From positions 180 to 56,003 of the forward strand of contig NZ_AXAC01000033.1 in assembly GCF_000472665.1 (NCBI RefSeq): DNA of 55,824 nucleotides, read 5' to 3'. Below, piece after piece: positions 1-55,824 of the stretch. The stretch's first letter is position 1. Each line of letters opens with the position of its first letter. The notes under the pieces are model-generated. The model saw nothing but the letters and a program-made list of their open reading frames with translations, had not been told where the DNA came from and ran no database searches. This DNA is from Acetobacterium malicum subsp. dehalogenans DSM 11527. GTDB lineage: Bacteria; Bacillota; Clostridia; Eubacteriales; Eubacteriaceae. The translations under genes were made by a program, and so were the position numbers.

Positions 1-626
1 GTATCACGAACTGGATCGGGAACCCAGGTATCAACTGCGGTCATCAGTTCAACAATTTTGTCTCCCCATGGGCCGTCTGGATCTTCTAAGGCTCTTAACG
101 CAGATCCTGGGATGATTGGTGTATCATCGCCTGGGAAATCATATTCGTCAAGCAGTTCACGAACTTCCATTTCAACTAATTCCAGTAATTCTTCGTCGTC
201 GACCATATCAACTTTGTTTAAGAAAACAACGATGTATGGTACGCCTACCTGACGGCTTAACAGGATATGTTCACGTGTCTGTGGCATGGGGCCATCAGCC
301 GCACTAACAACCAGGATAGCACCGTCCATTTGAGCAGCACCGGTGATCATGTTCTTAACATAATCGGCATGGCCTGGGCAGTCAACGTGTGCATAGTGAC
401 GCGCTGCAGTTTCATATTCAACGTGAGCGGTTGAAATGGTGATTCCACGTTCTCTTTCTTCTGGGGCTTTATCGATATTTTCGAATGCTACGGCTTCCCC
501 TGTTCCAAATCGCTTGTTTAATACAGATGTGATCGCCGCTGTTAATGTGGTTTTACCATGATCGACATGACCAATTGTTCCAACATTTACATGGGGCTTA
601 TTTCTTTCAAATTTTGACTTTGCCAT
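1..626 (-). CDS. tuf: Elongation factor Tu, partial (5' part of gene)
   Basis: GTPase that brings aminoacyl-tRNA to the ribosome. The first 208 or so residues are present; the gene runs off the left edge. Visible motifs are the P-loop GHVDHGKT (about residues 19-26), DCPGHADYV and NKVD, all intact. The start at 626 is set by an AAGGAG-type site just upstream. It lies downstream of tRNA-Tyr and tRNA-Thr on the same strand with no terminator between, so it is probably cotranscribed with them from the promoter at 893-921. Confidence 0.97.
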
Positions 627-696
627 TTGTATTCTCCTTAAAAATCTAAATATTATCGTTTTACTACTATGTCAATTTTAATTTATGATATAAAAA

Positions 697-772
697 TGGA
701 GCCCTCATCCGGATTTGAACCGGAGACCCCCACCTTACCATGGTGGTGCTCTACCTACTGAGCTATGAGGGC
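697..772 (-). tRNA. tRNA-Thr (anticodon GGU)
   Basis: Full cloverleaf on the minus strand: 7-bp acceptor stem GCCCTCA/TGAGGGC, anticodon loop ATGGTAA and TTCAAAT T-loop. The 3' CCA is encoded (697-699). It lies between tRNA-Tyr and tuf. Confidence 0.96.
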
Positions 773-782
773 TTATAATAAA

Positions 783-867
783 TGGTGGGAGAAGATGGTT
801 TCGAACCATCGTAGACGTCGTCAACGGATTTACAGTCCGCCCCCTTTAGCCACTCGGGCATTCTCCC
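783..867 (-). tRNA. tRNA-Tyr (anticodon GUA)
   Basis: Long-variable-arm (class II) tRNA on the minus strand, with acceptor GGGAGAA, anticodon loop CTGTAAA and encoded CCA (783-785). It is the first RNA after the promoter at 893-921. Confidence 0.96.
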
Positions 868-892
868 ACTTGCTTATTAATTCAGCTTCTCT

Positions 893-921
893 ATAATAGT
901 TTGTTTTAGCTTTTTTGTCAA
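893..921 (-). promoter_or_regulatory. Promoter of the tRNA-Tyr/tRNA-Thr/tuf transcript
   Basis: On the minus strand, -35 TTGACA (916-921), a 17-nt spacer and -10 TATTAT (893-898), about 25 nt ahead of tRNA-Tyr. A consensus -35 and ideal spacing suit a stable-RNA and EF-Tu promoter. Confidence 0.8.
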
Positions 922-928
922 CTGTTTT

Positions 929-1537
929 TTATATTTTTTTACCAATTTTTTTTCGAATTCGTTGTAAAGCATTATCCACCGATTTATTTCCACAGTCCAA
1001 AGCTCGGGAAATCTCGTAGTAGGATGCCCCCTGAATATAGTAGGCAAGCACTTTTTTCTCAAAACTGGACAATTCCCGTTTAACATCAATCATCAATTGT
1101 TCCAATTCTTCGGCTTTGATTAATTCTACCCCGGGTTCTACACTTTTTTTTGCGGCCAGCCGGTCGATAATAATATTTTGGGGTTCTTCTTCTGAGACCG
1201 CCGCATAGATGGACACCGAATTATTCAAAAGCATATGTTTCTGGCGGTTGGCTGAACTGATAGCCGTTTGTATTTGACGTTCAATACAGAGATTGGCAAA
1301 GGTCGAAAACTGCGCTTCCCGATCCGGGCGAAAGTCCCAAATAGCTTTGAGCAAACCAATCATCCCTTCCTGGATCAAATCTTCGTTGTCCCCACCGACC
1401 AGATAATAGGACCGGGCCCGGATCAGAACATTCTTTCGATATTTTTCCAGCAAGAATTCTTCAGCTTCCTTGTCCCCCTGCTGGGCACGATGCACTATTT
1501 CTGATTCTGATATTTTATCATTGTTCATCTTTACCAT
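929..1537 (-). CDS. sigH: RNA polymerase sigma-H factor (Spo0H type)
   Basis: Sigma-70 family factor of 202 aa, the usual SigH size. Region 2 is clear: an EDLIQEGMIGLLKAIWDF core followed by FSTFANLCIERQI. A region 4 helix-turn-helix closes the protein. In Bacillus and clostridia SigH starts the transition to sporulation, and the neighbours yacP and rlmB are its usual upstream genes. An AGGAC site sits six bases before the ATG at 1537. Sporulation itself cannot be judged from this window. Confidence 0.92.
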   Translation of the reverse strand: MVKMNNDKISESEIVHRAQQGDKEAEEFLLEKYRKNVLIRARSYYLVGGDNEDLIQEGMIGLLKAIWDFRPDREAQFSTFANLCIERQIQTAISSANRQKHMLLNNSVSIYAAVSEEEPQNIIIDRLAAKKSVEPGVELIKAEELEQLMIDVKRELSSFEKKVLAYYIQGASYYEISRALDCGNKSVDNALQRIRKKIGKKI

Positions 1538-1549
1538 TTTGTCCTCGCA

Positions 1550-2062
1550 TTATTCTTTAACGCGCATTTTGTTAAATTGATCCAGGGTCTCAGCATCTAA
1601 AAAATCACTGAGCTTGACCCCTTGTTTTTGGACACTTTTTTTCTTGTCATCCCGAAAGTTTTTTAACGTTGCTTCCATATCCTGGATCAGCTCCCGGACC
1701 GGAACCCGTTCGGCGCCACTGGCCATCACCATCTGCTGCAAGGTAAAATCCGATGTCACCACCCGGACGCTGTAAGCTTTAGGCAGGCTGTAAACCAGTT
1801 TTTCAATATAGCTGTCCGCAGTTTTGTTCTTTTCGGTAAAAACCACCTTGATCCGACCCACCAGCTCTTCCCGTTTTTCCAGGGATTGCTGCTGATAGGC
1901 ATCGAAAACAAGGATGGTTTCCCATCCTTTGAATCCGCTGTAGCCATTTAAATCATTGATCAGCTGTACCCGGGCCTCTTCCAGCTGAATCTCTGAAAGA
2001 CGTTTTAAATCATCTGAACCATGGATGACATTATAGCCGTCCACAATTAATATGGTTTTCAT
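1550..2062 (-). CDS. yacP: NYN-domain ribosome-associated endoribonuclease, YacP/Rae1 family
   Basis: This 170-aa protein has the NYN/PIN-like fold signature: LIVDGYNVIHG at the N terminus and conserved acidic residues in ILVFDAYQQ and KTADSYIEKL. Bacillus Rae1 (YacP) cuts mRNA in the ribosomal A site; the same role is inferred here by family. The ATG overlaps the rlmB stop (ATGA), so the two are probably translationally coupled. Confidence 0.88.
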   Translation of the reverse strand: MKTILIVDGYNVIHGSDDLKRLSEIQLEEARVQLINDLNGYSGFKGWETILVFDAYQQQSLEKREELVGRIKVVFTEKNKTADSYIEKLVYSLPKAYSVRVVTSDFTLQQMVMASGAERVPVRELIQDMEATLKNFRDDKKKSVQKQGVKLSDFLDAETLDQFNKMRVKE

Positions 2063-3045
2063 TGAAATCGCTGTTTGGCAGCCTCTGCAAAAATGATCGC
2101 TGCTGCTGCCGAAGCATTAAAGGATTCGATCTCGCCATGGACGGGAATGGATACTGAAAAATCGCATTGTTTTTTAACTTTTTCGCTGATTCCAGTGCCT
2201 TCATTACCGATGACAATAGCCAGCGAGCCTTTATAGTCAGCTTTATAGTAAGGATTGCCCTTCATGTCAGTCGACATGATCCAGAACCCTTTTTTCTTAA
2301 GTTCATCAATCGTCTGGCTGAGATTGGTCACCTTGACAATCGGGGTGTGTGATACCGCCCCGGATGAAGCTTTTACCGAAACAGCCGTCAAAGAAGCGGA
2401 TCGTCGGTTGGGAATAATCACACCGTCCGCCCCGCAAATATTGGCACTCCTTATTATTGCGCCCAGATTGTGAGGATCAGTTAAATGATCCAAAATAACA
2501 ATAAAGGGGTCTCGTCCCTTGGCTTTAGCATGATTGAGAATATCCTGCAGGTTACTGTATGGGAATGGCGCCATCAGTGCCACAATCCCCTGATGAACCT
2601 GACCGTCGGCCAGGTACTCCAGTCTGGCTTTTTCAACTGAATGGATAATGATATTCTGTTTTTTGGCCATATCGGTAATCTTTTTGAGGACATGATCGGT
2701 GTTGTCTTTTAAGATCAACAATTTATCAATTTCCTGACCAGAACGGAGGGCTTCCATAACCGGGTTTTTTCCCACGACTATAAAAGTTTCTTCAGTTACG
2801 CCATCATCTTCGCGATTAAAGCCCTCATGCTTGCGCGGCGGTTTCCGATCGTCAAAGCGACGGGGTCCACGATCTTCTTTGGGACCTCTGCTGTCAAATT
2901 TGCGCGGCTTTTTATCGTCCTTGGCGCCACGTTCTTCAAACTTACGGGGCTTTTTATCGCCTTTTGAAGTGTTGTCATTTTTCTTGCTTCGGGGCTTATC
3001 ACTGGTCTTGCTGCTATTCGATCGACTATTTGATACTTTTTTCAT
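2059..3045 (-). CDS. rlmB: 23S rRNA (guanosine-2'-O-)-methyltransferase RlmB / TrmH family
   Basis: SPOUT-class 2'-O-methyltransferase of 328 aa. The C-terminal half has the family motifs (IPNRRSASLT, IVIGNEGTGIS, IPVHGEIESFNASAAAA) that form the trefoil knot and bind S-adenosylmethionine. The first 85 or so residues are a low-complexity, highly charged extension in which a KPRKFEERG-like unit recurs about three times; it is probably disordered and RNA-binding. The RlmB family methylates G2251 of 23S rRNA. It is followed by yacP with a 4-nt overlap. Confidence 0.93.
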   Translation of the reverse strand: MKKVSNSRSNSSKTSDKPRSKKNDNTSKGDKKPRKFEERGAKDDKKPRKFDSRGPKEDRGPRRFDDRKPPRKHEGFNREDDGVTEETFIVVGKNPVMEALRSGQEIDKLLILKDNTDHVLKKITDMAKKQNIIIHSVEKARLEYLADGQVHQGIVALMAPFPYSNLQDILNHAKAKGRDPFIVILDHLTDPHNLGAIIRSANICGADGVIIPNRRSASLTAVSVKASSGAVSHTPIVKVTNLSQTIDELKKKGFWIMSTDMKGNPYYKADYKGSLAIVIGNEGTGISEKVKKQCDFSVSIPVHGEIESFNASAAAAIIFAEAAKQRFQ

Positions 3046-3116
3046 CTTTTCACCTATTCTTTTATTTTAATTCGATTTACTTCATGATAAATCGCTTCTT
3101 GCATTGTTTTGCGGTA

Positions 3117-4310
3117 TTATTCGGTTATTTCGGTTGTATTGATAAGGACTTCTGCCGCTTCATCCATTTTCCGTTTTCGCGGTGGTAACGGCCCATAATA
3201 CTGGTAGTAATGGGTCTTGATATCGCCATTATAAAGTTTTCTATTTTTGGTTGAGGCTTCGCCAAAGAATTTCTCAAACTTTTCATACCCGGTAATAATA
3301 AAGTAGGACCAGTCCTCCAGGCTTCTAAAAACCTTGCCCATATCCCGATACAAACGCTGGATTTCTTTTTCTTCACCAATCCGTTCGCCATAGGGTGGGT
3401 TGGTGATAATGACCCCATATTTTTTCTTGGTGGAAATGGACTGGACCGGCAATTTCTGAAAAGCAACCAGATCAGCGACCCCTGCCAGTTCAGCATTGGT
3501 TCGCGCCTGTTTCAGGGCGTCCGCATCACAGTCGGAGCCCAGCAGCAAAAATTCCTTATCGTTAATGGCCTCCCGAGCTTCCTGTCGGGCTTGTTCCCAT
3601 AACTCAGCGGGAATGGCGTCCCAGGTTTCAGAAACAAAATCACGCTTCAGACCAGGGGCAATATTTTTACCGATCAGCGCCGCTTCAATGACAATCGTTC
3701 CGGAACCACACAGAGGATCCAGAAAAACCCGATCCGGCCGCCAGCGGGATAGATAAACCAGGGCTGCTGAGATGGTTTCTTTCAGCGGCGCCTCATTTCC
3801 ATATTGACGGTACCCGCGCTTATTAAGACCGGAGCCACTGGTATCGATAGACAGAGTGACCTCATCCTTTAGAATTTGAATATGAATCGGATACTTGCCG
3901 CCATTCTCATCAAACCATTCGACATGGTATTTCGATTTTAAGCGTTCCACCACTGCTTTTTTGACAATCCGCTGACCGTCAGATTTACTGAACAGAGTCG
4001 ATTTGACGCTGGTGATTTTAGCCGCCGGAAATTCTCCGTCAACGGGGATCCAGTTTTCCCAGGGCAGCGCCTTTGTTTTCTCAAACAATTCATCAAAGGT
4101 TTCGGCTTTAAAGCGACCAATCTCCAACAGTACCCGATCGGCACAGCGGAGCCACAGGTTTGACCGGGGAATCGCTTCTAATGGACCGGCATAACGGATT
4201 TTTCCATTCTCAACTTCCGTTACTTCGTATCCCAATTTTTTTATTTCGTCCTTTACCACACTTTCGATTCCAAAAGCGACTGTGGCAATTAAATTTACTA
4301 TTTTCGGCAT
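3117..4310 (-). CDS. THUMP-domain class I RNA methyltransferase (RlmL/YpsC type)
   Basis: This 397-aa protein has an N-terminal THUMP domain (about residues 50-160) and a Rossmann methyltransferase domain. The SAM-binding motif DPLCGSGTIVIEAAL and the N6-guanine/adenine catalytic motif NPPYGER are both intact. The length matches Firmicute YpsC-like enzymes, which correspond to the N-terminal half of E. coli RlmKL (m2G2445). The exact target base is inferred. The 71-nt gap to rlmB holds nothing recognisable. Confidence 0.9.
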   Translation of the reverse strand: MPKIVNLIATVAFGIESVVKDEIKKLGYEVTEVENGKIRYAGPLEAIPRSNLWLRCADRVLLEIGRFKAETFDELFEKTKALPWENWIPVDGEFPAAKITSVKSTLFSKSDGQRIVKKAVVERLKSKYHVEWFDENGGKYPIHIQILKDEVTLSIDTSGSGLNKRGYRQYGNEAPLKETISAALVYLSRWRPDRVFLDPLCGSGTIVIEAALIGKNIAPGLKRDFVSETWDAIPAELWEQARQEAREAINDKEFLLLGSDCDADALKQARTNAELAGVADLVAFQKLPVQSISTKKKYGVIITNPPYGERIGEEKEIQRLYRDMGKVFRSLEDWSYFIITGYEKFEKFFGEASTKNRKLYNGDIKTHYYQYYGPLPPRKRKMDEAAEVLINTTEITE

Positions 4311-4427
4311 TCATTTTTCCTTTATCGTTATTTTTGATCCATTTCAAACTATCAATATTACATTATAGCATAAGATTTCAATTTATTCTTAAAAATATCG
4401 ATATCTTAACAAAAAAGCGAAAACAAA

Positions 4428-4456
4428 ACACCGGTATGACCATCGCATACCGGTGT
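4428..4456 (-). terminator. Intrinsic terminator after hisS
   Basis: Perfect 11-bp inverted repeat ACACCGGTATG / CATACCGGTGT with a 7-nt loop. On the minus strand it is followed by TTTGTTTT and a second T-run. It ends the tyrS-hisS transcript and separates it from the THUMP methyltransferase gene. Confidence 0.85.
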
Positions 4457-4470
4457 GTGGGTAATAAAAA

Positions 4471-5715
4471 TTAATTTTCCTGAAATTTCTTTATTTCTTC
4501 ATCCCGGCCAAAGACCAGAAAACCTTGATATTGTCCATTATCCCAGACAGCGATCTGTTTGCCGAATTTTTTCTTCATCGCGACCAGATTCACCAGGTAG
4601 CCTTTGCTCCGCCAGAGATCGCCGGCACCGATGACATCCACCATGTTACTGGTTTGGGGGTCATAGAACAGAATCACTGCCGGGTCAACCTGCCGGGCAT
4701 CTTGCTGTTCTTCCATGAGAATGGTAATAATCCGTTCGAAGCCAATCGAAAAACCAACCGCTGGCACGGAAACCTTGTTGTATTTCCCGATCATGTTGTC
4801 ATAACGGCCGCCGCCGGCAATGGAATAACCATAGGGGCCATAACTGACTTCAAAGATCAGACCGGTATAATAACCCATGCCCCGGATCAGCGAAAAGTCA
4901 AACACGACTTCAAATTGTTCTTTGGCCAGGGTTTTGACGGCGTTAATCACCTCGGTTAATTCGCCGATGGCAGCGGTATCTTCCACCCACTGCTCCAAAT
5001 TGTCCAGATTAATGCCGGTAACACAAGCCATCAGCTTATCTACTTGTTCCTGCTCGTGTCCCTTTTCCAACAATTCGCCGGTTACCCCAGCGACTCCGAT
5101 TTTATCCATTTTATCGAGTGCAATACAGACTGTTCCGACCTGATCCGCAGCAAATCCCGCTTTTATAATGACTTCACTCAAGAGCTGGCGATGATTCACT
5201 TTTATCGTGAACCCGGCAAATCCCATCGTCAGCAACGCTTTAGCGGTGGTATCCATCAGCTCAATCTCAGCCGAAACGGTGGGATCGCCGATAATATCGA
5301 TATCACATTGTTTAAAGGCCCGGAATCGTCCTTTCTGAGGCCGTTCCGCTCGAAAGACGTTACCAATCTGAATGGCCTTAAACGGGGTTTCCAGCCCTTC
5401 CTGATTATTTGAATAGAAACGGCTCAGCGGCAAGGTCAGATCAAAGCGCAAACCCATATCGCAAAGATCCGACACCCCGGCGTCCTGATTTAGTACCAAC
5501 TTTTCGCCACGCTTCAAAATGGTAAAGAGCATCTTTAAATTCTCGCCCCCATCACTGCCCAGCAGTAATTCCAGATTTTCCATTACCGGAGTTTCGATCC
5601 GGCTGAACCCATGAGCACGGTAAACTGCCAATATCTGTTGTTCCAACCGATCCCGAATTTTCATTTCCTCGGGCAAAATATCCCGGGTCCCTCTAACAGG
5701 TTTTGAACTGATCAT
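4471..5715 (-). CDS. hisS: Histidyl-tRNA synthetase (HisS family)
   Basis: Class II synthetase of 414 aa that charges tRNA-His. Motif 1 region PVRGTRDILP, motif 2 FRAERPQKGRFRAFKQ and motif 3 GGGRYD are all present, and about 85 C-terminal residues fit an anticodon-binding domain. The histidine-binding loop reads RGMGYYTG where most enzymes have RGLDYYTG, a variant that also recalls the HisZ regulatory paralogues. Because motif 2 and the C-terminal domain are kept, an active synthetase is preferred over HisZ. It lies 12 nt after tyrS, so one operon is likely. No T-box leader is seen. Confidence 0.8.
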   Translation of the reverse strand: MISSKPVRGTRDILPEEMKIRDRLEQQILAVYRAHGFSRIETPVMENLELLLGSDGGENLKMLFTILKRGEKLVLNQDAGVSDLCDMGLRFDLTLPLSRFYSNNQEGLETPFKAIQIGNVFRAERPQKGRFRAFKQCDIDIIGDPTVSAEIELMDTTAKALLTMGFAGFTIKVNHRQLLSEVIIKAGFAADQVGTVCIALDKMDKIGVAGVTGELLEKGHEQEQVDKLMACVTGINLDNLEQWVEDTAAIGELTEVINAVKTLAKEQFEVVFDFSLIRGMGYYTGLIFEVSYGPYGYSIAGGGRYDNMIGKYNKVSVPAVGFSIGFERIITILMEEQQDARQVDPAVILFYDPQTSNMVDVIGAGDLWRSKGYLVNLVAMKKKFGKQIAVWDNGQYQGFLVFGRDEEIKKFQEN

Positions 5716-5726
5716 CTGGTCACCTT

Positions 5727-6953
5727 CTATACTAGATTAATTTGCTTGAATGCTTTTTTGCCCTTTTTCAGAACAATTTTTCCATCTTTAAAATCTGCCG
5801 GAGTTACCAGCAGCTTAAAATCGGTTACTTTTTCGCCGTTTAGCAGCACCCCGCCCTGTCCAATTAAGCGCCGTCCCTCGCTGCGGGTGGGAATCAGCTT
5901 GGCCACTTCCAATAAAGCCACGATTTCCATTCCTTCACCCAGTTCCGTTTTTAGCAACTCGACACTGGGTATCTCAGCATCCCCCTGATCTCCGGCAAAA
6001 AGTTTGCGGGCAGCATTTTGTGCTTCCTGGGCGGCTTCCGTGCCGTGAATAATCTCGGTGACCGTAAATGCCAGGATTTCCTTGGCCTGGTTAATTTCAG
6101 AATCTTTAAGAGCACCCAGTCGACGCACCTCGTCCATCGGAATAAAGGTCAGCAGAGCCAGACATTTTTCCACATCAGCATCGGCAATGTTTCGCCAGTA
6201 CTGGTAAAATTCATAGGGTGATGTTTTGTCAGGATCCAGCCACAACGCTCCTTTAGCTGTTTTTCCCATTTTAATGCCTTCACTGGTGGTCAGCAGCGAG
6301 AAGGTCATCCCGAAGACCTGCTCGGCATCTTTCCGCCGGACCAGTTCAACCCCGGCAATGATGTTGGACCACTGATCATTACCACCAAACTGCATTTTAC
6401 AGCGCTGTTCTTTATGTAAAACATAAAAATCATAGGCCTGAAGCAACATATAATTAAATTCCAGAAAGGTCAGTCCTTTTTCCAGCCGTGATTTATAACA
6501 ATCAGCCGTCAGCATCCGATTAACGGAAAAATGGGCTCCGATTTCCCGTAAAAAGTCAATGTAATTAAGAGGTAGCAGCCACTGGGCATTATTAAGCATC
6601 ACCGCCTTGTCATCTTCAAAGGTCAGAAATTTTTCAAAGACCTTTTTAAATTTTTCACCATTTTCGGCAATCCGTTCCGGCGTCATTACCTGACGCATAT
6701 CAGTCCGGCCCGATGGATCGCCAATCATCGTGGTTCCGCCACCGATCAGGGCAATCGGACGATGACCATGCCGTTGCATATGAGCCATCACCATGATCTG
6801 GATGAAATGGCCAATATGAAGGCTGTCCGCCGTTGGATCAAAACCAATATAGAAAGAGACGGATTCTTCCGCCAATAGTTTTTTTATTTCTTCTTCGTGG
6901 GTACATTGTTCAATAAAGCCCCGCTCCTGCAATACATCAAATACACTTTCCAT
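5727..6953 (-). CDS. tyrS: Tyrosyl-tRNA synthetase
   Basis: Class I synthetase of 408 aa. The HIGH motif (HIGH at 46-49) and the KMSKS loop (as KMGKT, near residue 232) are visible. A C-terminal S4 RNA-binding domain ([14 protein letters not shown]) completes the usual bacterial layout. AAGGA lies nine bases before the ATG. The 67-nt gap upstream is too short for a T-box riboswitch, although tyrS in many Firmicutes has one. Confidence 0.96.
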
Positions 6954-7020
6954 TAATCTATGTCCTTTCCTTGTTCAAAGGGGTCTTCCCCCGCAATCAT
7001 GCTAATTTTACTGTTGCCGA

Positions 7021-8235
7021 TTATTCCAGTGGCTGCTCTAGCTGTTCTTTTTTGTGTTCCCAACGGGTTAACGCTTCTTCAAAAAAGACTTTAATCACAG
7101 CAAACATCGGAATCGCTACAAACATGCCCAAAACGCCAAAGAGACTGCCACCGACAATAACCGAGAACAACACCCAGAAGGGATTGAGCTCAACAATTTT
7201 CCCCAGCACATTGGGAGCTAGAACGTTGCCGTCAAACTGCTGCACCACCAGAATCCAGATACCCACCCAAAGGGCCTTGGCCGGCTCATCAATAAAGGTA
7301 ATGATCACCGCCGGAACTGCTCCAATAATCGGGCCAAAATAGGGAATCACGTTGGTTATGGCCACAATCACCCCAAATAAGGGGGCATATTCCACGCCGA
7401 TCACCAGCAGTCCCAGATAAAACAGAAATCCAATCAACATCGAGGTTAATATTTTTCCAGTGAAATACTTGTAAAATATTTCATCAATAGTCAGGATCGC
7501 CCAGTGTGATCCGTTGTACAAGGTCTTATTCAGCACCGCTTTGGCAAACCGATCGACCTGATCACTGATTTTTTCTTTATCCAGCATCAAATAGAGTCCC
7601 ACGAAAAAGACAATAAAGAAACTGATAACAAAACCAATGGTTCCTTTTAAAAAGACAAAAGCAAAATTTCCGAGGTTTTTAATGGAATCCGGATTTGTCC
7701 CAAAATATGACGTGATCTGATTGAGAACATCCATTGCCGTCATATTTTGCAGACTGTCAATGGCTACTTTCAGTTCGGTTAAAATATCCTTTGCGGCACC
7801 GCCTTTGGCCAGACTTTCACCCAAATAATTGTCAATGATTGTTAGGTATTGGGGGGTCTGGGCAATCAGACCAGTAAGACTTTCAATAACTGACGGAATG
7901 GTGGCGTAAAAAAACAAAACAATTAAAATAATCGTGATCACATAAACAATCAGGATTGATATCAGGCGGACCATCCGCCCCTGGTTCTGACTTTTGGGAA
8001 TTGTCTTGAATACAAACTTTTCAATCCCCCGCATTGGTCTGAACAGAAAATAGGCCAGCACCACGCCCACCAGAATGGGCATCAGTACTTCTAATGTGCC
8101 GGTAATTACCCCACCAATAGTGGCGGTAACCACCCCAAAGTTATCCAATAATTTATAGATCAAAAGTAGGATGAGGGCACCAACTAAAAAGTAGCTGTAT
8201 TTTTTGACAAGTTCCATATCTAATTTAAATTTCAA
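7021..8235 (-). CDS. AI-2E/PerM-family membrane permease (YtvI-like)
   Basis: Polytopic membrane protein of about 404 aa, with some seven hydrophobic stretches and the family's central soluble segment before a GPIIGAVPAVIITF-like membrane pair. Family members include export proteins (TqsA), Na+/H+ antiporters and sporulation protein YtvI; substrate is unknown. The start is taken as TTG at 8235, because GGAGG lies five bases before it. An ATG at 8253 is upstream of that ribosome site and an ATG at 8217 is too far from it. Confidence 0.8.
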   Translation of the reverse strand: MKFKLDMELVKKYSYFLVGALILLLIYKLLDNFGVVTATIGGVITGTLEVLMPILVGVVLAYFLFRPMRGIEKFVFKTIPKSQNQGRMVRLISILIVYVITIILIVLFFYATIPSVIESLTGLIAQTPQYLTIIDNYLGESLAKGGAAKDILTELKVAIDSLQNMTAMDVLNQITSYFGTNPDSIKNLGNFAFVFLKGTIGFVISFFIVFFVGLYLMLDKEKISDQVDRFAKAVLNKTLYNGSHWAILTIDEIFYKYFTGKILTSMLIGFLFYLGLLVIGVEYAPLFGVIVAITNVIPYFGPIIGAVPAVIITFIDEPAKALWVGIWILVVQQFDGNVLAPNVLGKIVELNPFWVLFSVIVGGSLFGVLGMFVAIPMFAVIKVFFEEALTRWEHKKEQLEQPLE

Positions 8236-8365
8236 AAGCTCCTCCGGTACCATTTTTAACTCGAATTATATCTTAACATTTAACTTGAAAAATTTAAAGC
8301 AGTTTCAAATAGATTCTTAAATTATGATTAAACTAAAATAAAACAACGATGAATTAAAGTTTTCC

Positions 8366-8394
8366 TTGTCTTTTAGAGCAAACTGTCATAATAT
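8366..8394 (+). promoter_or_regulatory. Likely promoter of lspA
   Basis: -35 TTGTCT (8366-8371), a 17-nt spacer and -10 TAATAT (8389-8394), 35 nt before the lspA start. It lies in the 193-nt divergent gap between the permease and lspA. Confidence 0.55.
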
Positions 8395-8428
8395 TTTTAT
8401 AGACAATTCTTTATATTTAGGAGAAATC

Positions 8429-8908
8429 ATGATCTATATCGCTATTATCCTTTTTGCTATCTTCCTTGATCAGTATTCCAAATACCTGATCATTGCACAT
8501 ATAAAACCCATTGATACACTACCCCTGATCCCCAATGTTTTTCATTTAACCTATGTCGAAAACACTGGCGCCGCATTTAGCCTGCTGACAAATAAACAGA
8601 TCTTTTTAATCCTGATGACCCTTGTTTTTATTGGTGTATTGATTTATTTCTTAATCAAAATACCCGATACAAAAGAGAATCGGATTATCAAAGTCTCACT
8701 TGCCTTTATCATCGGTGGCGCAGCTGGCAATCTATTGGATCGACTCCGTCTGAATTTTGTGGTGGATTTTCTTGACTTCCGGGTAATTAAATTTGCCATC
8801 TTTAATTTTGCCGATATTTTTGTGGTGTGTGGCAGCATTATTCTCGTCATCGCCTTGTTTAATAATAAGAATTTTTTGGAAAACAATAATTTCGGCCCCC
8901 TGGAATAA
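8429..8908 (+). CDS. lspA: Prolipoprotein signal peptidase (signal peptidase II)
   Basis: Aspartic membrane protease that removes signal peptides from lipoproteins. It has 159 aa and four membrane segments. Catalytic aspartates are Asp104 in GNLLDRL and Asp129 in FNFAD; the family motifs DQ.SK and NTGAAFS are also present. The start at 8429 is chosen because AGGAG lies five bases upstream; an upstream in-frame ATG at 8366 falls inside the presumed promoter. Confidence 0.94.
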   Translation: MIYIAIILFAIFLDQYSKYLIIAHIKPIDTLPLIPNVFHLTYVENTGAAFSLLTNKQIFLILMTLVFIGVLIYFLIKIPDTKENRIIKVSLAFIIGGAAGNLLDRLRLNFVVDFLDFRVIKFAIFNFADIFVVCGSIILVIALFNNKNFLENNNFGPLE

Positions 8909-8933
8909 ACCCATAAGATAAGAGTTTTCAAAT

Positions 8934-8987
8934 AAAACGCTTCCACGGATACAACTTCAATTGTTTTATCCCATGGAAGCGTTTTTT
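8934..8987. terminator. Bidirectional terminator between lspA and the GntR gene
   Basis: Inverted repeat AAAACGCTTCCA / TGGAAGCGTTTT with a long loop, flanked by T-runs on both strands. It lies between convergent genes and can end both transcripts. Confidence 0.8.
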
Positions 8988-8996
8988 ATGATCGCT

Positions 8997-9680
8997 TCAC
9001 TCTGTTTTTTCCAGCAAACTGAGCATACTGTCGCCGGTGGTATAAATGTGATCACAGGCAGCAAGATTGGCTTTTCGGCACTCGCCCTTTTCAATTTGTC
9101 TGATTATTTCCATGTGCTGATTCACCAGCGGGTTTTTATCTTCAATGCGATGGACATATTCGGCCCGAAACCGCTGCATCTGTTCCCGCAGGCTATTAAT
9201 CATCGTCTGCAACTTGACATTTTTTGAAGCTGTATAAATCGTCTCATGAATGCGCATATCATGTTTGATGATACCCTCTTCGTCATTATGCAGAGCCGAC
9301 TCGCCAAATCGCTCGTTGGCTTCATAAAGCCTGCTGATTTCGTCTTTCGTGGCATTCATAGCCGCCAGCTCCGCAGCCAGACCTTCCAGCGCCCGCCTTA
9401 TTTCCATCATTTCTTTGAGATCATTAACCGACATCGGGGTCACATAGACACCCTTTCTGGGCACCATTTTTACCAACCCTTCCAGCTCAAGCTTCCGGAT
9501 CGATTCTCTCACCGGGGTTCTGCTGACCCCCATTTGTTCAGCCAACTGAACCTCCATTAAACGTTGTCCAGGCTGAAGTTCTCCGGTTATAATGGCACAG
9601 CGAATGGTTTCAAAAACGATTTCCCGCAATGGCTTACAAGAACTTATATCAAGGCTTAAGCCTTTTTTATCATCCCACAT
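8997..9680 (-). CDS. GntR-family transcriptional regulator, FadR/FCD subfamily
   Basis: This 227-aa regulator has an N-terminal winged helix-turn-helix (about residues 15-75, with GQRLMEVQLAEQMGVSRTPV and VRESIRKLELEGLV) and an all-helical FCD ligand-binding domain. FCD regulators usually sense small organic acids; the ligand here is unknown. The ATG at 9680 has GGAG six bases upstream and is preferred to a GTG at 9695. Its start overlaps the end of ispE by 11 nt, so it may be coexpressed with ispE. Confidence 0.88.
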   Translation of the reverse strand: MWDDKKGLSLDISSCKPLREIVFETIRCAIITGELQPGQRLMEVQLAEQMGVSRTPVRESIRKLELEGLVKMVPRKGVYVTPMSVNDLKEMMEIRRALEGLAAELAAMNATKDEISRLYEANERFGESALHNDEEGIIKHDMRIHETIYTASKNVKLQTMINSLREQMQRFRAEYVHRIEDKNPLVNQHMEIIRQIEKGECRKANLAACDHIYTTGDSMLSLLEKTE

Positions 9681-10548
9681 AGTTTTCTCCTTCACTTTCT
9701 TCGGTTTTACTTAAAAAACACATCGGATATTTTTTTCTGAATTGTTGCCAGGACCTTACCGCCAATTCCTGATCCCGATAATAACCAACTACCGTCGATC
9801 CACTACCGGTCATAATGGCCGCCAGAGCGCCCTGTTTCAACATTTCTTTTTTAATCGCCACTATTTCAGGATAATCGGTAAAGGCAATCGCTTCAAAGAC
9901 ATTGCCCAGGTTCGTTTTCAGCCCATCGTAATCGTCATCTTCAAGCAACCCAATAATCGCCGTAATGTCTGGATGGTTTTCAATGATTGAGTCGTCCAGT
10001 TTTTTGAAGGCCCTGGGGGTGGCAATATCAATGTCCGGCTTCACCACCAGAACCGCCATCGGTTGCAGCGCTTTGATGGGGGTTATTTTCTCGCCAATCC
10101 CTTCCACCAGAGCCGTGCCGCCAACCAGACAATAGGGTACATCCGCCCCAATAGTAACACCAATTGCCAAAAGCTCCGACTGCGAGAGACCCAGTTGCCA
10201 AAGGGCATTCAGAGCCTTTAAGGTTGCCGCGGCATCGCTACTGCCGCCGGCTAGGCCGGCCTGTGCCGGAATCCGCTTTTCCAGATGAATTTTAACCCCC
10301 TGTTCAACATTGAACTGGGATTGCAGTTTGCGTGCCGTTTTGATCACCAGATTGCGCTCGTCCAGGGGGATGGCATCCTCATTGGACGTCAGCCAAATTC
10401 CCTCGTCACAGGCTTCAAAGGTCAGCACATCATTGAGATCGATCGAATGATTAATCATTTTCATTTCATGATAGCCATCTTCCCGAATACCGATGACATC
10501 TAACGATAAATTTACTTTTGCTTTAGCTTTTAGAATAATCCTGTTCAT
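9670..10548 (-). CDS. ispE: 4-diphosphocytidyl-2-C-methyl-D-erythritol kinase
   Basis: GHMP kinase of the MEP isoprenoid pathway, which phosphorylates CDP-methylerythritol. The ATP-binding motif PAQAGLAGGSSDAAATL and the start LKAKAKVNLSLDV are intact; about 292 aa, as usual. In-frame ATGs at 10590 and 10569 lie at or before the expected transcription start (about 10582) or lack a ribosome site. ATG at 10548 gives the usual short N terminus, though its GGGGG is close; ATG at 10560 is an alternative. Confidence 0.92.
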   Translation of the reverse strand: MNRIILKAKAKVNLSLDVIGIREDGYHEMKMINHSIDLNDVLTFEACDEGIWLTSNEDAIPLDERNLVIKTARKLQSQFNVEQGVKIHLEKRIPAQAGLAGGSSDAAATLKALNALWQLGLSQSELLAIGVTIGADVPYCLVGGTALVEGIGEKITPIKALQPMAVLVVKPDIDIATPRAFKKLDDSIIENHPDITAIIGLLEDDDYDGLKTNLGNVFEAIAFTDYPEIVAIKKEMLKQGALAAIMTGSGSTVVGYYRDQELAVRSWQQFRKKYPMCFLSKTEESEGENYVG

Positions 10549-10588
10549 ATTCCCCCGCATTGCACTCATAATATTGTATACTTTATCC

Positions 10589-10597
10589 ATTATAGCA
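10589..10597 (-). promoter_or_regulatory. Extended -10 promoter of ispE
   Basis: Minus-strand TGCTATAAT is an extended -10 (TGn plus consensus TATAAT). The -35 at 10612-10617 is weak (TTCCAA), which fits an extended -10 promoter. Transcription would start near 10582, which rules out the longest ispE frame. Confidence 0.65.
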
Positions 10598-10713
10598 TAA
10601 TCGCTCTTTCATTGGAATAAAAAATCATGGTTACAACCTTGCTTTATAGTGTATAATCAAAGCATTACTTTCGTAAGGATTCACCTCATAATCAATTTAC
10701 AGGAGCTTAAACG

Positions 10714-11412
10714 ATGCCAATTCATTTTGAAAATGATTGGGAACAACCCATTCAACAAGAATTAAAAACAGAATATTATCTGAAACTGCGACATTTTTTG
10801 ATCAAAGAGTATCAAAGCCGGGCGGTTTATCCGCCCATGCATGATATCTTCAATGCCTTTCACCTGACGCCATTATCACAGACCAAAGTCTGTATTATCG
10901 GCCAGGACCCCTATCATGGTCCCGGCCAGGCCCACGGCCTGGCTTTTTCGGTCAAACCCGGGATCGCAATCCCGCCCTCACTTCTTAATATCTATAAAGA
11001 ACTGGAAGCTGATTTGGGCTGCCCGATTCCCAACCATGGCTGTTTAACGGCCTGGGCTGAACAAGGAGTGTTGCTGCTTAATGCTGTTCTGACCGTCCGA
11101 GGCGGTGAAGCCGGCTCCCATCGCAATGCCGGTTGGGAGATTTTCACCAGTCGGATCATTGAACGATTAAACACCCGGGCCGAACCAGTTATTTTTATTC
11201 TTTGGGGCCGGGATGCGCAAAATAAAAAAGCATTGATTACCAACTCGCGACACCCCATCATCGAATCCCCACACCCCAGTCCACTGTCGGCCCATCGGGG
11301 ATTTTTCGGTAGCCGCCCATTTTCCAGCGTAAACGAATTGCTGAAGGCCCAGGGAAGTGAGCCCATTGACTGGTGCATCAAGGATTTTGATGTGTCCAAC
11401 GGAGCAAAATAA
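10714..11412 (+). CDS. ung: Uracil-DNA glycosylase, family 1
   Basis: Base-excision repair enzyme of 232 aa that removes uracil from DNA. Motif [19 protein letters not shown] carries the catalytic Asp65, and motif [14 protein letters not shown] inserts into the helix. AGGAG lies seven bases before the ATG. The last A of the TAA stop is the first base of the PAP2 ATG, so the two are coupled. Confidence 0.97.
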
Positions 11413-11948
11413 TGGATCTCATCATCCTGGTGTGGATCCATCAGCATCTTGTCCATGAACAACTCAATGGTTTTTTTATTTTCATCACCAATTTATGGGG
11501 CAATGGCGCTTTAGCTGTTGTTCTTACCCTGATCCTGATTATAAAAAAAGAAACCCGTTTAACAGGTCTCATCATTGCAGTTTCGCTCATATTGGATATT
11601 CTGGTTGTTAATCTCACTCTCAAGCCACTGGTGGCGAGGCCCCGGCCTTACACCGTCTACCCAATTGAAATGCTGTTACCCGATCAGAAAGATTTTTCAT
11701 TTCCATCTGGTCACAGCGCTTCAGTTTTTGCCTTTGTCTGGGCCTATTTCATTACCCGGAAAGACCGACTTCGCTGGATCTTGCTGGGTTTTGCACTGCT
11801 CATTTGTTTTTCCCGGCTTTACCTTTTTGTTCATTACCCCACCGATGTTCTGGCCGGGATCGTTATCGGTATCCTCTGTGCTATTTCTTCCAAGTGGCTG
11901 ATTTCTAAATTTACGAACGAACCCTGGATGATTAAACTGCTGGAATAA
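11412..11948 (+). CDS. PAP2-family membrane phosphatase
   Basis: Membrane phosphatase of 178 aa with the three-part catalytic signature: KPLVARPRPY, PSGHSASVFAF and SRLYLFVHYPTDVLAG. About five membrane helices are visible. Relatives dephosphorylate undecaprenyl pyrophosphate or phosphatidylglycerophosphate; either is possible here. It is coupled to ung. Confidence 0.9.
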   Translation: MDLIILVWIHQHLVHEQLNGFFIFITNLWGNGALAVVLTLILIIKKETRLTGLIIAVSLILDILVVNLTLKPLVARPRPYTVYPIEMLLPDQKDFSFPSGHSASVFAFVWAYFITRKDRLRWILLGFALLICFSRLYLFVHYPTDVLAGIVIGILCAISSKWLISKFTNEPWMIKLLE

Positions 11949-11951
11949 TTT

Positions 11952-11985
11952 ATGGCGCTGATAATTATATCAGCGCCATTCTTTT
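11952..11985 (+). terminator. Intrinsic terminator after the PAP2 gene, overlapping the end of aroD
   Basis: Perfect 12-bp inverted repeat ATGGCGCTGATA / TATCAGCGCCAT with a 4-nt loop, followed by TTCTTTTT on the plus strand. The right arm encodes the last codons of the convergent aroD gene. Confidence 0.85.
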
Positions 11986-12723
11986 TCGCAGATCAATTAT
12001 CTCTTCCAGACTGAGCTGCCCCGGTGCTGTTTTTCCGGCCCCCGCCGCAAAGGTCAGGGAACCGCCGCACAGATCAGGCGCTATTCGGGTTATTGACCCC
12101 AATGAACCCATCGCAATGGCAATCATCGGTTTCGGGGATTTTTCGTTGTAAGTCAGGGTAGCCTGGATTAAATGGCGTACGTCATCCATTGACTGCGGCA
12201 TCACCGCCAGTTTAAGAACATCGCCGCCGGCTTCTTCCATGACCCTGAAAACAGCGCTTATTTCGGCTGTAGCCGGGGTTTTTTCAAAGTTATGATGGGA
12301 AACCAGCCATTGGGTTTCACTCATCTTTAGAGCCTCTTTAATCGGCTCCAGCAAAGCCGGATCGCTGTTAAGTTCTACATCTACATAGTCGACCCGGTTA
12401 CTTTTTATTGCGGCAATCACTGCAGCGGTCCGAATCTCATCACGAGTTTCACAAACGCCACCTTCCAGATGACTGCGATAGGTATAAATAAGTCCCTGAT
12501 CGGGCATTCTGGTTTTTATTTCATTCAACAGATCCTGTTCTTCGGCAGCTGTGAGTTGTTCCCCTGGCATGAAATGATCCCGGCGCCATTCCAGAAAATC
12601 GCAGCCATTCGCCACTCCCACTTCAACATCAGCCAGTAGTTCATTCCGATTGGCGCTGATCAGTGGAATACACGAGATAAAGGTGTTTTTTCTGATTAAT
12701 TTAAATGCTTTTTTCATACTCAT
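11965..12723 (-). CDS. aroD: 3-dehydroquinate dehydratase, type I
   Basis: Shikimate pathway enzyme of 252 aa that converts 3-dehydroquinate to 3-dehydroshikimate through a Schiff base. The catalytic His in LVSHHNF and the Schiff-base Lys in DVLKLAVMP are present. The start at 12723 has AAGGA at good spacing; a longer frame to 12756 has no ribosome site. No other aromatic pathway gene is nearby. The last codons form one arm of the opposing terminator. Confidence 0.94.
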   Translation of the reverse strand: MSMKKAFKLIRKNTFISCIPLISANRNELLADVEVGVANGCDFLEWRRDHFMPGEQLTAAEEQDLLNEIKTRMPDQGLIYTYRSHLEGGVCETRDEIRTAAVIAAIKSNRVDYVDVELNSDPALLEPIKEALKMSETQWLVSHHNFEKTPATAEISAVFRVMEEAGGDVLKLAVMPQSMDDVRHLIQATLTYNEKSPKPMIAIAMGSLGSITRIAPDLCGGSLTFAAGAGKTAPGQLSLEEIIDLRKRMALI

Positions 12724-12782
12724 AAAATTCTTCCTTCCACATCTATGATTCATCATTGTAAAAGCGTCAACAGAGCGGTCAT

Positions 12783-13790
12783 TTATTTCTGGTTTAGCAG
12801 TCCGATATTCTTAATTTCTACAGAGATGGTGCCATCGGGATTGTTTTTAAATTCAATGATATCATTTCGCTTCAACTGATCCATGGGGATACTGATTTCG
12901 ATGCCCGTATCCGTGATAAACTTTTGTTTGCCAAAGATCTTTTTTTCAATATTCGGGGTAACCGGAATCTTCTTTTCATAAAGCCCTTTTTCTTCCAAGG
13001 ACGACCTGAATCGATCCTGAATGGTTGAATCCCCATCAAAAACCGTCTTCGCCAGATTATCCACATCAATTTCGCTTTCGGTTTCATAATCATCAGCCAG
13101 CACCGTTTTGGCGGCATTCAACTTTTCATAATCGCCGCCGTATTCTCTGACAATCACTTCCTTAACTGTTTTATCGATAATATCGAAGGCCTCTTTTTCC
13201 GACATCGCCGGCTCACAGAAAATTAACTGACTGGAAATATAGTAATCCTTCTCATTATTGATTGGATATTTCTTTTCCTTGATCAGCACCTCATCGCTGG
13301 CCAGATTGATGAGAATAAATTCATCCAGTTTCTGACTTTCCGTTGGTAGCACACAGGGTTGAACCAGAATGTCATTGGTCAGGCCGTTATCGGTATTGAC
13401 ATAGTGGATATAGCCCTGCTTATAATTAAATTTGAAAATGCCCAAATAAGTCTCATGTTCCACATTAAAGTCGACAAAAACCAGATCCGCCGACGGTATT
13501 TCAATGTTTTCCAGCATATAATCGAAAAACAGCTGGGATATTTCAGAACTGACCCGAATCAACTCATGGGGATTGTTTCTATAGTCAATGATCCGCTCTT
13601 TAAAAGGACTGCCCGATCGAAAGACCGTCCGTTTGATCTCCGGATCCTTCAGCGATCTTTCCACATGTTTTTCCACATATTCTTTCACCAATACGGTCAT
13701 ATTCAGAAGCATGTCCGATAACACCGGGATGTTTGCGTTAGTATCCAATACATGTAAAATCGCTTTGTTAATACTCATTTCTGATTTCAT
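12783..13790 (-). CDS. Nucleoid-associated protein, NdpA/YejK family
   Basis: The 335-aa protein starts with INKAILHVLDTN, the family's usual opening, and carries the acidic middle typical of the 37-kDa nucleoid-associated family. The E. coli member YejK binds the nucleoid and is spermidine-associated; the function in Firmicutes is not established. GGAAAA precedes the ATG at 13790. It is the last host gene before the prophage, with 85 nt of host sequence between its start and attL. Confidence 0.82.
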   Translation of the reverse strand: MKSEMSINKAILHVLDTNANIPVLSDMLLNMTVLVKEYVEKHVERSLKDPEIKRTVFRSGSPFKERIIDYRNNPHELIRVSSEISQLFFDYMLENIEIPSADLVFVDFNVEHETYLGIFKFNYKQGYIHYVNTDNGLTNDILVQPCVLPTESQKLDEFILINLASDEVLIKEKKYPINNEKDYYISSQLIFCEPAMSEKEAFDIIDKTVKEVIVREYGGDYEKLNAAKTVLADDYETESEIDVDNLAKTVFDGDSTIQDRFRSSLEEKGLYEKKIPVTPNIEKKIFGKQKFITDTGIEISIPMDQLKRNDIIEFKNNPDGTISVEIKNIGLLNQK

Positions 13791-13837
13791 TTAGTTTTCC
13801 TATCTGGTTACAAATTGATTAAAACAAATTTTTGGTA

Positions 13838-13865
13838 AGAAAAAAACAGCCACGAATGACTGTTT
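13838..13865 (-). terminator. Host terminator of the tRNA-Leu/Gly/Arg operon, displaced by the prophage
   Basis: Minus-strand hairpin AAACAG / CTGTTT followed by an uninterrupted T-run. It lies 11 nt outside attL. In the unoccupied chromosome it would follow the tRNA-Arg CCA by about 14 nt, so it is most simply that operon's own terminator. Confidence 0.75.
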
Positions 13866-13875
13866 AAGCACGTTT

Positions 13876-13888
13876 ATGGTACGCCCAG
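13876..13888. repeat. attL core, 13 bp
   Basis: ATGGTACGCCCAG, identical to 49378-49390. On the minus strand it equals the tRNA-Arg 3' end, including most of the acceptor strand and CCA. Host sequence lies to the left and prophage to the right. Confidence 0.85.
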
Positions 13889-14037
13889 CCCGTACCCAGA
13901 CATATACGCAACCATAAAGCGCTAATAGTTTCATCGAAGTTAGATAATAACATACATTATTTTTAAAATCAAATTCTTGTTTTACATCATACCAAAAAGC
14001 CCCCACACCGTAAGGCCCTTTAATATAAGGTAGATTT

Positions 14038-14793
14038 TTAGTAATTCGTGATTATTACTTCTTTGTATTCTTTATCTTTCCCATCGTACCGTTCAAGCAG
14101 CGAATTTCTCCGGCTGACCTCAATCAGGTTGAAGCCCTGGTACAATTCCCGGACAAAATCATCATTGTTATAACTCAGTATAAACTTTCCTTTGATTTCT
14201 TTCAAGCAATCTCTTAATCTTATATGATCGACATCACCAAATCCGGTTTGATAATATTTTTCTGTGCCATGATAAGGCGGATCAAGATAGAAAAGCGCAC
14301 CGGGCCGATCATGAACTTTGATGATCCGTTCAAAGTCTCTGTTTTCAATCACCACGCCATTCAGCCGATCACTGATCTCGCTCAGATAGTCGGTGCTTTT
14401 ATGGAGGTTTTTCTTTGTCCCTCCATAGGTTTTTCTATCGGCACCATATGATGTTTTGATGATCATGAAATACCGCCCAGCTCGTTGGATGTCGGTTAAT
14501 CCTCGCATATCAAGTTGAGATTTGAAGTCGTCAAAAAACTCCCTAGAATTAAGAACTCCGGTGATTTCTTTTTTAACTTCATCCGGGTGAAACTTCACGC
14601 ATCGGAACAAATTGGCCAGCTGACCATCATAATCATTATAAATCTCCAGATCGGCATGCTTATCTTTTGCAAAGAGCACCCATCCGGCACCGCCAAAGAC
14701 TTCAATGTATCGATCAAAGTCCTTTGGAAACATATCAATTATTGTTTTTCTTAACAGGCGTTTCCCGCCAATCCATGGTATAAAACTATTCAT
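14038..14793 (-). CDS. DNA adenine methylase, Dam/D12 class (orphan)
   Basis: This 251-aa N6-adenine methyltransferase has WIGGKR at the N terminus, FGGAGWVLFA (SAM binding) and the catalytic DPPY at residues 171-174. There is no restriction endonuclease beside it. The start at 14793 has a consensus AGGAGG. It is the last phage gene before attL and has its own promoter and hairpin leader, a position typical of genes expressed from the prophage. Target sequence is unknown. Confidence 0.88.
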   Translation of the reverse strand: MNSFIPWIGGKRLLRKTIIDMFPKDFDRYIEVFGGAGWVLFAKDKHADLEIYNDYDGQLANLFRCVKFHPDEVKKEITGVLNSREFFDDFKSQLDMRGLTDIQRAGRYFMIIKTSYGADRKTYGGTKKNLHKSTDYLSEISDRLNGVVIENRDFERIIKVHDRPGALFYLDPPYHGTEKYYQTGFGDVDHIRLRDCLKEIKGKFILSYNNDDFVRELYQGFNLIEVSRRNSLLERYDGKDKEYKEVIITNY

Positions 14794-14816
14794 TTTTCCT
14801 CCTGAAAATAAAATAT

Positions 14817-14895
14817 GGCCACCCGAAAGTGGCCGTGAAACTTGCTTGACAAATTTTTGGTCAAGATCATTATACATCTATAAATAAACTGTCAA
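14817..14895 (-). promoter_or_regulatory. Promoter, operator-like repeat and leader hairpin of the dam-type gene
   Basis: -35 TTGACA (14890-14895) and -10 TATAAT (14869-14874) have a short 15-nt spacer. Just downstream an inverted repeat CTTGAC/GTCAAG (14845-14865) looks like an operator. A GGCCAC/GTGGCC hairpin (14817-14834) with an AT-rich tail follows and could act as an attenuator or as the terminator of the upstream lysis genes. Confidence 0.5.
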
Positions 14896-14922
14896 GATCG
14901 ACATACTTTATTTAGAATTTTG

Positions 14923-15963
14923 TCAGCAGCCGAAGTAAGCAAGGATTCCATCCAGAATCCCCAACGCTTCTAATTCGGCCCCACCGTTTGAAAATAAATT
15001 GCACTCATTCGGATTGGATGAAAACAACGCTTCGGTGATTACTGCGACCATATCAGAATACGTCACATCCGAATCATCACGCTGGATCACTCCCCGCCGA
15101 TAGGTGCCAAGACGGTTACATAACCCATTTAATGTCAGAGTGGCCAACCGCAGCCCATTATCACTGCCCGGATAACAGATCGTTTCAGATCCGTTTGAAG
15201 CAGGATCACTTGACCCGTTATGGTGGACAGAAACAAACATATCAGCATTAGCGTTATTTGCAATCTCTGTTCGCTCAGATAGGTACATGTGGACATCCGT
15301 TGTTCTTGTATAGATGACTGATGCTCCACGTTCCGAAAGTAGCTGACCAAGCCTGAGAACGACACATAAATTTTGATCTGACTCACGGAGCAAACCAACC
15401 GCCCCCGGATCGGAGCCACCGTGACCAGGATTCAGGCAGATAATTTTTCCTGCCAAACTTTTCTGCACTTGTGGTGCTGGCGTGGCCGGGGTTACCGGTT
15501 TTGGTTCAGCCTTAATGAAATTTCGAACATCGCCAACAGTCAGTTTAACCGATTTGGGAGCGATGATGATCTTGATGCCCTCGACTCGCAATCCCAGCCC
15601 CTCGGTTCCGGCTGGTTCGCCGTTCATGGCCCAATTCATATCACCATAATTTTCGGCATGAACACCATAATAGATGTCATACTCATTGGCTTTTTCTCCT
15701 GTCAGCCGGATTTTGACAGCTTCAAGGCGCAAACCCTGACCGGTTGTCCCCAGTAGCTCACCATCCCGTTTTACGCCCGTCCAGCCAATGTTTTGGATCT
15801 GGCCCTCGTATTCGACCCCCAGCTGATCCGAATCGGTTTTGATACTCAGGGCTTCCAGTCGTTTTGACTTACCAAATGTTCCACACAGTTCGCCGTTTTG
15901 AAATGGGCCGATGTTGCCGATATCCTGGACATGGCCATCATAAATTACATTTACATAACTCAT
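14923..15963 (-). CDS. Endolysin: N-acetylmuramoyl-L-alanine amidase with N-terminal ChW repeats
   Basis: About 346 aa. The first 140 residues hold three ChW (clostridial hydrophobic, conserved Trp/Gly) repeats, seen as GQIQNIGW..G..RDGELLGTTG-type units. The C-terminal Amidase_3 domain (about 170-346) has zinc ligands in NPGHGG, RES and VSVHHN and the catalytic Glu in ITEALF. It should cleave peptidoglycan for lysis. ChW repeats probably bind the wall. ATG at 15963 is preferred over an in-frame GTG at 15972. It follows the holin gene. Confidence 0.9.
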   Translation of the reverse strand: MSYVNVIYDGHVQDIGNIGPFQNGELCGTFGKSKRLEALSIKTDSDQLGVEYEGQIQNIGWTGVKRDGELLGTTGQGLRLEAVKIRLTGEKANEYDIYYGVHAENYGDMNWAMNGEPAGTEGLGLRVEGIKIIIAPKSVKLTVGDVRNFIKAEPKPVTPATPAPQVQKSLAGKIICLNPGHGGSDPGAVGLLRESDQNLCVVLRLGQLLSERGASVIYTRTTDVHMYLSERTEIANNANADMFVSVHHNGSSDPASNGSETICYPGSDNGLRLATLTLNGLCNRLGTYRRGVIQRDDSDVTYSDMVAVITEALFSSNPNECNLFSNGGAELEALGILDGILAYFGC

Positions 15964-15964
15964 A

Positions 15965-16171
15965 TTATTCACCGTCCTTAATTTCCGGCAATCCAGCCAC
16001 GCTGGTTAACATCGACAGTGCCCCCGCCAAAACTGTTGCCGAACCAACCATAATCCAGTCCACGCTGCTAATAACAGTAGATGCTCCAATTACACCGATA
16101 GCAGTTTGTGCCATCGTCTTTACTGATCTGATCCCAGCAGCTTTTAACCAAGTTTTTACTTTTTCACTCAT
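15965..16171 (-). CDS. Phage holin, r1t-like
   Basis: This 68-aa protein has two hydrophobic segments and ends in a SMLTSVAGLPE motif typical of r1t-type holins; the start of the mature protein (WLKAAGIRSVKTMAQTA) also fits. It would form membrane lesions that release the endolysin. The start at 16171 has AAGGAG ten bases upstream. It is followed at once by the endolysin. Confidence 0.82.
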   Translation of the reverse strand: MSEKVKTWLKAAGIRSVKTMAQTAIGVIGASTVISSVDWIMVGSATVLAGALSMLTSVAGLPEIKDGE

Positions 16172-16185
16172 TTTCTTATTTCTCC

Positions 16186-16560
16186 TTAATCTGTTTTGAA
16201 TTTCAGAGCACACACACGCTCATAGAGCTGTTTACATGTTCCATTACCACCCATGGCCGTATAAGCATTGTAAAGGTGTTCCAGGTTCTTCATATCCTCG
16301 ACATCGATGCTTTCTTGTTCGATGTAATGTTTGCAGGCCTGGTATACCCGATCATGGAGTATCGCCAATTGTCCGGCGATCAGAATCTTTTGAGTCTTTT
16401 CATACTCATCACACCGCTTATTTAGATCATCATGTGGCTTGATAATTTTTTTTCTTAAGCACTCAATGACCGGTGGCCATACCTTTGCTTTAAATGTTAT
16501 GAATACTATAATCCCACCAACTACCTTTACTGCCAGATCAAATACCGCTTCCGCTCCCAA
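16186..16560 (-). CDS. Phage membrane protein upstream of holin
   Basis: About 124 aa with one N-terminal membrane helix (residues 5-28), a basic and coiled-coil middle, and a conserved-looking tail LYNAYTAMGGNGTCKQLYERV. Similar small proteins stand before holins in many Firmicute phages; function is unknown, perhaps an accessory holin or spanin-like factor. The start is taken as TTG at 16560, six bases after a perfect AGGAGG. Confidence 0.65.
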   Translation of the reverse strand: MGAEAVFDLAVKVVGGIIVFITFKAKVWPPVIECLRKKIIKPHDDLNKRCDEYEKTQKILIAGQLAILHDRVYQACKHYIEQESIDVEDMKNLEHLYNAYTAMGGNGTCKQLYERVCALKFKTD

Positions 16561-16602
16561 TTCCGCCCTCCTGTGATTCTTTTTCAATGTCGTTTGATTC
16601 AA

Positions 16603-16624
16603 ATAAAAAAACAGCCTAAGCTGT
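16603..16624 (-). terminator. Weak terminator between tail genes and lysis cassette
   Basis: Minus-strand ACAGC-TTAG-GCTGT followed by TTTTTTTATT. The stem is only 5 bp, so partial read-through into the lysis genes is likely. Confidence 0.55.
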
Positions 16625-16627
16625 AGC

Positions 16628-16762
16628 CTAATATCCGAATTGCTGCAATCGATCCGCTACCATCGCATCAACCTCGACCTGCGTCAGTTTTCCGGCCTTC
16701 ACCAATTTATTCAGCGTCGCAATCGAAACCGCATTAATCATGTATTTTTCGTACCATGTCAT
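16628..16762 (-). CDS. XkdX-family small phage protein
   Basis: A 44-aa protein starting MTWYEKYM and ending LQQFGY, with the pattern W.+Y...I...TL..LV..GK.T..EVD seen in XkdX proteins near tail-fibre genes. Its ATG directly follows the previous stop (TAAATG). Role unknown. Confidence 0.75.
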   Translation of the reverse strand: MTWYEKYMINAVSIATLNKLVKAGKLTQVEVDAMVADRLQQFGY

Positions 16763-16960
16763 TTAAATCACCCCTGCAATCATTAAATCAGCCTGTAAAT
16801 CGGCAATCATTTGGGCAACTTCGGCGTTAGATGGCTCATGTATTTCGGGTAACGGCTCAACCGTTACCGGCGCAGATATCAGCGACCGAACCACCGCTCC
16901 ACTGCCGTACTCAGTGACGTTATAGTCACCTTCGATGTAGTTGTTTATAATTGTACTCAT
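16763..16960 (-). CDS. Small phage tail-region protein, unknown
   Basis: A 65-aa acidic protein with no membrane segment. Position between a tail-appendage gene and XkdX suggests a minor tail or chaperone role. It overlaps the upstream gene by 4 nt. No family recognised. Confidence 0.6.
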   Translation of the reverse strand: MSTIINNYIEGDYNVTEYGSGAVVRSLISAPVTVEPLPEIHEPSNAEVAQMIADLQADLMIAGVI

Positions 16961-17448
16961 GTTAATAATCCTCCAGCAATGTAGTATTCTCCAGCCCCGT
17001 TAAAATTAGACTGAACATCAACTTTTAAACTTTGGTAAAAAAACAATGGCATTATGGATTTAACTGCTCCATCATATGCTGTAACTCCCTTAACAAATTC
17101 ATTCACGATACTGGGGACGGCGTTAGTCCCTGGATTTTGCGGGAATAAAGGTGTGAAATTAGCAGTTTGATTTGTTCCAAGGATAAATGACTGATCACAG
17201 AACCCAACAATAACAGCCGAAGCAGTGTTTGTATTAGTCGAGGTATACACAACCCCGTCAATTGTCAGTGTCAAAATACTCGTTCCCGTTGCTGTCAGCG
17301 TTGCGATATTGATAAAACCCTCTCCGGTAATGTTTAAAACAGTCTGTTTGGTGTAAATCATAGCATTAGCTTTTGTTGTTATTGGCTCATAATTTCTCTG
17401 ATCAATATCAGAATATTTTTGTGAATTAAACCCTGTAATTATACTCAT
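16957..17448 (-). CDS. Phage tail-appendage protein, unknown
   Basis: A 163-aa protein rich in Thr, Asn and beta-branched residues, as in beta-rich fibre proteins. It overlaps its neighbours by 4 nt on each side, within the block after the Gp37-like tail protein. A distal tail or receptor-binding part is inferred from position only. Confidence 0.6.
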   Translation of the reverse strand: MSIITGFNSQKYSDIDQRNYEPITTKANAMIYTKQTVLNITGEGFINIATLTATGTSILTLTIDGVVYTSTNTNTASAVIVGFCDQSFILGTNQTANFTPLFPQNPGTNAVPSIVNEFVKGVTAYDGAVKSIMPLFFYQSLKVDVQSNFNGAGEYYIAGGLLT

Positions 17449-17783
17449 ATCACAACCTCCTCAGTTCCATATATCGTCGCGACCACATCAGTTCCAACAT
17501 CTTGTGCCAATGCCAGCACTTGTCCCGCATCTAAAACAATCCGACCTTGAGATATATTTACACTGTAACCAGGTCGAATCTGTATCTTGCCCACAAGCCG
17601 GTTGGTTGCCGCCGTACCGTGGGCGTATAAACTGACATATCGCGTTGTCGTGGTGTTTTGATTATCCAGCCAAATATCTGTAATTTGAGCCTGCTTTGAT
17701 GCAGGGCAAGTATATCTTGCCGTCACAGCGGTTGACAACGCCCCCTGAAAAATCTTCTTTAGTGTTACGTCTCCAATAGCCAT
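17445..17783 (-). CDS. Phage tail-appendage protein, unknown
   Basis: A 112-aa, beta-rich protein. ATG at 17783 overlaps the preceding stop (TGATG) and has GGGGGCG just upstream. Probably a fibre or adhesion part, by position. No family recognised. Confidence 0.6.
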   Translation of the reverse strand: MAIGDVTLKKIFQGALSTAVTARYTCPASKQAQITDIWLDNQNTTTTRYVSLYAHGTAATNRLVGKIQIRPGYSVNISQGRIVLDAGQVLALAQDVGTDVVATIYGTEEVVI

Positions 17784-18583
17784 CACATCGCCCCCATTCT
17801 TAATTTTTTGTTTTGATTCGATATTTTCCCGTAAATCGTCTCAATGTCAGCTGTATTGGTCGCAATATTCGTTGTGTGAACCAATATGTCAGCTGTATTG
17901 GTTGAAATATCAGCAGCATTCGCCACAATCAGATTGTATAAATTCCCAGCGGTGTCACCGTCCAAAACGTTCTGAATTCCACTAAACCACGCGTCCCATG
18001 CTGCCTGAAATCCGGCTTTCTGGGCAGCTACATCGGCATCTACTGCCTGGTATTTGTCCAGATATTGATTGAAAATTGTCTCGGTATCGACTTGATCAAT
18101 CAGGCCATGAACGACTCCGCAATAATTACTATTCAGCCGTAAATCGGTGATATTGGCTTGTAAAATACTCACAGCATTATTCCCAATATAGATATCAGCA
18201 ATCCCTAGTTCGTACATATCTGCATCCCTTTGCAGCGCCGGCGCTACCGGAGAACTGGCGAATGTCCCTTTTTTAATGTACGCCCTGGTACTTCTGCTTG
18301 TTGTTGAATTCCTCAAAACAATTCGGTCAATCCGTTTTAGTACCGTATCAGCCGCCTCGATCCCCAGTATGAAATCACTGTCGTTGTAATATAATACGCC
18401 ATTTATCCATGCCAAACCGTCCTTCACCGTAATTGTCATATCATCATTTGCGACAATTTGACAGTTTGTTGATGGGTTTGGGAATATGCCATTTCCAATG
18501 AAACTGCCAAACAGTTTTCCGAAAAATTCCTGATCATAGCGCCGATCACCACCGACACTGTTGTAAAATCCACTGTATTCCAT
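17783..18583 (-). CDS. Phage baseplate/tail-fibre protein with C-terminal coiled coil
   Basis: About 266 aa. The N-terminal half (YSGFYNSVGGDRRYDQEFF start) resembles phage baseplate upper or fibre attachment proteins. The C terminus repeats a TNTADI unit three times in a heptad-like run (about residues 225-255), suggesting a trimeric coiled-coil stalk. The start at 18583 has GGGGGTG upstream. Likely part of the host-recognition device. Confidence 0.65.
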   Translation of the reverse strand: MEYSGFYNSVGGDRRYDQEFFGKLFGSFIGNGIFPNPSTNCQIVANDDMTITVKDGLAWINGVLYYNDSDFILGIEAADTVLKRIDRIVLRNSTTSRSTRAYIKKGTFASSPVAPALQRDADMYELGIADIYIGNNAVSILQANITDLRLNSNYCGVVHGLIDQVDTETIFNQYLDKYQAVDADVAAQKAGFQAAWDAWFSGIQNVLDGDTAGNLYNLIVANAADISTNTADILVHTTNIATNTADIETIYGKISNQNKKLRMGAM

Positions 18584-18587
18584 CACA

Positions 18588-20177
18588 TCACCCCCTTTTA
18601 AATTGTTTAATTTTGTCAATTAACGTTGGTACATCGTCCCCGAACGTCACATTTATTTCCATTCCAACATCTTCATAGACTTCTTCGATTTCCGTGATCC
18701 GAGCATCCAGCTGTACTCCCCATTCATCGTTTGACTGGGTGACAATATCGCCCAGATCATAATCCACCCGATATTGTAAATTTGAATTCGGGGCGGTATT
18801 GATTGTGCCGTTAAATGTTACTATTTCTTTTGCATTTGCCAGATTTTCAGTTCCTTTGGTTATTAATAGCGCTTGATATTCAGAATCACTCATTATTGTT
18901 TTTCCTGTAACGGCCACAACTGCATTTTCTGTAACGTAATCTTTTTTATTTTCAACTTCATTTCTGGCTAAAGCTACCTCATTTTGCAATCCGTCATAGT
19001 AAACCCAACTACTCCCAGTCCAGCCAATTTTTGACCAATCAAAACGGGTATCGGCGGCCAGAGCTGGTTCAAGCGGCCAATAAAGCCGTTGTCTATTTCC
19101 CTGAATCAGCGACCAGAGATATATCCACTCAGCATATAACAGACCTTGCTCCGCCTGAATTCGCCGATATTCCACCAGCTCATCCGGCGTAAAATTGCCA
19201 TACACGCCAGACATAAACGCAACCATCTCATCTTGCGCCAGAGCTGCGTTGATTTTGTTCAGCTTATACGCACTTTCTGCCGCCGCCAATTCAGCCGCCT
19301 TTTCCTGATACTGCGTCAATGCAGCTGCCACTCTGGCGCTCTCTTCACTTGCAATCACATCCGCCGCTTTGCCATCAACTGTCTTAGCCTCGATCTCGTT
19401 ACTCAAATTATTCTGATCACAAAATGTCTCGAATCGATCCAGTCCGGCCGCATCCCCAATCGTGACGGTTTTTCGGGCTGATCCTTCTCCGATTCCGCCG
19501 ATCAGTGCAAAATTCCGGTAATCACCAATGCTTTCGGTGTATTCTTGCTCTAACACATTGTCATATTCCTGTGAAAATATCGCTCTGGGGTTGGCAGTCT
19601 GATTGACTGACCGATCCAGTCCTTTATAGACTTCAAACTTCAATTGCTTCAATTCTTTATCAAATCGAACCCGATACCCCAGATCTGCTGCAGCGGCCAA
19701 ACTTTCGACCTCATCGCCTAGATTTTTATAGTTGACCTGGTAATCAACCGTTTCGGGATAATCACCAAAATCACCCAATACCAGGTTATCAATCTTCCGG
19801 GCTGCAATCTGTGGCGTGATGCAGTTATTACTAACCAGCACCCGCATGGCTGTCTCGGTTGTGGCTTTTATTATTTCAGTCCCCCAGATGATCCGACGGC
19901 CTAAATAACCGGTCAGAAACTTACCTTTGACCACAAGAACTTTCTTTCCTTCTTTGTCCTGGGATAATCCCCGATAACTAACATAGCCCGCCTCGGGATC
20001 GTCGTCATTTTTGCAGATGATAGCGTCTTTGGGCAGCAGTGACAGGTTTTCCGATGTCAATGGACAATGCAGTTCAAACTCGCCAGGTGACGCATAGCGC
20101 CTGACCCAGCGGAATGAGGTGTATAAATCGATGATCCCCTGTAATTCCAGATTCCGATTGTAAATATATAACTCCAT
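18588..20177 (-). CDS. Siphovirus tail protein, ReqiPepy6 Gp37-like
   Basis: This 529-aa protein begins MELYIYNRNLELQGIID and has FRWVRRYASPGEFELHCP, characteristic of the Gp37-like tail family that takes the place of tail-associated lysin/Tal proteins in many Gram-positive siphoviruses. It lies directly after the Dit-type gene. A helical insert of about 100 residues sits in its second half. Probably forms the tail tip with Dit. Confidence 0.85.
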   Translation of the reverse strand: MELYIYNRNLELQGIIDLYTSFRWVRRYASPGEFELHCPLTSENLSLLPKDAIICKNDDDPEAGYVSYRGLSQDKEGKKVLVVKGKFLTGYLGRRIIWGTEIIKATTETAMRVLVSNNCITPQIAARKIDNLVLGDFGDYPETVDYQVNYKNLGDEVESLAAAADLGYRVRFDKELKQLKFEVYKGLDRSVNQTANPRAIFSQEYDNVLEQEYTESIGDYRNFALIGGIGEGSARKTVTIGDAAGLDRFETFCDQNNLSNEIEAKTVDGKAADVIASEESARVAAALTQYQEKAAELAAAESAYKLNKINAALAQDEMVAFMSGVYGNFTPDELVEYRRIQAEQGLLYAEWIYLWSLIQGNRQRLYWPLEPALAADTRFDWSKIGWTGSSWVYYDGLQNEVALARNEVENKKDYVTENAVVAVTGKTIMSDSEYQALLITKGTENLANAKEIVTFNGTINTAPNSNLQYRVDYDLGDIVTQSNDEWGVQLDARITEIEEVYEDVGMEINVTFGDDVPTLIDKIKQFKRG

Positions 20178-20179
20178 AA

Positions 20180-21049
20180 CTAAACCCCCAGATATCGATT
20201 TGAATGATAGATGGTCACTGAAAGATAATCAATCCCGTCATCGGCATTATACCGAAACAGGTTGTCCCCCGGTGCCAGCTGCAGGAACGTCGAACCGGGC
20301 GCCAGCGCATTAAACAGATTGGATTCAATCCCCGCCATTTTTGATACAATCCTCTTCTCGCCGTATCCCGTGGTAATGGTGATTGTTTGACCTTTTAGCA
20401 TCGTCGTGTTGATTTTTATTTGCTCTTTGGTGTTAATATTAACAAGACTCGGGTTGGTCACGCTGGCCAGCGCCTTGAAGACTATTCTCATGCCCGTTTC
20501 AACATCGCCTACATTATTGGCGTTTGCTGTTAATATCTCTGAACGGTAGCCGATTTCCATACCTTCTGCTTGTAGCTCCAGTGGAAAAGAAAAATTCGGC
20601 ACCCATAAAGTGATTTCGTGTTTTTGTTCAGTCAGATCTGTCCAGAATGGATTGTGTGCAGTTAAGTCTATTGTCCCTTCTCCAACATGGGTATTGATGT
20701 CCACAATAAATGGTAATTCTTCAGGTATACAGGTGATTGTTTTTTCAACCAAACCATCAAAATAGACAATTCGCCCTTCACCCAATAACGGATTAAACAA
20801 TTGATACAACTTTTTCTTTAATTTCAAATAATCTATTTGCGATGCTGTTTTTATAGCAAATTCCAACGGCAAATCTCCTTCATTCAGATCATTTCCAAAA
20901 TAGGTACTGCCATTTTGACCTGATCCTTTTGAACTATAGATATTAACACTTGTTTTTGGATTGAACTTTTTGAGAATAAAAGGGGCTGAATGTGATTGCT
21001 TAAAAGTAATCTCAGCACCTAGCGAGTTAATATATTTTAGTGTCTTCAC
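20180..21049 (-). CDS. Distal tail protein (Dit-like, Sipho_tail family)
   Basis: This 289-aa protein has the N-terminal pattern of phage distal tail proteins (YFGNDLNEGDLPLEF and a following YLKLKKKLYQLFNP helix). Such proteins form the hexameric hub between tail tube and tip. It starts with GTG, seven bases after AGGAGG. It lies between the tape measure and Gp37-like genes, as in other siphoviruses. Confidence 0.85.
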   Translation of the reverse strand: MKTLKYINSLGAEITFKQSHSAPFILKKFNPKTSVNIYSSKGSGQNGSTYFGNDLNEGDLPLEFAIKTASQIDYLKLKKKLYQLFNPLLGEGRIVYFDGLVEKTITCIPEELPFIVDINTHVGEGTIDLTAHNPFWTDLTEQKHEITLWVPNFSFPLELQAEGMEIGYRSEILTANANNVGDVETGMRIVFKALASVTNPSLVNINTKEQIKINTTMLKGQTITITTGYGEKRIVSKMAGIESNLFNALAPGSTFLQLAPGDNLFRYNADDGIDYLSVTIYHSNRYLGV

Positions 21050-21061
21050 GTTTCAGCCTCC

Positions 21062-24000
21062 TTATAAACTTAGAAATAAATGACGTAGTAAACGTTCATT
21101 TTGTTTTGCAATCGTAGCTGGCGATAAGGCAGTAGGTGAATTGATGGTTATATATTGGGTAATTCCATCTTTTCCGCCCGCTAAACCAGCGCTTGTTTCA
21201 GCATCGTAGACCCTTTCGCCACCTCTAAAATTAACCAACTCTGGGCCTTTTTCACCAACCCAATGCAGCCCTGCCGTTGCATAATTTGTTCCTGAAGCAT
21301 AACCGAATAAAGCACTTGGATCAATCCACTCGCCATCCTGCATCATACCAAAATGCAAATGCGCGCCAGTACTGTCACCGGTCGATCCAACCAGGCCGAT
21401 TGTCTGTAATTTGCTGACAATATCACCTACCGCAACCATTATTTCTGACATATGGGCATATAGTGTTTCTAAACCATTACCATGGTCGATGATAACTGAA
21501 TTCCCGTAGCCACCATTCCATCCAGCCTGAACAACTGTACCGGCTCCGGCTGCGCCTACTGGTTCGCCATATCCCGCTCCCAAATCAATCCCAGCGTGGA
21601 ACCGTTGATCACCATAGATCGGATGGGTACGCCATCCAAACTCAGATGTAACCCCAGCGGATAATGGCGCGGTTAAGTCACCCATGGATGCACCGCCAAT
21701 ACCAATTGATTTAAAGAATTCTGCAGCACCAGAACCTACAAAGTCGATTGCTGCTTTTAAATTAAAATTACCATTCTCAAAAGCAGACTTAATATCTTCA
21801 ACCATGCCATTTACAAACGATATCAGGTTTTCACCATTCAAACCTTTGATAAGCCCTTGAACAATGTACTTCCCGATTTCAATTAACTTTTTAGCAGGCG
21901 ATGCAATACCCAAGCCATCTTTGAATTTCGCTAAGATATCTTTAACCAACGCATTAACAGCATCACCAACATTAGATGCTGTTTCCGAAATCCCACGAAC
22001 AATTTCTGAGATCATGTTCTTAGCTTGTTGATATAATTGTTCTGGGACTTGAGCAATGGGATCAATGATTGTTTTTTTTATTTCTTCCCATTTTTCAGAT
22101 GCTGCATCTTTGATATCCTGCCATTTATCGGGTAAGTCATCAACAAGTTCTCTTATTTTTTCTGTGATATTGCGGAAGATTTCCTGCGCTTTGTTTTTTA
22201 AGTCATCACGGATATCTCCCCATTTCGAATCTGAATCGGTCTTAGTTTCTTGCCACTTATCAGAGACATTCTTAACTGTCTCCTGAACTTTATTGGAAAT
22301 ATTGGTTTTAATATCTTCCCATTTGCTGGCAAGATCGGTTTTAATATCCGCCCACTTCTGCTGAGTATCGCTTTTTGTTTCCTGCCACTTATTCGCTAAA
22401 TTGGTGACAACTTCCTGAACCTTATTGGAAATGTTAGTCTTAATTTCTTCCCATTTGGCAGCCAGATCACTTTTTATAGCATCCCATTTCTGTTGGGTAT
22501 CAACCTTTGTTTCCTGCCACTTATTCGCAATATTAGTCGCCAGCTCTGATATCTTCCCAATTGTATTGTCATAAATCAGCTGCCATGCTGTCTGCAGGAA
22601 GGTTACAATCCCATTCCAGGTATCGGTGGTCCGCTGGACAATGCCGTCCCAGATTCCTTTTATGAAATCCAGAATACTCTGAAATATCAGGCTTACCCAA
22701 TTATGAAGCCCCTGAAAAACATTAACCAGAAAATCAACCGCATTCTGGCCCATTGCCTGGGCAAACTGCCAGGCTGCTGCCCAATCTCCATTTAGCAGAG
22801 CAAAGACCATGCCAACAAAATTTCCGATAAAACTTAGAAGATTCCCGATGGCTGCGACAAATGGTGCAATCGCAATGATAATACTTGTAAATCCATTTAT
22901 GAATTCACTAATAAATTCCCTGACTTTCGGAACTATATTGTTCCCAATAAAATCACCAATCTGCTGTAAAATCGGATTGATACTTGCACCGAAACCACTG
23001 AACGCTTCAACAACAGGCGCAAATGCCTCTTGAATGGCCATAAGGTTCATAGTAATTTGCATTTTCAACGCCATAAAAGCAGCTGCTACAGAACCCCTAA
23101 ACGTCTCTGAATTTTGCCAGGCCCCTGCCAGTATTGCAACGAACCCAGCGATAGCAGCCACAACGATAGCCACCGGCCCCGTTAAAGCTGCCAGGGAAGA
23201 ACCCATTCCCACGGCACCCTCGGCACCAAGGCCAAAAGCTGCCGATGCTGACCCAAGCGCCCCGTTTAATAGGCCACCGGTAGCAAATAATCCGGCAACG
23301 TTGGATACCGCCCCGGCCAGACCGCCTAAGACTAATAAAATTGGACCAATAGCCATAGCTAACAAGCCCAATTTCACAATAGTATCTTGTTGACCTTCGT
23401 TTAAACTCTCAAACCATCCCGCAAGTTCACTTGCCTTAACCGCCGCCGCTTCAAGCATTGGCGCCAGCGTATTCATAATGGCTTCACCCAATGTGGCCAT
23501 CGACTCTTTAACATTCTGCATGGACATTTCAAACTTTGCGCCACCATCCAGCAATTCATCATAGGTTCCGTCTAAGGTTCCCTCAGAATTTTCAACAACA
23601 GCCAAAAATTCTTCATAGGAAAAACGCCCCCCTTTGATGGCATCCGCTAAATCAGGCCCCGCCTTTTGGCCAAAAACGTCGATGGCCATGGTTGTTGCAC
23701 TGGCAATATCTGGTGTTTCACCAATTAATTGTAACGTCTTTTTAAATTCTTCCCGGGGATCTTTACCAGCTGCTGCCCAATTAGAAATGGCTTTTTTCAT
23801 ACCACTGAATGCGATCTCTGTATTAACCCCAGCCTTTTCCCAGCCTGCAAAGATAGCAATGCTTTCCTGGGTATCAAAACCAAGGGCTCGCATCGGTGCA
23901 CCGTATTTTGTGATGTTTTCAGTTAATGCTTCAACTGAAATACCCGATGCCTGGCTTGCAGCAGACAATTGATCAAGGACTGATTTATAATCCGCTGTAT

Positions 24001-24514
24001 CAATACCCGCATCACTCATTGCCCGGGAGACTAGCTGGACCCCCTGGGTGGCATCCACTCCGGTGATCTCAGCAAACTTAAGAAAATCCTTGCTCATGGT
24101 TTCAAGGCCATCGCCTGTTACTCCAAAGCGTGTGTTAATCTCTCCGATCGCTCCCCCAACATCGTCAAAACTGCCGATGACAGACCCTGAAACATTTTTA
24201 AAAATCTTCTCCAAGCCATTAGCAGCGTCTCCGGTGGCACCAGTAGCTTTTAACATTACATCCATACCATCATCAACCGCATTAAAGGCCAAGACAGCAC
24301 CCGTACCGATTGCAGTCAATGGAGCTGTTACATAAGTAGAAAATCCCTTTCCAAGACCCTTAAGCCCATCGCTGATATTATCCGCAGTCTTTGCAACGGC
24401 ACCAAACTTTTTACCAAGGATCTCAGCATTATTTCCGGCCAGATCCATCTCGTTATTGGCTTCGCTGGTATCAACAAAAATCGAACCAAATAGTTTGAAG
24501 ATCTCAAACGCCAT
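21062..24514 (-). CDS. Tape measure protein with C-terminal M23 peptidase domain
   Basis: About 1150 aa. The N terminus shows the phage minor-tail pattern with Ala-rich helices and several hydrophobic stretches (about residues 370-560). A charged helical region follows with 44-aa tandem repeats built on NKWQETK. Near the C terminus an M23 endopeptidase domain has SEFGWRTHPIYG, HAGIDLG and HLHFG zinc ligands. It sets tail length and may open the cell wall during DNA entry. ATG at 24514 is preferred to a GTG at 24523. Confidence 0.93.
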   Translation of the reverse strand: MAFEIFKLFGSIFVDTSEANNEMDLAGNNAEILGKKFGAVAKTADNISDGLKGLGKGFSTYVTAPLTAIGTGAVLAFNAVDDGMDVMLKATGATGDAANGLEKIFKNVSGSVIGSFDDVGGAIGEINTRFGVTGDGLETMSKDFLKFAEITGVDATQGVQLVSRAMSDAGIDTADYKSVLDQLSAASQASGISVEALTENITKYGAPMRALGFDTQESIAIFAGWEKAGVNTEIAFSGMKKAISNWAAAGKDPREEFKKTLQLIGETPDIASATTMAIDVFGQKAGPDLADAIKGGRFSYEEFLAVVENSEGTLDGTYDELLDGGAKFEMSMQNVKESMATLGEAIMNTLAPMLEAAAVKASELAGWFESLNEGQQDTIVKLGLLAMAIGPILLVLGGLAGAVSNVAGLFATGGLLNGALGSASAAFGLGAEGAVGMGSSLAALTGPVAIVVAAIAGFVAILAGAWQNSETFRGSVAAAFMALKMQITMNLMAIQEAFAPVVEAFSGFGASINPILQQIGDFIGNNIVPKVREFISEFINGFTSIIIAIAPFVAAIGNLLSFIGNFVGMVFALLNGDWAAAWQFAQAMGQNAVDFLVNVFQGLHNWVSLIFQSILDFIKGIWDGIVQRTTDTWNGIVTFLQTAWQLIYDNTIGKISELATNIANKWQETKVDTQQKWDAIKSDLAAKWEEIKTNISNKVQEVVTNLANKWQETKSDTQQKWADIKTDLASKWEDIKTNISNKVQETVKNVSDKWQETKTDSDSKWGDIRDDLKNKAQEIFRNITEKIRELVDDLPDKWQDIKDAASEKWEEIKKTIIDPIAQVPEQLYQQAKNMISEIVRGISETASNVGDAVNALVKDILAKFKDGLGIASPAKKLIEIGKYIVQGLIKGLNGENLISFVNGMVEDIKSAFENGNFNLKAAIDFVGSGAAEFFKSIGIGGASMGDLTAPLSAGVTSEFGWRTHPIYGDQRFHAGIDLGAGYGEPVGAAGAGTVVQAGWNGGYGNSVIIDHGNGLETLYAHMSEIMVAVGDIVSKLQTIGLVGSTGDSTGAHLHFGMMQDGEWIDPSALFGYASGTNYATAGLHWVGEKGPELVNFRGGERVYDAETSAGLAGGKDGITQYITINSPTALSPATIAKQNERLLRHLFLSL
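22246..22528 (-). repeat. 132-bp tandem repeats inside the tape measure gene
   Basis: A motif related to TTTCCTGCCACTTATTCGC recurs at 22246, 22378 and 22510, exactly 132 bp apart. Each unit codes for 44 residues with an inner 11-residue beat (KW..IK.D). Copies differ at many third positions, so they are not recent. Confidence 0.85.
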
Positions 24515-24860
24515 TAGCTTCACCCCCTTTCAGGGTTAGATTGATGATCTTTTCAACCTTCTCATTGATTTCATTAATGGTTTCCTGCTTGGTTTTCGGG
24601 GTGGCACTCGGCTGAACGCTTTCACTTTGAGCCAGTTGTTTATACGCTTCAAAGGTGATAAAGTTCTCTGGCCCCATATTCCGGTAATCAACTAAATAGC
24701 GGTCCCACAATTTCGCATCCTCTTCTTTTTCAAAGGCTTTGCGAATAAATGTAAGACCGCTATCAATATCCATATTTAAAATATAGTCAATGTTGTTATA
24801 TCGTCTAAGGAGCAACTCCTCAATGTCAGTAACATCTACTGAGTTGCTGACTTGAAAAAA
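24504..24860 (-). CDS. Tail assembly chaperone, frameshifted C-terminal part (gpT-like)
   Basis: This frame has no convincing start of its own. It is reached from the upstream chaperone gene by a -1 frameshift at 24854-24860, giving a fused product of about 246 aa (130 from the first frame, 116 from this one). In siphoviruses the short (G) and long (GT) forms coat the tape measure and recruit tail tube protein. It overlaps the tape measure start by 11 nt. Confidence 0.88.
   Translation of the reverse strand, partial: FFQVSNSVDVTDIEELLLRRYNNIDYILNMDIDSGLTFIRKAFEKEEDAKLWDRYLVDYRNMGPENFITFEAYKQLAQSESVQPSATPKTKQETINEINEKVEKIINLTLKGGEANGV
24811..24860 (-). promoter_or_regulatory. Programmed -1 ribosomal frameshift signal
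   Basis: Minus strand: slippery heptamer T TTT TTC (24860-24854) in the correct phase of the upstream frame, a 5-nt spacer, then an 8-bp perfect stem AGCAACTC/GAGTTGCT (24848-24841 and 24818-24811). Its loop holds a second small stem AGTA/TACT. After the slip the reading continues in the next frame to 24504. Confidence 0.9.
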
Positions 24861-25243
24861 GAAGCCCACTTCTGAGCATCAGCCACATCTTTCAGTTTTT
24901 CGATGGTATCCATCAGGTCATTTTCGGCCACTTCTTCCGGGGTGCATTGGAAGGGGCGGGCAATGAAAGCATAGATTTCCGCTTCCGCTTTCTGGTTCGC
25001 AAAAATCTCCATCACTGAAAAAGCCAGATCAATGCCAACCTCTGCCTGGGATGGCGCTTCTTTAACAATGAGTTCTGGAGAATTATCATCACCTTCTTCA
25101 ACAACTTTCAATTGTGGCTTCTTCTCTTTTTTCGGCATATTCTTAGCAACCTTTTTAAGCTCATCCTTAACCCCGGTTCGCTTAACCATCCGCATAAACT
25201 CAAATAAATCCGCCGTATTTAGTTTTCGTACATTTTCAATCAT
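24836..25243 (-). CDS. Tail assembly chaperone, short form (gpG-like)
   Basis: This 135-aa, charged, mostly helical protein lies between the major tail protein and tape measure genes, the standard chaperone place. Normal reading ends at 24836; a fraction of ribosomes should slip near codon 130 and make the long form. No sequence family is obvious, so the call rests on position and the frameshift signal. Confidence 0.85.
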   Translation of the reverse strand: MIENVRKLNTADLFEFMRMVKRTGVKDELKKVAKNMPKKEKKPQLKVVEEGDDNSPELIVKEAPSQAEVGIDLAFSVMEIFANQKAEAEIYAFIARPFQCTPEEVAENDLMDTIEKLKDVADAQKWASFFKSATQ

Positions 25244-25247
25244 CTAA

Positions 25248-26090
25248 TTATTCTCCAATTCTGTAAGTTTCGGTCATGGTTGCACTATCAGCCATGCCGG
25301 ATTTCATTGCTTTTGCTTTTAAGATTGTATCGGCTGCCACAGTAATTTCAGTGGAGTAGGCCGTATCATCTGCCGTTGGCTCAAAACCATTGGTGGTGTA
25401 ATAGATGGTCGCTCCAACAGTCGCACAGCTTAATGTAACTGTCTGGCTGGTTGCGTAGGCTCCGCCCTTCATGCTGGCAACTGGTGTGGCAGCATTAGAT
25501 CCTTTTGGATAGTAAATCTTATAAGGCGGTGCATCCAGGGTTCCTTCCCCGGTATCCTCGTAATGGCCATAGACGGTAACGGGAATCACACCCTCCTTTT
25601 TATCCTCCACCTTGATGTTTAGACCATCAGTTGACAGAGCATTAAAGACCTGGATAATGATCGGCTCCTCACTGCCGGTGATGGTGCCAATGTAGGTGAT
25701 GTTGCCGATATAATCGGCATCCTCAAAAGCATTTCGCCCGGTAATGATGCTATAGGTGCCGTTGGTCGTGGTATCAATATCAGCGGCACCAAGAGCCATA
25801 GCCAAAATATCCGGGGTTGTCTCGATGAAATTAATCACCAAAGAAACATCAATATAGTCAATAATCTCTGTTCCTTTGCCCTTTCCGGGCAGTCCATCAA
25901 TCTCAATGTTTCGGATCTCAGCAGCCACCTTAAACTCACCACCGCCCTGGGTAGCTCCAATTAGTTTTCCACCAAGTCGGGCCGATTCATAGGTGTCTGT
26001 GCCGACAATAAAATTTTTAAAAAACGCCCCGGCACCAGTATGGAGATTATCCATGGTTTTCTGACTGTAACCTGTTCGTACTTTTCCCAT
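25248..26090 (-). CDS. Major tail (tube) protein with C-terminal Ig/CHB_HEX-like domain
   Basis: This 280-aa protein has about 195 residues of tail-tube sequence. A C-terminal domain of about 75 residues shows the pattern GATIYYTTNG.EPT...TAYS typical of CHB_HEX_C_1 (chitobiase C-terminal-like) beta domains. Such add-on domains decorate phage tails and may bind surface sugars. It stands directly before the tail chaperones. Confidence 0.85.
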   Translation of the reverse strand: MGKVRTGYSQKTMDNLHTGAGAFFKNFIVGTDTYESARLGGKLIGATQGGGEFKVAAEIRNIEIDGLPGKGKGTEIIDYIDVSLVINFIETTPDILAMALGAADIDTTTNGTYSIITGRNAFEDADYIGNITYIGTITGSEEPIIIQVFNALSTDGLNIKVEDKKEGVIPVTVYGHYEDTGEGTLDAPPYKIYYPKGSNAATPVASMKGGAYATSQTVTLSCATVGATIYYTTNGFEPTADDTAYSTEITVAADTILKAKAMKSGMADSATMTETYRIGE

Positions 26091-26093
26091 TTT

Positions 26094-26453
26094 TTATTCT
26101 TCCTTTCCAAAGTAGCGGACCAGATAAGATTCATTGATCCGCTTAATAATTGTTTCATCCAACCGTTGCCGGTCATCATTTTTATAAATTGTAATGCTGT
26201 GATGCTCATTGGTGAGCGTATATTTATTCAAATAATCGCCCACATTATCCGCTAATGTTTCCAGTTCGATGGAGTCCGGTTTGTCCGTCCAATAGTCCAA
26301 TTCCAGTTTTTTACTGGCCCCGATATCGCTTATTTGAAAGGTTATATAAGGGTAGGGAGTGGTTTTGGTCGTCCCAATATAAAAAACGCCCATATGGACG
26401 TTCTGGATGATTTTTTTGATCTCTTCAATTAACAGAACCGTTTTACTCGCCAT
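26094..26453 (-). CDS. Tail terminator/completion-like protein
   Basis: About 119 aa; its place between an HK97 gp10-like gene and the major tail gene fits a tail terminator. The YPYITFQISDI strand motif is like that of DUF3168-type proteins. Start at 26453 has GGTGGA five bases upstream. Confidence 0.65.
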   Translation of the reverse strand: MASKTVLLIEEIKKIIQNVHMGVFYIGTTKTTPYPYITFQISDIGASKKLELDYWTDKPDSIELETLADNVGDYLNKYTLTNEHHSITIYKNDDRQRLDETIIKRINESYLVRYFGKEE

Positions 26454-26904
26454 CTGATCCACCCGTATACTCATCTTCATTAATTAAAGCTAATGCTTCG
26501 GCTTCCGACTCCATTGCGCTTAAATATTTAGATTCAATTTGTATAATCGTTTCAATATTATCCTGTGCCGCTTTTGTCAGTAATCCTAGAGCCGGTGTTT
26601 TTGACGATCCCTTTTCCTGGAAGCCACCATAAAACGCATTTGGTTTAATTCCAACCTGTAAATTGCACTCTCTTCGACGAACCCAAGGCTGAACATATTT
26701 GTTTATTTTCCCCCGTCTTTTTTTGAACTGTTGATAATAATTTATTTTGAATTCTTTACACAAAAATTTACCAACATCACGAAGAGCTGCCCGGGTCAAT
26801 TCAGATAAGGTGTACTTTGCTCTGTCAACATTTGAAGTAAACTCGACGTGAGTTTTCCCTTTCTTTACCAGTACCTTCGTAACCGAATCAGGTGGTTTCC
26901 CCAT
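26443..26904 (-). CDS. HK97 gp10-like head-tail joining protein
   Basis: About 153 aa with the early basic helical region (TRAALRDVGKFLCKEFK) and the FYGGFQEKGSSKTPA motif common to the gp10/minor-tail family, which acts at the head-tail joint. The start at 26904 has AGGGGG upstream; the longer frame to 26955 lies inside the previous gene. Confidence 0.8.
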   Translation of the reverse strand: MGKPPDSVTKVLVKKGKTHVEFTSNVDRAKYTLSELTRAALRDVGKFLCKEFKINYYQQFKKRRGKINKYVQPWVRRRECNLQVGIKPNAFYGGFQEKGSSKTPALGLLTKAAQDNIETIIQIESKYLSAMESEAEALALINEDEYTGGSDGE

Positions 26905-27202
26905 GTTTAATCCCCCTTTCCAGAACCACTTCGATATCCTCACTGCCAACAGCATAGGTCCGGATCATGGTATAAACCTCATCCTCAAACCGGATATACC
27001 GCTGGCCTGCATAATCTGCCTGTTTTAAAGTCAGGGTGATTGATGGTTTATAATCGGTAGTGGCTGCCTGGTAAAACTCAGCCATCCGGATGGATTTCTG
27101 ATCACAGAAAACATAATCATCAAAGGAAACTACTTCATACTTATCACCGATGGCATTTTCTGCTTCATCTTCGATTCCCAAATAACAGATACTTGTCCAC
27201 AT
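26888..27202 (-). CDS. Phage head closure (stopper) protein
   Basis: A 104-aa beta-rich protein placed between the connector and gp10-like genes, where siphoviruses carry the head closure protein. Features such as EVYTMIRTYAVGSEDIEVVLERGI fit. It overlaps the next gene by 17 nt. Confidence 0.7.
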   Translation of the reverse strand: MWTSICYLGIEDEAENAIGDKYEVVSFDDYVFCDQKSIRMAEFYQAATTDYKPSITLTLKQADYAGQRYIRFEDEVYTMIRTYAVGSEDIEVVLERGIKHGETT

Positions 27203-27502
27203 TTACACACCCACTTCCGGTAAAACTAGCGGTTCCACATTATAATCACCGCACAAGGCCAGATGCCGTTTAATGGCTTCATAACTTTCCATGTACTTCT
27301 CACCGTCTTTATTGTCTAGGCCGAAGTTTGCTTTAACATAGGTCTTAACCGCCTGTTTAATCAGCGGATCGGTATCGTCGATGATCTTCACCCCAGATAT
27401 GGAAAGATCCAGCTTGCAGGCATTGATCAGATCGGTTATTTCTCCGTCAAAGACCGTGTTTTTAATTCTCAGGGAATTTCTTATTGATTCAAGCATTGTC
27501 AT
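27203..27502 (-). CDS. Head-tail connector protein (gp6-like)
   Basis: About 99 aa, helical, with a LIKQAVKTYVKANFG core as in gp6-like adaptors that dock on the portal after packaging. ATG at 27502 has GGGTGA upstream. Directly downstream of the capsid gene. Confidence 0.8.
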   Translation of the reverse strand: MTMLESIRNSLRIKNTVFDGEITDLINACKLDLSISGVKIIDDTDPLIKQAVKTYVKANFGLDNKDGEKYMESYEAIKRHLALCGDYNVEPLVLPEVGV

Positions 27503-27544
27503 TACATTCACCCATTAAAAGGGGGCAATGCCCCCTGAACCCTT

Positions 27545-28780
27545 CTAAACCTTTTTGATAAGAGCAAACGCCTTGGTAGTGACAACATCGCCATCAATAA
27601 GGGAATAGCTCATATAGGTGGTTGTTCTTGTTTTAATATTATCTTCCTGATATAAGGTAATATCTTCATTAACATTCATAGCGTAACCTTTACCATAATT
27701 GCCAATGAGAATATTTCCTGCAGCTGCTGCTTCTTCTTTTACAGGTAATCCAAACATACGGCCAACACCACCGCCTGTGGTATCTGGAATAAAATAAGGA
27801 TTCCCCATTTCATTCATAACATTCGCCAGTTCATTCCAGATCGTGGCATTATCTGCGTAAATGGCTGCACCACTTCCCAGATAGCCACTTTTAATTTTTG
27901 CCAAAGCCGATGTAATCTTTTTATAGGTAAGTGGATCGGCTGTAGCAAAAGTGACAACCTGTGGCGTTCCTGCTTCTGCATTCAGAGCTGTTACAACACC
28001 TTTAGGCTGAGCTTTAAAGGTATCGCTTTCACCTGGTTTTCCTTTTCCGGTAAATGCAGACTTAGCAATGGCATTCCCCATTTTTTCAGCAATTTTTCTA
28101 GCGATGTAATTTAAGAAATCACGCATGGCCATTTTCTTTAGCTTCCATGAAATATCAACGGCTTTTGGAAGTTCACATCCTGTCAAATTGACAGTTCCAA
28201 ATCCTACATCATCTCCATCAGCTGGTGTTGCTTCATCGATCCAGTCAGCATCAGCGATACTATCATCATCCTTAATAATCGTTAAATCACCAGGGACAAA
28301 GGTTCTAAAAATATCTTGCACAACAGGGTGTGCATCCGCAATTTCCTGCCAAATCATAGCCGTTACCGTTTCTGGGATCACCACCTGATGATCGGTGGCA
28401 GTTTGCACAGCATTCCGATAATCCGTATTGATTTGATCAAACACCGCCTTTTCTTCCTGGGTTGATGGTTTATTTACCAGAAAATTATAAAATGCTCGTT
28501 CATGCAGCTCCGCTTCGGTCGTTGTTTCACCAAAACTTGCAAGCACCGTTCCGAACTCAATCCCTTGATTAACAACTGACTGTGTTTCGATATTTACCAC
28601 CGGTGCCCCTCGTAACGCTGCAGCATTCGCCTGTGCGGTTCGCTCTGCTTCAAACTGGTTATCCAGGGCCGTTACCTCAGCCATTTTCGCATTGGCATTT
28701 TCAACATCACCGCCGTTAATCAATCCATCAACCTCTGCCAACAATTCATTTCTCATTTTCAAATACTGTTCTTTAGTCAT
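27545..28780 (-). CDS. Major capsid protein, HK97 fold
   Basis: This 411-aa protein has a helical N terminus of about 100 residues (the delta domain, likely scaffold, removed on maturation) followed by a typical HK97 capsid: VQDIFRTFVPG, MAMRDFLNYIARKIAEKMGNAI and a C-terminal YMSYSLIDGDVVTTKAF. The ClpP-like protease just upstream should cut the delta domain. It overlaps that gene by 8 nt. Confidence 0.95.
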   Translation of the reverse strand: MTKEQYLKMRNELLAEVDGLINGGDVENANAKMAEVTALDNQFEAERTAQANAAALRGAPVVNIETQSVVNQGIEFGTVLASFGETTTEAELHERAFYNFLVNKPSTQEEKAVFDQINTDYRNAVQTATDHQVVIPETVTAMIWQEIADAHPVVQDIFRTFVPGDLTIIKDDDSIADADWIDEATPADGDDVGFGTVNLTGCELPKAVDISWKLKKMAMRDFLNYIARKIAEKMGNAIAKSAFTGKGKPGESDTFKAQPKGVVTALNAEAGTPQVVTFATADPLTYKKITSALAKIKSGYLGSGAAIYADNATIWNELANVMNEMGNPYFIPDTTGGGVGRMFGLPVKEEAAAAGNILIGNYGKGYAMNVNEDITLYQEDNIKTRTTTYMSYSLIDGDVVTTKAFALIKKV

Positions 28781-29546
28781 TTTTCACATCACCTTTCAGT
28801 TTTAAATAATTTAAATAAGCCTTTGCTGATTCAAGGTTCTGATCAACAAGGGCTTTTAGTTCATTTTCTGATTTTTCATTTTTCTCCAGAACATTCTCCC
28901 GGGACTCCCGCATTTTTGCAATCACACTGGGGCTTAACCGGGGGATCGCTGCGTACATGGCCTTGGCGTTTTCTTTTAAAACACTGTTAAATAATTGATT
29001 TTGATAGAATCCCTCTTCATCATCAACCTCAAACAGCACTTTATCCACAAGCCCCAACGCCTTGGCATCCTGAGCAGTCATCCATGTGGTATCATCCATC
29101 ATTTTTAACGCTGCATCCATGGCCATGCCAGATTTTACACAATAGGCATTAGCAATGGAGCGATTGGCTTTTTTCAAGCTCTCACTGGCTGAATCCATAT
29201 CCCGATAATCCCCACTCTGAAACGTCCACACATTATGGACCATCATCTGGGCGGTCGGGCTCATTTCACAATAACCGGCCATGGCGATCACGCTGGCAGC
29301 ACTGGCCGCCAAACCCGTCACCTTGATTTTGACATTGTTATAATTTTTCAATGCGGTGTAAATCTCCGAAGCAACAAAGATATCGCCACCAGGACTATTC
29401 ACCGAAACTTCCAGCACATCACCGTTAGCCGACCGGATCTTATTCCGGATATCCGCTGCTGTGGTGCAAGGCTGCTCAAAATAATCATAGATCCACTTAT
29501 CACCATCTGGGACAATTTTCCCTCTTACTTCAATTTCAACTGGCAT
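28773..29546 (-). CDS. Head maturation protease, ClpP-related (S14)
   Basis: This 257-aa protein has the ClpP fold signature: SVNSPGGDIFVA, catalytic Ser82 in GLAASAAS and His104 in MMVHNVW. In phages of this layout it degrades the scaffold part of the capsid protein. GGAGG lies eight bases before the ATG, and it follows the portal gene. Confidence 0.93.
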   Translation of the reverse strand: MPVEIEVRGKIVPDGDKWIYDYFEQPCTTAADIRNKIRSANGDVLEVSVNSPGGDIFVASEIYTALKNYNNVKIKVTGLAASAASVIAMAGYCEMSPTAQMMVHNVWTFQSGDYRDMDSASESLKKANRSIANAYCVKSGMAMDAALKMMDDTTWMTAQDAKALGLVDKVLFEVDDEEGFYQNQLFNSVLKENAKAMYAAIPRLSPSVIAKMRESRENVLEKNEKSENELKALVDQNLESAKAYLNYLKLKGDVKND

Positions 29547-29548
29547 TC

Positions 29549-30724
29549 TTATTCACCTCCACTCTCAACTTTTGTGTATTCCTTAACCGGTTGGGTGTCC
29601 AGTCGCCGGATCGCTTCATCGCCACCGGGTAACGGGGTCAGGTTTCCTAAAATCTTTCGCCATTCGTTAGGTGTCATGGATCCACGGTCAACCGCTTGGT
29701 ACAATGCCAGTTTTGTAGTCATGCTGGCATACTGCAGATTGGAAGACTCAAACATAATGGAGTTACCAAACCCCCTCTGTTTTCGACTGAACAACTTCCG
29801 GGTAAACTCTCCGGAAGCCTGCAACGCAAATGGCTCAATCTCAGCTTCATAATAAGCGTTCCATTCATCCTCGTTGTACCGGCTTTGGATGATCTTCTCA
29901 TTGGTACCAAAAAACGAAAAAATGCGCTGGGTGGTTTTATCCATCTGTAGCGCATTGGGTATAAAATCATGGGGCGTCACCTGAACGGCATCCATTTTTG
30001 CATCAGTTCCGGCAGCTCCACCCGTGTTCTCAATACTCAAAAAGGTATTGGTAAAATCATCGGTCTGCTGCTTAATATCTTCCGGCCTTAAGGTCGTATT
30101 GAATTTTAATAGCCACTTTATAACCGCACTGTTTCTAATCGCCTTGATAATCCCCTGATCGGTGGTGTTGACAATCTCCATCAGCGGGGCCAGCGCCTGA
30201 GAAGGACTTTCCCCGAAAATGTCATTGGTATTAAAATCCTGCCGAAGGTGGATCACATCCACATAGGGAAAGGTGACCATCTTGCCATTTAATAAAAAAC
30301 ACCGCAAAAACAAATCCCCGGCCTTATTATAAACCGCTTCCACAGTTGTCGCCGGGATCGGATAAATCGCTACCGGCATTTCGCTGCCATCCCGGGCGAT
30401 ATAAGCAAAAGCATTATTATTAAGCTGTAGCTGGGTGGCCAGCTTCTCCTGAAGCATCTGCCCGGTCATGTAAGGGTTGGGTTCTTCCAGCAGGAAGCGC
30501 ATATAAACCTCCGGGTTCACCTGAAAATCAGATCCGGTTTGCCGGACGTGCTTGGCGGTCAACTTCCCAATGGCTTTTACCTTTGGCCGAATACACGAAC
30601 GCACCAGATCGGAATGGTATAAACTGCCATTCCAGGCAAAGAAGCCATTGCCCCGCTCGGTGATCATTTCAAATGAAGTCACTGTTGGGCTCTTATTAAA
30701 AAACTGTTTTACTTTTTCAAACAC
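29549..30724 (-). CDS. Portal protein, HK97-like
   Basis: This 391-aa protein has the portal pattern: YHSDLVRSCIRPKVKAIGKL near the N terminus, LLEEPNPYMTG, then FNTNDIFGESPSQALAPLM. It forms the dodecameric DNA entry ring. It starts with GTG after AGAGGTGG. Confidence 0.95.
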   Translation of the reverse strand: MFEKVKQFFNKSPTVTSFEMITERGNGFFAWNGSLYHSDLVRSCIRPKVKAIGKLTAKHVRQTGSDFQVNPEVYMRFLLEEPNPYMTGQMLQEKLATQLQLNNNAFAYIARDGSEMPVAIYPIPATTVEAVYNKAGDLFLRCFLLNGKMVTFPYVDVIHLRQDFNTNDIFGESPSQALAPLMEIVNTTDQGIIKAIRNSAVIKWLLKFNTTLRPEDIKQQTDDFTNTFLSIENTGGAAGTDAKMDAVQVTPHDFIPNALQMDKTTQRIFSFFGTNEKIIQSRYNEDEWNAYYEAEIEPFALQASGEFTRKLFSRKQRGFGNSIMFESSNLQYASMTTKLALYQAVDRGSMTPNEWRKILGNLTPLPGGDEAIRRLDTQPVKEYTKVESGGE

Positions 30725-30738
30725 TCAACCACCTCTTC

Positions 30739-32394
30739 CTAAATCATATTTAAATACTCTGCCATTTTATCCCGAAGGATCACCTTGACAATGATCATGG
30801 CCACAGCGCCATCAATTTTCTGTGTCTGGGACACACCTTTCACTGGTTGGATATTGCCGTTAATGTCTACCTTCACCTCCAGATTTTTCAGGCACCACTT
30901 ATCAATCGGGTGGTCATTATAAACTGACTGTTTGGCAATCAGTTCAGCCTTAAGCTCCTTCATCGGCATGGATAAGGTATGAACACCCTGGCGCACCGGA
31001 ATCATCGACTGCTTGCCAAAATAATTCTGGAATGCCTGCAGCAAACTGGTATCAACATGCCATGGATCATACCCAATCCAAGGGATATAAATGTCATATT
31101 CCTCCTGAACCTCAATGAACCACTCCAAAAGATGATACGGGTTAATCCGGTTTCCCGGGCATACCCGGAGTAAGCCCTGCTTTTCCCATAACAGGTAGGG
31201 CACCTGATCCAGCAGCTCCTTATTATTCAAATTTTCTTCTGGCAGCCAGTACATGGATAAATAATAGTCCTTGCCATCATCCCTTCTTTTACAGGCCACT
31301 TTTGCGGCTGCAAGGTCTGTTGTCTCGGCTAAATCAAAACTGCCAATGCCATAGCGAAACCCCATTTCCTTAACCTCGAATTTTTCGGGGTTGTAAAGTT
31401 CTTCCCAGCGGAGCCATGCGGTGGCTGCATTTTCTGTGGCACAGAAATCTTTGACCATGACCGTGGCTTTAAAGGCCGGATCATTCTTAGCCTTGTTGAC
31501 GTTATCCCGAAGATCCCGGACGTTTTTAATCACGCCAAGACCCGGGTTCGCTTTTATCCAACATTCCTCTTTATCCCATTCGTCCCGATCATCCAACTCA
31601 TAAATAAATGGCAAAAACGATTCATCAATTATTTTGCCATCGAGAACCTTACAAGCATATTCATACTGGCTATCAAAAATACACTCCCGTACAAAGCCAT
31701 TGGTTGTAATGCACGTTAACAGTGGTTGCCGTCGTGAAGACATTGATTGTTTCATCAAATCGTAGAGATCACGGTTTTTAATAGCCGCCAGCTCATCAAT
31801 AATTACACAGTGCGCATTTAGTCCATCAAGACCATTGCGGTTACTGGATAACGCTTTGATAAATGAAAAATTGGATTCAAAGTAAAGATCTGACTTCCGT
31901 TTCCGGATATGTTTTGACAAGGCTTTGCTCTGAGCTATCATGTTCCAGGCTTCATTGAAACCTTTCTGTGATTGATCGAGTTTAGTCGCAATGAAGTAAT
32001 TTTCAGCTGCACTTTCCCCATCGGCCACGGTCATATGAATGCCAGTAGCCGATAACTCGGTGGTTTTACCGTTTTTTCGACCCCGGATATCCAACACTTC
32101 CCGATGCTTTCTGAACCCAGTGTCCTTTTCAACAAAACCAAATACTGCTTGAAACTTTGCTTTCTGAAAAAGCATCAGCTTAAGCGGCTCGCCTAAAACG
32201 CCCTGGGCCTGCTTGCAGAAGGTCTCAATAAAATCGATCGGCCGGTTGGCTAGATCTTCATCAAAGACAAACTGCCCCGGGTGCTTAAGGTCATGCATCA
32301 GCTTGCTATAAACCTGTTTGATCCGGCGCCCGGCCACAATGTCCCCGGACATGATGGCATCGTAATATTCCTCAATGAATTCTGCCTGGCTCAT
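30739..32394 (-). CDS. terL: Terminase large subunit
   Basis: DNA packaging motor of 551 aa. The ATPase has Walker A RGRKNGKTT (about 104-112) and Walker B VIIDELAAI; the nuclease domain begins with SFDLAETTD. The start overlaps the small subunit's stop by 4 nt. Confidence 0.96.
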   Translation of the reverse strand: MSQAEFIEEYYDAIMSGDIVAGRRIKQVYSKLMHDLKHPGQFVFDEDLANRPIDFIETFCKQAQGVLGEPLKLMLFQKAKFQAVFGFVEKDTGFRKHREVLDIRGRKNGKTTELSATGIHMTVADGESAAENYFIATKLDQSQKGFNEAWNMIAQSKALSKHIRKRKSDLYFESNFSFIKALSSNRNGLDGLNAHCVIIDELAAIKNRDLYDLMKQSMSSRRQPLLTCITTNGFVRECIFDSQYEYACKVLDGKIIDESFLPFIYELDDRDEWDKEECWIKANPGLGVIKNVRDLRDNVNKAKNDPAFKATVMVKDFCATENAATAWLRWEELYNPEKFEVKEMGFRYGIGSFDLAETTDLAAAKVACKRRDDGKDYYLSMYWLPEENLNNKELLDQVPYLLWEKQGLLRVCPGNRINPYHLLEWFIEVQEEYDIYIPWIGYDPWHVDTSLLQAFQNYFGKQSMIPVRQGVHTLSMPMKELKAELIAKQSVYNDHPIDKWCLKNLEVKVDINGNIQPVKGVSQTQKIDGAVAMIIVKVILRDKMAEYLNMI

Positions 32395-32774
32395 TTTTTA
32401 ACGGCTTCCTTTCCGGATTGGAAAAACTGTATTAGCTGATCCTGCTCTTCATCCTTCACCTGGACTGGCATTAAGTCAATAAGCTGCTTCATGGTGTTGG
32501 AATACTGCTTCATGAAATTAAGAAACAGTTTGGCTTCCGGTTTTTCCCGCATGAATTCCTGAGATCCATTTTTAAATTTTTCCATCAGCCCTTCTTTGAT
32601 CAATTTCAGTTTGACTTCTTCAAGTGACACCCTCATAAAAGCAGCATCAGAAATAAGCCCGTCCAGAACTTTAGTAATGTCTTTATCCATGTTGATATTT
32701 TTATAAATCTTGGCAATACGGTTTTTTTCAGCCCTGATCTTCTTTTCTTTTTCCAATTGTTCGGCTATGCCCAA
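32391..32774 (-). CDS. terS: Terminase small subunit, P27 family
   Basis: About 127 aa with the P27 pattern SLEEVKLKLIKEGL...NGSQEF and FLNFMKQYSNTMKQLIDLMP. It should bind the packaging site and hand DNA to TerL. The start is uncertain: TTG at 32774 follows a G-rich AAGGAGGGGGG site, while the longer frame (GTG at 32855) begins with a low-complexity peptide over a likely cos region. Confidence 0.8.
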   Translation of the reverse strand: MGIAEQLEKEKKIRAEKNRIAKIYKNINMDKDITKVLDGLISDAAFMRVSLEEVKLKLIKEGLMEKFKNGSQEFMREKPEAKLFLNFMKQYSNTMKQLIDLMPVQVKDEEQDQLIQFFQSGKEAVKK

Positions 32775-32876
32775 AAATATACCCCCCTCCTTTTTTGAAA
32801 TTTTCCCGTGGAGGAACAGAATTCTTCCACCTCCGACGGTCCTTTTCGACCCCACCCCACATTTTTTTAGGGGGGC
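32775..32876. other. Candidate cos packaging site
   Basis: About 100 nt between the HNH and small terminase genes hold runs of G or C (GGGGGG, CCCCCC) and an imperfect inverted repeat near 32810-32833 around GTGGAGGAA / TTCTTCCAC. In HNH-TerS-TerL phages the cos site commonly lies here. The cut position cannot be fixed from sequence alone. Confidence 0.4.
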
Positions 32877-33607
32877 TACCCCTTGTGGTTTCGGAAGTAC
32901 CGGATGACGATTTGCTTCTGCAACTCCTTGTCATTTCTGCTATCATCCAGCATTGCTCTACCCAAACAGGTTTCATAATCCACATCAATCGCAATGATAG
33001 ATGCTTTTAATCGCTCGGCTATCAGCTCACGCTCGTTCTGCTTAGGAAGTGATGCAATGATCCAAATGTTTCTTGCATCAACCTTCTCAGTCTCGACCAA
33101 CTGATACAGATGATCACGAACGCTGGCCACAGTCTCCACCAGATTGTCCGGCAGCCCATCCTTGCTTTGCAGACTGAGCGCCTGACCAAGCAGATCAAAG
33201 TCAATGACCAGATCTCCATGGTCCATATGCTCCATCACATAGGTTGTCTTGCCAGATGCCGGAGCACCACAGACCAGCCACCGCTTAACCGGCTGAGGAT
33301 TGCCAGCAGCATCAAAGTAAACGCCATTGTTTGTCAGCCTTACCCGACGCTTGAAGTTATCACCCAGCGGGTTAGTCTTTCGATGTTCATCAAAGTGACA
33401 GTCCCGGCACAGCAGCTCAAGGTTATCCTCGCCATAAACTATTTCAGGATCATGGATATTCTCAGGTGTCAGGTAAATCCTATGATGGACTTCCTCACCT
33501 GGTCTTCCACAACGCTCGCAGATACCAAACCTTTTCTGGAATATATAATTCCGTTTGGTAATCCAGCGTTTGGAACTGTAAATCTTCTTTGCAAATGCAC
33601 CAGCCAT
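32876..33607 (-). CDS. HNH endonuclease fused to a P-loop kinase-like domain
   Basis: 243 aa in two parts. Residues 28-76 form an HNH zinc nuclease (Cys30/Cys33, HH at 41-42, Cys67/Cys70, final H75). Residues 108-243 form a small P-loop NTPase with Walker A CGAPASGKTT (113-122) and a VIDFD strand after it, as in zeta-toxin or polynucleotide kinase-like enzymes. HNH proteins beside TerS help cos cutting in HK97-type phages; the kinase half is unusual and might process DNA ends. That last point is inference. Confidence 0.85.
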   Translation of the reverse strand: MAGAFAKKIYSSKRWITKRNYIFQKRFGICERCGRPGEEVHHRIYLTPENIHDPEIVYGEDNLELLCRDCHFDEHRKTNPLGDNFKRRVRLTNNGVYFDAAGNPQPVKRWLVCGAPASGKTTYVMEHMDHGDLVIDFDLLGQALSLQSKDGLPDNLVETVASVRDHLYQLVETEKVDARNIWIIASLPKQNERELIAERLKASIIAIDVDYETCLGRAMLDDSRNDKELQKQIVIRYFRNHKG

Positions 33608-33608
33608 T

Positions 33609-33863
33609 TCAGTGTTTCTGTTTTCTTGGAACCAGTGGGTTTACTTTTGTAAACCGAAACATTAAGCCAGGCCCATAAATTGTTTTAAGTATTCCGTAAT
33701 CATCTATGTATTCAATCAATACATCTTTAATCTTGTGGCTCACAATCTCACCATCTCGTCTAAGTATCTCTACTGTATATTCAATATCTAAAATATTATC
33801 GATAGGTTTGCACTTCTCACCAACGTATGCTTCCACAATAAATTTGCTTGGATCAATCTTCAT
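33609..33863 (-). CDS. Small phage protein, unknown
   Basis: An 84-aa beta-rich protein, first gene of the late block, with GAGGTGA six bases before its ATG. It ends one base before the HNH-kinase start. No family recognised. Confidence 0.6.
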   Translation of the reverse strand: MKIDPSKFIVEAYVGEKCKPIDNILDIEYTVEILRRDGEIVSHKIKDVLIEYIDDYGILKTIYGPGLMFRFTKVNPLVPRKQKH

Positions 33864-33890
33864 AAAAAAATCACCTCAATTCTTCAAATA

Positions 33891-33933
33891 AAAACCCGAA
33901 CGTTATTGACTATTGTCACTCTTATCGTTCGGA
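33891..33933 (-). terminator. Hairpin terminator in the leader of the late operon
   Basis: Minus strand CCGAACG / CGTTCGG stem with an inner GAC/GTC hairpin, followed by GTTTTTATTT. It lies 28 nt ahead of the first late gene. A TATACT -10 at 34003-34008 may be the late promoter, which would make this a candidate antitermination point. Confidence 0.65.
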
Positions 33934-34077
33934 TTTTTCTGTTTGAATGTTTAATTATCTTAGTGAATCACACATTCAGTTTTTCATCTCTCTACTTACT
34001 AGAGTATAAGAAACTCAGACCTTCAATGTTCACCCACTCATTTTTTAAACATTCAACATCAAAAAAATAAAAAAAGC

Positions 34078-34692
34078 TCACCGTACAAAGTCAGATAATG
34101 CCTTTGAATACTCGTGATACTTCTCTTTATCCAGTCCTAAATATAGTTTTGTCTCTTCAATAGAGGAATGTCCCAGCAGTTCTTTTACTGCCACAACATC
34201 CTTCCCGCTGTCCATGTAAATCTTATAAGCATAGGTTTTACGCATACTGTGCGCCGTGATCCCTTTGATCCCAAAGTAAGTTGCAGCATCTTTCAAAATA
34301 TTGCTGATTGCCTGAACACCAATGGCTCCACCCTTCCGGGATGGAAAAAGAAATTCATAATCCCGCTTATCCGTGATATATAATTTCAACTCCTTGGCCA
34401 CCTTGGGAAGAATCTCAGCCTGCCGGGGTTTCCGGTTTTTCTTTCTGATATTCTTTGAGTTGAATTTCTTCCCCTCATTGATTGTAAAATAACCATGCCG
34501 GATCGCTTCCCTGGCATCCCTAACCTTTAGGCCAACTAAATCACCGGCACGATAGCCGGTTGTGATACCAATTAAAAATAAAATGTAATTGCGTCTGCCC
34601 TCAACCGTTCTGTTGGATGCCGCTTTTAAATAATCTTGCATATCAAGAACGTCCTGGGTTCGCTTGATTGGTTTCGATGGTTGTTTTCTCAC
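34078..34692 (-). CDS. Tyrosine recombinase, short form (phage integrase family)
   Basis: 204 aa, only the catalytic domain plus a short N-terminal arm. The active-site set is present: Arg in TTGYRAGDL, the Lys-bearing hairpin near KFNSKNIR, HSMRKT, LGHSS and the nucleophile Tyr in TKLYLGL. It sits between early and late genes, far from either att site, so it is probably not the integrase; a role in dimer resolution or genome circularisation is possible. It starts with GTG. Confidence 0.85.
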   Translation of the reverse strand: MRKQPSKPIKRTQDVLDMQDYLKAASNRTVEGRRNYILFLIGITTGYRAGDLVGLKVRDAREAIRHGYFTINEGKKFNSKNIRKKNRKPRQAEILPKVAKELKLYITDKRDYEFLFPSRKGGAIGVQAISNILKDAATYFGIKGITAHSMRKTYAYKIYMDSGKDVVAVKELLGHSSIEETKLYLGLDKEKYHEYSKALSDFVR

Positions 34693-34693
34693 T

Positions 34694-34891
34694 TCATTTT
34701 TCGACCTCCCGTTGCGAGACTGTTGCCGGTTTTAGGCATCCAGTCTGTTTGAATGGATCACTTAGCAAAGGCTTATCAAGACATTGGCCAGAGCGATTAT
34801 GATTACAGCCCTTACAATCACAAAGGTTATTTTGTCCTTTAATTTCGGCAAGGTGCTGATACATAAACATATGTTTATATCCATTATCCAT
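34694..34891 (-). CDS. Small Cys-rich phage protein
   Basis: 65 aa with a CDCKGCNHNRSGQC cluster, likely a zinc site. It precedes the tyrosine recombinase by one base. No family recognised. Confidence 0.6.
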   Translation of the reverse strand: MDNGYKHMFMYQHLAEIKGQNNLCDCKGCNHNRSGQCLDKPLLSDPFKQTGCLKPATVSQREVEK

Positions 34892-34895
34892 TTTT

Positions 34896-35294
34896 TCAAA
34901 GCTCCTTTACAATAGCCTTAGAACCATAAATCATCCCGTATTTATATCCGAATTTGCTTAACCCGTAATAATATGCGTTTCTACGACGGTTGTCATCCCA
35001 CCGGCATATTATTATTACTTTAGAGTTTTTGTATCTAGGTAGTGACTTTATAAATTTTTCAAATTCCAACACTTTATTTTTCGCCCAGATTAAACCCTTC
35101 AATCCATCTTTACCTGTTTGTTCGAGGGCCGGATAGGTAGATTTATTCTTGTGCTTTATGACTAAAAAAATATTAAAATAAACGATATTTTTCGTCCATT
35201 CTTCCTGGAATTCAATCTTTATTGTTTGACCACTATCCATTTTTTTTACATCAAAGTAATTGCGGTATTCCCCATTTTCGGTATATTTGAACAT
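34896..35294 (-). CDS. Phage protein, unknown
   Basis: 132 aa with alternating strands and helices; ends in a YGMIYGSKAIVKEL strand. The start at 35294 has AAGGAG six bases upstream and lies just after a terminator, so it may depend on read-through or its own promoter. No family recognised. Confidence 0.6.
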   Translation of the reverse strand: MFKYTENGEYRNYFDVKKMDSGQTIKIEFQEEWTKNIVYFNIFLVIKHKNKSTYPALEQTGKDGLKGLIWAKNKVLEFEKFIKSLPRYKNSKVIIICRWDDNRRRNAYYYGLSKFGYKYGMIYGSKAIVKEL

Positions 35295-35319
35295 TCGGAA
35301 CTCCTTTGCAATTTGGCAT

Positions 35320-35344
35320 AAAAAAGCAACCAAACTTGGCTGCT
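35320..35344 (-). terminator. Terminator after the late-regulator-like gene
   Basis: Minus strand AGCAGCCAA / TTGGTTGCT (9 bp with one G-U pair) then TTTTTTATG. It closes the early transcript after the regulator gene at 35414. Confidence 0.8.
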
Positions 35345-35413
35345 CAATTCTTTACACACTTTTCTATTTTAGATAATATCATGGTTTAAAAAAAATTGCT
35401 GTCACACATTTTG

Positions 35414-35836
35414 TCATTTTTCGTCAATATTGCCTAATTTAACCGATATATTTCTTACATATCCATAGCTGTAATCCAATACCAACGCAATTTCCTGTAA
35501 GCTGTAACCAACCTGATCCCGGAGGTATTTAACCTTCATATTTACATTATCGATCCCCTCAATATGCTCAATGATCTGATCTTTGAGATTTTTTAATATT
35601 TTTATTTCTTTATCATGCTCATTAATCTGCTGCTGCAGCACCATGATCTCTGGGAGAATATCTTCAAAAGCTTTTGAGGAATTCCCGTGGATACACTCCG
35701 CATCGTTAGTTATGCAGCTGGTTTTAATAACATCCGGGGATAACTTAACCATCAGGCCTATTTTCCGCCTGATTAAATTATCCCGGCATTTTGTTTCTAT
35801 TTTGATCATCTCTGTAATACTCTGAATCTTTGACAT
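35414..35836 (-). CDS. Late transcription regulator-like protein (sigma region 4-type HTH)
   Basis: 140 aa: a helical/coiled N-terminal region, then a C-terminal helix-turn-helix (VKYLRDQVGYSLQEIALVLDYSYGYVRNI) like sigma-70 region 4 or ArpU/LTR-type phage regulators. As the last gene before the terminator ahead of the late block, it probably switches on late genes. GGGGGAAG precedes the ATG. Confidence 0.75.
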   Translation of the reverse strand: MSKIQSITEMIKIETKCRDNLIRRKIGLMVKLSPDVIKTSCITNDAECIHGNSSKAFEDILPEIMVLQQQINEHDKEIKILKNLKDQIIEHIEGIDNVNMKVKYLRDQVGYSLQEIALVLDYSYGYVRNISVKLGNIDEK

Positions 35837-35897
35837 TCTCTTCCCCCCATGTTAAAATATGTTTACGAGCAACTTGGGGCGAAAGCTCCTTTTTTTT
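35830..35897 (+). promoter_or_regulatory. Candidate plus-strand promoter followed at once by a terminator
   Basis: Against the direction of the genes here: -35 TTGACA (35830-35835), a 17-nt spacer and -10 TAAAAT (35853-35858), then hairpin GGGGC-GAAA-GCTCC (35876-35889) and eight T. It would make an RNA of about 30 nt. The -35 overlaps the first codons of the regulator gene, so chance is possible. Confidence 0.4.
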
Positions 35898-35912
35898 ATG
35901 TCTTCTTTAATT

Positions 35913-37352
35913 TTAGGAAGCCATGTTCTTTTCAATTTCAACCACATTGGCTAATACCAATTCCTTTGCAAAAATCGGCGGTACAGCATTCCCACACCGC
36001 TTAACCTGTTCTGTTTTGGTGATTTTGTTACCATCAGCGTCATAATCGATGATGTAATCCAGCGGGAACCCATTTGCTGTAAACAGCTCCCGGGGATCTA
36101 GCATCCGCATTCCGATGTCAATTATTTGATAATCAGTTCCATGGACCGTCACCAATCCAAAACGATCATGACTTACAACCGTTCCACAGGGTTCTTTTAG
36201 ATCCTGACCGATCCCCTGACCGTAATATTTTATTAAGAACGCTCTGACTTCTCCTAGATGACCGGGGCCAGCAACAATGGTATTCACTGGATCTCTGGAA
36301 TCAGTGCCAATCATGTGGTTATTCATCTGGATAATATGTGATGATATCAGCGCATATCTTGGACTTCCATCGATCGTCATGATCGGCTCATCAATCGCTT
36401 GTCCACGAACTTCTTTTTTTAACGTCTCTGAATGGTACTGAATGATCGACGGTGTAACTATCCCAAACCCATGTTTTCCCGTGATTGTAGGCAGCGGATC
36501 GTCAAGGTTATTGCAATAATGCCATTTTGCTCCACTGTAATTAACTTGGATTAAAAAAGGATCTGCATTATTTATTACAAACTTTTCAAGCCCCCTTGCG
36601 ATCCGCTCCATGGTTTTGTCTGCCAGCGGCCGTACTGTTCGCAGCCCATGTTTTTCCATGATCTCATCTTTAGTATCAAATATCGATGGACAAGGTTTTG
36701 AAAAATCCAACACCTCAGAAACCGGGGTATAAGGTTTTAAAATCCCCATTGCCACCTCTTTACTGTTCCGCGGTCCATGGCTTTTAGCTGGCCACGATAT
36801 TGGGAATCCATCACAACGGGAAACCATAAAGAACCTTTTCCGCTTGGTGGGTGCCCCATAATCGGCTGCAATCAGCTCTCGGAACTCTACCTGGTACCCG
36901 ATAATTTTCAACTGTTCAACAAAACTATTAAAAGTTTCACCTGTTTTGTTTTTATCCGGCTGGTTGTCGTCACCCAGCGGGCCCCATGTTTTAAATTCTT
37001 CCACGTTTTCCAAAATTATCACCGTTGGCCGTACCTGCATCGCCCATTTGACCGCTACCCATGCCAGACCCCGGATGTTTTTATCTTTCGGTTTTCCGCC
37101 CTTGGCCTTGCTGAAATGAGTACAATCAGGGCTAAACCATGCCAGATCCACCGGCTGCCCTTCACAAGCTTTAATTGGATCGACATCCCACACTGATTCA
37201 CAATAATGTTTCGTATGCGGATGGTTTACTTTGTGCATTGCAATTGCCCCGGGATCATGATTGATCGCAATATCAACCGGCCTGCCCATGGCTTGCTCAA
37301 TTCCCTCGGAGGCTCCGCCACCTCCTGCAAAATTATCAATAATCAAACCCAT
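35913..37352 (-). CDS. DNA (cytosine-5-)-methyltransferase, phage orphan
   Basis: 479 aa. Motif I is DNFAGGGGASEG; the catalytic Cys77 lies in FSPDCTHFS (PDC in place of the common PCQ); ENVEEF is motif VI, and the C-terminal RCGNAVPP is motif X. A long variable region of about 200 residues, the target-recognition part, holds internal repeats. No nuclease partner is seen; protection of phage DNA from restriction is the likely role. Confidence 0.93.
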   Translation of the reverse strand: MGLIIDNFAGGGGASEGIEQAMGRPVDIAINHDPGAIAMHKVNHPHTKHYCESVWDVDPIKACEGQPVDLAWFSPDCTHFSKAKGGKPKDKNIRGLAWVAVKWAMQVRPTVIILENVEEFKTWGPLGDDNQPDKNKTGETFNSFVEQLKIIGYQVEFRELIAADYGAPTKRKRFFMVSRCDGFPISWPAKSHGPRNSKEVAMGILKPYTPVSEVLDFSKPCPSIFDTKDEIMEKHGLRTVRPLADKTMERIARGLEKFVINNADPFLIQVNYSGAKWHYCNNLDDPLPTITGKHGFGIVTPSIIQYHSETLKKEVRGQAIDEPIMTIDGSPRYALISSHIIQMNNHMIGTDSRDPVNTIVAGPGHLGEVRAFLIKYYGQGIGQDLKEPCGTVVSHDRFGLVTVHGTDYQIIDIGMRMLDPRELFTANGFPLDYIIDYDADGNKITKTEQVKRCGNAVPPIFAKELVLANVVEIEKNMAS

Positions 37353-37373
37353 ACTTTCTCTCCAAAGCTCAAA

Positions 37374-37532
37374 TTATTTTCTTCTCTTAAAAATCCCACC
37401 GACCACGCCACCAGCAACTCCACACACCACCGCACTCAGGAAAAACAATCCGATCAGTGCCGCTGCAATTCCAGAAGTGGCCAAGGCAAACCAGAAACTA
37501 ATTGATGCAATATTGATCAATATTTCCATCAT
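37374..37532 (-). CDS. Small single-pass membrane protein
   Basis: 52 aa, almost wholly hydrophobic between residues 10 and 46, ending in a basic FKRRK tail. The ATG overlaps the previous stop (ATGATGA), and GAGGTGG is at good spacing. Function unknown; perhaps superinfection exclusion or an early membrane effect. Confidence 0.6.
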   Translation of the reverse strand: MMEILINIASISFWFALATSGIAAALIGLFFLSAVVCGVAGGVVGGIFKRRK

Positions 37533-37867
37533 ACCGCCACCTCGCTAAACAAATTGCCAATTTCAATCGCCCCGATTCCATTATCCACACAGAATGCAAA
37601 TTCCATCATGCACCCTTTACTGATCATCCAATGGCCTGCAAATATTGCAGCATCACAGCTTTTTAGCAACTTGAAACATTTCAGCATCGCTTCCTGATGC
37701 TCCATCTCTTCCGGGATCAGCACCAATGGCCGGACAACTTTGATGCCCGGGAAATGCTTCTGAAGCTTTTCAAAGACACATCTTTCGGACTCTTTGTTTT
37801 TTTCAATGCTCTTGCCACCCGTGGTGCAGGGATGGGCTAAGTAGTAGGTTTTACTCAGGTCCATCAT
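37529..37867 (-). CDS. Nucleoside 2-deoxyribosyltransferase-like protein
   Basis: 112 aa with YYLAHPCTTGG at the start, then SCDAAIFAGHWMISKGCMMEF, the pattern of deoxyribosyltransferase/DUF4406-type proteins (substrate pocket and Glu nucleophile). It may act on nucleotides or nucleotide signals; activity is inferred. Overlaps both neighbours by 4 nt. Confidence 0.75.
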   Translation of the reverse strand: MMDLSKTYYLAHPCTTGGKSIEKNKESERCVFEKLQKHFPGIKVVRPLVLIPEEMEHQEAMLKCFKLLKSCDAAIFAGHWMISKGCMMEFAFCVDNGIGAIEIGNLFSEVAV

Positions 37868-38109
37868 GCGCTCACCCGCTTCAATATGATCCGCCCGCCA
37901 ATAACCATGGTGACTTTCTTGACTGTTGAAGAAAAGAACTCAATGCTCTTTCCATGCCGACATGGGATATTAATCAGACAGTCCCCTTTCATCACTTCCA
38001 GCCCTATTTTTTGAGCCAAACCAGCTCCAGCATAAAAGGCATCACTGGTACCATCTTGATACAGAATTTCGATAAAACCATAATACTCACTTCCATATTT
38101 ACTTTTCAT
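37864..38109 (-). CDS. Small phage protein, unknown
   Basis: 81 aa, beta-rich, single domain. Overlaps the next gene by 4 nt and the previous by 11 nt. No family recognised. Confidence 0.6.
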   Translation of the reverse strand: MKSKYGSEYYGFIEILYQDGTSDAFYAGAGLAQKIGLEVMKGDCLINIPCRHGKSIEFFSSTVKKVTMVIGGRIILKRVSA

Positions 38110-38320
38110 AATATTCCACCATCTCCATTATTTCCTGGGCCAATAATTTGCCCTTTTCCAAATCCACCGCAAAGGCTCCGTTTTTGGCTGAAGTAATCAC
38201 CAGGCTATCACCCTTGATAATGTATCTCAACCCAATAAACTGGTCACTTTCTACCTCGAAACCGGCTTTCCGATCACGGCCTTCTGATTGAAAGTTATAA
38301 ATCCGTTTGATAAAATCCAT
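38099..38320 (-). CDS. Small phage protein, unknown
   Basis: About 73 aa from ATG at 38320 (GGGATGAG just before it). Charged, with a helical C terminus ending EMVEYYEK. A longer frame to 38395 would overlap the zinc-finger gene almost completely and is less likely. It still overlaps that gene by 70 nt, so the start is uncertain. Confidence 0.5.
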   Translation of the reverse strand: MDFIKRIYNFQSEGRDRKAGFEVESDQFIGLRYIIKGDSLVITSAKNGAFAVDLEKGKLLAQEIMEMVEYYEK

Positions 38321-38418
38321 CTCATCCCGCTTTTCTCTTTCTTTTTGGGACAACCCCATATGCAAATATAAGGCGCATCGGCAATATGCTTGCAACCATC
38401 ACAGATCCAATTCATCAT
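38251..38418 (-). CDS. Small zinc-finger-like phage protein
   Basis: 55 aa with Cys pairs in NWICDGCKH and YICIWGCPKK, a likely zinc site. ATG at 38418 overlaps the stop of the preceding small gene (ATGA). The second half overlaps the next frame, so its true end product may be small. Confidence 0.5.
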   Translation of the reverse strand: MMNWICDGCKHIADAPYICIWGCPKKKEKSGMRWILSNGFITFNQKAVIGKPVSR

Positions 38419-38582
38419 TTGGTCCCGGCTCCATACCACTTTGATTTTACCGCCCGAATCTCACCCTTAACCTTTTCCAGCAGGGCCTTTTCCTGCTCAA
38501 TGTCCTTGGGATCGGCATCCGGCCGGGTTATGTAATACTGCAGAGCATGTTTGATCGTCTGTAATTTTCGGTATTTATTCAT
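38415..38582 (-). CDS. Small phage protein, unknown
   Basis: 55 aa, basic and helical (starts MNKYRKLQTIKHAL, ends VKSKWYGAGTK). Overlaps the upstream stop by 8 nt and the downstream ATG by 4 nt, as expected in this tightly coupled early operon. Confidence 0.65.
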   Translation of the reverse strand: MNKYRKLQTIKHALQYYITRPDADPKDIEQEKALLEKVKGEIRAVKSKWYGAGTK

Positions 38583-38868
38583 TTTCCATCATCCTTACAT
38601 TAAACTTTTCGGCGATCCTGCCTGATGCCATTGCGATGGTTGCCAGTTCTTGGGCCACTTTCATTTCGAGATCACTTACCATTAGTAAAATATCATCCTC
38701 AAAATGATCATGATGAAATTGGAAATTCTCAAGATCTCTTTCAGTGAGCTCATATTTCAAAGCTTCTTTTAATAGTTTCTGCAACTCGCATCGCTCATGA
38801 ACGGTCATTTTAATTTTCATATTAAGTGGCTTTTGATATATTTTTAATAACAGTTCGTCTTTCGTCAT
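38575..38868 (-). CDS. Small phage protein, unknown
   Basis: 97 aa, helical and charged, with FHHDHFEDD in the middle. ATG at 38868 has GGGGGGAT upstream; the longer frame to 38886 lies over the previous gene's end. No family recognised. Confidence 0.6.
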   Translation of the reverse strand: MTKDELLLKIYQKPLNMKIKMTVHERCELQKLLKEALKYELTERDLENFQFHHDHFEDDILLMVSDLEMKVAQELATIAMASGRIAEKFNVRMMENE

Positions 38869-38869
38869 C

Positions 38870-39091
38870 TCAATATCCCCCCTCATTTTCCAGCAACCAT
38901 TCTTTCAGTTCAACGTGAGCCTTTGCAAAAACAAGCTCCATATCAGATCCCTGAACTTCAGCGATCTCTATTCTTACATCAAGTAATTTCCAGATGTGAA
39001 TACACCAATCCATGGTTTTTGAATAATATATTTCCATGTGCATTGGATAGTTTTCCACTTTCTCTTCAAAGAATTTTAAAAAGTCACTCAT
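38870..39091 (-). CDS. Small acidic phage protein, unknown
   Basis: 73 aa, acidic, with a long helix ending KEWLLENEGGY. ATG at 39091 overlaps the HNH gene by 8 nt. No family recognised. Confidence 0.6.
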   Translation of the reverse strand: MSDFLKFFEEKVENYPMHMEIYYSKTMDWCIHIWKLLDVRIEIAEVQGSDMELVFAKAHVELKEWLLENEGGY

Positions 39092-39485
39092 TTTCCACCC
39101 CATTGTTTATTGCTTCAAAATAAAAAATTGTTCTCCTTGGAGTCGGAATAATCTGTCCAAACCTAACGGCGTTTTTATATGTAACGCTATCCCGGATAAG
39201 GCGATCATGCCACTTCCCAATTTCTTCCCTAAAATCTTCCAAATCGAACGTCGATTTATAATGATTACACGAACGGCAAGCTGGCAACATATTCTCTTTT
39301 TCATCCAATCCGCCTCGGTTTAGCGGAATAACATGGTCAACTTGCATGTCAGTAATTTTTAATGGAAACCCACAGTAGGCACAATGTCCATCAGTTTTAT
39401 TATGTATTTCAATTCTTTCTGATTTGCTCAGTTTTTTTCGTTTTATTTTATGTTCCCCCGTTCCAAAACACTTTTTAGTTTTCAT
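39084..39485 (-). CDS. HNH endonuclease
   Basis: 133 aa with a standard HNH core: CAYCG, DHVIPLNRGG, ENMLPACRSCNHYK. It could be a homing-type nuclease or a phage recombination enzyme. Unlike the HNH at 32876 it has no second domain and stands in the early operon, so the two probably have separate roles. Confidence 0.88.
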   Translation of the reverse strand: MKTKKCFGTGEHKIKRKKLSKSERIEIHNKTDGHCAYCGFPLKITDMQVDHVIPLNRGGLDEKENMLPACRSCNHYKSTFDLEDFREEIGKWHDRLIRDSVTYKNAVRFGQIIPTPRRTIFYFEAINNGVENE

Positions 39486-39654
39486 TTTCTTTAACCTCGA
39501 TCAACGGGCAACTCTCATGCCTGTCTTTTTCAGCAACTGTATTAAGTGAAATATCACGTTTAGCGCCGCAATAATACATTGAGCGAAATTCATACCACAT
39601 TCTAAACCAACATTTCACACAGCTTTCCGGCATTTCCATGTCAATCTTAACCAT
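39475..39654 (-). CDS. Small four-Cys phage protein (paralogue of 39862-40035)
   Basis: 59 aa with MVKIDMEMPESCVKC at the start, a middle YYC, and a final SCPLIEV; Cys spacing suggests zinc binding. Proteins of this layout are common in Firmicute phage early regions with unknown role. It resembles the protein encoded two genes upstream. Confidence 0.7.
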   Translation of the reverse strand: MVKIDMEMPESCVKCWFRMWYEFRSMYYCGAKRDISLNTVAEKDRHESCPLIEVKENEN

Positions 39655-39655
39655 T

Positions 39656-39859
39656 TCAACACACCCTCTCTTCCTTAGTGGTCCCATCTGCGTTTGTTAT
39701 TTTAAAAATGTCATAACCCTCAACGGTTTTAGATTTTGATTCTGCATCGCCCAATATCAGGCATTTTATTTCCTTGAACCCTTTATGCTCCACACTAACC
39801 GCATCTTTGAACTTTTCGAGATATCTCTTTTCGAAATCTGCTATCTGATCAGGGTTCAT
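39656..39859 (-). CDS. Small phage protein, unknown
   Basis: 67 aa; ATG at 39859 has a consensus GGAGG seven bases upstream. Mixed strand/helix, ends in KEERVC. It sits between the two related four-Cys genes. Confidence 0.6.
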   Translation of the reverse strand: MNPDQIADFEKRYLEKFKDAVSVEHKGFKEIKCLILGDAESKSKTVEGYDIFKITNADGTTKEERVC

Positions 39860-39861
39860 TC

Positions 39862-40035
39862 CTACACCTCCATTAATGGGCAATATTGCGGTCTTTTATT
39901 TGACTGCTTTTGAATTAATTGTTTTGTCTTGTAGCAAAAATATCCAGAATCAGCCTCCGACTTAACATAATGCTTCAACGGGCAAACATGGCAGCTTTTC
40001 GGCATTATTTTCATTTCGATGTCAATTTTGATCAT
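39862..40035 (-). CDS. Small four-Cys phage protein (paralogue of 39475-39654)
   Basis: 57 aa starting MIKIDIEMKIMPKSCHVC and ending YCPLMEV, with the same Cys plan as the gene at 39475. GAGGT lies six bases before its ATG, which overlaps the upstream stop (ATGA). Confidence 0.7.
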   Translation of the reverse strand: MIKIDIEMKIMPKSCHVCPLKHYVKSEADSGYFCYKTKQLIQKQSNKRPQYCPLMEV

Positions 40036-40184
40036 TCCACTACCTCAAATTGATCAAACAGCCATTTCAGCAAGAGTAGCAAATCTGCTTTGGTTGTCCC
40101 GTTGTGGGTTTCAAGTTCAAGCTCGTGCCGAACAGCTCTTACCTTAGCCGTCTCGCTCATATTTTCCCAATTATCATATTTCAT
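40032..40184 (-). CDS. Small phage protein, unknown
   Basis: 50 aa, helical: MSETAKVRAVRHELEL then ADLLLLLKWLFDQFEVVE. AGGAGG precedes the ATG at good spacing. It overlaps both neighbours by 4 nt. Confidence 0.65.
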   Translation of the reverse strand: MKYDNWENMSETAKVRAVRHELELETHNGTTKADLLLLLKWLFDQFEVVE

Positions 40185-40372
40185 GCTTCGTCCTCCTGAA
40201 ACTTATAAATCTTTGCCGGCACACCATGAAATAACTTTGTGGTCCGGTTCTTCCGGATCACCCTGCAGATCACCGGGATCTCAGCTTTGCAAATCTCAGA
40301 CAGTTCATTCAAGCTGCCAGCGGTGGCCAAGGGCCATTCATATTTACTCGTGTCTGCAATCAGGTAGATCAT
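40181..40372 (-). CDS. Small phage protein, unknown
   Basis: 63 aa starting MIYLIADTSKYEWPLATAG. ATG at 40372 overlaps the stop of the helicase loader (ATGA). Probably made with the replication genes. No family recognised. Confidence 0.6.
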   Translation of the reverse strand: MIYLIADTSKYEWPLATAGSLNELSEICKAEIPVICRVIRKNRTTKLFHGVPAKIYKFQEDEA

Positions 40373-41214
40373 GCGCCTATTTTCTTTTCTTTCCTGAATT
40401 TTGCTTTTGCCCATTCAACTTGATCATTTCTGATTTCCTGACGGTAGTTTTTGCCTGTAAATGAGACGGGCACACATTTCTCCAGTATTCTGTCGTAGAT
40501 TCTGGAATACTCCACCTTCTTCGGATTTTTCAGCTCATTGATCGTCAAATTTGTGGTGATGATCATTGGCAGATTATTTTTATACCGATCATCGACAACC
40601 TTGTAGACCTGTTCCATCGCATAATCTGTTTGTCGTTCGGCTCCCAGATCATCGATGACCAGGAGCTTATACCGGTTGAACTCCTTAAAATATGCCGCCT
40701 TGTCCTGAATTGAAAAGATATCATCCACAATTTTCGCAAAGCTGGTCATCATAACAGGGACATTATTCTCGATCAATTGATTGGCAATGCATGCCGCCGT
40801 AAAGGTTTTTCCACGCCCTACATTCCCCCAAAATATCATCCCCATACCCGTTTTAAAAAAGTCGTTCATGAAATTATCAGCATAGATCCGGGCCATTTCT
40901 AAGTTTGGTTGTCCACCATCATCCTGATCGAACGTCCATTTCTTGAAGGCATCATCCTGAATGCCCATGGTCTGCAAACGACGAATATTTTCTTTCTCTT
41001 GCAGAACAACAAAACCTTCTGCGATCAAATCGCGTTCCCGTTTTTCACATTCGCAAATACAAAATACTTTTCGTGTTTTATCCAGAAAATGAAGAATCAC
41101 TTCTTTCGGACTATCACATTTATGGCAGTAGATCAGACCATCTTTGACATAATCGTTAATGTCCACAACGTCACACGTCTTGCTGATTTCCTCAATGTTA
41201 ATTAACTCCGTCAT
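40369..41214 (-). CDS. DnaC/IstB-type ATPase, replicative helicase loader
   Basis: 281 aa. An N-terminal zinc region (CHKCDSP and CICECEK) is followed by an AAA+ domain with Walker A GNVGRGKTFTA and Walker B LLVIDDLGAE. It should load the host DnaB-type helicase at the phage origin. It overlaps the initiator gene by 4 nt; the pair forms the phage replication module. Confidence 0.93.
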   Translation of the reverse strand: MTELINIEEISKTCDVVDINDYVKDGLIYCHKCDSPKEVILHFLDKTRKVFCICECEKRERDLIAEGFVVLQEKENIRRLQTMGIQDDAFKKWTFDQDDGGQPNLEMARIYADNFMNDFFKTGMGMIFWGNVGRGKTFTAACIANQLIENNVPVMMTSFAKIVDDIFSIQDKAAYFKEFNRYKLLVIDDLGAERQTDYAMEQVYKVVDDRYKNNLPMIITTNLTINELKNPKKVEYSRIYDRILEKCVPVSFTGKNYRQEIRNDQVEWAKAKFRKEKKIGA

Positions 41215-42008
41215 AGTGAGTCCTCCGGATTAAAACTGCAATCATACTCATACGGCTGACAAGGCACATTTTGGGAAACCAGAATTTTATTATCATAGTT
41301 CCCTTCCAGGATCTTGACAAAATTCTCAGGCTTCATGATCCAGTCGAAGCTGGCCATCCAGCCCCGGTCATTGACCCCACAGAGAAAATCACTTTTTCCA
41401 GCTTTATCAAAGCAAACGCTGACGGCATCCCGGCCATGCTCTTTGATCCGCTGTTTGATGGCACCCTGACGCTTTGGTGTCGGGACTGTTACCTTTGGCA
41501 ATCTGGTAACGACACGATTGAATTCATCAATCACTTCATTCCGTTCACCCTTTACTGCTATTGCTATTTCAGTAATTTCTGGGGTACTCTCTCTATCTGT
41601 GTTTACATCTGTGTTTATATCTGTGTTTATATCTGGTATAGGTTCGACATTCCTGTCACTTCTATTTGACAAATCTGTCACTTTCATTTGACAATTATGT
41701 AAAATGGAAATGCCATAATCAGTAAATGCATACCACAAAGTTCGATCATACTTTAATTCATTATAATTGCCTTTTATGATGATTCCTTTTTCGATCAGAT
41801 CATCCAGAATTTTCCGGATTTGACGATCTGACCAGAATGGGAATAAATCTTTCCAAGCCTTAATGCTGTTAAATGTCCAGTAGCGATCATCATGGAAATG
41901 CTTGTTATTGGCTTCATTCTTTTTAATCCAGAACTGAAGGTTTTGAACAACAATGGCAGCATTAACCCCCAGCTTTTCAGCTACATCTATGTCAAAACTA
42001 TAATTCAC
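41211..42008 (-). CDS. Phage replication initiator (winged-helix, DnaD/O-like)
   Basis: 265 aa. The N-terminal 110 or so residues form a winged-helix DNA-binding domain (LQFWIKKNE...SDRQIRKILDDLIEKGIIIKGNYN). A Thr/Asp-rich linker follows and then a C-terminal domain ending in a WMKP-like ASFDWIMKPENFVKILEGNY helix, as in DnaD-like and phage O-like initiators. The linker is encoded by 12-bp repeats that may be the origin. It starts with GTG after GGAGG. Confidence 0.85.
   Translation of the reverse strand: MNYSFDIDVAEKLGVNAAIVVQNLQFWIKKNEANNKHFHDDRYWTFNSIKAWKDLFPFWSDRQIRKILDDLIEKGIIIKGNYNELKYDRTLWYAFTDYGISILHNCQMKVTDLSNRSDRNVEPIPDINTDINTDVNTDRESTPEITEIAIAVKGERNEVIDEFNRVVTRLPKVTVPTPKRQGAIKQRIKEHGRDAVSVCFDKAGKSDFLCGVNDRGWMASFDWIMKPENFVKILEGNYDNKILVSQNVPCQPYEYDCSFNPEDSL
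41595..41636. repeat. Three and a half 12-bp direct repeats, possible replication origin
   Basis: Units ATCTGTGTTTAC, ATCTGTGTTTAT, ATCTGTGTTTAT and a partial ATCTGG lie head to tail in the linker of the initiator gene, in an AT-rich stretch. Lambda and many other phages carry iterons inside the initiator gene in just this way. Confidence 0.65.
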
Positions 42009-42232
42009 GCCACATCCTCCAGCCTTTCAACCCCTGCCCATTCCAAAGCGGTTCTTAAGTTGGTAGTGAATTTGGTCAGCACCTTGAAATAATGCTTAAT
42101 ACCGTCCGATTTCATCTTGATTTCCTTGTATCCCGGGGCTATAAAATGGAGCACATCAAATTGCTCCGATTCCTCAGCCACGAAGCCTTTTTTCTCTAAA
42201 ATTTCAATTACTCTCTGTTTTGAATAACTCAT
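42005..42232 (-). CDS. Small phage protein, unknown
   Basis: 75 aa; starts MSYSKQRVIEILEKKGF, compatible with a small DNA-binding fold. ATG overlaps the upstream stop (ATGA). Precedes the replication initiator. Confidence 0.6.
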   Translation of the reverse strand: MSYSKQRVIEILEKKGFVAEESEQFDVLHFIAPGYKEIKMKSDGIKHYFKVLTKFTTNLRTALEWAGVERLEDVA

Positions 42233-42411
42233 GTTTCATCCTCCAAATATTCCGGTTCCAAGCTTAAACTTTCCCGGAACCGGTTAATCATTTTTCTAAA
42301 TTTATCATCGCCCCTTTGCCGGGTTGACTCCTTTTCCTGCAGTTCCAATATTCTTGAATGCCTGATTCGATCATCCTGTTTATTATTTTTTTCATCCCAC
42401 CCTTTCCCCAC
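42229..42411 (-). CDS. Small charged phage protein, unknown
   Basis: Up to 60 aa, very charged, ending SLSLEPEYLEDET. Its stop overlaps the next ATG, which supports translation, but the GTG at 42411 lacks a ribosome site, so the start is unsure. A GCATAT/ATATGC palindrome lies at 42421-42434 just upstream. Confidence 0.4.
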   Translation of the reverse strand: MGKGWDEKNNKQDDRIRHSRILELQEKESTRQRGDDKFRKMINRFRESLSLEPEYLEDET

Positions 42412-42454
42412 TGTACAAACGCATATAGATATGCTAAAATTGATAAAAGAATCT

Positions 42455-42958
42455 TTACCTGACCAGGGTAAAATTTTGAGATCGTTGTTCGAGCAACGGT
42501 CTTTTTTCTATTGCTGAGAAAATCAGGCTCCATCCGGACATGATGCCTTCCATGAGCTCCTTTATAAATATTTCCGAGGTTTCCAGCTCATGTTCATCAA
42601 TACGATTATCTAGGATAACCTTTCGCATTTCGCTCTCTAACGGCTGAATATCACCGATTTCGGCCTGAAACTTTAAAAACGCCAGCGGTAGGTTTGTTAA
42701 CTCCACATCCGGGAATATTGCCTTTCCAATTAAGGTGTTTTCTTTCAAATGCAGCAATGGTAACCATGGTGTACCATAGACTTTTGCCATGCATAGCACA
42801 ACATCTTCCGGAGGCATGTTCTTCCCAACCTCCAGTGAATAGGCTTCATAGTTTCCAAGGGCCCTGACAGACACTCCCAGCTTTGGGGCTGCTACTTCCT
42901 GGGTTAACCCGGCACGATCTCTACAGATCCGATAAATACTTTTGCATGATTCTTTCAT
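42455..42958 (-). CDS. XRE-family helix-turn-helix regulator
   Basis: 167 aa. An N-terminal HTH (YRICRDRAGLTQEVAAPKLGVSVRALGNYE) is followed by about 110 residues of helical unknown sequence. Third XRE protein in the phage besides the CI and Cro pair; it probably tunes early expression. Confidence 0.82.
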   Translation of the reverse strand: MKESCKSIYRICRDRAGLTQEVAAPKLGVSVRALGNYEAYSLEVGKNMPPEDVVLCMAKVYGTPWLPLLHLKENTLIGKAIFPDVELTNLPLAFLKFQAEIGDIQPLESEMRKVILDNRIDEHELETSEIFIKELMEGIMSGWSLIFSAIEKRPLLEQRSQNFTLVR

Positions 42959-43017
42959 GTTCTTTTCTGATCCCTTCGCTTAAAATTAACTTGTAATACT
43001 CACTGATCTCTCACCCT

Positions 43018-43398
43018 TCAAGCTCCGACAGCCTGATCTATATCCACGCTTAATTCTTTACCTTCCTCATCCCCATTCTTTTCTGTCTCCGATTCCATTG
43101 TCTGGCTTAGATATAACTCATTCAGATAGGCCAGACAATCCGTAAATTCTGATAATGGCGAATACTCATTGAGTCGGAACATTATATCCGGGCGACGTTT
43201 TGATTCCCAGCCCTTTTCATTTATAGCTACATCGATATTACCAACATGGCCGGACAGGTTTAAAAATACGCATGGTTTCCCTTGTTTGCTTTTTCTTTCA
43301 TCACCAATGGAATTAATTTCAAGGCAAAGGATTGCAATTTGTTTTGCCAGCTCTTTCTTTTTTTCAAGTTCGAAACTCTCTTTAATAAATTCGTTCAT
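43018..43398 (-). CDS. Phage protein, unknown
   Basis: 126 aa with a helical N terminus, a VFLNLSGHVGNIDVAIN beta segment and an acidic tail. ATG overlaps the previous stop by 4 nt. No family recognised. Confidence 0.6.
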   Translation of the reverse strand: MNEFIKESFELEKKKELAKQIAILCLEINSIGDERKSKQGKPCVFLNLSGHVGNIDVAINEKGWESKRRPDIMFRLNEYSPLSEFTDCLAYLNELYLSQTMESETEKNGDEEGKELSVDIDQAVGA

Positions 43399-43553
43399 TT
43401 CTGTACCTCCTTTTCTTTATCGTTCGCAATACGATCCAAGATCATCCTGCAATAATCGGTAGTTACTTCCAACTCACCGGGGATGGTCCTTTCGCTGATC
43501 GCCTTCATTTCCCCGGTGCTGATGGTTGCTTCAATGACTATTTCTTTAAGCAT
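43395..43553 (-). CDS. Small phage protein, unknown
   Basis: 52 aa starting MLKEIVIEATISTGEMKAI. It overlaps the zinc-ribbon gene by 8 nt and the next gene by 4 nt. No family recognised. Confidence 0.6.
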   Translation of the reverse strand: MLKEIVIEATISTGEMKAISERTIPGELEVTTDYCRMILDRIANDKEKEVQK

Positions 43554-43704
43554 TCTTCACCTCCTCAAAATATATTCTGCCTTCACTGAAATCCTCACCG
43601 CATTCATTACATAAAAATGTCTCTGTAAAATCATCACCATTTTCTAATGTAGCGGTATAAGCGATATCATCGCTCATGCACTCAGGGCATATGATCTTTA
43701 GCAT
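43546..43704 (-). CDS. Small zinc-ribbon phage protein
   Basis: 52 aa with CPEC near residue 6 and CNEC near residue 33, a two-knuckle zinc ribbon. GGAGGTGAG is upstream. Third small Cys-pair protein in the early operon. Confidence 0.65.
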   Translation of the reverse strand: MLKIICPECMSDDIAYTATLENGDDFTETFLCNECGEDFSEGRIYFEEVKNA

Positions 43705-43716
43705 CCTTCTCACCTC

Positions 43717-43947
43717 CTAACTTGGTTTTTTGCTTTCGTCGTGTAACGCATCGTTACTATTTTCTTTAAAAAAAAGTTCCCACTTAAATCCAAGGGCTTT
43801 TCCAATTTTCTTAGCAACCGCAACGGAAGGATTTCTATTCCCGGTTTCAATCATTGATATGTATTCTCTTGAGACGTCAACCATACTGGCTAAATCACTT
43901 TGACTAAGTTTCTTTTTTTCGCGATATTCGATCAACCATTTTTTCAT
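43717..43947 (-). CDS. Cro-like XRE regulator, first gene of the lytic operon
   Basis: 76 aa; nearly all an HTH domain (LSQSDLASMVDVSREYISMIETGNRNPS). It is transcribed away from the CI-like gene from a strong promoter at 43985-44013, the normal place for Cro. GGGAGGTGAGG precedes the ATG. Confidence 0.88.
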   Translation of the reverse strand: MKKWLIEYREKKKLSQSDLASMVDVSREYISMIETGNRNPSVAVAKKIGKALGFKWELFFKENSNDALHDESKKPS

Positions 43948-43965
43948 ATCCTCACCTCCCTCTTA

Positions 43966-44070
43966 GTAACATACTGTTAACAAAAGTATAACGTAACAGA
44001 TTGATACTGTCAAGAACTAAATTAACATTTCGTTACTTTAGTTGTGTAACATTGAGTTACGTGTTAAAAT
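43966..44070. promoter_or_regulatory. Divergent lytic/lysogenic promoters with shared operator half-sites
   Basis: Leftward promoter: TTGACA (44008-44013), 17 nt, TATACT (43985-43990). Rightward promoter: TTGTGT (44042-44047), 17 nt, TAAAAT (44065-44070). A dyad GTAAC-N5-GTTAC (44046-44060) lies inside the rightward promoter. Single GTAAC or GTTAC half-sites recur at 43966, 43993 and 44032, one of them in the leftward spacer. Confidence 0.8.
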
Positions 44071-44097
44071 AGCCATATATCTAATTGGAGGACTATC

Positions 44098-44493
44098 ATG
44101 CTTGGTAATAAATTAAAACAACTAAGAGAAGCTCGGGGCCTAACACAAGCAGATATTGCTAAAGAAATTGGCGTCTCTAGAGAAAGATACAACCAGTACG
44201 AGAATAATCGCAGATCTCCAGATTATGACACTCTGGTAATCCTTGCAAAAAGTTTTAATGTCTCCACCGATTATCTCCTCGGCCGAACCGACGATCCACT
44301 ACCGGTGCGTGACGTCGACCAGGATCTGCACGATGAGCATGATTACAATAAAGAGCTGGATGACTTCCTGAAGGATGATGAAATGTCGTCCATGTTTTAT
44401 GATTACAAAAACTGGTCCGAAGAAGAAAAAAGAAACCTGTTGAGTATTTTAAAAGGGCAGGAAGCGTTGAGAAAATTGAATAAGAAAGAATAG
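44098..44493 (+). CDS. CI-like phage repressor (XRE, no self-cleavage domain)
   Basis: 131 aa. HTH in the first 60 residues (RGLTQADIAKEIGVSRERYNQYE and STDYLLGRTDDP, typical of Firmicute phage repressors), then an acidic helical tail. It lacks an S24 LexA-type peptidase domain, so RecA-driven self-cleavage is not expected; the ImmA-type protease at 47442 is the natural candidate to inactivate it. GGAGG precedes the ATG. Confidence 0.9.
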   Translation: MLGNKLKQLREARGLTQADIAKEIGVSRERYNQYENNRRSPDYDTLVILAKSFNVSTDYLLGRTDDPLPVRDVDQDLHDEHDYNKELDDFLKDDEMSSMFYDYKNWSEEEKRNLLSILKGQEALRKLNKKE

Positions 44494-44495
44494 CG

Positions 44496-44520
44496 GCAGG
44501 CTTTATTAGAGTCTGCTTTT
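44496..44520 (+). terminator. Weak terminator after the repressor gene
   Basis: GCAGGCT / AGTCTGC stem (one G-U pair), 6-nt loop, then TTTTTATTTT. It partly separates the repressor from the accessory cassette. Confidence 0.6.
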
Positions 44521-44593
44521 TATTTTGCCAATTTTAAAAAATCTTTGACATTTGTTAATGATTTCATTAAACAAGGGGGCTAAGGTATATTTT

Positions 44594-45106
44594 ATGAAAA
44601 TGTGTGAGCAAGAATCAAATGACCTAACGGCTGAAAGCATCTATAGAAGCATCTATTTATTCAATCAAGACAAATATGAATTTTCAAAGTGGATCAGAAA
44701 AGCTGATAATCTGGACGGGATCAGCATTTACTTCTTTAAAAATCTAATCGCCAAAATCAAATTTTCCAAATCTTTGAAATCTTACTTCATTGCAATACCA
44801 GATGATTATTCAGAATTCTTTGCCTCTGGTTCTTTTAAACCAATGCCCCCAGTAAAAAACTGGAGCCGATACCTGGTCAACGACTTTGAGTCATTGAACC
44901 ATTTCAAGGACTCTTTTTCCGAATTATACTTATTTTTTGAATCTGATTATAGTGATAATAGTGAATTTGGTTGCTGCCATTTATACAATGAATGCAGTGA
45001 TGAAAAGAAATGCATCCAACAAAATGTGACATTTTCAAACCGTTGCTACTATAAAAAGAATTTAAATGATGGCCGGATATTTTACGGTGAGAATAGAAAT
45101 GTATAG
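44594..45106 (+). CDS. Unknown protein, first gene of accessory cassette
   Basis: 170 aa, aromatic-rich and acidic in the middle, with a Cys-rich C-terminal part (GCCHLYNECSDEKKC) that may bind metal. ATG at 44594 has AAGG eight bases upstream. A TTGACA at 44545-44550 may belong to a cassette promoter, but its -10 is weak. It is followed by the exonuclease-BRCT gene after 25 nt. No family recognised. Confidence 0.6.
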   Translation: MKMCEQESNDLTAESIYRSIYLFNQDKYEFSKWIRKADNLDGISIYFFKNLIAKIKFSKSLKSYFIAIPDDYSEFFASGSFKPMPPVKNWSRYLVNDFESLNHFKDSFSELYLFFESDYSDNSEFGCCHLYNECSDEKKCIQQNVTFSNRCYYKKNLNDGRIFYGENRNV

Positions 45107-45131
45107 TCATTCTTGAAAGGGGTTATTTGAT

Positions 45132-46097
45132 ATGAGAACAAAAATTATGGCTGAGGAAAGAAAAAAAGGGAAAAGTCTTCTGGCGCTTCCAAGCGAGTAT
45201 ATTGTACTCGATCTCGAAACAACCGGGTATGATCCATATTGGAATGAAATCATAGAAATATGCGCTATAAAATGCGTTGATCATGAACCTGTCGAAAAAA
45301 TACACACATTTATAAACCCAGATAATAACATACCTAAACACATTACGAACCTTACCGGTATAACAAATGAAATGGTTATCGGAGCACCTAAAATCAATGA
45401 AGTCCTTCCAGAGTTTCATAGCTTTGTCGGTAATGATATAATCCTGGGCCAATGCGTATATTTTGATATTAATTTCATTCATGATTCCTACATATATCAA
45501 TTTGGGGACGGAGTTTATTCTATTGAAAATGATTACGTTGACTTAAATAGAATTGCTAAAAAGATCGTGCCTGGTTTAGAAAATTACAAGCTTTCTACTA
45601 TTGCATCAAGTTTTGGATTTGATACTTCTGGAGCACATCGGGCAGATTTTGACTGTGAGATAACAAATATTTGTTACAAAATGTGTAAGGAAGTCGCATC
45701 ATGCCACCCCGACCCGGAGTCACTATTTAAAAGCACCATAAAAAGATACTCCAAGAGCATTTATGAAACCGTGAAAGCCTGTGACATCACTAGAAGTACG
45801 GACGAAGTGGATCCAACACATCCATTTTATGAAACGACGTGTGTATTCACAGGCAAATTATCAAAATGCACCCGGGAAGAAGCTATGCAGTTCGTTGTCA
45901 ATATAGGAGGTTGCTGCGGTGACAGTGTAACGAAAAAAACAAACTACCTGATAATGGGTGATTACAGTTACTGTGATACCATCAAAGACGGTAAAACCGG
46001 CAAACATAAAAGAGCTGAGAAATTAAAGGCTGAAGGTCAGGACATCGAAATTATTTCTGAAAGCGTATTTTATGATATGATCCTGGAGCATCAATAG
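45132..46097 (+). CDS. DEDDh 3'-5' exonuclease with C-terminal BRCT domain
   Basis: 321 aa. Residues 22-190 form a DnaQ-like exonuclease: ExoI VLDLETTG (Asp27, Glu29), ExoII FDINFI (Asp112) and ExoIII HRADFD (His169, Asp174). Residues 230-321 form a BRCT domain (CVFTGKLSKCTREEAM...GGCCGDSVTKKTNYLIMG). BRCT domains bind DNA ends or phosphopeptides. It stands in the lysogeny operon, not with replication genes, so a prophage-expressed or defence role is plausible; this is inference. Confidence 0.88.
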   Translation: MRTKIMAEERKKGKSLLALPSEYIVLDLETTGYDPYWNEIIEICAIKCVDHEPVEKIHTFINPDNNIPKHITNLTGITNEMVIGAPKINEVLPEFHSFVGNDIILGQCVYFDINFIHDSYIYQFGDGVYSIENDYVDLNRIAKKIVPGLENYKLSTIASSFGFDTSGAHRADFDCEITNICYKMCKEVASCHPDPESLFKSTIKRYSKSIYETVKACDITRSTDEVDPTHPFYETTCVFTGKLSKCTREEAMQFVVNIGGCCGDSVTKKTNYLIMGDYSYCDTIKDGKTGKHKRAEKLKAEGQDIEIISESVFYDMILEHQ

Positions 46098-46125
46098 AAA
46101 GATTCTGAATTTTTAGGAGGAACCA

Positions 46126-46971
46126 ATGAAAGATTTTTTATATTTAGACACAGATTATCTGGATTCTTATTTATCTCAAATTAACAACGGATTAATTGAG
46201 CGCACATCTGATTCAATCACGGATCAGAATGAAGCCACAACTACCTCATCAGGCTCAGAAAAAGGAATAGAAACAGAAGCAGCTATTGAGGGTAAAGTTG
46301 GTATTCCAGGCATAACAGGAATAAAAGGGAATGGAAAAACAAAAGGTACATGGAAAGCCCCGACATCCGTATCTTCTTTCGCTGAAACTGAAATTGGACA
46401 AAGTATCATTACAAAGACTGTGCATGATGATGCTTTCAATGCATTCTTTAGCTATTTACAAGAAAATGGAATGTGTTTCGAAAATCCAACTTTGAACAAA
46501 TTTTTCTTTAAATCTATAGATTTTAGAATCATGGACTTAAATTACATGTTTGAAATATTTAACAATAGACACATGCAGAAAATAACTCCCGGCTTAAAAA
46601 AAGATGCTAAACTCAATGACGGCCAATTATTGAATCCGTTCAACACAATAGAATTATTGATTCAACTACTTCCCTACAAATCATTCTTATATTCAAATAG
46701 TTATATTGTTCCTTTAAAAGAAGGGGCTTTAAGAGAAAAGTCAAATGAGTTGTTATTCAAATATTCTGGGAAAATAACCATCCTTGGCAAGGTGAATAGG
46801 CAGCTAGGCCATAATAAAGAAATGAATAAACTAATGGATATCACACCAGATGCATTAGAAGTAACCTATGAGGCAATAGATGATTTATTCTTAAGCATGA
46901 TGCAAGCCCTTGTCGTCGATTTTAGCAAAAAACCTTATGTTATCTCCCCCATTGCTATTTATGTCGAATAG
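46126..46971 (+). CDS. DUF6414-family protein
   Basis: 281 aa. The start KDFLYLDTDYLDSYLSQINNGL matches the opening of the DUF6414 family. A Gly/Thr-rich, low-complexity segment (about residues 35-75) follows, then a mostly helical body with VTYEAIDDLFLSMMQAL and a final KKPYVISPIAIYVE. GGAGG lies just before the ATG. Function of the family is not established; it is known mainly from accessory regions. It overlaps the opposite-strand gene at 46955 by 17 nt. Confidence 0.7.
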   Translation: MKDFLYLDTDYLDSYLSQINNGLIERTSDSITDQNEATTTSSGSEKGIETEAAIEGKVGIPGITGIKGNGKTKGTWKAPTSVSSFAETEIGQSIITKTVHDDAFNAFFSYLQENGMCFENPTLNKFFFKSIDFRIMDLNYMFEIFNNRHMQKITPGLKKDAKLNDGQLLNPFNTIELLIQLLPYKSFLYSNSYIVPLKEGALREKSNELLFKYSGKITILGKVNRQLGHNKEMNKLMDITPDALEVTYEAIDDLFLSMMQALVVDFSKKPYVISPIAIYVE

Positions 46972-47164
46972 TTTTTCTAAATGAACTGATCCGTTGATGG
47001 GATTGGCTCTGCTCTTTTAATTTAGATAATTCGCATTGCATTTTATCTATTTCTTCTTTCCCATCAGAGAAAAAATTATCATTGAAAACAGTTAGCAATT
47101 TGTCTCCAGTACTGATTTGTTTTTTTAACAATTGACTTTGAATGTCCGCTAATGCTTTTTTCAT
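46955..47164 (-). CDS. Small coiled-coil protein, antisense neighbour of the DUF6414 gene
   Basis: 69 aa, predicted coiled coil (DGKEEIDKMQCELSKLKEQSQ). It has a perfect AGGAGG before its ATG and a TATACT -10 upstream, so it seems real although only 69 codons. It converges on the DUF6414 gene and the two stops overlap by 17 nt, so transcripts may interfere. Confidence 0.55.
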   Translation of the reverse strand: MKKALADIQSQLLKKQISTGDKLLTVFNDNFFSDGKEEIDKMQCELSKLKEQSQSHQRISSFRKTIRHK

Positions 47165-47196
47165 TATGTGCCTCCTATTTTAATCGTGTTTTTTTC

Positions 47197-47220
47197 AGTA
47201 TATCATAATTCTAATGATAT
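47197..47220 (-). promoter_or_regulatory. -10 element overlapped by a 7-bp dyad
   Basis: TATACT (-10, 47197-47202) overlaps the dyad ATATCAT-N7-ATGATAT (47200-47220), which looks like an operator for the 69-aa gene. No good -35 is seen. Confidence 0.45.
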
Positions 47221-47320
47221 GATCATTAAGAAAATAGTATTTTTTCATTTCTAATTTTGGGAAAACCCATATCACATATGTAAATTACTGACATCTGCTA
47301 AAAATATCCATATTTTACAC

Positions 47321-47341
47321 GGGAACCCATGATGGGTTCCC
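47321..47341. promoter_or_regulatory. Perfect 9-bp palindrome with 3-nt loop
   Basis: GGGAACCCA-TGA-TGGGTTCCC without a T-run on either strand, so probably an operator and not a terminator. It lies 44 nt ahead of the LexA-type boxes. The rest of the 277-nt gap 47165-47441 is AT-rich and otherwise empty. Confidence 0.5.
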
Positions 47342-47384
47342 CATCTTCTTAACCTTCTTCGCAAATATTTACCCGCTTTTTATA

Positions 47385-47425
47385 GAACACCCGTTCTTTA
47401 AACATGCTATAATAAACAAACGTTC
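47385..47425 (+). promoter_or_regulatory. LexA-type SOS promoter of the immA-recombinase operon
   Basis: GAACACCCGTTC (47385-47396) matches the Firmicute LexA box GAAC-N4-GTTC exactly. An extended -10 TGCTATAAT follows at 47405-47413, and a second box with one mismatch, AAACAAACGTTC, at 47414-47425. Binding would cover both the -35 region and the start site. Confidence 0.75.
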
Positions 47426-47441
47426 TGTTTAGGAGGTGTGT

Positions 47442-47879
47442 ATGAATGATCTTGCATTCAAAAAATCTAACTTAATGAAAAAAAGATATCAAATCAATTC
47501 CTTCCCCATCCCACTGTGGCAAATTGAGCAGGCCATCATTGACCAGGGCTTTGATATTGTCATCTCAAAGAATCTCTGTAAATCATGCGTTATTAAAAAT
47601 TCAGTCTTTATGCCTCATACCTACGACTTTAATAGCCGTGTATTCCTGAGCCATGAATTAGGCCATATTCTCTGTCATAACTGCGATATCCACCGGCTGG
47701 ATAAAACCATGCAAGGGCGATATGAATGTCAGGCGATTGCCTTTTCTGTTTATTTTTTGCTGCCGATTAGCCGATTTAGAATTGATACGAAATTATATAA
47801 CCCCTACGAATTATCAGAGCTTTACGGCGTACCTATCGAATTTATAACCGATTGCGTCCCAAAATATCTTGAAAACTGA
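47442..47879 (+). CDS. ImmA/IrrE-type metallopeptidase
   Basis: 145 aa with the zinc motif HELGH at 71-75 in VFLSHELGHILCHNC. Relatives such as ImmA of ICEBs1 cleave the element's own repressor after DNA damage. Unlike most it is joined to the recombinase, not the repressor, and lies behind LexA-type boxes. ATG at 47442 has AGGAGG five bases upstream; a GTG at 47436 overlaps that site and is unlikely. The recombinase follows after 18 nt. Confidence 0.87.
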   Translation: MNDLAFKKSNLMKKRYQINSFPIPLWQIEQAIIDQGFDIVISKNLCKSCVIKNSVFMPHTYDFNSRVFLSHELGHILCHNCDIHRLDKTMQGRYECQAIAFSVYFLLPISRFRIDTKLYNPYELSELYGVPIEFITDCVPKYLEN

Positions 47880-47897
47880 AAGAGAGAAGAAAACATT

Positions 47898-49541
47898 ATG
47901 AAGAAAATGAATGTAGTTGCATATGCCCGTTTTTCCAGCGATAACCAAAGAATTGAGAGTATTGATGCCCAGCTCCGGGCCATTAAAGAATTTTGTTTAA
48001 AAGAAAGTTATCAACTGGTCGATGTTTATACCGATGAAGTCCGATCCGGACTGTCGGACGAGCGCCCCGGTTTCTTAAGAATGATCGATGATGCCGAAAA
48101 GAATAAATTCCAGGCGATCATTGTTCATAAGCTGGATCGCTTCTCCCGGGACAGATATGATAGTGCCTTGTATAAGCGTAAACTGAAAAAATGCGGGGTT
48201 CGTCTCTTTTCAGTCCTGGAGCGTCTGGATGATAGCCCGGAAAGCATCATCCTTGAATCGGTTCTGGAAGGGATGGCAGAATATTACAGCGAGAACCTGG
48301 CCAGGGAAACCTTTAAGGGATTAAAAGAAAATGCCCTTCAGTGCCTCCACAACGGGGGAACGCCACCACTTGGGTATGATGTTAACCCCCAGTCTAAAAA
48401 GTACGAAATAAACGTATATGAAGCTGAAACCGTCCAGATTATCTACGACATGTATTTAAACGATCATGGCTACTTTGATATCATCCGGAGCTTAAATGCA
48501 GCCGGCCGTAAAACAAAGCGTGGTAAACCGTTCGGTAAAAACTCCATATATGAGCTTTTACGCAACGAAAAGTACACCGGGACATATATTTATAACCGCA
48601 TCGAAAACAGGCGTAAAAAAGGCAATAATTCCCACAATTTGAAGAGCGCCGATGACGTGATTAAAATAAAAGATGGTATGCCATGCATTATCGAACAAAA
48701 ACAATTTGTGAAGGTAAAAGAGAAGATGGAAAAAAATAGAAGAGCATCGGGAAGATATAAGAATAAATATGTTTATCCATTGTCCGGGTTAATTGTCTGC
48801 GGCCATTGCGGAGCATCATACTGCGGTGAGCGGCGCCGGGCAAAAGGTCATGATTATTTTTATTATATCTGCAGCAATAAAAAAAATAATGGCCAATGCA
48901 ATGCCAAAGACATCAGAAAAGATCATCTCGAAGAAATTGTAAAAAAAGTAATCGAAGCCCGGCTCTACACCTCAAGCGGAATTGCAGCAACGGCCAAAAT
49001 CGTAAGGGATTATGCAATCTCCAACAGCATGCAAAATTCAAGTAAGCTTTCAGCGTCTAAGATGCAGTATGAAAAGGTCAAAGATCAAATTGATCGGTTA
49101 ATTGATTCTATCATGGGTGGGATGTTTCATGAGTCGATGAAAGAGAAATTGACATCGCTGGAAGAGAAAAAGTCATGCATCGAAAAAGAAATCTACGCGT
49201 ATGAAAATACCATGGACGATAAAGTTCCGTCCCTGGACGAAATTAAATATTACATCGCCTGCGATAACCTCCGCACCATGGATGAGCTGGAGCTGAAGAA
49301 GTGTTTTCAAAAACACATAAAAAAAATCACCATCCGCGATGGTGATCATGTCCAGATTTCTCTGGTTGTGGATATAAATGGTACGCCCAGAGGGGCTCGA
49401 ACCCCCAACCTACTGGTTCGAAGCCAGGCACTCTATCCAATTGAGCTATGGGCGCACATAAGTAGATTAAAAAAGAATGACCAGAGTAATACTCAAGTCA
49501 TTTCAAATTTATTAAATTTTGGAGCGGAAGACGAGATTTGA
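47898..49541 (+). CDS. Large serine recombinase (integrase), reading across attR into host tRNA DNA
   Basis: 547 aa as read. Catalytic Ser13 in YARFSSDNQR, Arg-rich VHKLDRFSRDRYD, a recombinase domain, zinc ribbon LIVCGHCGASYCG...YYICSNKK and a coiled coil are all intact. Codons 494-497 fall in the att core. Residues 498-547 come from host DNA, namely the reverse strand of tRNA-Arg and beyond. In the excised circle the frame would continue into the left phage end and stop at 13923-13925, giving 509 aa. It should carry out integration and excision. Confidence 0.92.
   Translation: MKKMNVVAYARFSSDNQRIESIDAQLRAIKEFCLKESYQLVDVYTDEVRSGLSDERPGFLRMIDDAEKNKFQAIIVHKLDRFSRDRYDSALYKRKLKKCGVRLFSVLERLDDSPESIILESVLEGMAEYYSENLARETFKGLKENALQCLHNGGTPPLGYDVNPQSKKYEINVYEAETVQIIYDMYLNDHGYFDIIRSLNAAGRKTKRGKPFGKNSIYELLRNEKYTGTYIYNRIENRRKKGNNSHNLKSADDVIKIKDGMPCIIEQKQFVKVKEKMEKNRRASGRYKNKYVYPLSGLIVCGHCGASYCGERRRAKGHDYFYYICSNKKNNGQCNAKDIRKDHLEEIVKKVIEARLYTSSGIAATAKIVRDYAISNSMQNSSKLSASKMQYEKVKDQIDRLIDSIMGGMFHESMKEKLTSLEEKKSCIEKEIYAYENTMDDKVPSLDEIKYYIACDNLRTMDELELKKCFQKHIKKITIRDGDHVQISLVVDINGTPRGARTPNLLVRSQALYPIELWAHISRLKKNDQSNTQVISNLLNFGAEDEI
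49319..49346 (-). terminator. Terminator for the tRNA operon, embedded in the recombinase gene
   Basis: Minus strand ATCACCATC-GCG-GATGGTGAT followed by eight T. The stem starts 33 nt after the tRNA-Arg CCA. It lies on the phage side of attR and is coding on the plus strand (ITIRDGDHV of the recombinase). Confidence 0.85.
49378..49390. repeat. attR core, 13 bp
   Basis: ATGGTACGCCCAG, identical to attL at 13876-13888. It covers the CCA, the discriminator and the 3' acceptor strand of tRNA-Arg. Confidence 0.85.
49379..49455 (-). tRNA. tRNA-Arg (anticodon UCG), phage attachment gene
   Basis: Intact cloverleaf: acceptor GCGCCCA/TGGGCGT, anticodon loop CTTCGAA and encoded CCA. The 3' end is shared with the att core, so integration leaves a functional gene. 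It is the last of three tRNAs on one transcript. Confidence 0.96.
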
Positions 49542-49594
49542 ACTCGCGACCCTCGCCTTGGCAAGGCGATGCTCTACCACTGAGCCACTTCCGC
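49520..49594 (-). tRNA. tRNA-Gly (anticodon GCC)
   Basis: Acceptor GCGGAAG, anticodon loop TTGCCAA and encoded CCA. Middle gene of the Leu-Gly-Arg cluster. Confidence 0.96.
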
Positions 49595-49606
49595 TTATGA
49601 TATGAC

Positions 49607-49691
49607 TGGTGCGGATGAAGGGACTTGAACCCATACATCAATTGATACTAGATCCTAAGTCTAGCGCGTCTGCCAATTCCGCCACATCCGC
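49607..49691 (-). tRNA. tRNA-Leu (anticodon UAG)
   Basis: Class II tRNA with a long variable arm, acceptor GCGGATG, anticodon loop CTTAGGA and encoded CCA. First gene after the promoter at 49725-49753. Confidence 0.96.
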
Positions 49692-49724
49692 TAAGCAATG
49701 TTGTTTTCTGTAACGTGCCTGATT

Positions 49725-49753
49725 ATAATAACAAAACATATGGGTTTTGTCAA
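49725..49753 (-). promoter_or_regulatory. Promoter of the tRNA-Leu/Gly/Arg operon
   Basis: -35 TTGACA (49748-49753), 17 nt, -10 TATTAT (49725-49730), the same combination as the tuf/tRNA promoter at 893. It is 34 nt ahead of tRNA-Leu. Confidence 0.8.
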
Positions 49754-49798
49754 CCCGTTCAGAAACTTTTTTTGACTTTTTTTTTAATTATTTTTTAT

Positions 49799-50494
49799 TT
49801 ATTCGATGCTATCTTTAAAAAGCTCCATGATATTGCTCTTGGATCCATAAATTAAAACCCGGTCACCCTGTTTAATCTCATCAGATGAAATGACATGATC
49901 CATAATCGTATTACCTCGCTTAATTAATAAAATATTTAATTTGTAGGTGTGGCGAAAATTCATTTCCAGCAAGGTTTTTTCTCTGATCTCTGGGGGAATG
50001 CAGGTTACAAAAACCTCAGCGATGAGTTTGTCGTGAAACATTTCTAAAATCCGGACATTATTGCAAAATGCCCCTTTTGTTTTGTTTTTGGCCAACCGTT
50101 CCACCAGCTCATCAAATTTTCTGACAATCCATTTGGACCGGGTTATCACCAGAATCACCACGAGAAAAATAAACGAATAGAGAATCGTCATCCAATTGAT
50201 CTGGTCGCCGGAAGAACGAATAAACAAATTGACTAAAAGCGAAACCCCGGACACTGCAAAAAGATAACCAAACAGCATCATCACCCGGGCCAGGTTACGC
50301 CGGGCCGCCGAATTAAGAATCAATTCACTTTCCCGGGTGGTGAAGCCACTGTTAGTCATACAGGAGACCGCCTGGAAACGGGCTTTATCCTCCCGTAAAC
50401 CGGTAAGACGAAAAAGCACGGTGAATATCTCCACCACAATAAAATAAGCGATTATAAGGACAAAAAAACTGACAAGCGATAAATTAAAACTCAT
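49799..50494 (-). CDS. Membrane protein with C-terminal TrkA-C (RCK_C) domain
   Basis: 231 aa: three or four membrane segments in the first 125 residues, then a TrkA-C domain (about 155-231) whose EIKQGDRVLIYGSK motif is typical. TrkA-C domains bind small ligands such as cyclic di-AMP and gate ion transport. The CMTNSGFTTRESELI segment in the membrane part vaguely recalls a Trk-type pore loop, but the protein is too short for a full channel. ATG at 50494 has AAGGAG four bases upstream. Confidence 0.75.
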   Translation of the reverse strand: MSFNLSLVSFFVLIIAYFIVVEIFTVLFRLTGLREDKARFQAVSCMTNSGFTTRESELILNSAARRNLARVMMLFGYLFAVSGVSLLVNLFIRSSGDQINWMTILYSFIFLVVILVITRSKWIVRKFDELVERLAKNKTKGAFCNNVRILEMFHDKLIAEVFVTCIPPEIREKTLLEMNFRHTYKLNILLIKRGNTIMDHVISSDEIKQGDRVLIYGSKSNIMELFKDSIE

Positions 50495-50576
50495 GCTGCT
50501 CCTTTTTCGCAAGGTCCTCTATCTGAACCGTTTCCTGGTCCGACCTTCCGATTCATATTATGCCGGATAATATCGA

Positions 50577-51191
50577 TTAAATCAAGTCTCGTCGTTTCTT
50601 GATATGGTTTTTTAATTCGCTGGGGGTGTTTAAGTTACAGAACATATCCCAATCGGGACTAAACTCCCGGCCTGTTTTTTCATCAATGTAATATAGATTC
50701 TCACGTTCAAAACACTTATAAATACTTTTACGTCCGGTTTCTAAAAATGATGCTACTTTAGATGCCAGTTCAACATGGTAAAAAGAATTAAAGGGTTCAA
50801 TCCATTCTTCATAACGGGTGACACAGCCGCCAATTCCAGGATTGTCCTCAATAAGACGCTGCATGTATACCACAAAATCGTGATTATAAACCGGCATATC
50901 ACAAGCAGTTACATATAGATACTGGGATCGGGCGTGCAAAAGACCGGTGTAAATACCAACCAGCGATGCTGACAGCTCGACTGCATCCGGATATACACCT
51001 CGTACTCCCGAAACACCTGGCAGATCCTCCGGTTTTGATCCGGCAATGATAATATCATCAAAATCAACGGAAAGCTGTTTAACAATACGGTTAATAATGT
51101 TTTCACCACCAATCCGCAATTGTTTTTTATCATACCCCATGCGTCGACTGAGCCCCCCTGACAAGATCACAGCTGTACCAAATTTTTTCAA
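50577..51191 (-). CDS. mobA: Molybdenum cofactor guanylyltransferase
   Basis: 204 aa. The nucleotidyltransferase signature LSGGLSRRMGYDKK is at the start and VTACDMPVY gives the metal-binding Asp. It makes the guanine dinucleotide cofactor from molybdopterin and GTP. It lies 61 nt after fdhA, whose product needs this cofactor; a terminator lies between, so coexpression would depend on read-through or a separate promoter. Confidence 0.92.
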   Translation of the reverse strand: MKKFGTAVILSGGLSRRMGYDKKQLRIGGENIINRIVKQLSVDFDDIIIAGSKPEDLPGVSGVRGVYPDAVELSASLVGIYTGLLHARSQYLYVTACDMPVYNHDFVVYMQRLIEDNPGIGGCVTRYEEWIEPFNSFYHVELASKVASFLETGRKSIYKCFERENLYYIDEKTGREFSPDWDMFCNLNTPSELKNHIKKRRDLI

Positions 51192-51210
51192 ACCCTTCCT
51201 CCTTTAATCG

Positions 51211-51232
51211 AAAAAGGGTGCTTGCGCACCCT
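51211..51232 (-). terminator. Intrinsic terminator after fdhA
   Basis: Minus strand AGGGTGC-GCAA-GCACCCT followed by TTTTCG. It lies between fdhA and mobA. Confidence 0.75.
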
Positions 51233-51252
51233 CTTCCTGGTTTAGTGAAACC

Positions 51253-53928
51253 TTATTTACTGATATTAACTTTAACAACTTTAAACGGCGGGATTTTGGC
51301 AACTGGATCCAGTTCCCCTCCGGTCAAATGATTCGCCCCGTTATTTCCATAATGGAACGGCATGAAAAGGTTAGCTTCCATTACGCCTGGGTTAAATCGC
51401 GTTTTGGCTGAAACGCTTCCTCTTGGTGATGTAACAGTAATGAAGTCACCTTCATTGATGTCATAACCTTTTGCTGTTTCAGGATTGATTTCAACAAATG
51501 GCTCACCAGCAATCTCCTGGATACCAGGCGTACGCATGGTCATCGTTCGAGTATGATAGTGCTCAAGAATTCTCCCAGTCATTAAGATCAGTGGATAGTC
51601 TTCATCGGCCTGGTCTTGCGGTGGAATATAATCCGCAATCGCGAACCAACCCTTACCACGTGTAAATAAACCTTTGTGTAAGAATCTGGCCCCTTCAGAA
51701 TCCTTGCTTAAGCAAGGCCATTGAATTCGATCCCCATTTCTCAGTCGTTCATGGGAAACACCAGTGTAGCTTGGGGTTACTGAGGCAATCTCTTCCATGA
51801 TTTCTTCGGCATTGGTAAAGTCAAAGCCTTTAGAACCCAGCTTCTGGGCAATTAACGAAATAATTTCCCAGTCATTTTTTGCTTCGCCAGGCGCTTCTAC
51901 GGCTTTTCTTAATAGTTGGATCCGACGTTCAGTATTGGTGAAGGTCCCATCTTTTTCAGCATAAACAAAAGCCGGCAAGACAACATCCGCATATTCAGTT
52001 GTTTCCGTTAAGAAAATATCCTGTACTACTACGAAGTTTCCTTTTTCCAATGCATGCTTGACATGATTCGTATCCGGATCTGAAACGACTGGATTTTCAC
52101 CCATAACATATAGGAATTTAACCGTTCCATCACCAACTCCATTGATAATCTCGGTCAGGGTTTTTCCGGTGTTTGTCGGTAATTTCAAACCCCAGGCTTT
52201 TTCAAATTTTTCAGCAACTTCGGGAACTGCAATTTTCTGATATCCAGGCAGATCCCCTGGCAAGGCTCCCATATCACAGGCGCCCTGAACGTTATTCTGG
52301 CCTCGAAGTGGGTTTACACCACAACCTTCCCGACCGATTTTTCCGGTCAGCATTGCTAAATTACCAACCGACATAACGCCGTCAGTACCAGAATTATGTT
52401 GGGTAACACCCATCGAATAGAAGATGCCGCCTTTATCCTTGGTTGCATAGAGCAGTGCCGCTTTACGCATATCTTCAGGATCAACTCCACAAATTTCAGC
52501 ACAACCTTCAACCGTGATGGTATCCATGAATTCACGGAATTCCTCATAGCCTTCAGTACGCTCTTTACAAAAATCAATCGCTTCGACGCCGGCATCCAAA
52601 ATTGCCCGCATCATCCCATTCAAAAGAGGTACATTTGTCCCTGGTTTGATTTGCAGGAATACATCAGCGTATTTCGCCAACTCGATTCGTCGCGGTTCAG
52701 CAACAATCAAAGCAGCCCCTTTTTGTTGGCGCTGTTTGATTTTTGCACCAATTACCGGGTGGGTTTCGGTCGTATTTGAACCAGTAACAAACATGACATC
52801 CATGATATCAATCTCATCAATACTATTGGTCATTGCACCACTACCAAAGGATTTGGCCAAACCGGCAACGGTTGATGCATGACAAAGTCGGGCACAGTGA
52901 TCCACGTTATTGGTTTCTCCAACCGTCCGGATAAACTTCTGGAAGACATAATTATCTTCATTTGTACATCGTGCTGATGACAGACCTGCCACCGCTTGAG
53001 GACCTTCTGCTTTTGCTTCTTTAAGCTTCTCTGCTACTAATGTTAATGCTTCTTCCCAGCTGGCTTCTTCCAATACCCCATTCTTTCGGATTAACGGAGT
53101 TGTCAGACGGTCTGGACTGCTGACAAAATCATAGGCAAAACGCCCTTTGACACATAACAGATTATCATTGACATTTCCTTCAGTACTGTAAACGTCAGTA
53201 ATTTTGTTGTCGATTACTTTTAGATTCAAGGTACAGCCCACACCACAGTAAGGACAGACGGTCTGAACTGTTTTCGCATATGCAAATGGTTTAAACTGTT
53301 TTGGTGCCAAAGCACCAGTTGGACAGACAGCGATACAATTACCACAGCTGACACATTCTGATTTACCTCTGGGTGTTTCAAAAACCGGGTTTATATTGGT
53401 TTCATAACCGCGGTCACATTGCGCTAAAATGTGGTTGCACTGAAGATGCTCGCACACTTTGATACATCGATTACAGAGCACACACTTATTTGGATCGTAG
53501 GTATAGAACGGATTTGAATCATCGATTGGTTTCGCCATCACCCGTTCGGTACCAAATGCCTTAACCGCATCATATTCAATACAATTTGCATTAAATTCCA
53601 CAAATTCACAACAACCATATTTATAACATGTCATACAGTCAAAGGTATGATCTGACATGAGCATTTTTAATACAAATCGGCGCGCTTCTCTAACCTCCGG
53701 CGTATTGGTATTAACCACCATACCTTCCGCTGCTGGGGTTGAACAGGAAGTTTCGAGTCTTCTTGCTCCAACGACTTCGACGAGGCACATGCGGCAGCTG
53801 CCTTCTGGTGTGAAGTCTTTAAAATTACATAATGTCGGGATGTCGATACCTATGGAACGAGCTGCCTTAAGTATTGTAGTTCCTGATTCGACACTAACTT
53901 TTTGTCCATCAATTGTCAAATTAATCAT
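51253..53928 (-). CDS. fdhA: Formate dehydrogenase alpha subunit with NuoG-like Fe-S N terminus (Cys enzyme)
   Basis: 891 aa. N-terminal [2Fe-2S] cysteines 34, 45, 48 and 62; a NuoG-type cluster around HTFDCMTC; two ferredoxin-like [4Fe-4S] motifs (CVLCNRCIKVC, CVSCGNCIAVC); then a molybdo/tungstopterin oxidoreductase domain with Cys225, 228, 232 and 259. The active-site ligand is Cys349-His350 in CARLCHAS; no UGA Sec codon. It oxidises formate or reduces CO2 in the Wood-Ljungdahl pathway. No electron-transfer partner gene is nearby. Confidence 0.93.
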   Translation of the reverse strand: MINLTIDGQKVSVESGTTILKAARSIGIDIPTLCNFKDFTPEGSCRMCLVEVVGARRLETSCSTPAAEGMVVNTNTPEVREARRFVLKMLMSDHTFDCMTCYKYGCCEFVEFNANCIEYDAVKAFGTERVMAKPIDDSNPFYTYDPNKCVLCNRCIKVCEHLQCNHILAQCDRGYETNINPVFETPRGKSECVSCGNCIAVCPTGALAPKQFKPFAYAKTVQTVCPYCGVGCTLNLKVIDNKITDVYSTEGNVNDNLLCVKGRFAYDFVSSPDRLTTPLIRKNGVLEEASWEEALTLVAEKLKEAKAEGPQAVAGLSSARCTNEDNYVFQKFIRTVGETNNVDHCARLCHASTVAGLAKSFGSGAMTNSIDEIDIMDVMFVTGSNTTETHPVIGAKIKQRQQKGAALIVAEPRRIELAKYADVFLQIKPGTNVPLLNGMMRAILDAGVEAIDFCKERTEGYEEFREFMDTITVEGCAEICGVDPEDMRKAALLYATKDKGGIFYSMGVTQHNSGTDGVMSVGNLAMLTGKIGREGCGVNPLRGQNNVQGACDMGALPGDLPGYQKIAVPEVAEKFEKAWGLKLPTNTGKTLTEIINGVGDGTVKFLYVMGENPVVSDPDTNHVKHALEKGNFVVVQDIFLTETTEYADVVLPAFVYAEKDGTFTNTERRIQLLRKAVEAPGEAKNDWEIISLIAQKLGSKGFDFTNAEEIMEEIASVTPSYTGVSHERLRNGDRIQWPCLSKDSEGARFLHKGLFTRGKGWFAIADYIPPQDQADEDYPLILMTGRILEHYHTRTMTMRTPGIQEIAGEPFVEINPETAKGYDINEGDFITVTSPRGSVSAKTRFNPGVMEANLFMPFHYGNNGANHLTGGELDPVAKIPPFKVVKVNISK

Positions 53929-53958
53929 AAAATTATTTCTCCCTTCTTTTAGGTCTCC

Positions 53959-53987
53959 ATTATATTCTATAACATTAAATTTGTCAT
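53959..53987 (-). promoter_or_regulatory. Promoter of fdhA
   Basis: -35 ATGACA (53982-53987), 17 nt, -10 TATAAT (53959-53964); predicted leader of about 24 nt with GGGAG before the ATG. The leader is too short for a riboswitch. Confidence 0.7.
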
Positions 53988-54390
53988 TGATGTTTTTTTG
54001 TCAAAAAAATTTTTTAAGATATTCATTTAAGAATTGTATATTTATTCATTTCTGAATAGCTGCGAATCCCCTCACTGCGGGGTTATGTAACGCTTTTCAA
54101 AAACAATTACCAAATAGGATTGGTTAAAATCATTTGTTTGTGATATAACTAACGAAATTTAAACGTCGATAAATTTACCCGTACAAAAAATACCCCTCAT
54201 CAGGAGTAATCAAATGACAGTAAAATCTGATTACTGTTTAAACCACTGCAAATTCTTTATAGTTTTGCTTACCCTTTTAATTATTAGGATAATTTTTCAC
54301 GAAGCGATCTTATTTTTGAATTTCAGTTAACCCTCACTGCCAGGCTTCAATTATACACCCTCATACAGATCTACTATTCAGGAAACAAAT
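53988..54390. other. Intergenic region, mostly non-coding
   Basis: AT-rich. It holds a CCCC/GGGG hairpin around 54068-54082 and a TATTCA-GAAA-TGAATA hairpin (minus strand) near 54045-54060, both upstream of the fdhA promoter, and one possible small plus-strand ORF (54214-54330). No known RNA family recognised. Confidence 0.5.
54214..54330 (+). CDS. Possible small membrane peptide
   Basis: 38 codons, with AGGAG seven bases before the ATG and a hydrophobic stretch FFIVLLTLLIIRIIF. Only the ribosome site and composition support it; it could be chance. Confidence 0.25.
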   Translation: MTVKSDYCLNHCKFFIVLLTLLIIRIIFHEAILFLNFS

Positions 54391-54428
54391 AAAAAAGTGC
54401 AAAGCTTACTTTACGCAGCTTTACACTT
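54391..54428 (-). terminator. Terminator after tRNA-Gly(CCC)
   Basis: Minus strand AAGTGTAAAGCT / AGCTTTGCACTT (12 bp, one mismatch) then TTTTTATTT, about 30 nt after the CCA of the tRNA. Confidence 0.8.
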
Positions 54429-54457
54429 ATGGTTTAGATGGCTCGATTATCTTTATA

Positions 54458-54532
54458 TGGAGCGGAAGACGGGATTCGAACCCGCGACCCCCGGCTTGGG
54501 AAGCCAGTGCTCTACCACTGAGCCACTTCCGC
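54458..54532 (-). tRNA. tRNA-Gly (anticodon CCC)
   Basis: Acceptor GCGGAAG, anticodon loop TTCCCAA and encoded CCA. Its outer arms are the same as in tRNA-Gly(GCC) at 49520. Single gene with its own terminator. Confidence 0.96.
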
Positions 54533-54642
54533 AACGCTACTATTATAACAATAAATTTAGCACACTGCAAGGATTTAATTCTCTTAATGCATTTTTTTAT
54601 TGGCTCGTATCCCAACACTTCGAAGCTAAAATATCATTGTTA

Positions 54643-55143
54643 CTACATCATTTTAGTTGATACGATGTTTCTTGGTTTTTCAGCGTCAGATTTTTTATCC
54701 CAGGGCAGGATATCACCTTCCTCTTTGAGATAGTCCAGAATTTCCCAGACCCCTTCTCCGGTATATGAACTGACCTCAAATATTTTTTCACAGCCGGTTA
54801 ACTCTAACCAGTCAACAGCTTGCGCAATATTTGCATCTGGTGCATCAATCTGAGTTACGATACCAATAACCGGACGGTTACAAACCCCAGTGACACATGG
54901 CGGGTAAAGGGAATAGGGTTCCGTGGCACTGATCAGCAAAGCTACAATATCTGACTCATACGAGTAAAGAGCCAACGCACGAGCTAAGCTGCTATTCTCT
55001 GCATATTCCCCTGGTGTATCAATCACGACATCATAATGATTGATATATTGGGTTTTTTCATAACGAATTTCTTTTCCTTTTAAGGCTTGTCTTAATGTGG
55101 TTTTTCCACATTCACTTCTACCGACTAATATCATTTTTTTCAT
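54643..55143 (-). CDS. eutP: EutP/PduV-like GTPase
   Basis: 166 aa. P-loop GRSECGKTT (8-16), DTPGEYAEN (switch II/G3), TQIDAPDA (G4, normally NKxD). EutP/PduV proteins accompany bacterial microcompartments; E. coli EutP has acetate kinase activity and PduV localises compartments. It follows the shell gene by 15 nt. Confidence 0.88.
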   Translation of the reverse strand: MKKMILVGRSECGKTTLRQALKGKEIRYEKTQYINHYDVVIDTPGEYAENSSLARALALYSYESDIVALLISATEPYSLYPPCVTGVCNRPVIGIVTQIDAPDANIAQAVDWLELTGCEKIFEVSSYTGEGVWEILDYLKEEGDILPWDKKSDAEKPRNIVSTKMM

Positions 55144-55158
55144 GTTATGCCTTCATTC

Positions 55159-55533
55159 TCAGGTTTTTGTAATCTCACAAATTGTAAATTTTAAGGTATT
55201 TTGTAAATAGGCTAAAATAGTTTTGATAGCTGACTCCACCTCTGATATTCTGCCTGTAAACATCAGAGTACCACTGAATCGATCAATAAAGCCCAGATCA
55301 ATAACCGACGTTTTTACAGCTAAATCTCCGGCAATGACAGATATTTCTGATGGTGTCATACTCAGTATCCCGATCGCTGCTTTCTGATAATCGACGCTGG
55401 GATTCAAGCCCAGTTTTTTATAGACAATTTCATCTGGACTGGCAATAATATGTGCTAACGTTACCTGTTTACCCGGAACTGTTTCCTGGATAATTCTCAG
55501 TTTTCCTTCATTCATATTTAAGATATTTTCCAT
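55159..55533 (-). CDS. eutS: Microcompartment shell protein, EutS/PduU type
   Basis: 124 aa, BMC domain in circular permutation: [23 protein letters not shown] at the start and [22 protein letters not shown] near the end, as in EutS and PduU. It forms hexamers in the shell. ATG at 55533 has AGGTGG upstream. No enzyme genes of an ethanolamine or propanediol compartment are in view, and tRNA genes flank the pair on both sides. Confidence 0.9.
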
Positions 55534-55697
55534 TAAATGCCACCTTTTCTTTATGTCTTTATATTCATTCAAGATTATTGAACCATTATATCATGTTAAG
55601 AAGAAATTTAAATGGACACATCTGTTTTTTAACAGTATTTTTTTAATAATTGCAGGGAAAATTTGAGACTCTCAAACCTACTTCTCAAAACAGGCGC

Positions 55698-55721
55698 AAA
55701 AAAACCGCATAAACTGCGGTT
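55698..55721 (-). terminator. Terminator after tRNA-Lys
   Basis: Minus strand AACCGCA / TGCGGTT followed by TTTTTGCG. It lies just after tRNA-Lys and before the eutS promoter region. Confidence 0.8.
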
Positions 55722-55733
55722 AAATTTAAAAAT

Positions 55734-55809
55734 TGGTGACCCATGGGCGACTTGAACGCCCGACACCCTGATTAAAAGTCAGATGCTCTACCAACTGAGC
55801 TAATGGGTC
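55734..55809 (-). tRNA. tRNA-Lys (anticodon UUU)
   Basis: Acceptor GACCCAT/ATGGGTC, anticodon loop CTTTTAA and encoded CCA (55734-55736). It may be the last of a cluster that continues beyond the window. Confidence 0.95.
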
Positions 55810-55824
55810 ATAATTAAATTAAGT

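Follow-up and report, generated by a model that had tools for sequence, protein, structure and literature searches.

Integrative elements are known to restore the tRNA or tmRNA gene that they enter, as described for tyrosine integrases in the Islander work (PMC4383910). In the elements presented there the 3' part of the target is restored by the end of the element, which results in a whole gene and a displaced fragment, and the same is found at the locus studied here. Unlike those tyrosine integrases, the serine integrases considered here bring a terminator inside the integrase reading frame. For the fis PICIs, the block of identity at the gene's end is described as able to reach into the rho-independent terminator of fis (PMC10111431). 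Those elements duplicate host sequence at a protein gene, whereas here an unrelated terminator lies antisense in the integrase gene; since the phage hairpin (type A) and the displaced host hairpin (type B) differ, the former is not a host-copied identity block.

In Streptococcus pyogenes a prophage at ssrA lies between the terminators T1 and T2, and read-through into phage DNA has been measured (PMC9951164). There, as here, the transcript of the entered gene is parted from a terminator. The outcome reported, read-through into the prophage, is the opposite of that proposed here and shows why a replacement terminator could matter. In the Dehalococcoides ssrA islands the gene of the CcrB-like serine recombinase DsiB adjoins ssrA at the element end (PMC3146451), which resembles our locus in having a serine recombinase gene beside the target gene at the end of the element. 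The word "terminator" has a count of 0 in the text of that paper, and no word beginning with "transcription" appears in its main text. Work on KplE1 intS holds the orientation of the integrase relative to the tRNA to be decisive for int regulation (PMC2951348); it concerns int promoters and autoregulation, and "terminator" occurs in it once, in the reference list.

The rebuilding of target tRNAs by integrating elements is well known, while the ending of their transcripts has received little attention in the literature searched. In that literature we met with no integrase gene reported to contain an antisense terminator. Judging from sequence comparisons, we consider it highly probable that the antisense strand of the serine integrase gene described below carries a replacement terminator for the tRNA operon that its phage disrupts.

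A prophage and two hairpins at a tRNA operon

The window (55,824 nt of Acetobacterium malicum subsp. dehalogenans DSM 11527, the whole stretch of DNA analysed) holds a 35.5-kb prophage bounded by two copies of the 13-bp core ATGGTACGCCCAG, a direct repeat at both ends with tRNA-Arg whole at one of them (Table 1). Its minus-strand late genes match terminase, portal, major head, tape measure and endolysin families. At its right end lies the gene of a large serine recombinase (LSR) with Resolvase N-terminal, Recombinase and zinc-ribbon domains, the reading frame of which continues across the attR core. Just past this end the Leu-Gly-Arg tRNA operon stands undamaged on the minus strand, and an Rfam search returned three tRNAs plus one sub-threshold match.

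The LSR frame has two possible ends. The lysogen version is open across tRNA-Arg antisense (region 49378-49541), and an integrase produced in the lysogen would bear a long foreign tail. Continued from the core into phage DNA at attL (13876-13926), the frame ends at a TAA after 15 codons, the first of them GGT.

Table 1. Positions of the features discussed, numbered from the first letter of the window.
Feature	Position	Strand	Remark
Displaced native (type-B) terminator of the tRNA operon	13844-13865	-	score 6.3, T-rich tail
attL core ATGGTACGCCCAG	13876-13888	no strand	sequence reading
Terminator-like site just after the last late gene (14038-14877)	14001-14015	-	candidate late-operon end before attL
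LSR ORF as open in the lysogen	47898-49541	+	encoded by the phage as far as the attR core (49390)
Antisense intrinsic-terminator-like hairpin	49319-49347	-	within integrase codons KKITIRDGD
Small upstream hairpin CCAGA-GAAA-TCTGG	49352-49365	-	in five of six host type-A terminators with small changes
attR core ATGGTACGCCCAG	49378-49390	no strand	holds the last 12 nt of tRNA-Arg
tRNA-Arg(TCG), target gene	49379-49455	-	
tRNA-Gly(GCC)	49520-49594	-	
tRNA-Leu(TAG)	49607-49691	-	first gene of the operon
Near-consensus sigma-70-type promoter TTGACA-17-TATTAT	49725-49753	-	upstream of the tRNA operon

The initial annotation of this DNA had placed the operon's own hairpin outside attL, which holds, at a distance of 11 nt from it, which does not: the displaced hairpin stands 10 nt outside the attL core. 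It had also claimed that integration parts the operon from this hairpin. Eight genomes of the same genus show the unsplit arrangement, with tRNA-Arg directly joined to the type-B hairpin, and because of this we regard the hairpin as truly displaced by integration. The native terminator is thus split off by the element, and a new one lies between the tRNA gene and the element body.

This second hairpin begins 31 nt past the tRNA-Arg CCA on the minus strand. Its 9-bp stem (49326-49346, four of the nine pairs G-C) encloses a 3-nt loop (49335-49337; CGC, or GCG on the minus strand) and is accompanied by a T8 tract (49319-49326). The plus strand reads AAAAAAA-ATCACCATC-CGC-GATGGTGAT and the minus strand ATCACCATC-GCG-GATGGTGAT followed by T, with eight T running when the last base of the stem is included; the terminator scan lengthens the stem by one pair (49325-49347). 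A stable stem-loop followed directly by at least six T on the transcribed strand is the structure of an intrinsic terminator, and the hairpin has this form. The minus strand of 49319-49350 folds with -12.6 kcal/mol (z -4.4), and none of 200 shuffles was equally stable. The inverted repeat occurs once in the window, shuffles yielding 0.04 matches with up to three mismatches. A terminator scan of 4.8 kb gave ten terminator-like sites, this hairpin included, versus 4.3 in shuffles. Sequence, folding and terminator scan all confirm the earlier description of a minus-strand 9-bp stem with eight T inside recombinase codons. By a terminator score of the d'Aubenton-Carafa type, the antisense hairpin reaches 34.4 versus 6.3 for the displaced host terminator.

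The codon basis of the hairpin is simple, ATC ACC ATC being the reverse complement of GAT GGT GAT, while two AAA lysine codons make up most of the T tract. One possibility is that this is a coding coincidence, in which the motif K-K-I-T-I-x-D-G-D happens to give an inverted repeat and an A run that do nothing on the opposite strand. The peptide KKITIRDGD does predispose the region to a hairpin, since 48 of 300 synonymous recodings of the window LSR score above 0, yet none of the 300 attains 34.4. We return to this possibility with the survey of related genes.

Only two close relatives of the LSR were found. L051, a metagenomic copy that is 99% identical, has the same hairpin and the same score. 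L006 (genome G002) is 61% identical and sited at a different tRNA-Arg (ACG). Its hairpin, TCACCATC-TTCCAG-GATGGTGA plus T8, scores 30.0; the loop codons differ from those of the window LSR and the right arm is displaced by one codon. The stem, the loss of which in close relatives the initial annotation had named as evidence against its proposal, is therefore kept in both. Conservation of the stem at synonymous sites, which it had put forward as a check, did not come out as significant against L006 alone: the stem has a run of six identical codons, a run of seven is seen at another place, and the same codons are used anyway for 134 of the 296 conserved residues. We dropped codon identity with L006 as a stand-alone proof for these reasons, and an unexceptional codon identity is also what coding coincidence would lead one to expect. 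A scan of genome contigs for the integrase gave only two distant loci, and a scan of viral contigs for the exact hairpin gave two records, both of this phage and already known from the integrase scan.

The locus behind tRNA-Arg in the genus

Sixteen of 19 genomes of the genus were readable behind tRNA-Arg(TCG), this genome via its two halves (unreadable were G005, G008 and G010). The type-B hairpin is found in eight of the 16, as at attL of this genome, and a type-C hairpin in one (G011). In six (G001, G003, G004, G006, G012 and G014) a type-A element homologous to the phage hairpin stands directly behind tRNA-Arg. Its order in five of the six is CCA, [CT]CAGAG[AC]AATCTGG, TCACCAT..ATGGTGA and a T run, within about 65 nt. 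The copy of G001 is shorter and without the first hairpin; it could be convergent. The longer copies (G003, G004, G006, G012 and G014) also have the flanking hairpin in common. Since host genes come directly after the type-A element in five of the six genomes, those with a long enough locus (that of G006 is cut), the element is an ordinary operon end in these species.

The six aligned rows have 14 pairs with 100% of cells paired, the structure being taken from one row. Two pairs changed on both sides, and 12 of 500 shuffles were as high. Variation among the rows is too small for covariation to serve as proof, and we dropped it as such. An RNA model was built from the phage copy and five host copies, with G014 left out. 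It reached at least 52 bits in seven of 67 genomes of the order, namely this prophage and the six hosts, G006 with a second copy, where the sequences used for building match by construction. The next best match was L006 with 38 bits, and matches at 27-36 bits were ordinary terminators of the GTCACC...GGTGAC type or chance places; the scan used strict filters, and weak matches may be missing from these counts. Because the model also finds ordinary terminators, the short stem taken by itself is a form that many terminators share.

The second copy in G006 (L122 on contig C134, L107 on contig C58) consists of a second tRNA-Arg 3' half, a type-A terminator and the start of the next host gene, and it joins unrelated DNA near the anticodon loop. 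This is perhaps another element in the same tRNA, within a mixed-strain assembly.

Read in the integrase phase up to the core, the copies of G006, G004 and G014 give KKITISDGDFIQIALDLNSNGAP, KKITIIDGDSSQIALIMFISGAP and KRITIIDGDSSQIALIMFISGAP, and the phage gives KKITIRDGDHVQISLVVDINGTP. These three genomes, G004 and G014 being close sisters, keep an open integrase-like frame of 23 codons, which by itself is weak evidence either way. G012 retains DRVQISLVVDINGTP after a frame shift of 1 nt in the loop, and the frame of G003 is also shifted. The L006 protein ends in KKITILEDGEIEIDLVVHINGVP, as the window LSR does, with different bases, and more distant LSRs finish in similar motifs. Because of this match of the L006 protein end, the host copies have the appearance of left-behind integrase sequence; most of them look like integrase fossils in which integrase-like codons are retained, and the transfer would have run from phage to host.

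Another possibility is that type A is the ancestral operon terminator of the genus and was captured into the integrase end, with the same function in the lysogen. On the rpoB tree type A occurs on deeper branches and type B in the clade holding this genome, and type A may be old in hosts. However, the codons of the element belong to the LSR itself, as the like ending of L006 in different bases and the similar motifs of more distant LSRs indicate. The G012 copy is, moreover, nearer to the phage (57/64 identical) than to the other aligned host copies (50/64, 49/63, 47/64 and 35/47). As the rpoB of G012 is 78.7% identical to that of this genome, the closeness of its copy to the phage despite a distant rpoB favours at least one separate acquisition. 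We regard capture from a host as unlikely and prefer to read the type-A copies as derived from the integrase.

Antisense terminators among related serine recombinases

Related LSRs were collected in two batches. The first comprised 92 loci, of which 76 were kept after removal of those with no recognised ORF or a duplicate C-terminus; the second comprised 34 loci, scored in the same way, of which 23 were kept and 11 dropped (seven duplicates, four with no recognised ORF). The second batch was taken from related families and is not wholly independent of the first. An LSR was counted as tRNA-type if an opposite-strand tRNA or tmRNA had its 3' end near or inside the end of the ORF, and an antisense terminator was counted if the score exceeded 0 within 135 nt. 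There were 50 tRNA-type LSRs (23 at tRNA, 27 at tmRNA genes), with the 3' end of the RNA gene inside the ORF in 46. Antisense terminators were found in 29 of the 50 (21/39 in the first batch, 8/11 in the second), and 38 of the 50 scored above -10. In the same 135-nt search 21 of the 50 scored 0 or less and 12 scored -10 or less. The ssrA LSRs of this genus are among those with no good antisense terminator in 135 nt (L012, L016 and L017 at -10 or less, L007 at -9.7). Some of the LSRs that do not score above 0 may use Rho or a site beyond the 135-nt window.

Only three of 49 LSRs without an adjoining tRNA or tmRNA scored above 0 (L051, L133 and L203), and all three contigs break off 76 nt or less beyond the stop codon. 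L051 is the phage of this study, and L133 and L203 group with tRNA-type LSRs on the tree. Six further cut-off LSRs scored below 0 (L052, L054, L138, L209, L211 and L216). None of the 40 LSRs of this group that have 150 nt or more of sequence past the stop had an antisense terminator in the last codons.

These LSRs bear on the possibility that the hairpin serves to terminate the late operon of the phage itself in the circular genome and halts antisense entry into int, the benefit to the tRNA being a by-product. The late genes on the minus strand finish at attL and would converge with int in the circle. The same need would be expected in LSRs that are not of the tRNA type, but besides the absence from their last codons, antisense terminators occur in only 4 of 39 of them in the 250 nt after the stop, where sense terminators occur in 20 of 39. 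The phage also has its own terminator-like site behind the last late gene, and host copies still stand behind the tRNA in genomes that showed no such prophage at the site. Given how rare antisense terminators are behind these LSRs, and given the phage's own site, we consider a role in the phage circle improbable and retain the disrupted tRNA operon as the more fitting beneficiary.

As a null for the family, 60 synonymous shuffles of each gene were made with the codons of that gene itself. Antisense terminators within the ORF were observed in 28 of 46 genes versus about 1.2 expected (first batch 20/36 versus 0.95, second batch 8/10 versus 0.23), so that the family, like the window LSR, exceeds what its protein code gives by chance. 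A sense-strand control and a gene-interior control each gave 1 of 46 (1/36 and 0/10 in the two batches). This excess, with varied motifs and positions, on one strand only and in tRNA-type LSRs only, leaves coding coincidence with a very small chance of being the explanation. The one case in the gene-interior control is L164, with a lone antisense terminator-like hairpin (score 21.1) in the part of the LSR that lies 200-335 nt inward of the tmRNA end. Sense-strand terminator-like hairpins were seen inside the LSR frame of L008 and L015, well before the stop (e.g. GGTCACC-TTTAA-GGTGGCC and a T run).

The sites of serine integrases are inverted repeats, and a palindrome near the crossover core could be part of the attP recognition site of the recombinase instead of an RNA signal. 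Such symmetry of the DNA would not account for T tracts on the antisense side only, which the sense-strand control makes plain. Attachment sites are also compact, while the distance of the hairpin from the tRNA end varies from 4 to 119 nt between LSRs. We give a recognition site scarcely any credence and continue to treat the hairpin as a candidate terminator. That its position differs between lineages suggests a repeated origin.

Clustering and a quick tree included 94 of the 99 rows, five being dropped for having no N-terminal motif. By majority rule, 21/39, 10/24 and 7/12 tRNA-type clusters have a terminator at 70, 60 and 50% identity, compared to 0/24, 0/17 and 0/8 clusters of other LSRs. 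The label "tRNA-type with terminator" requires 17 changes on the tree, with at least nine changes forced by well-supported branches. In an independent-pairs test 3.2 of 12 pairs were informative on average and none spoke against the link (median p 0.25); the usable pairs being too few, we set this test aside as evidence.

Proposed function and its implications

The proposal of the initial annotation, that the strand opposite the recombinase codons provides a replacement terminator, is supported by the host copies, by L006, by the enrichment among LSRs and by the synonymous shuffles. Integration at the 3' end of tRNA-Arg takes the operon's own terminator 35.5 kb away, and the core shared with the incoming DNA restores the 3' end of the tRNA. 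With the position and polarity computed here, an intrinsic terminator would then be available on the minus strand 31 nt beyond, within the final codons that the phage contributes to the serine integrase. We infer that transcripts from the operon promoter would end at this hairpin in the cell and leave a short 3' trailer. A stop at this place would hold transcription of the tRNA operon out of int and, as the initial annotation proposed, might keep 3' processing of the tRNA normal and shield int from antisense RNA. In several species of the genus the integrase end appears to outlast the phage as a permanent operon terminator.

The survey supports widening this claim to what may be a pattern among LSRs at tRNA and tmRNA genes; the initial annotation mentions neither this generality nor the host copies. 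The same solution is found at different places in many LSRs that face such genes, and on this ground integrase 3' ends seem to be selected for two codes, where selection would act through the host transcript. On balance we lean towards the general reading, with due reserve, that serine integrases entering tRNA and tmRNA genes carry an antisense terminator for the host gene, that this evolved many times, and that its fossils now end some tRNA operons.

If confirmed, this would be a repeated instance of the same DNA coding for protein on one strand and terminating host transcripts on the other, and it would help to explain why the lysogen is not harmed when serine integrases make use of essential tRNA and tmRNA genes. 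Such hairpins may also prove useful as a sequence mark for predicting the target sites of serine integrases, and they would represent a route by which pieces of phages become fixed regulatory parts of their hosts.
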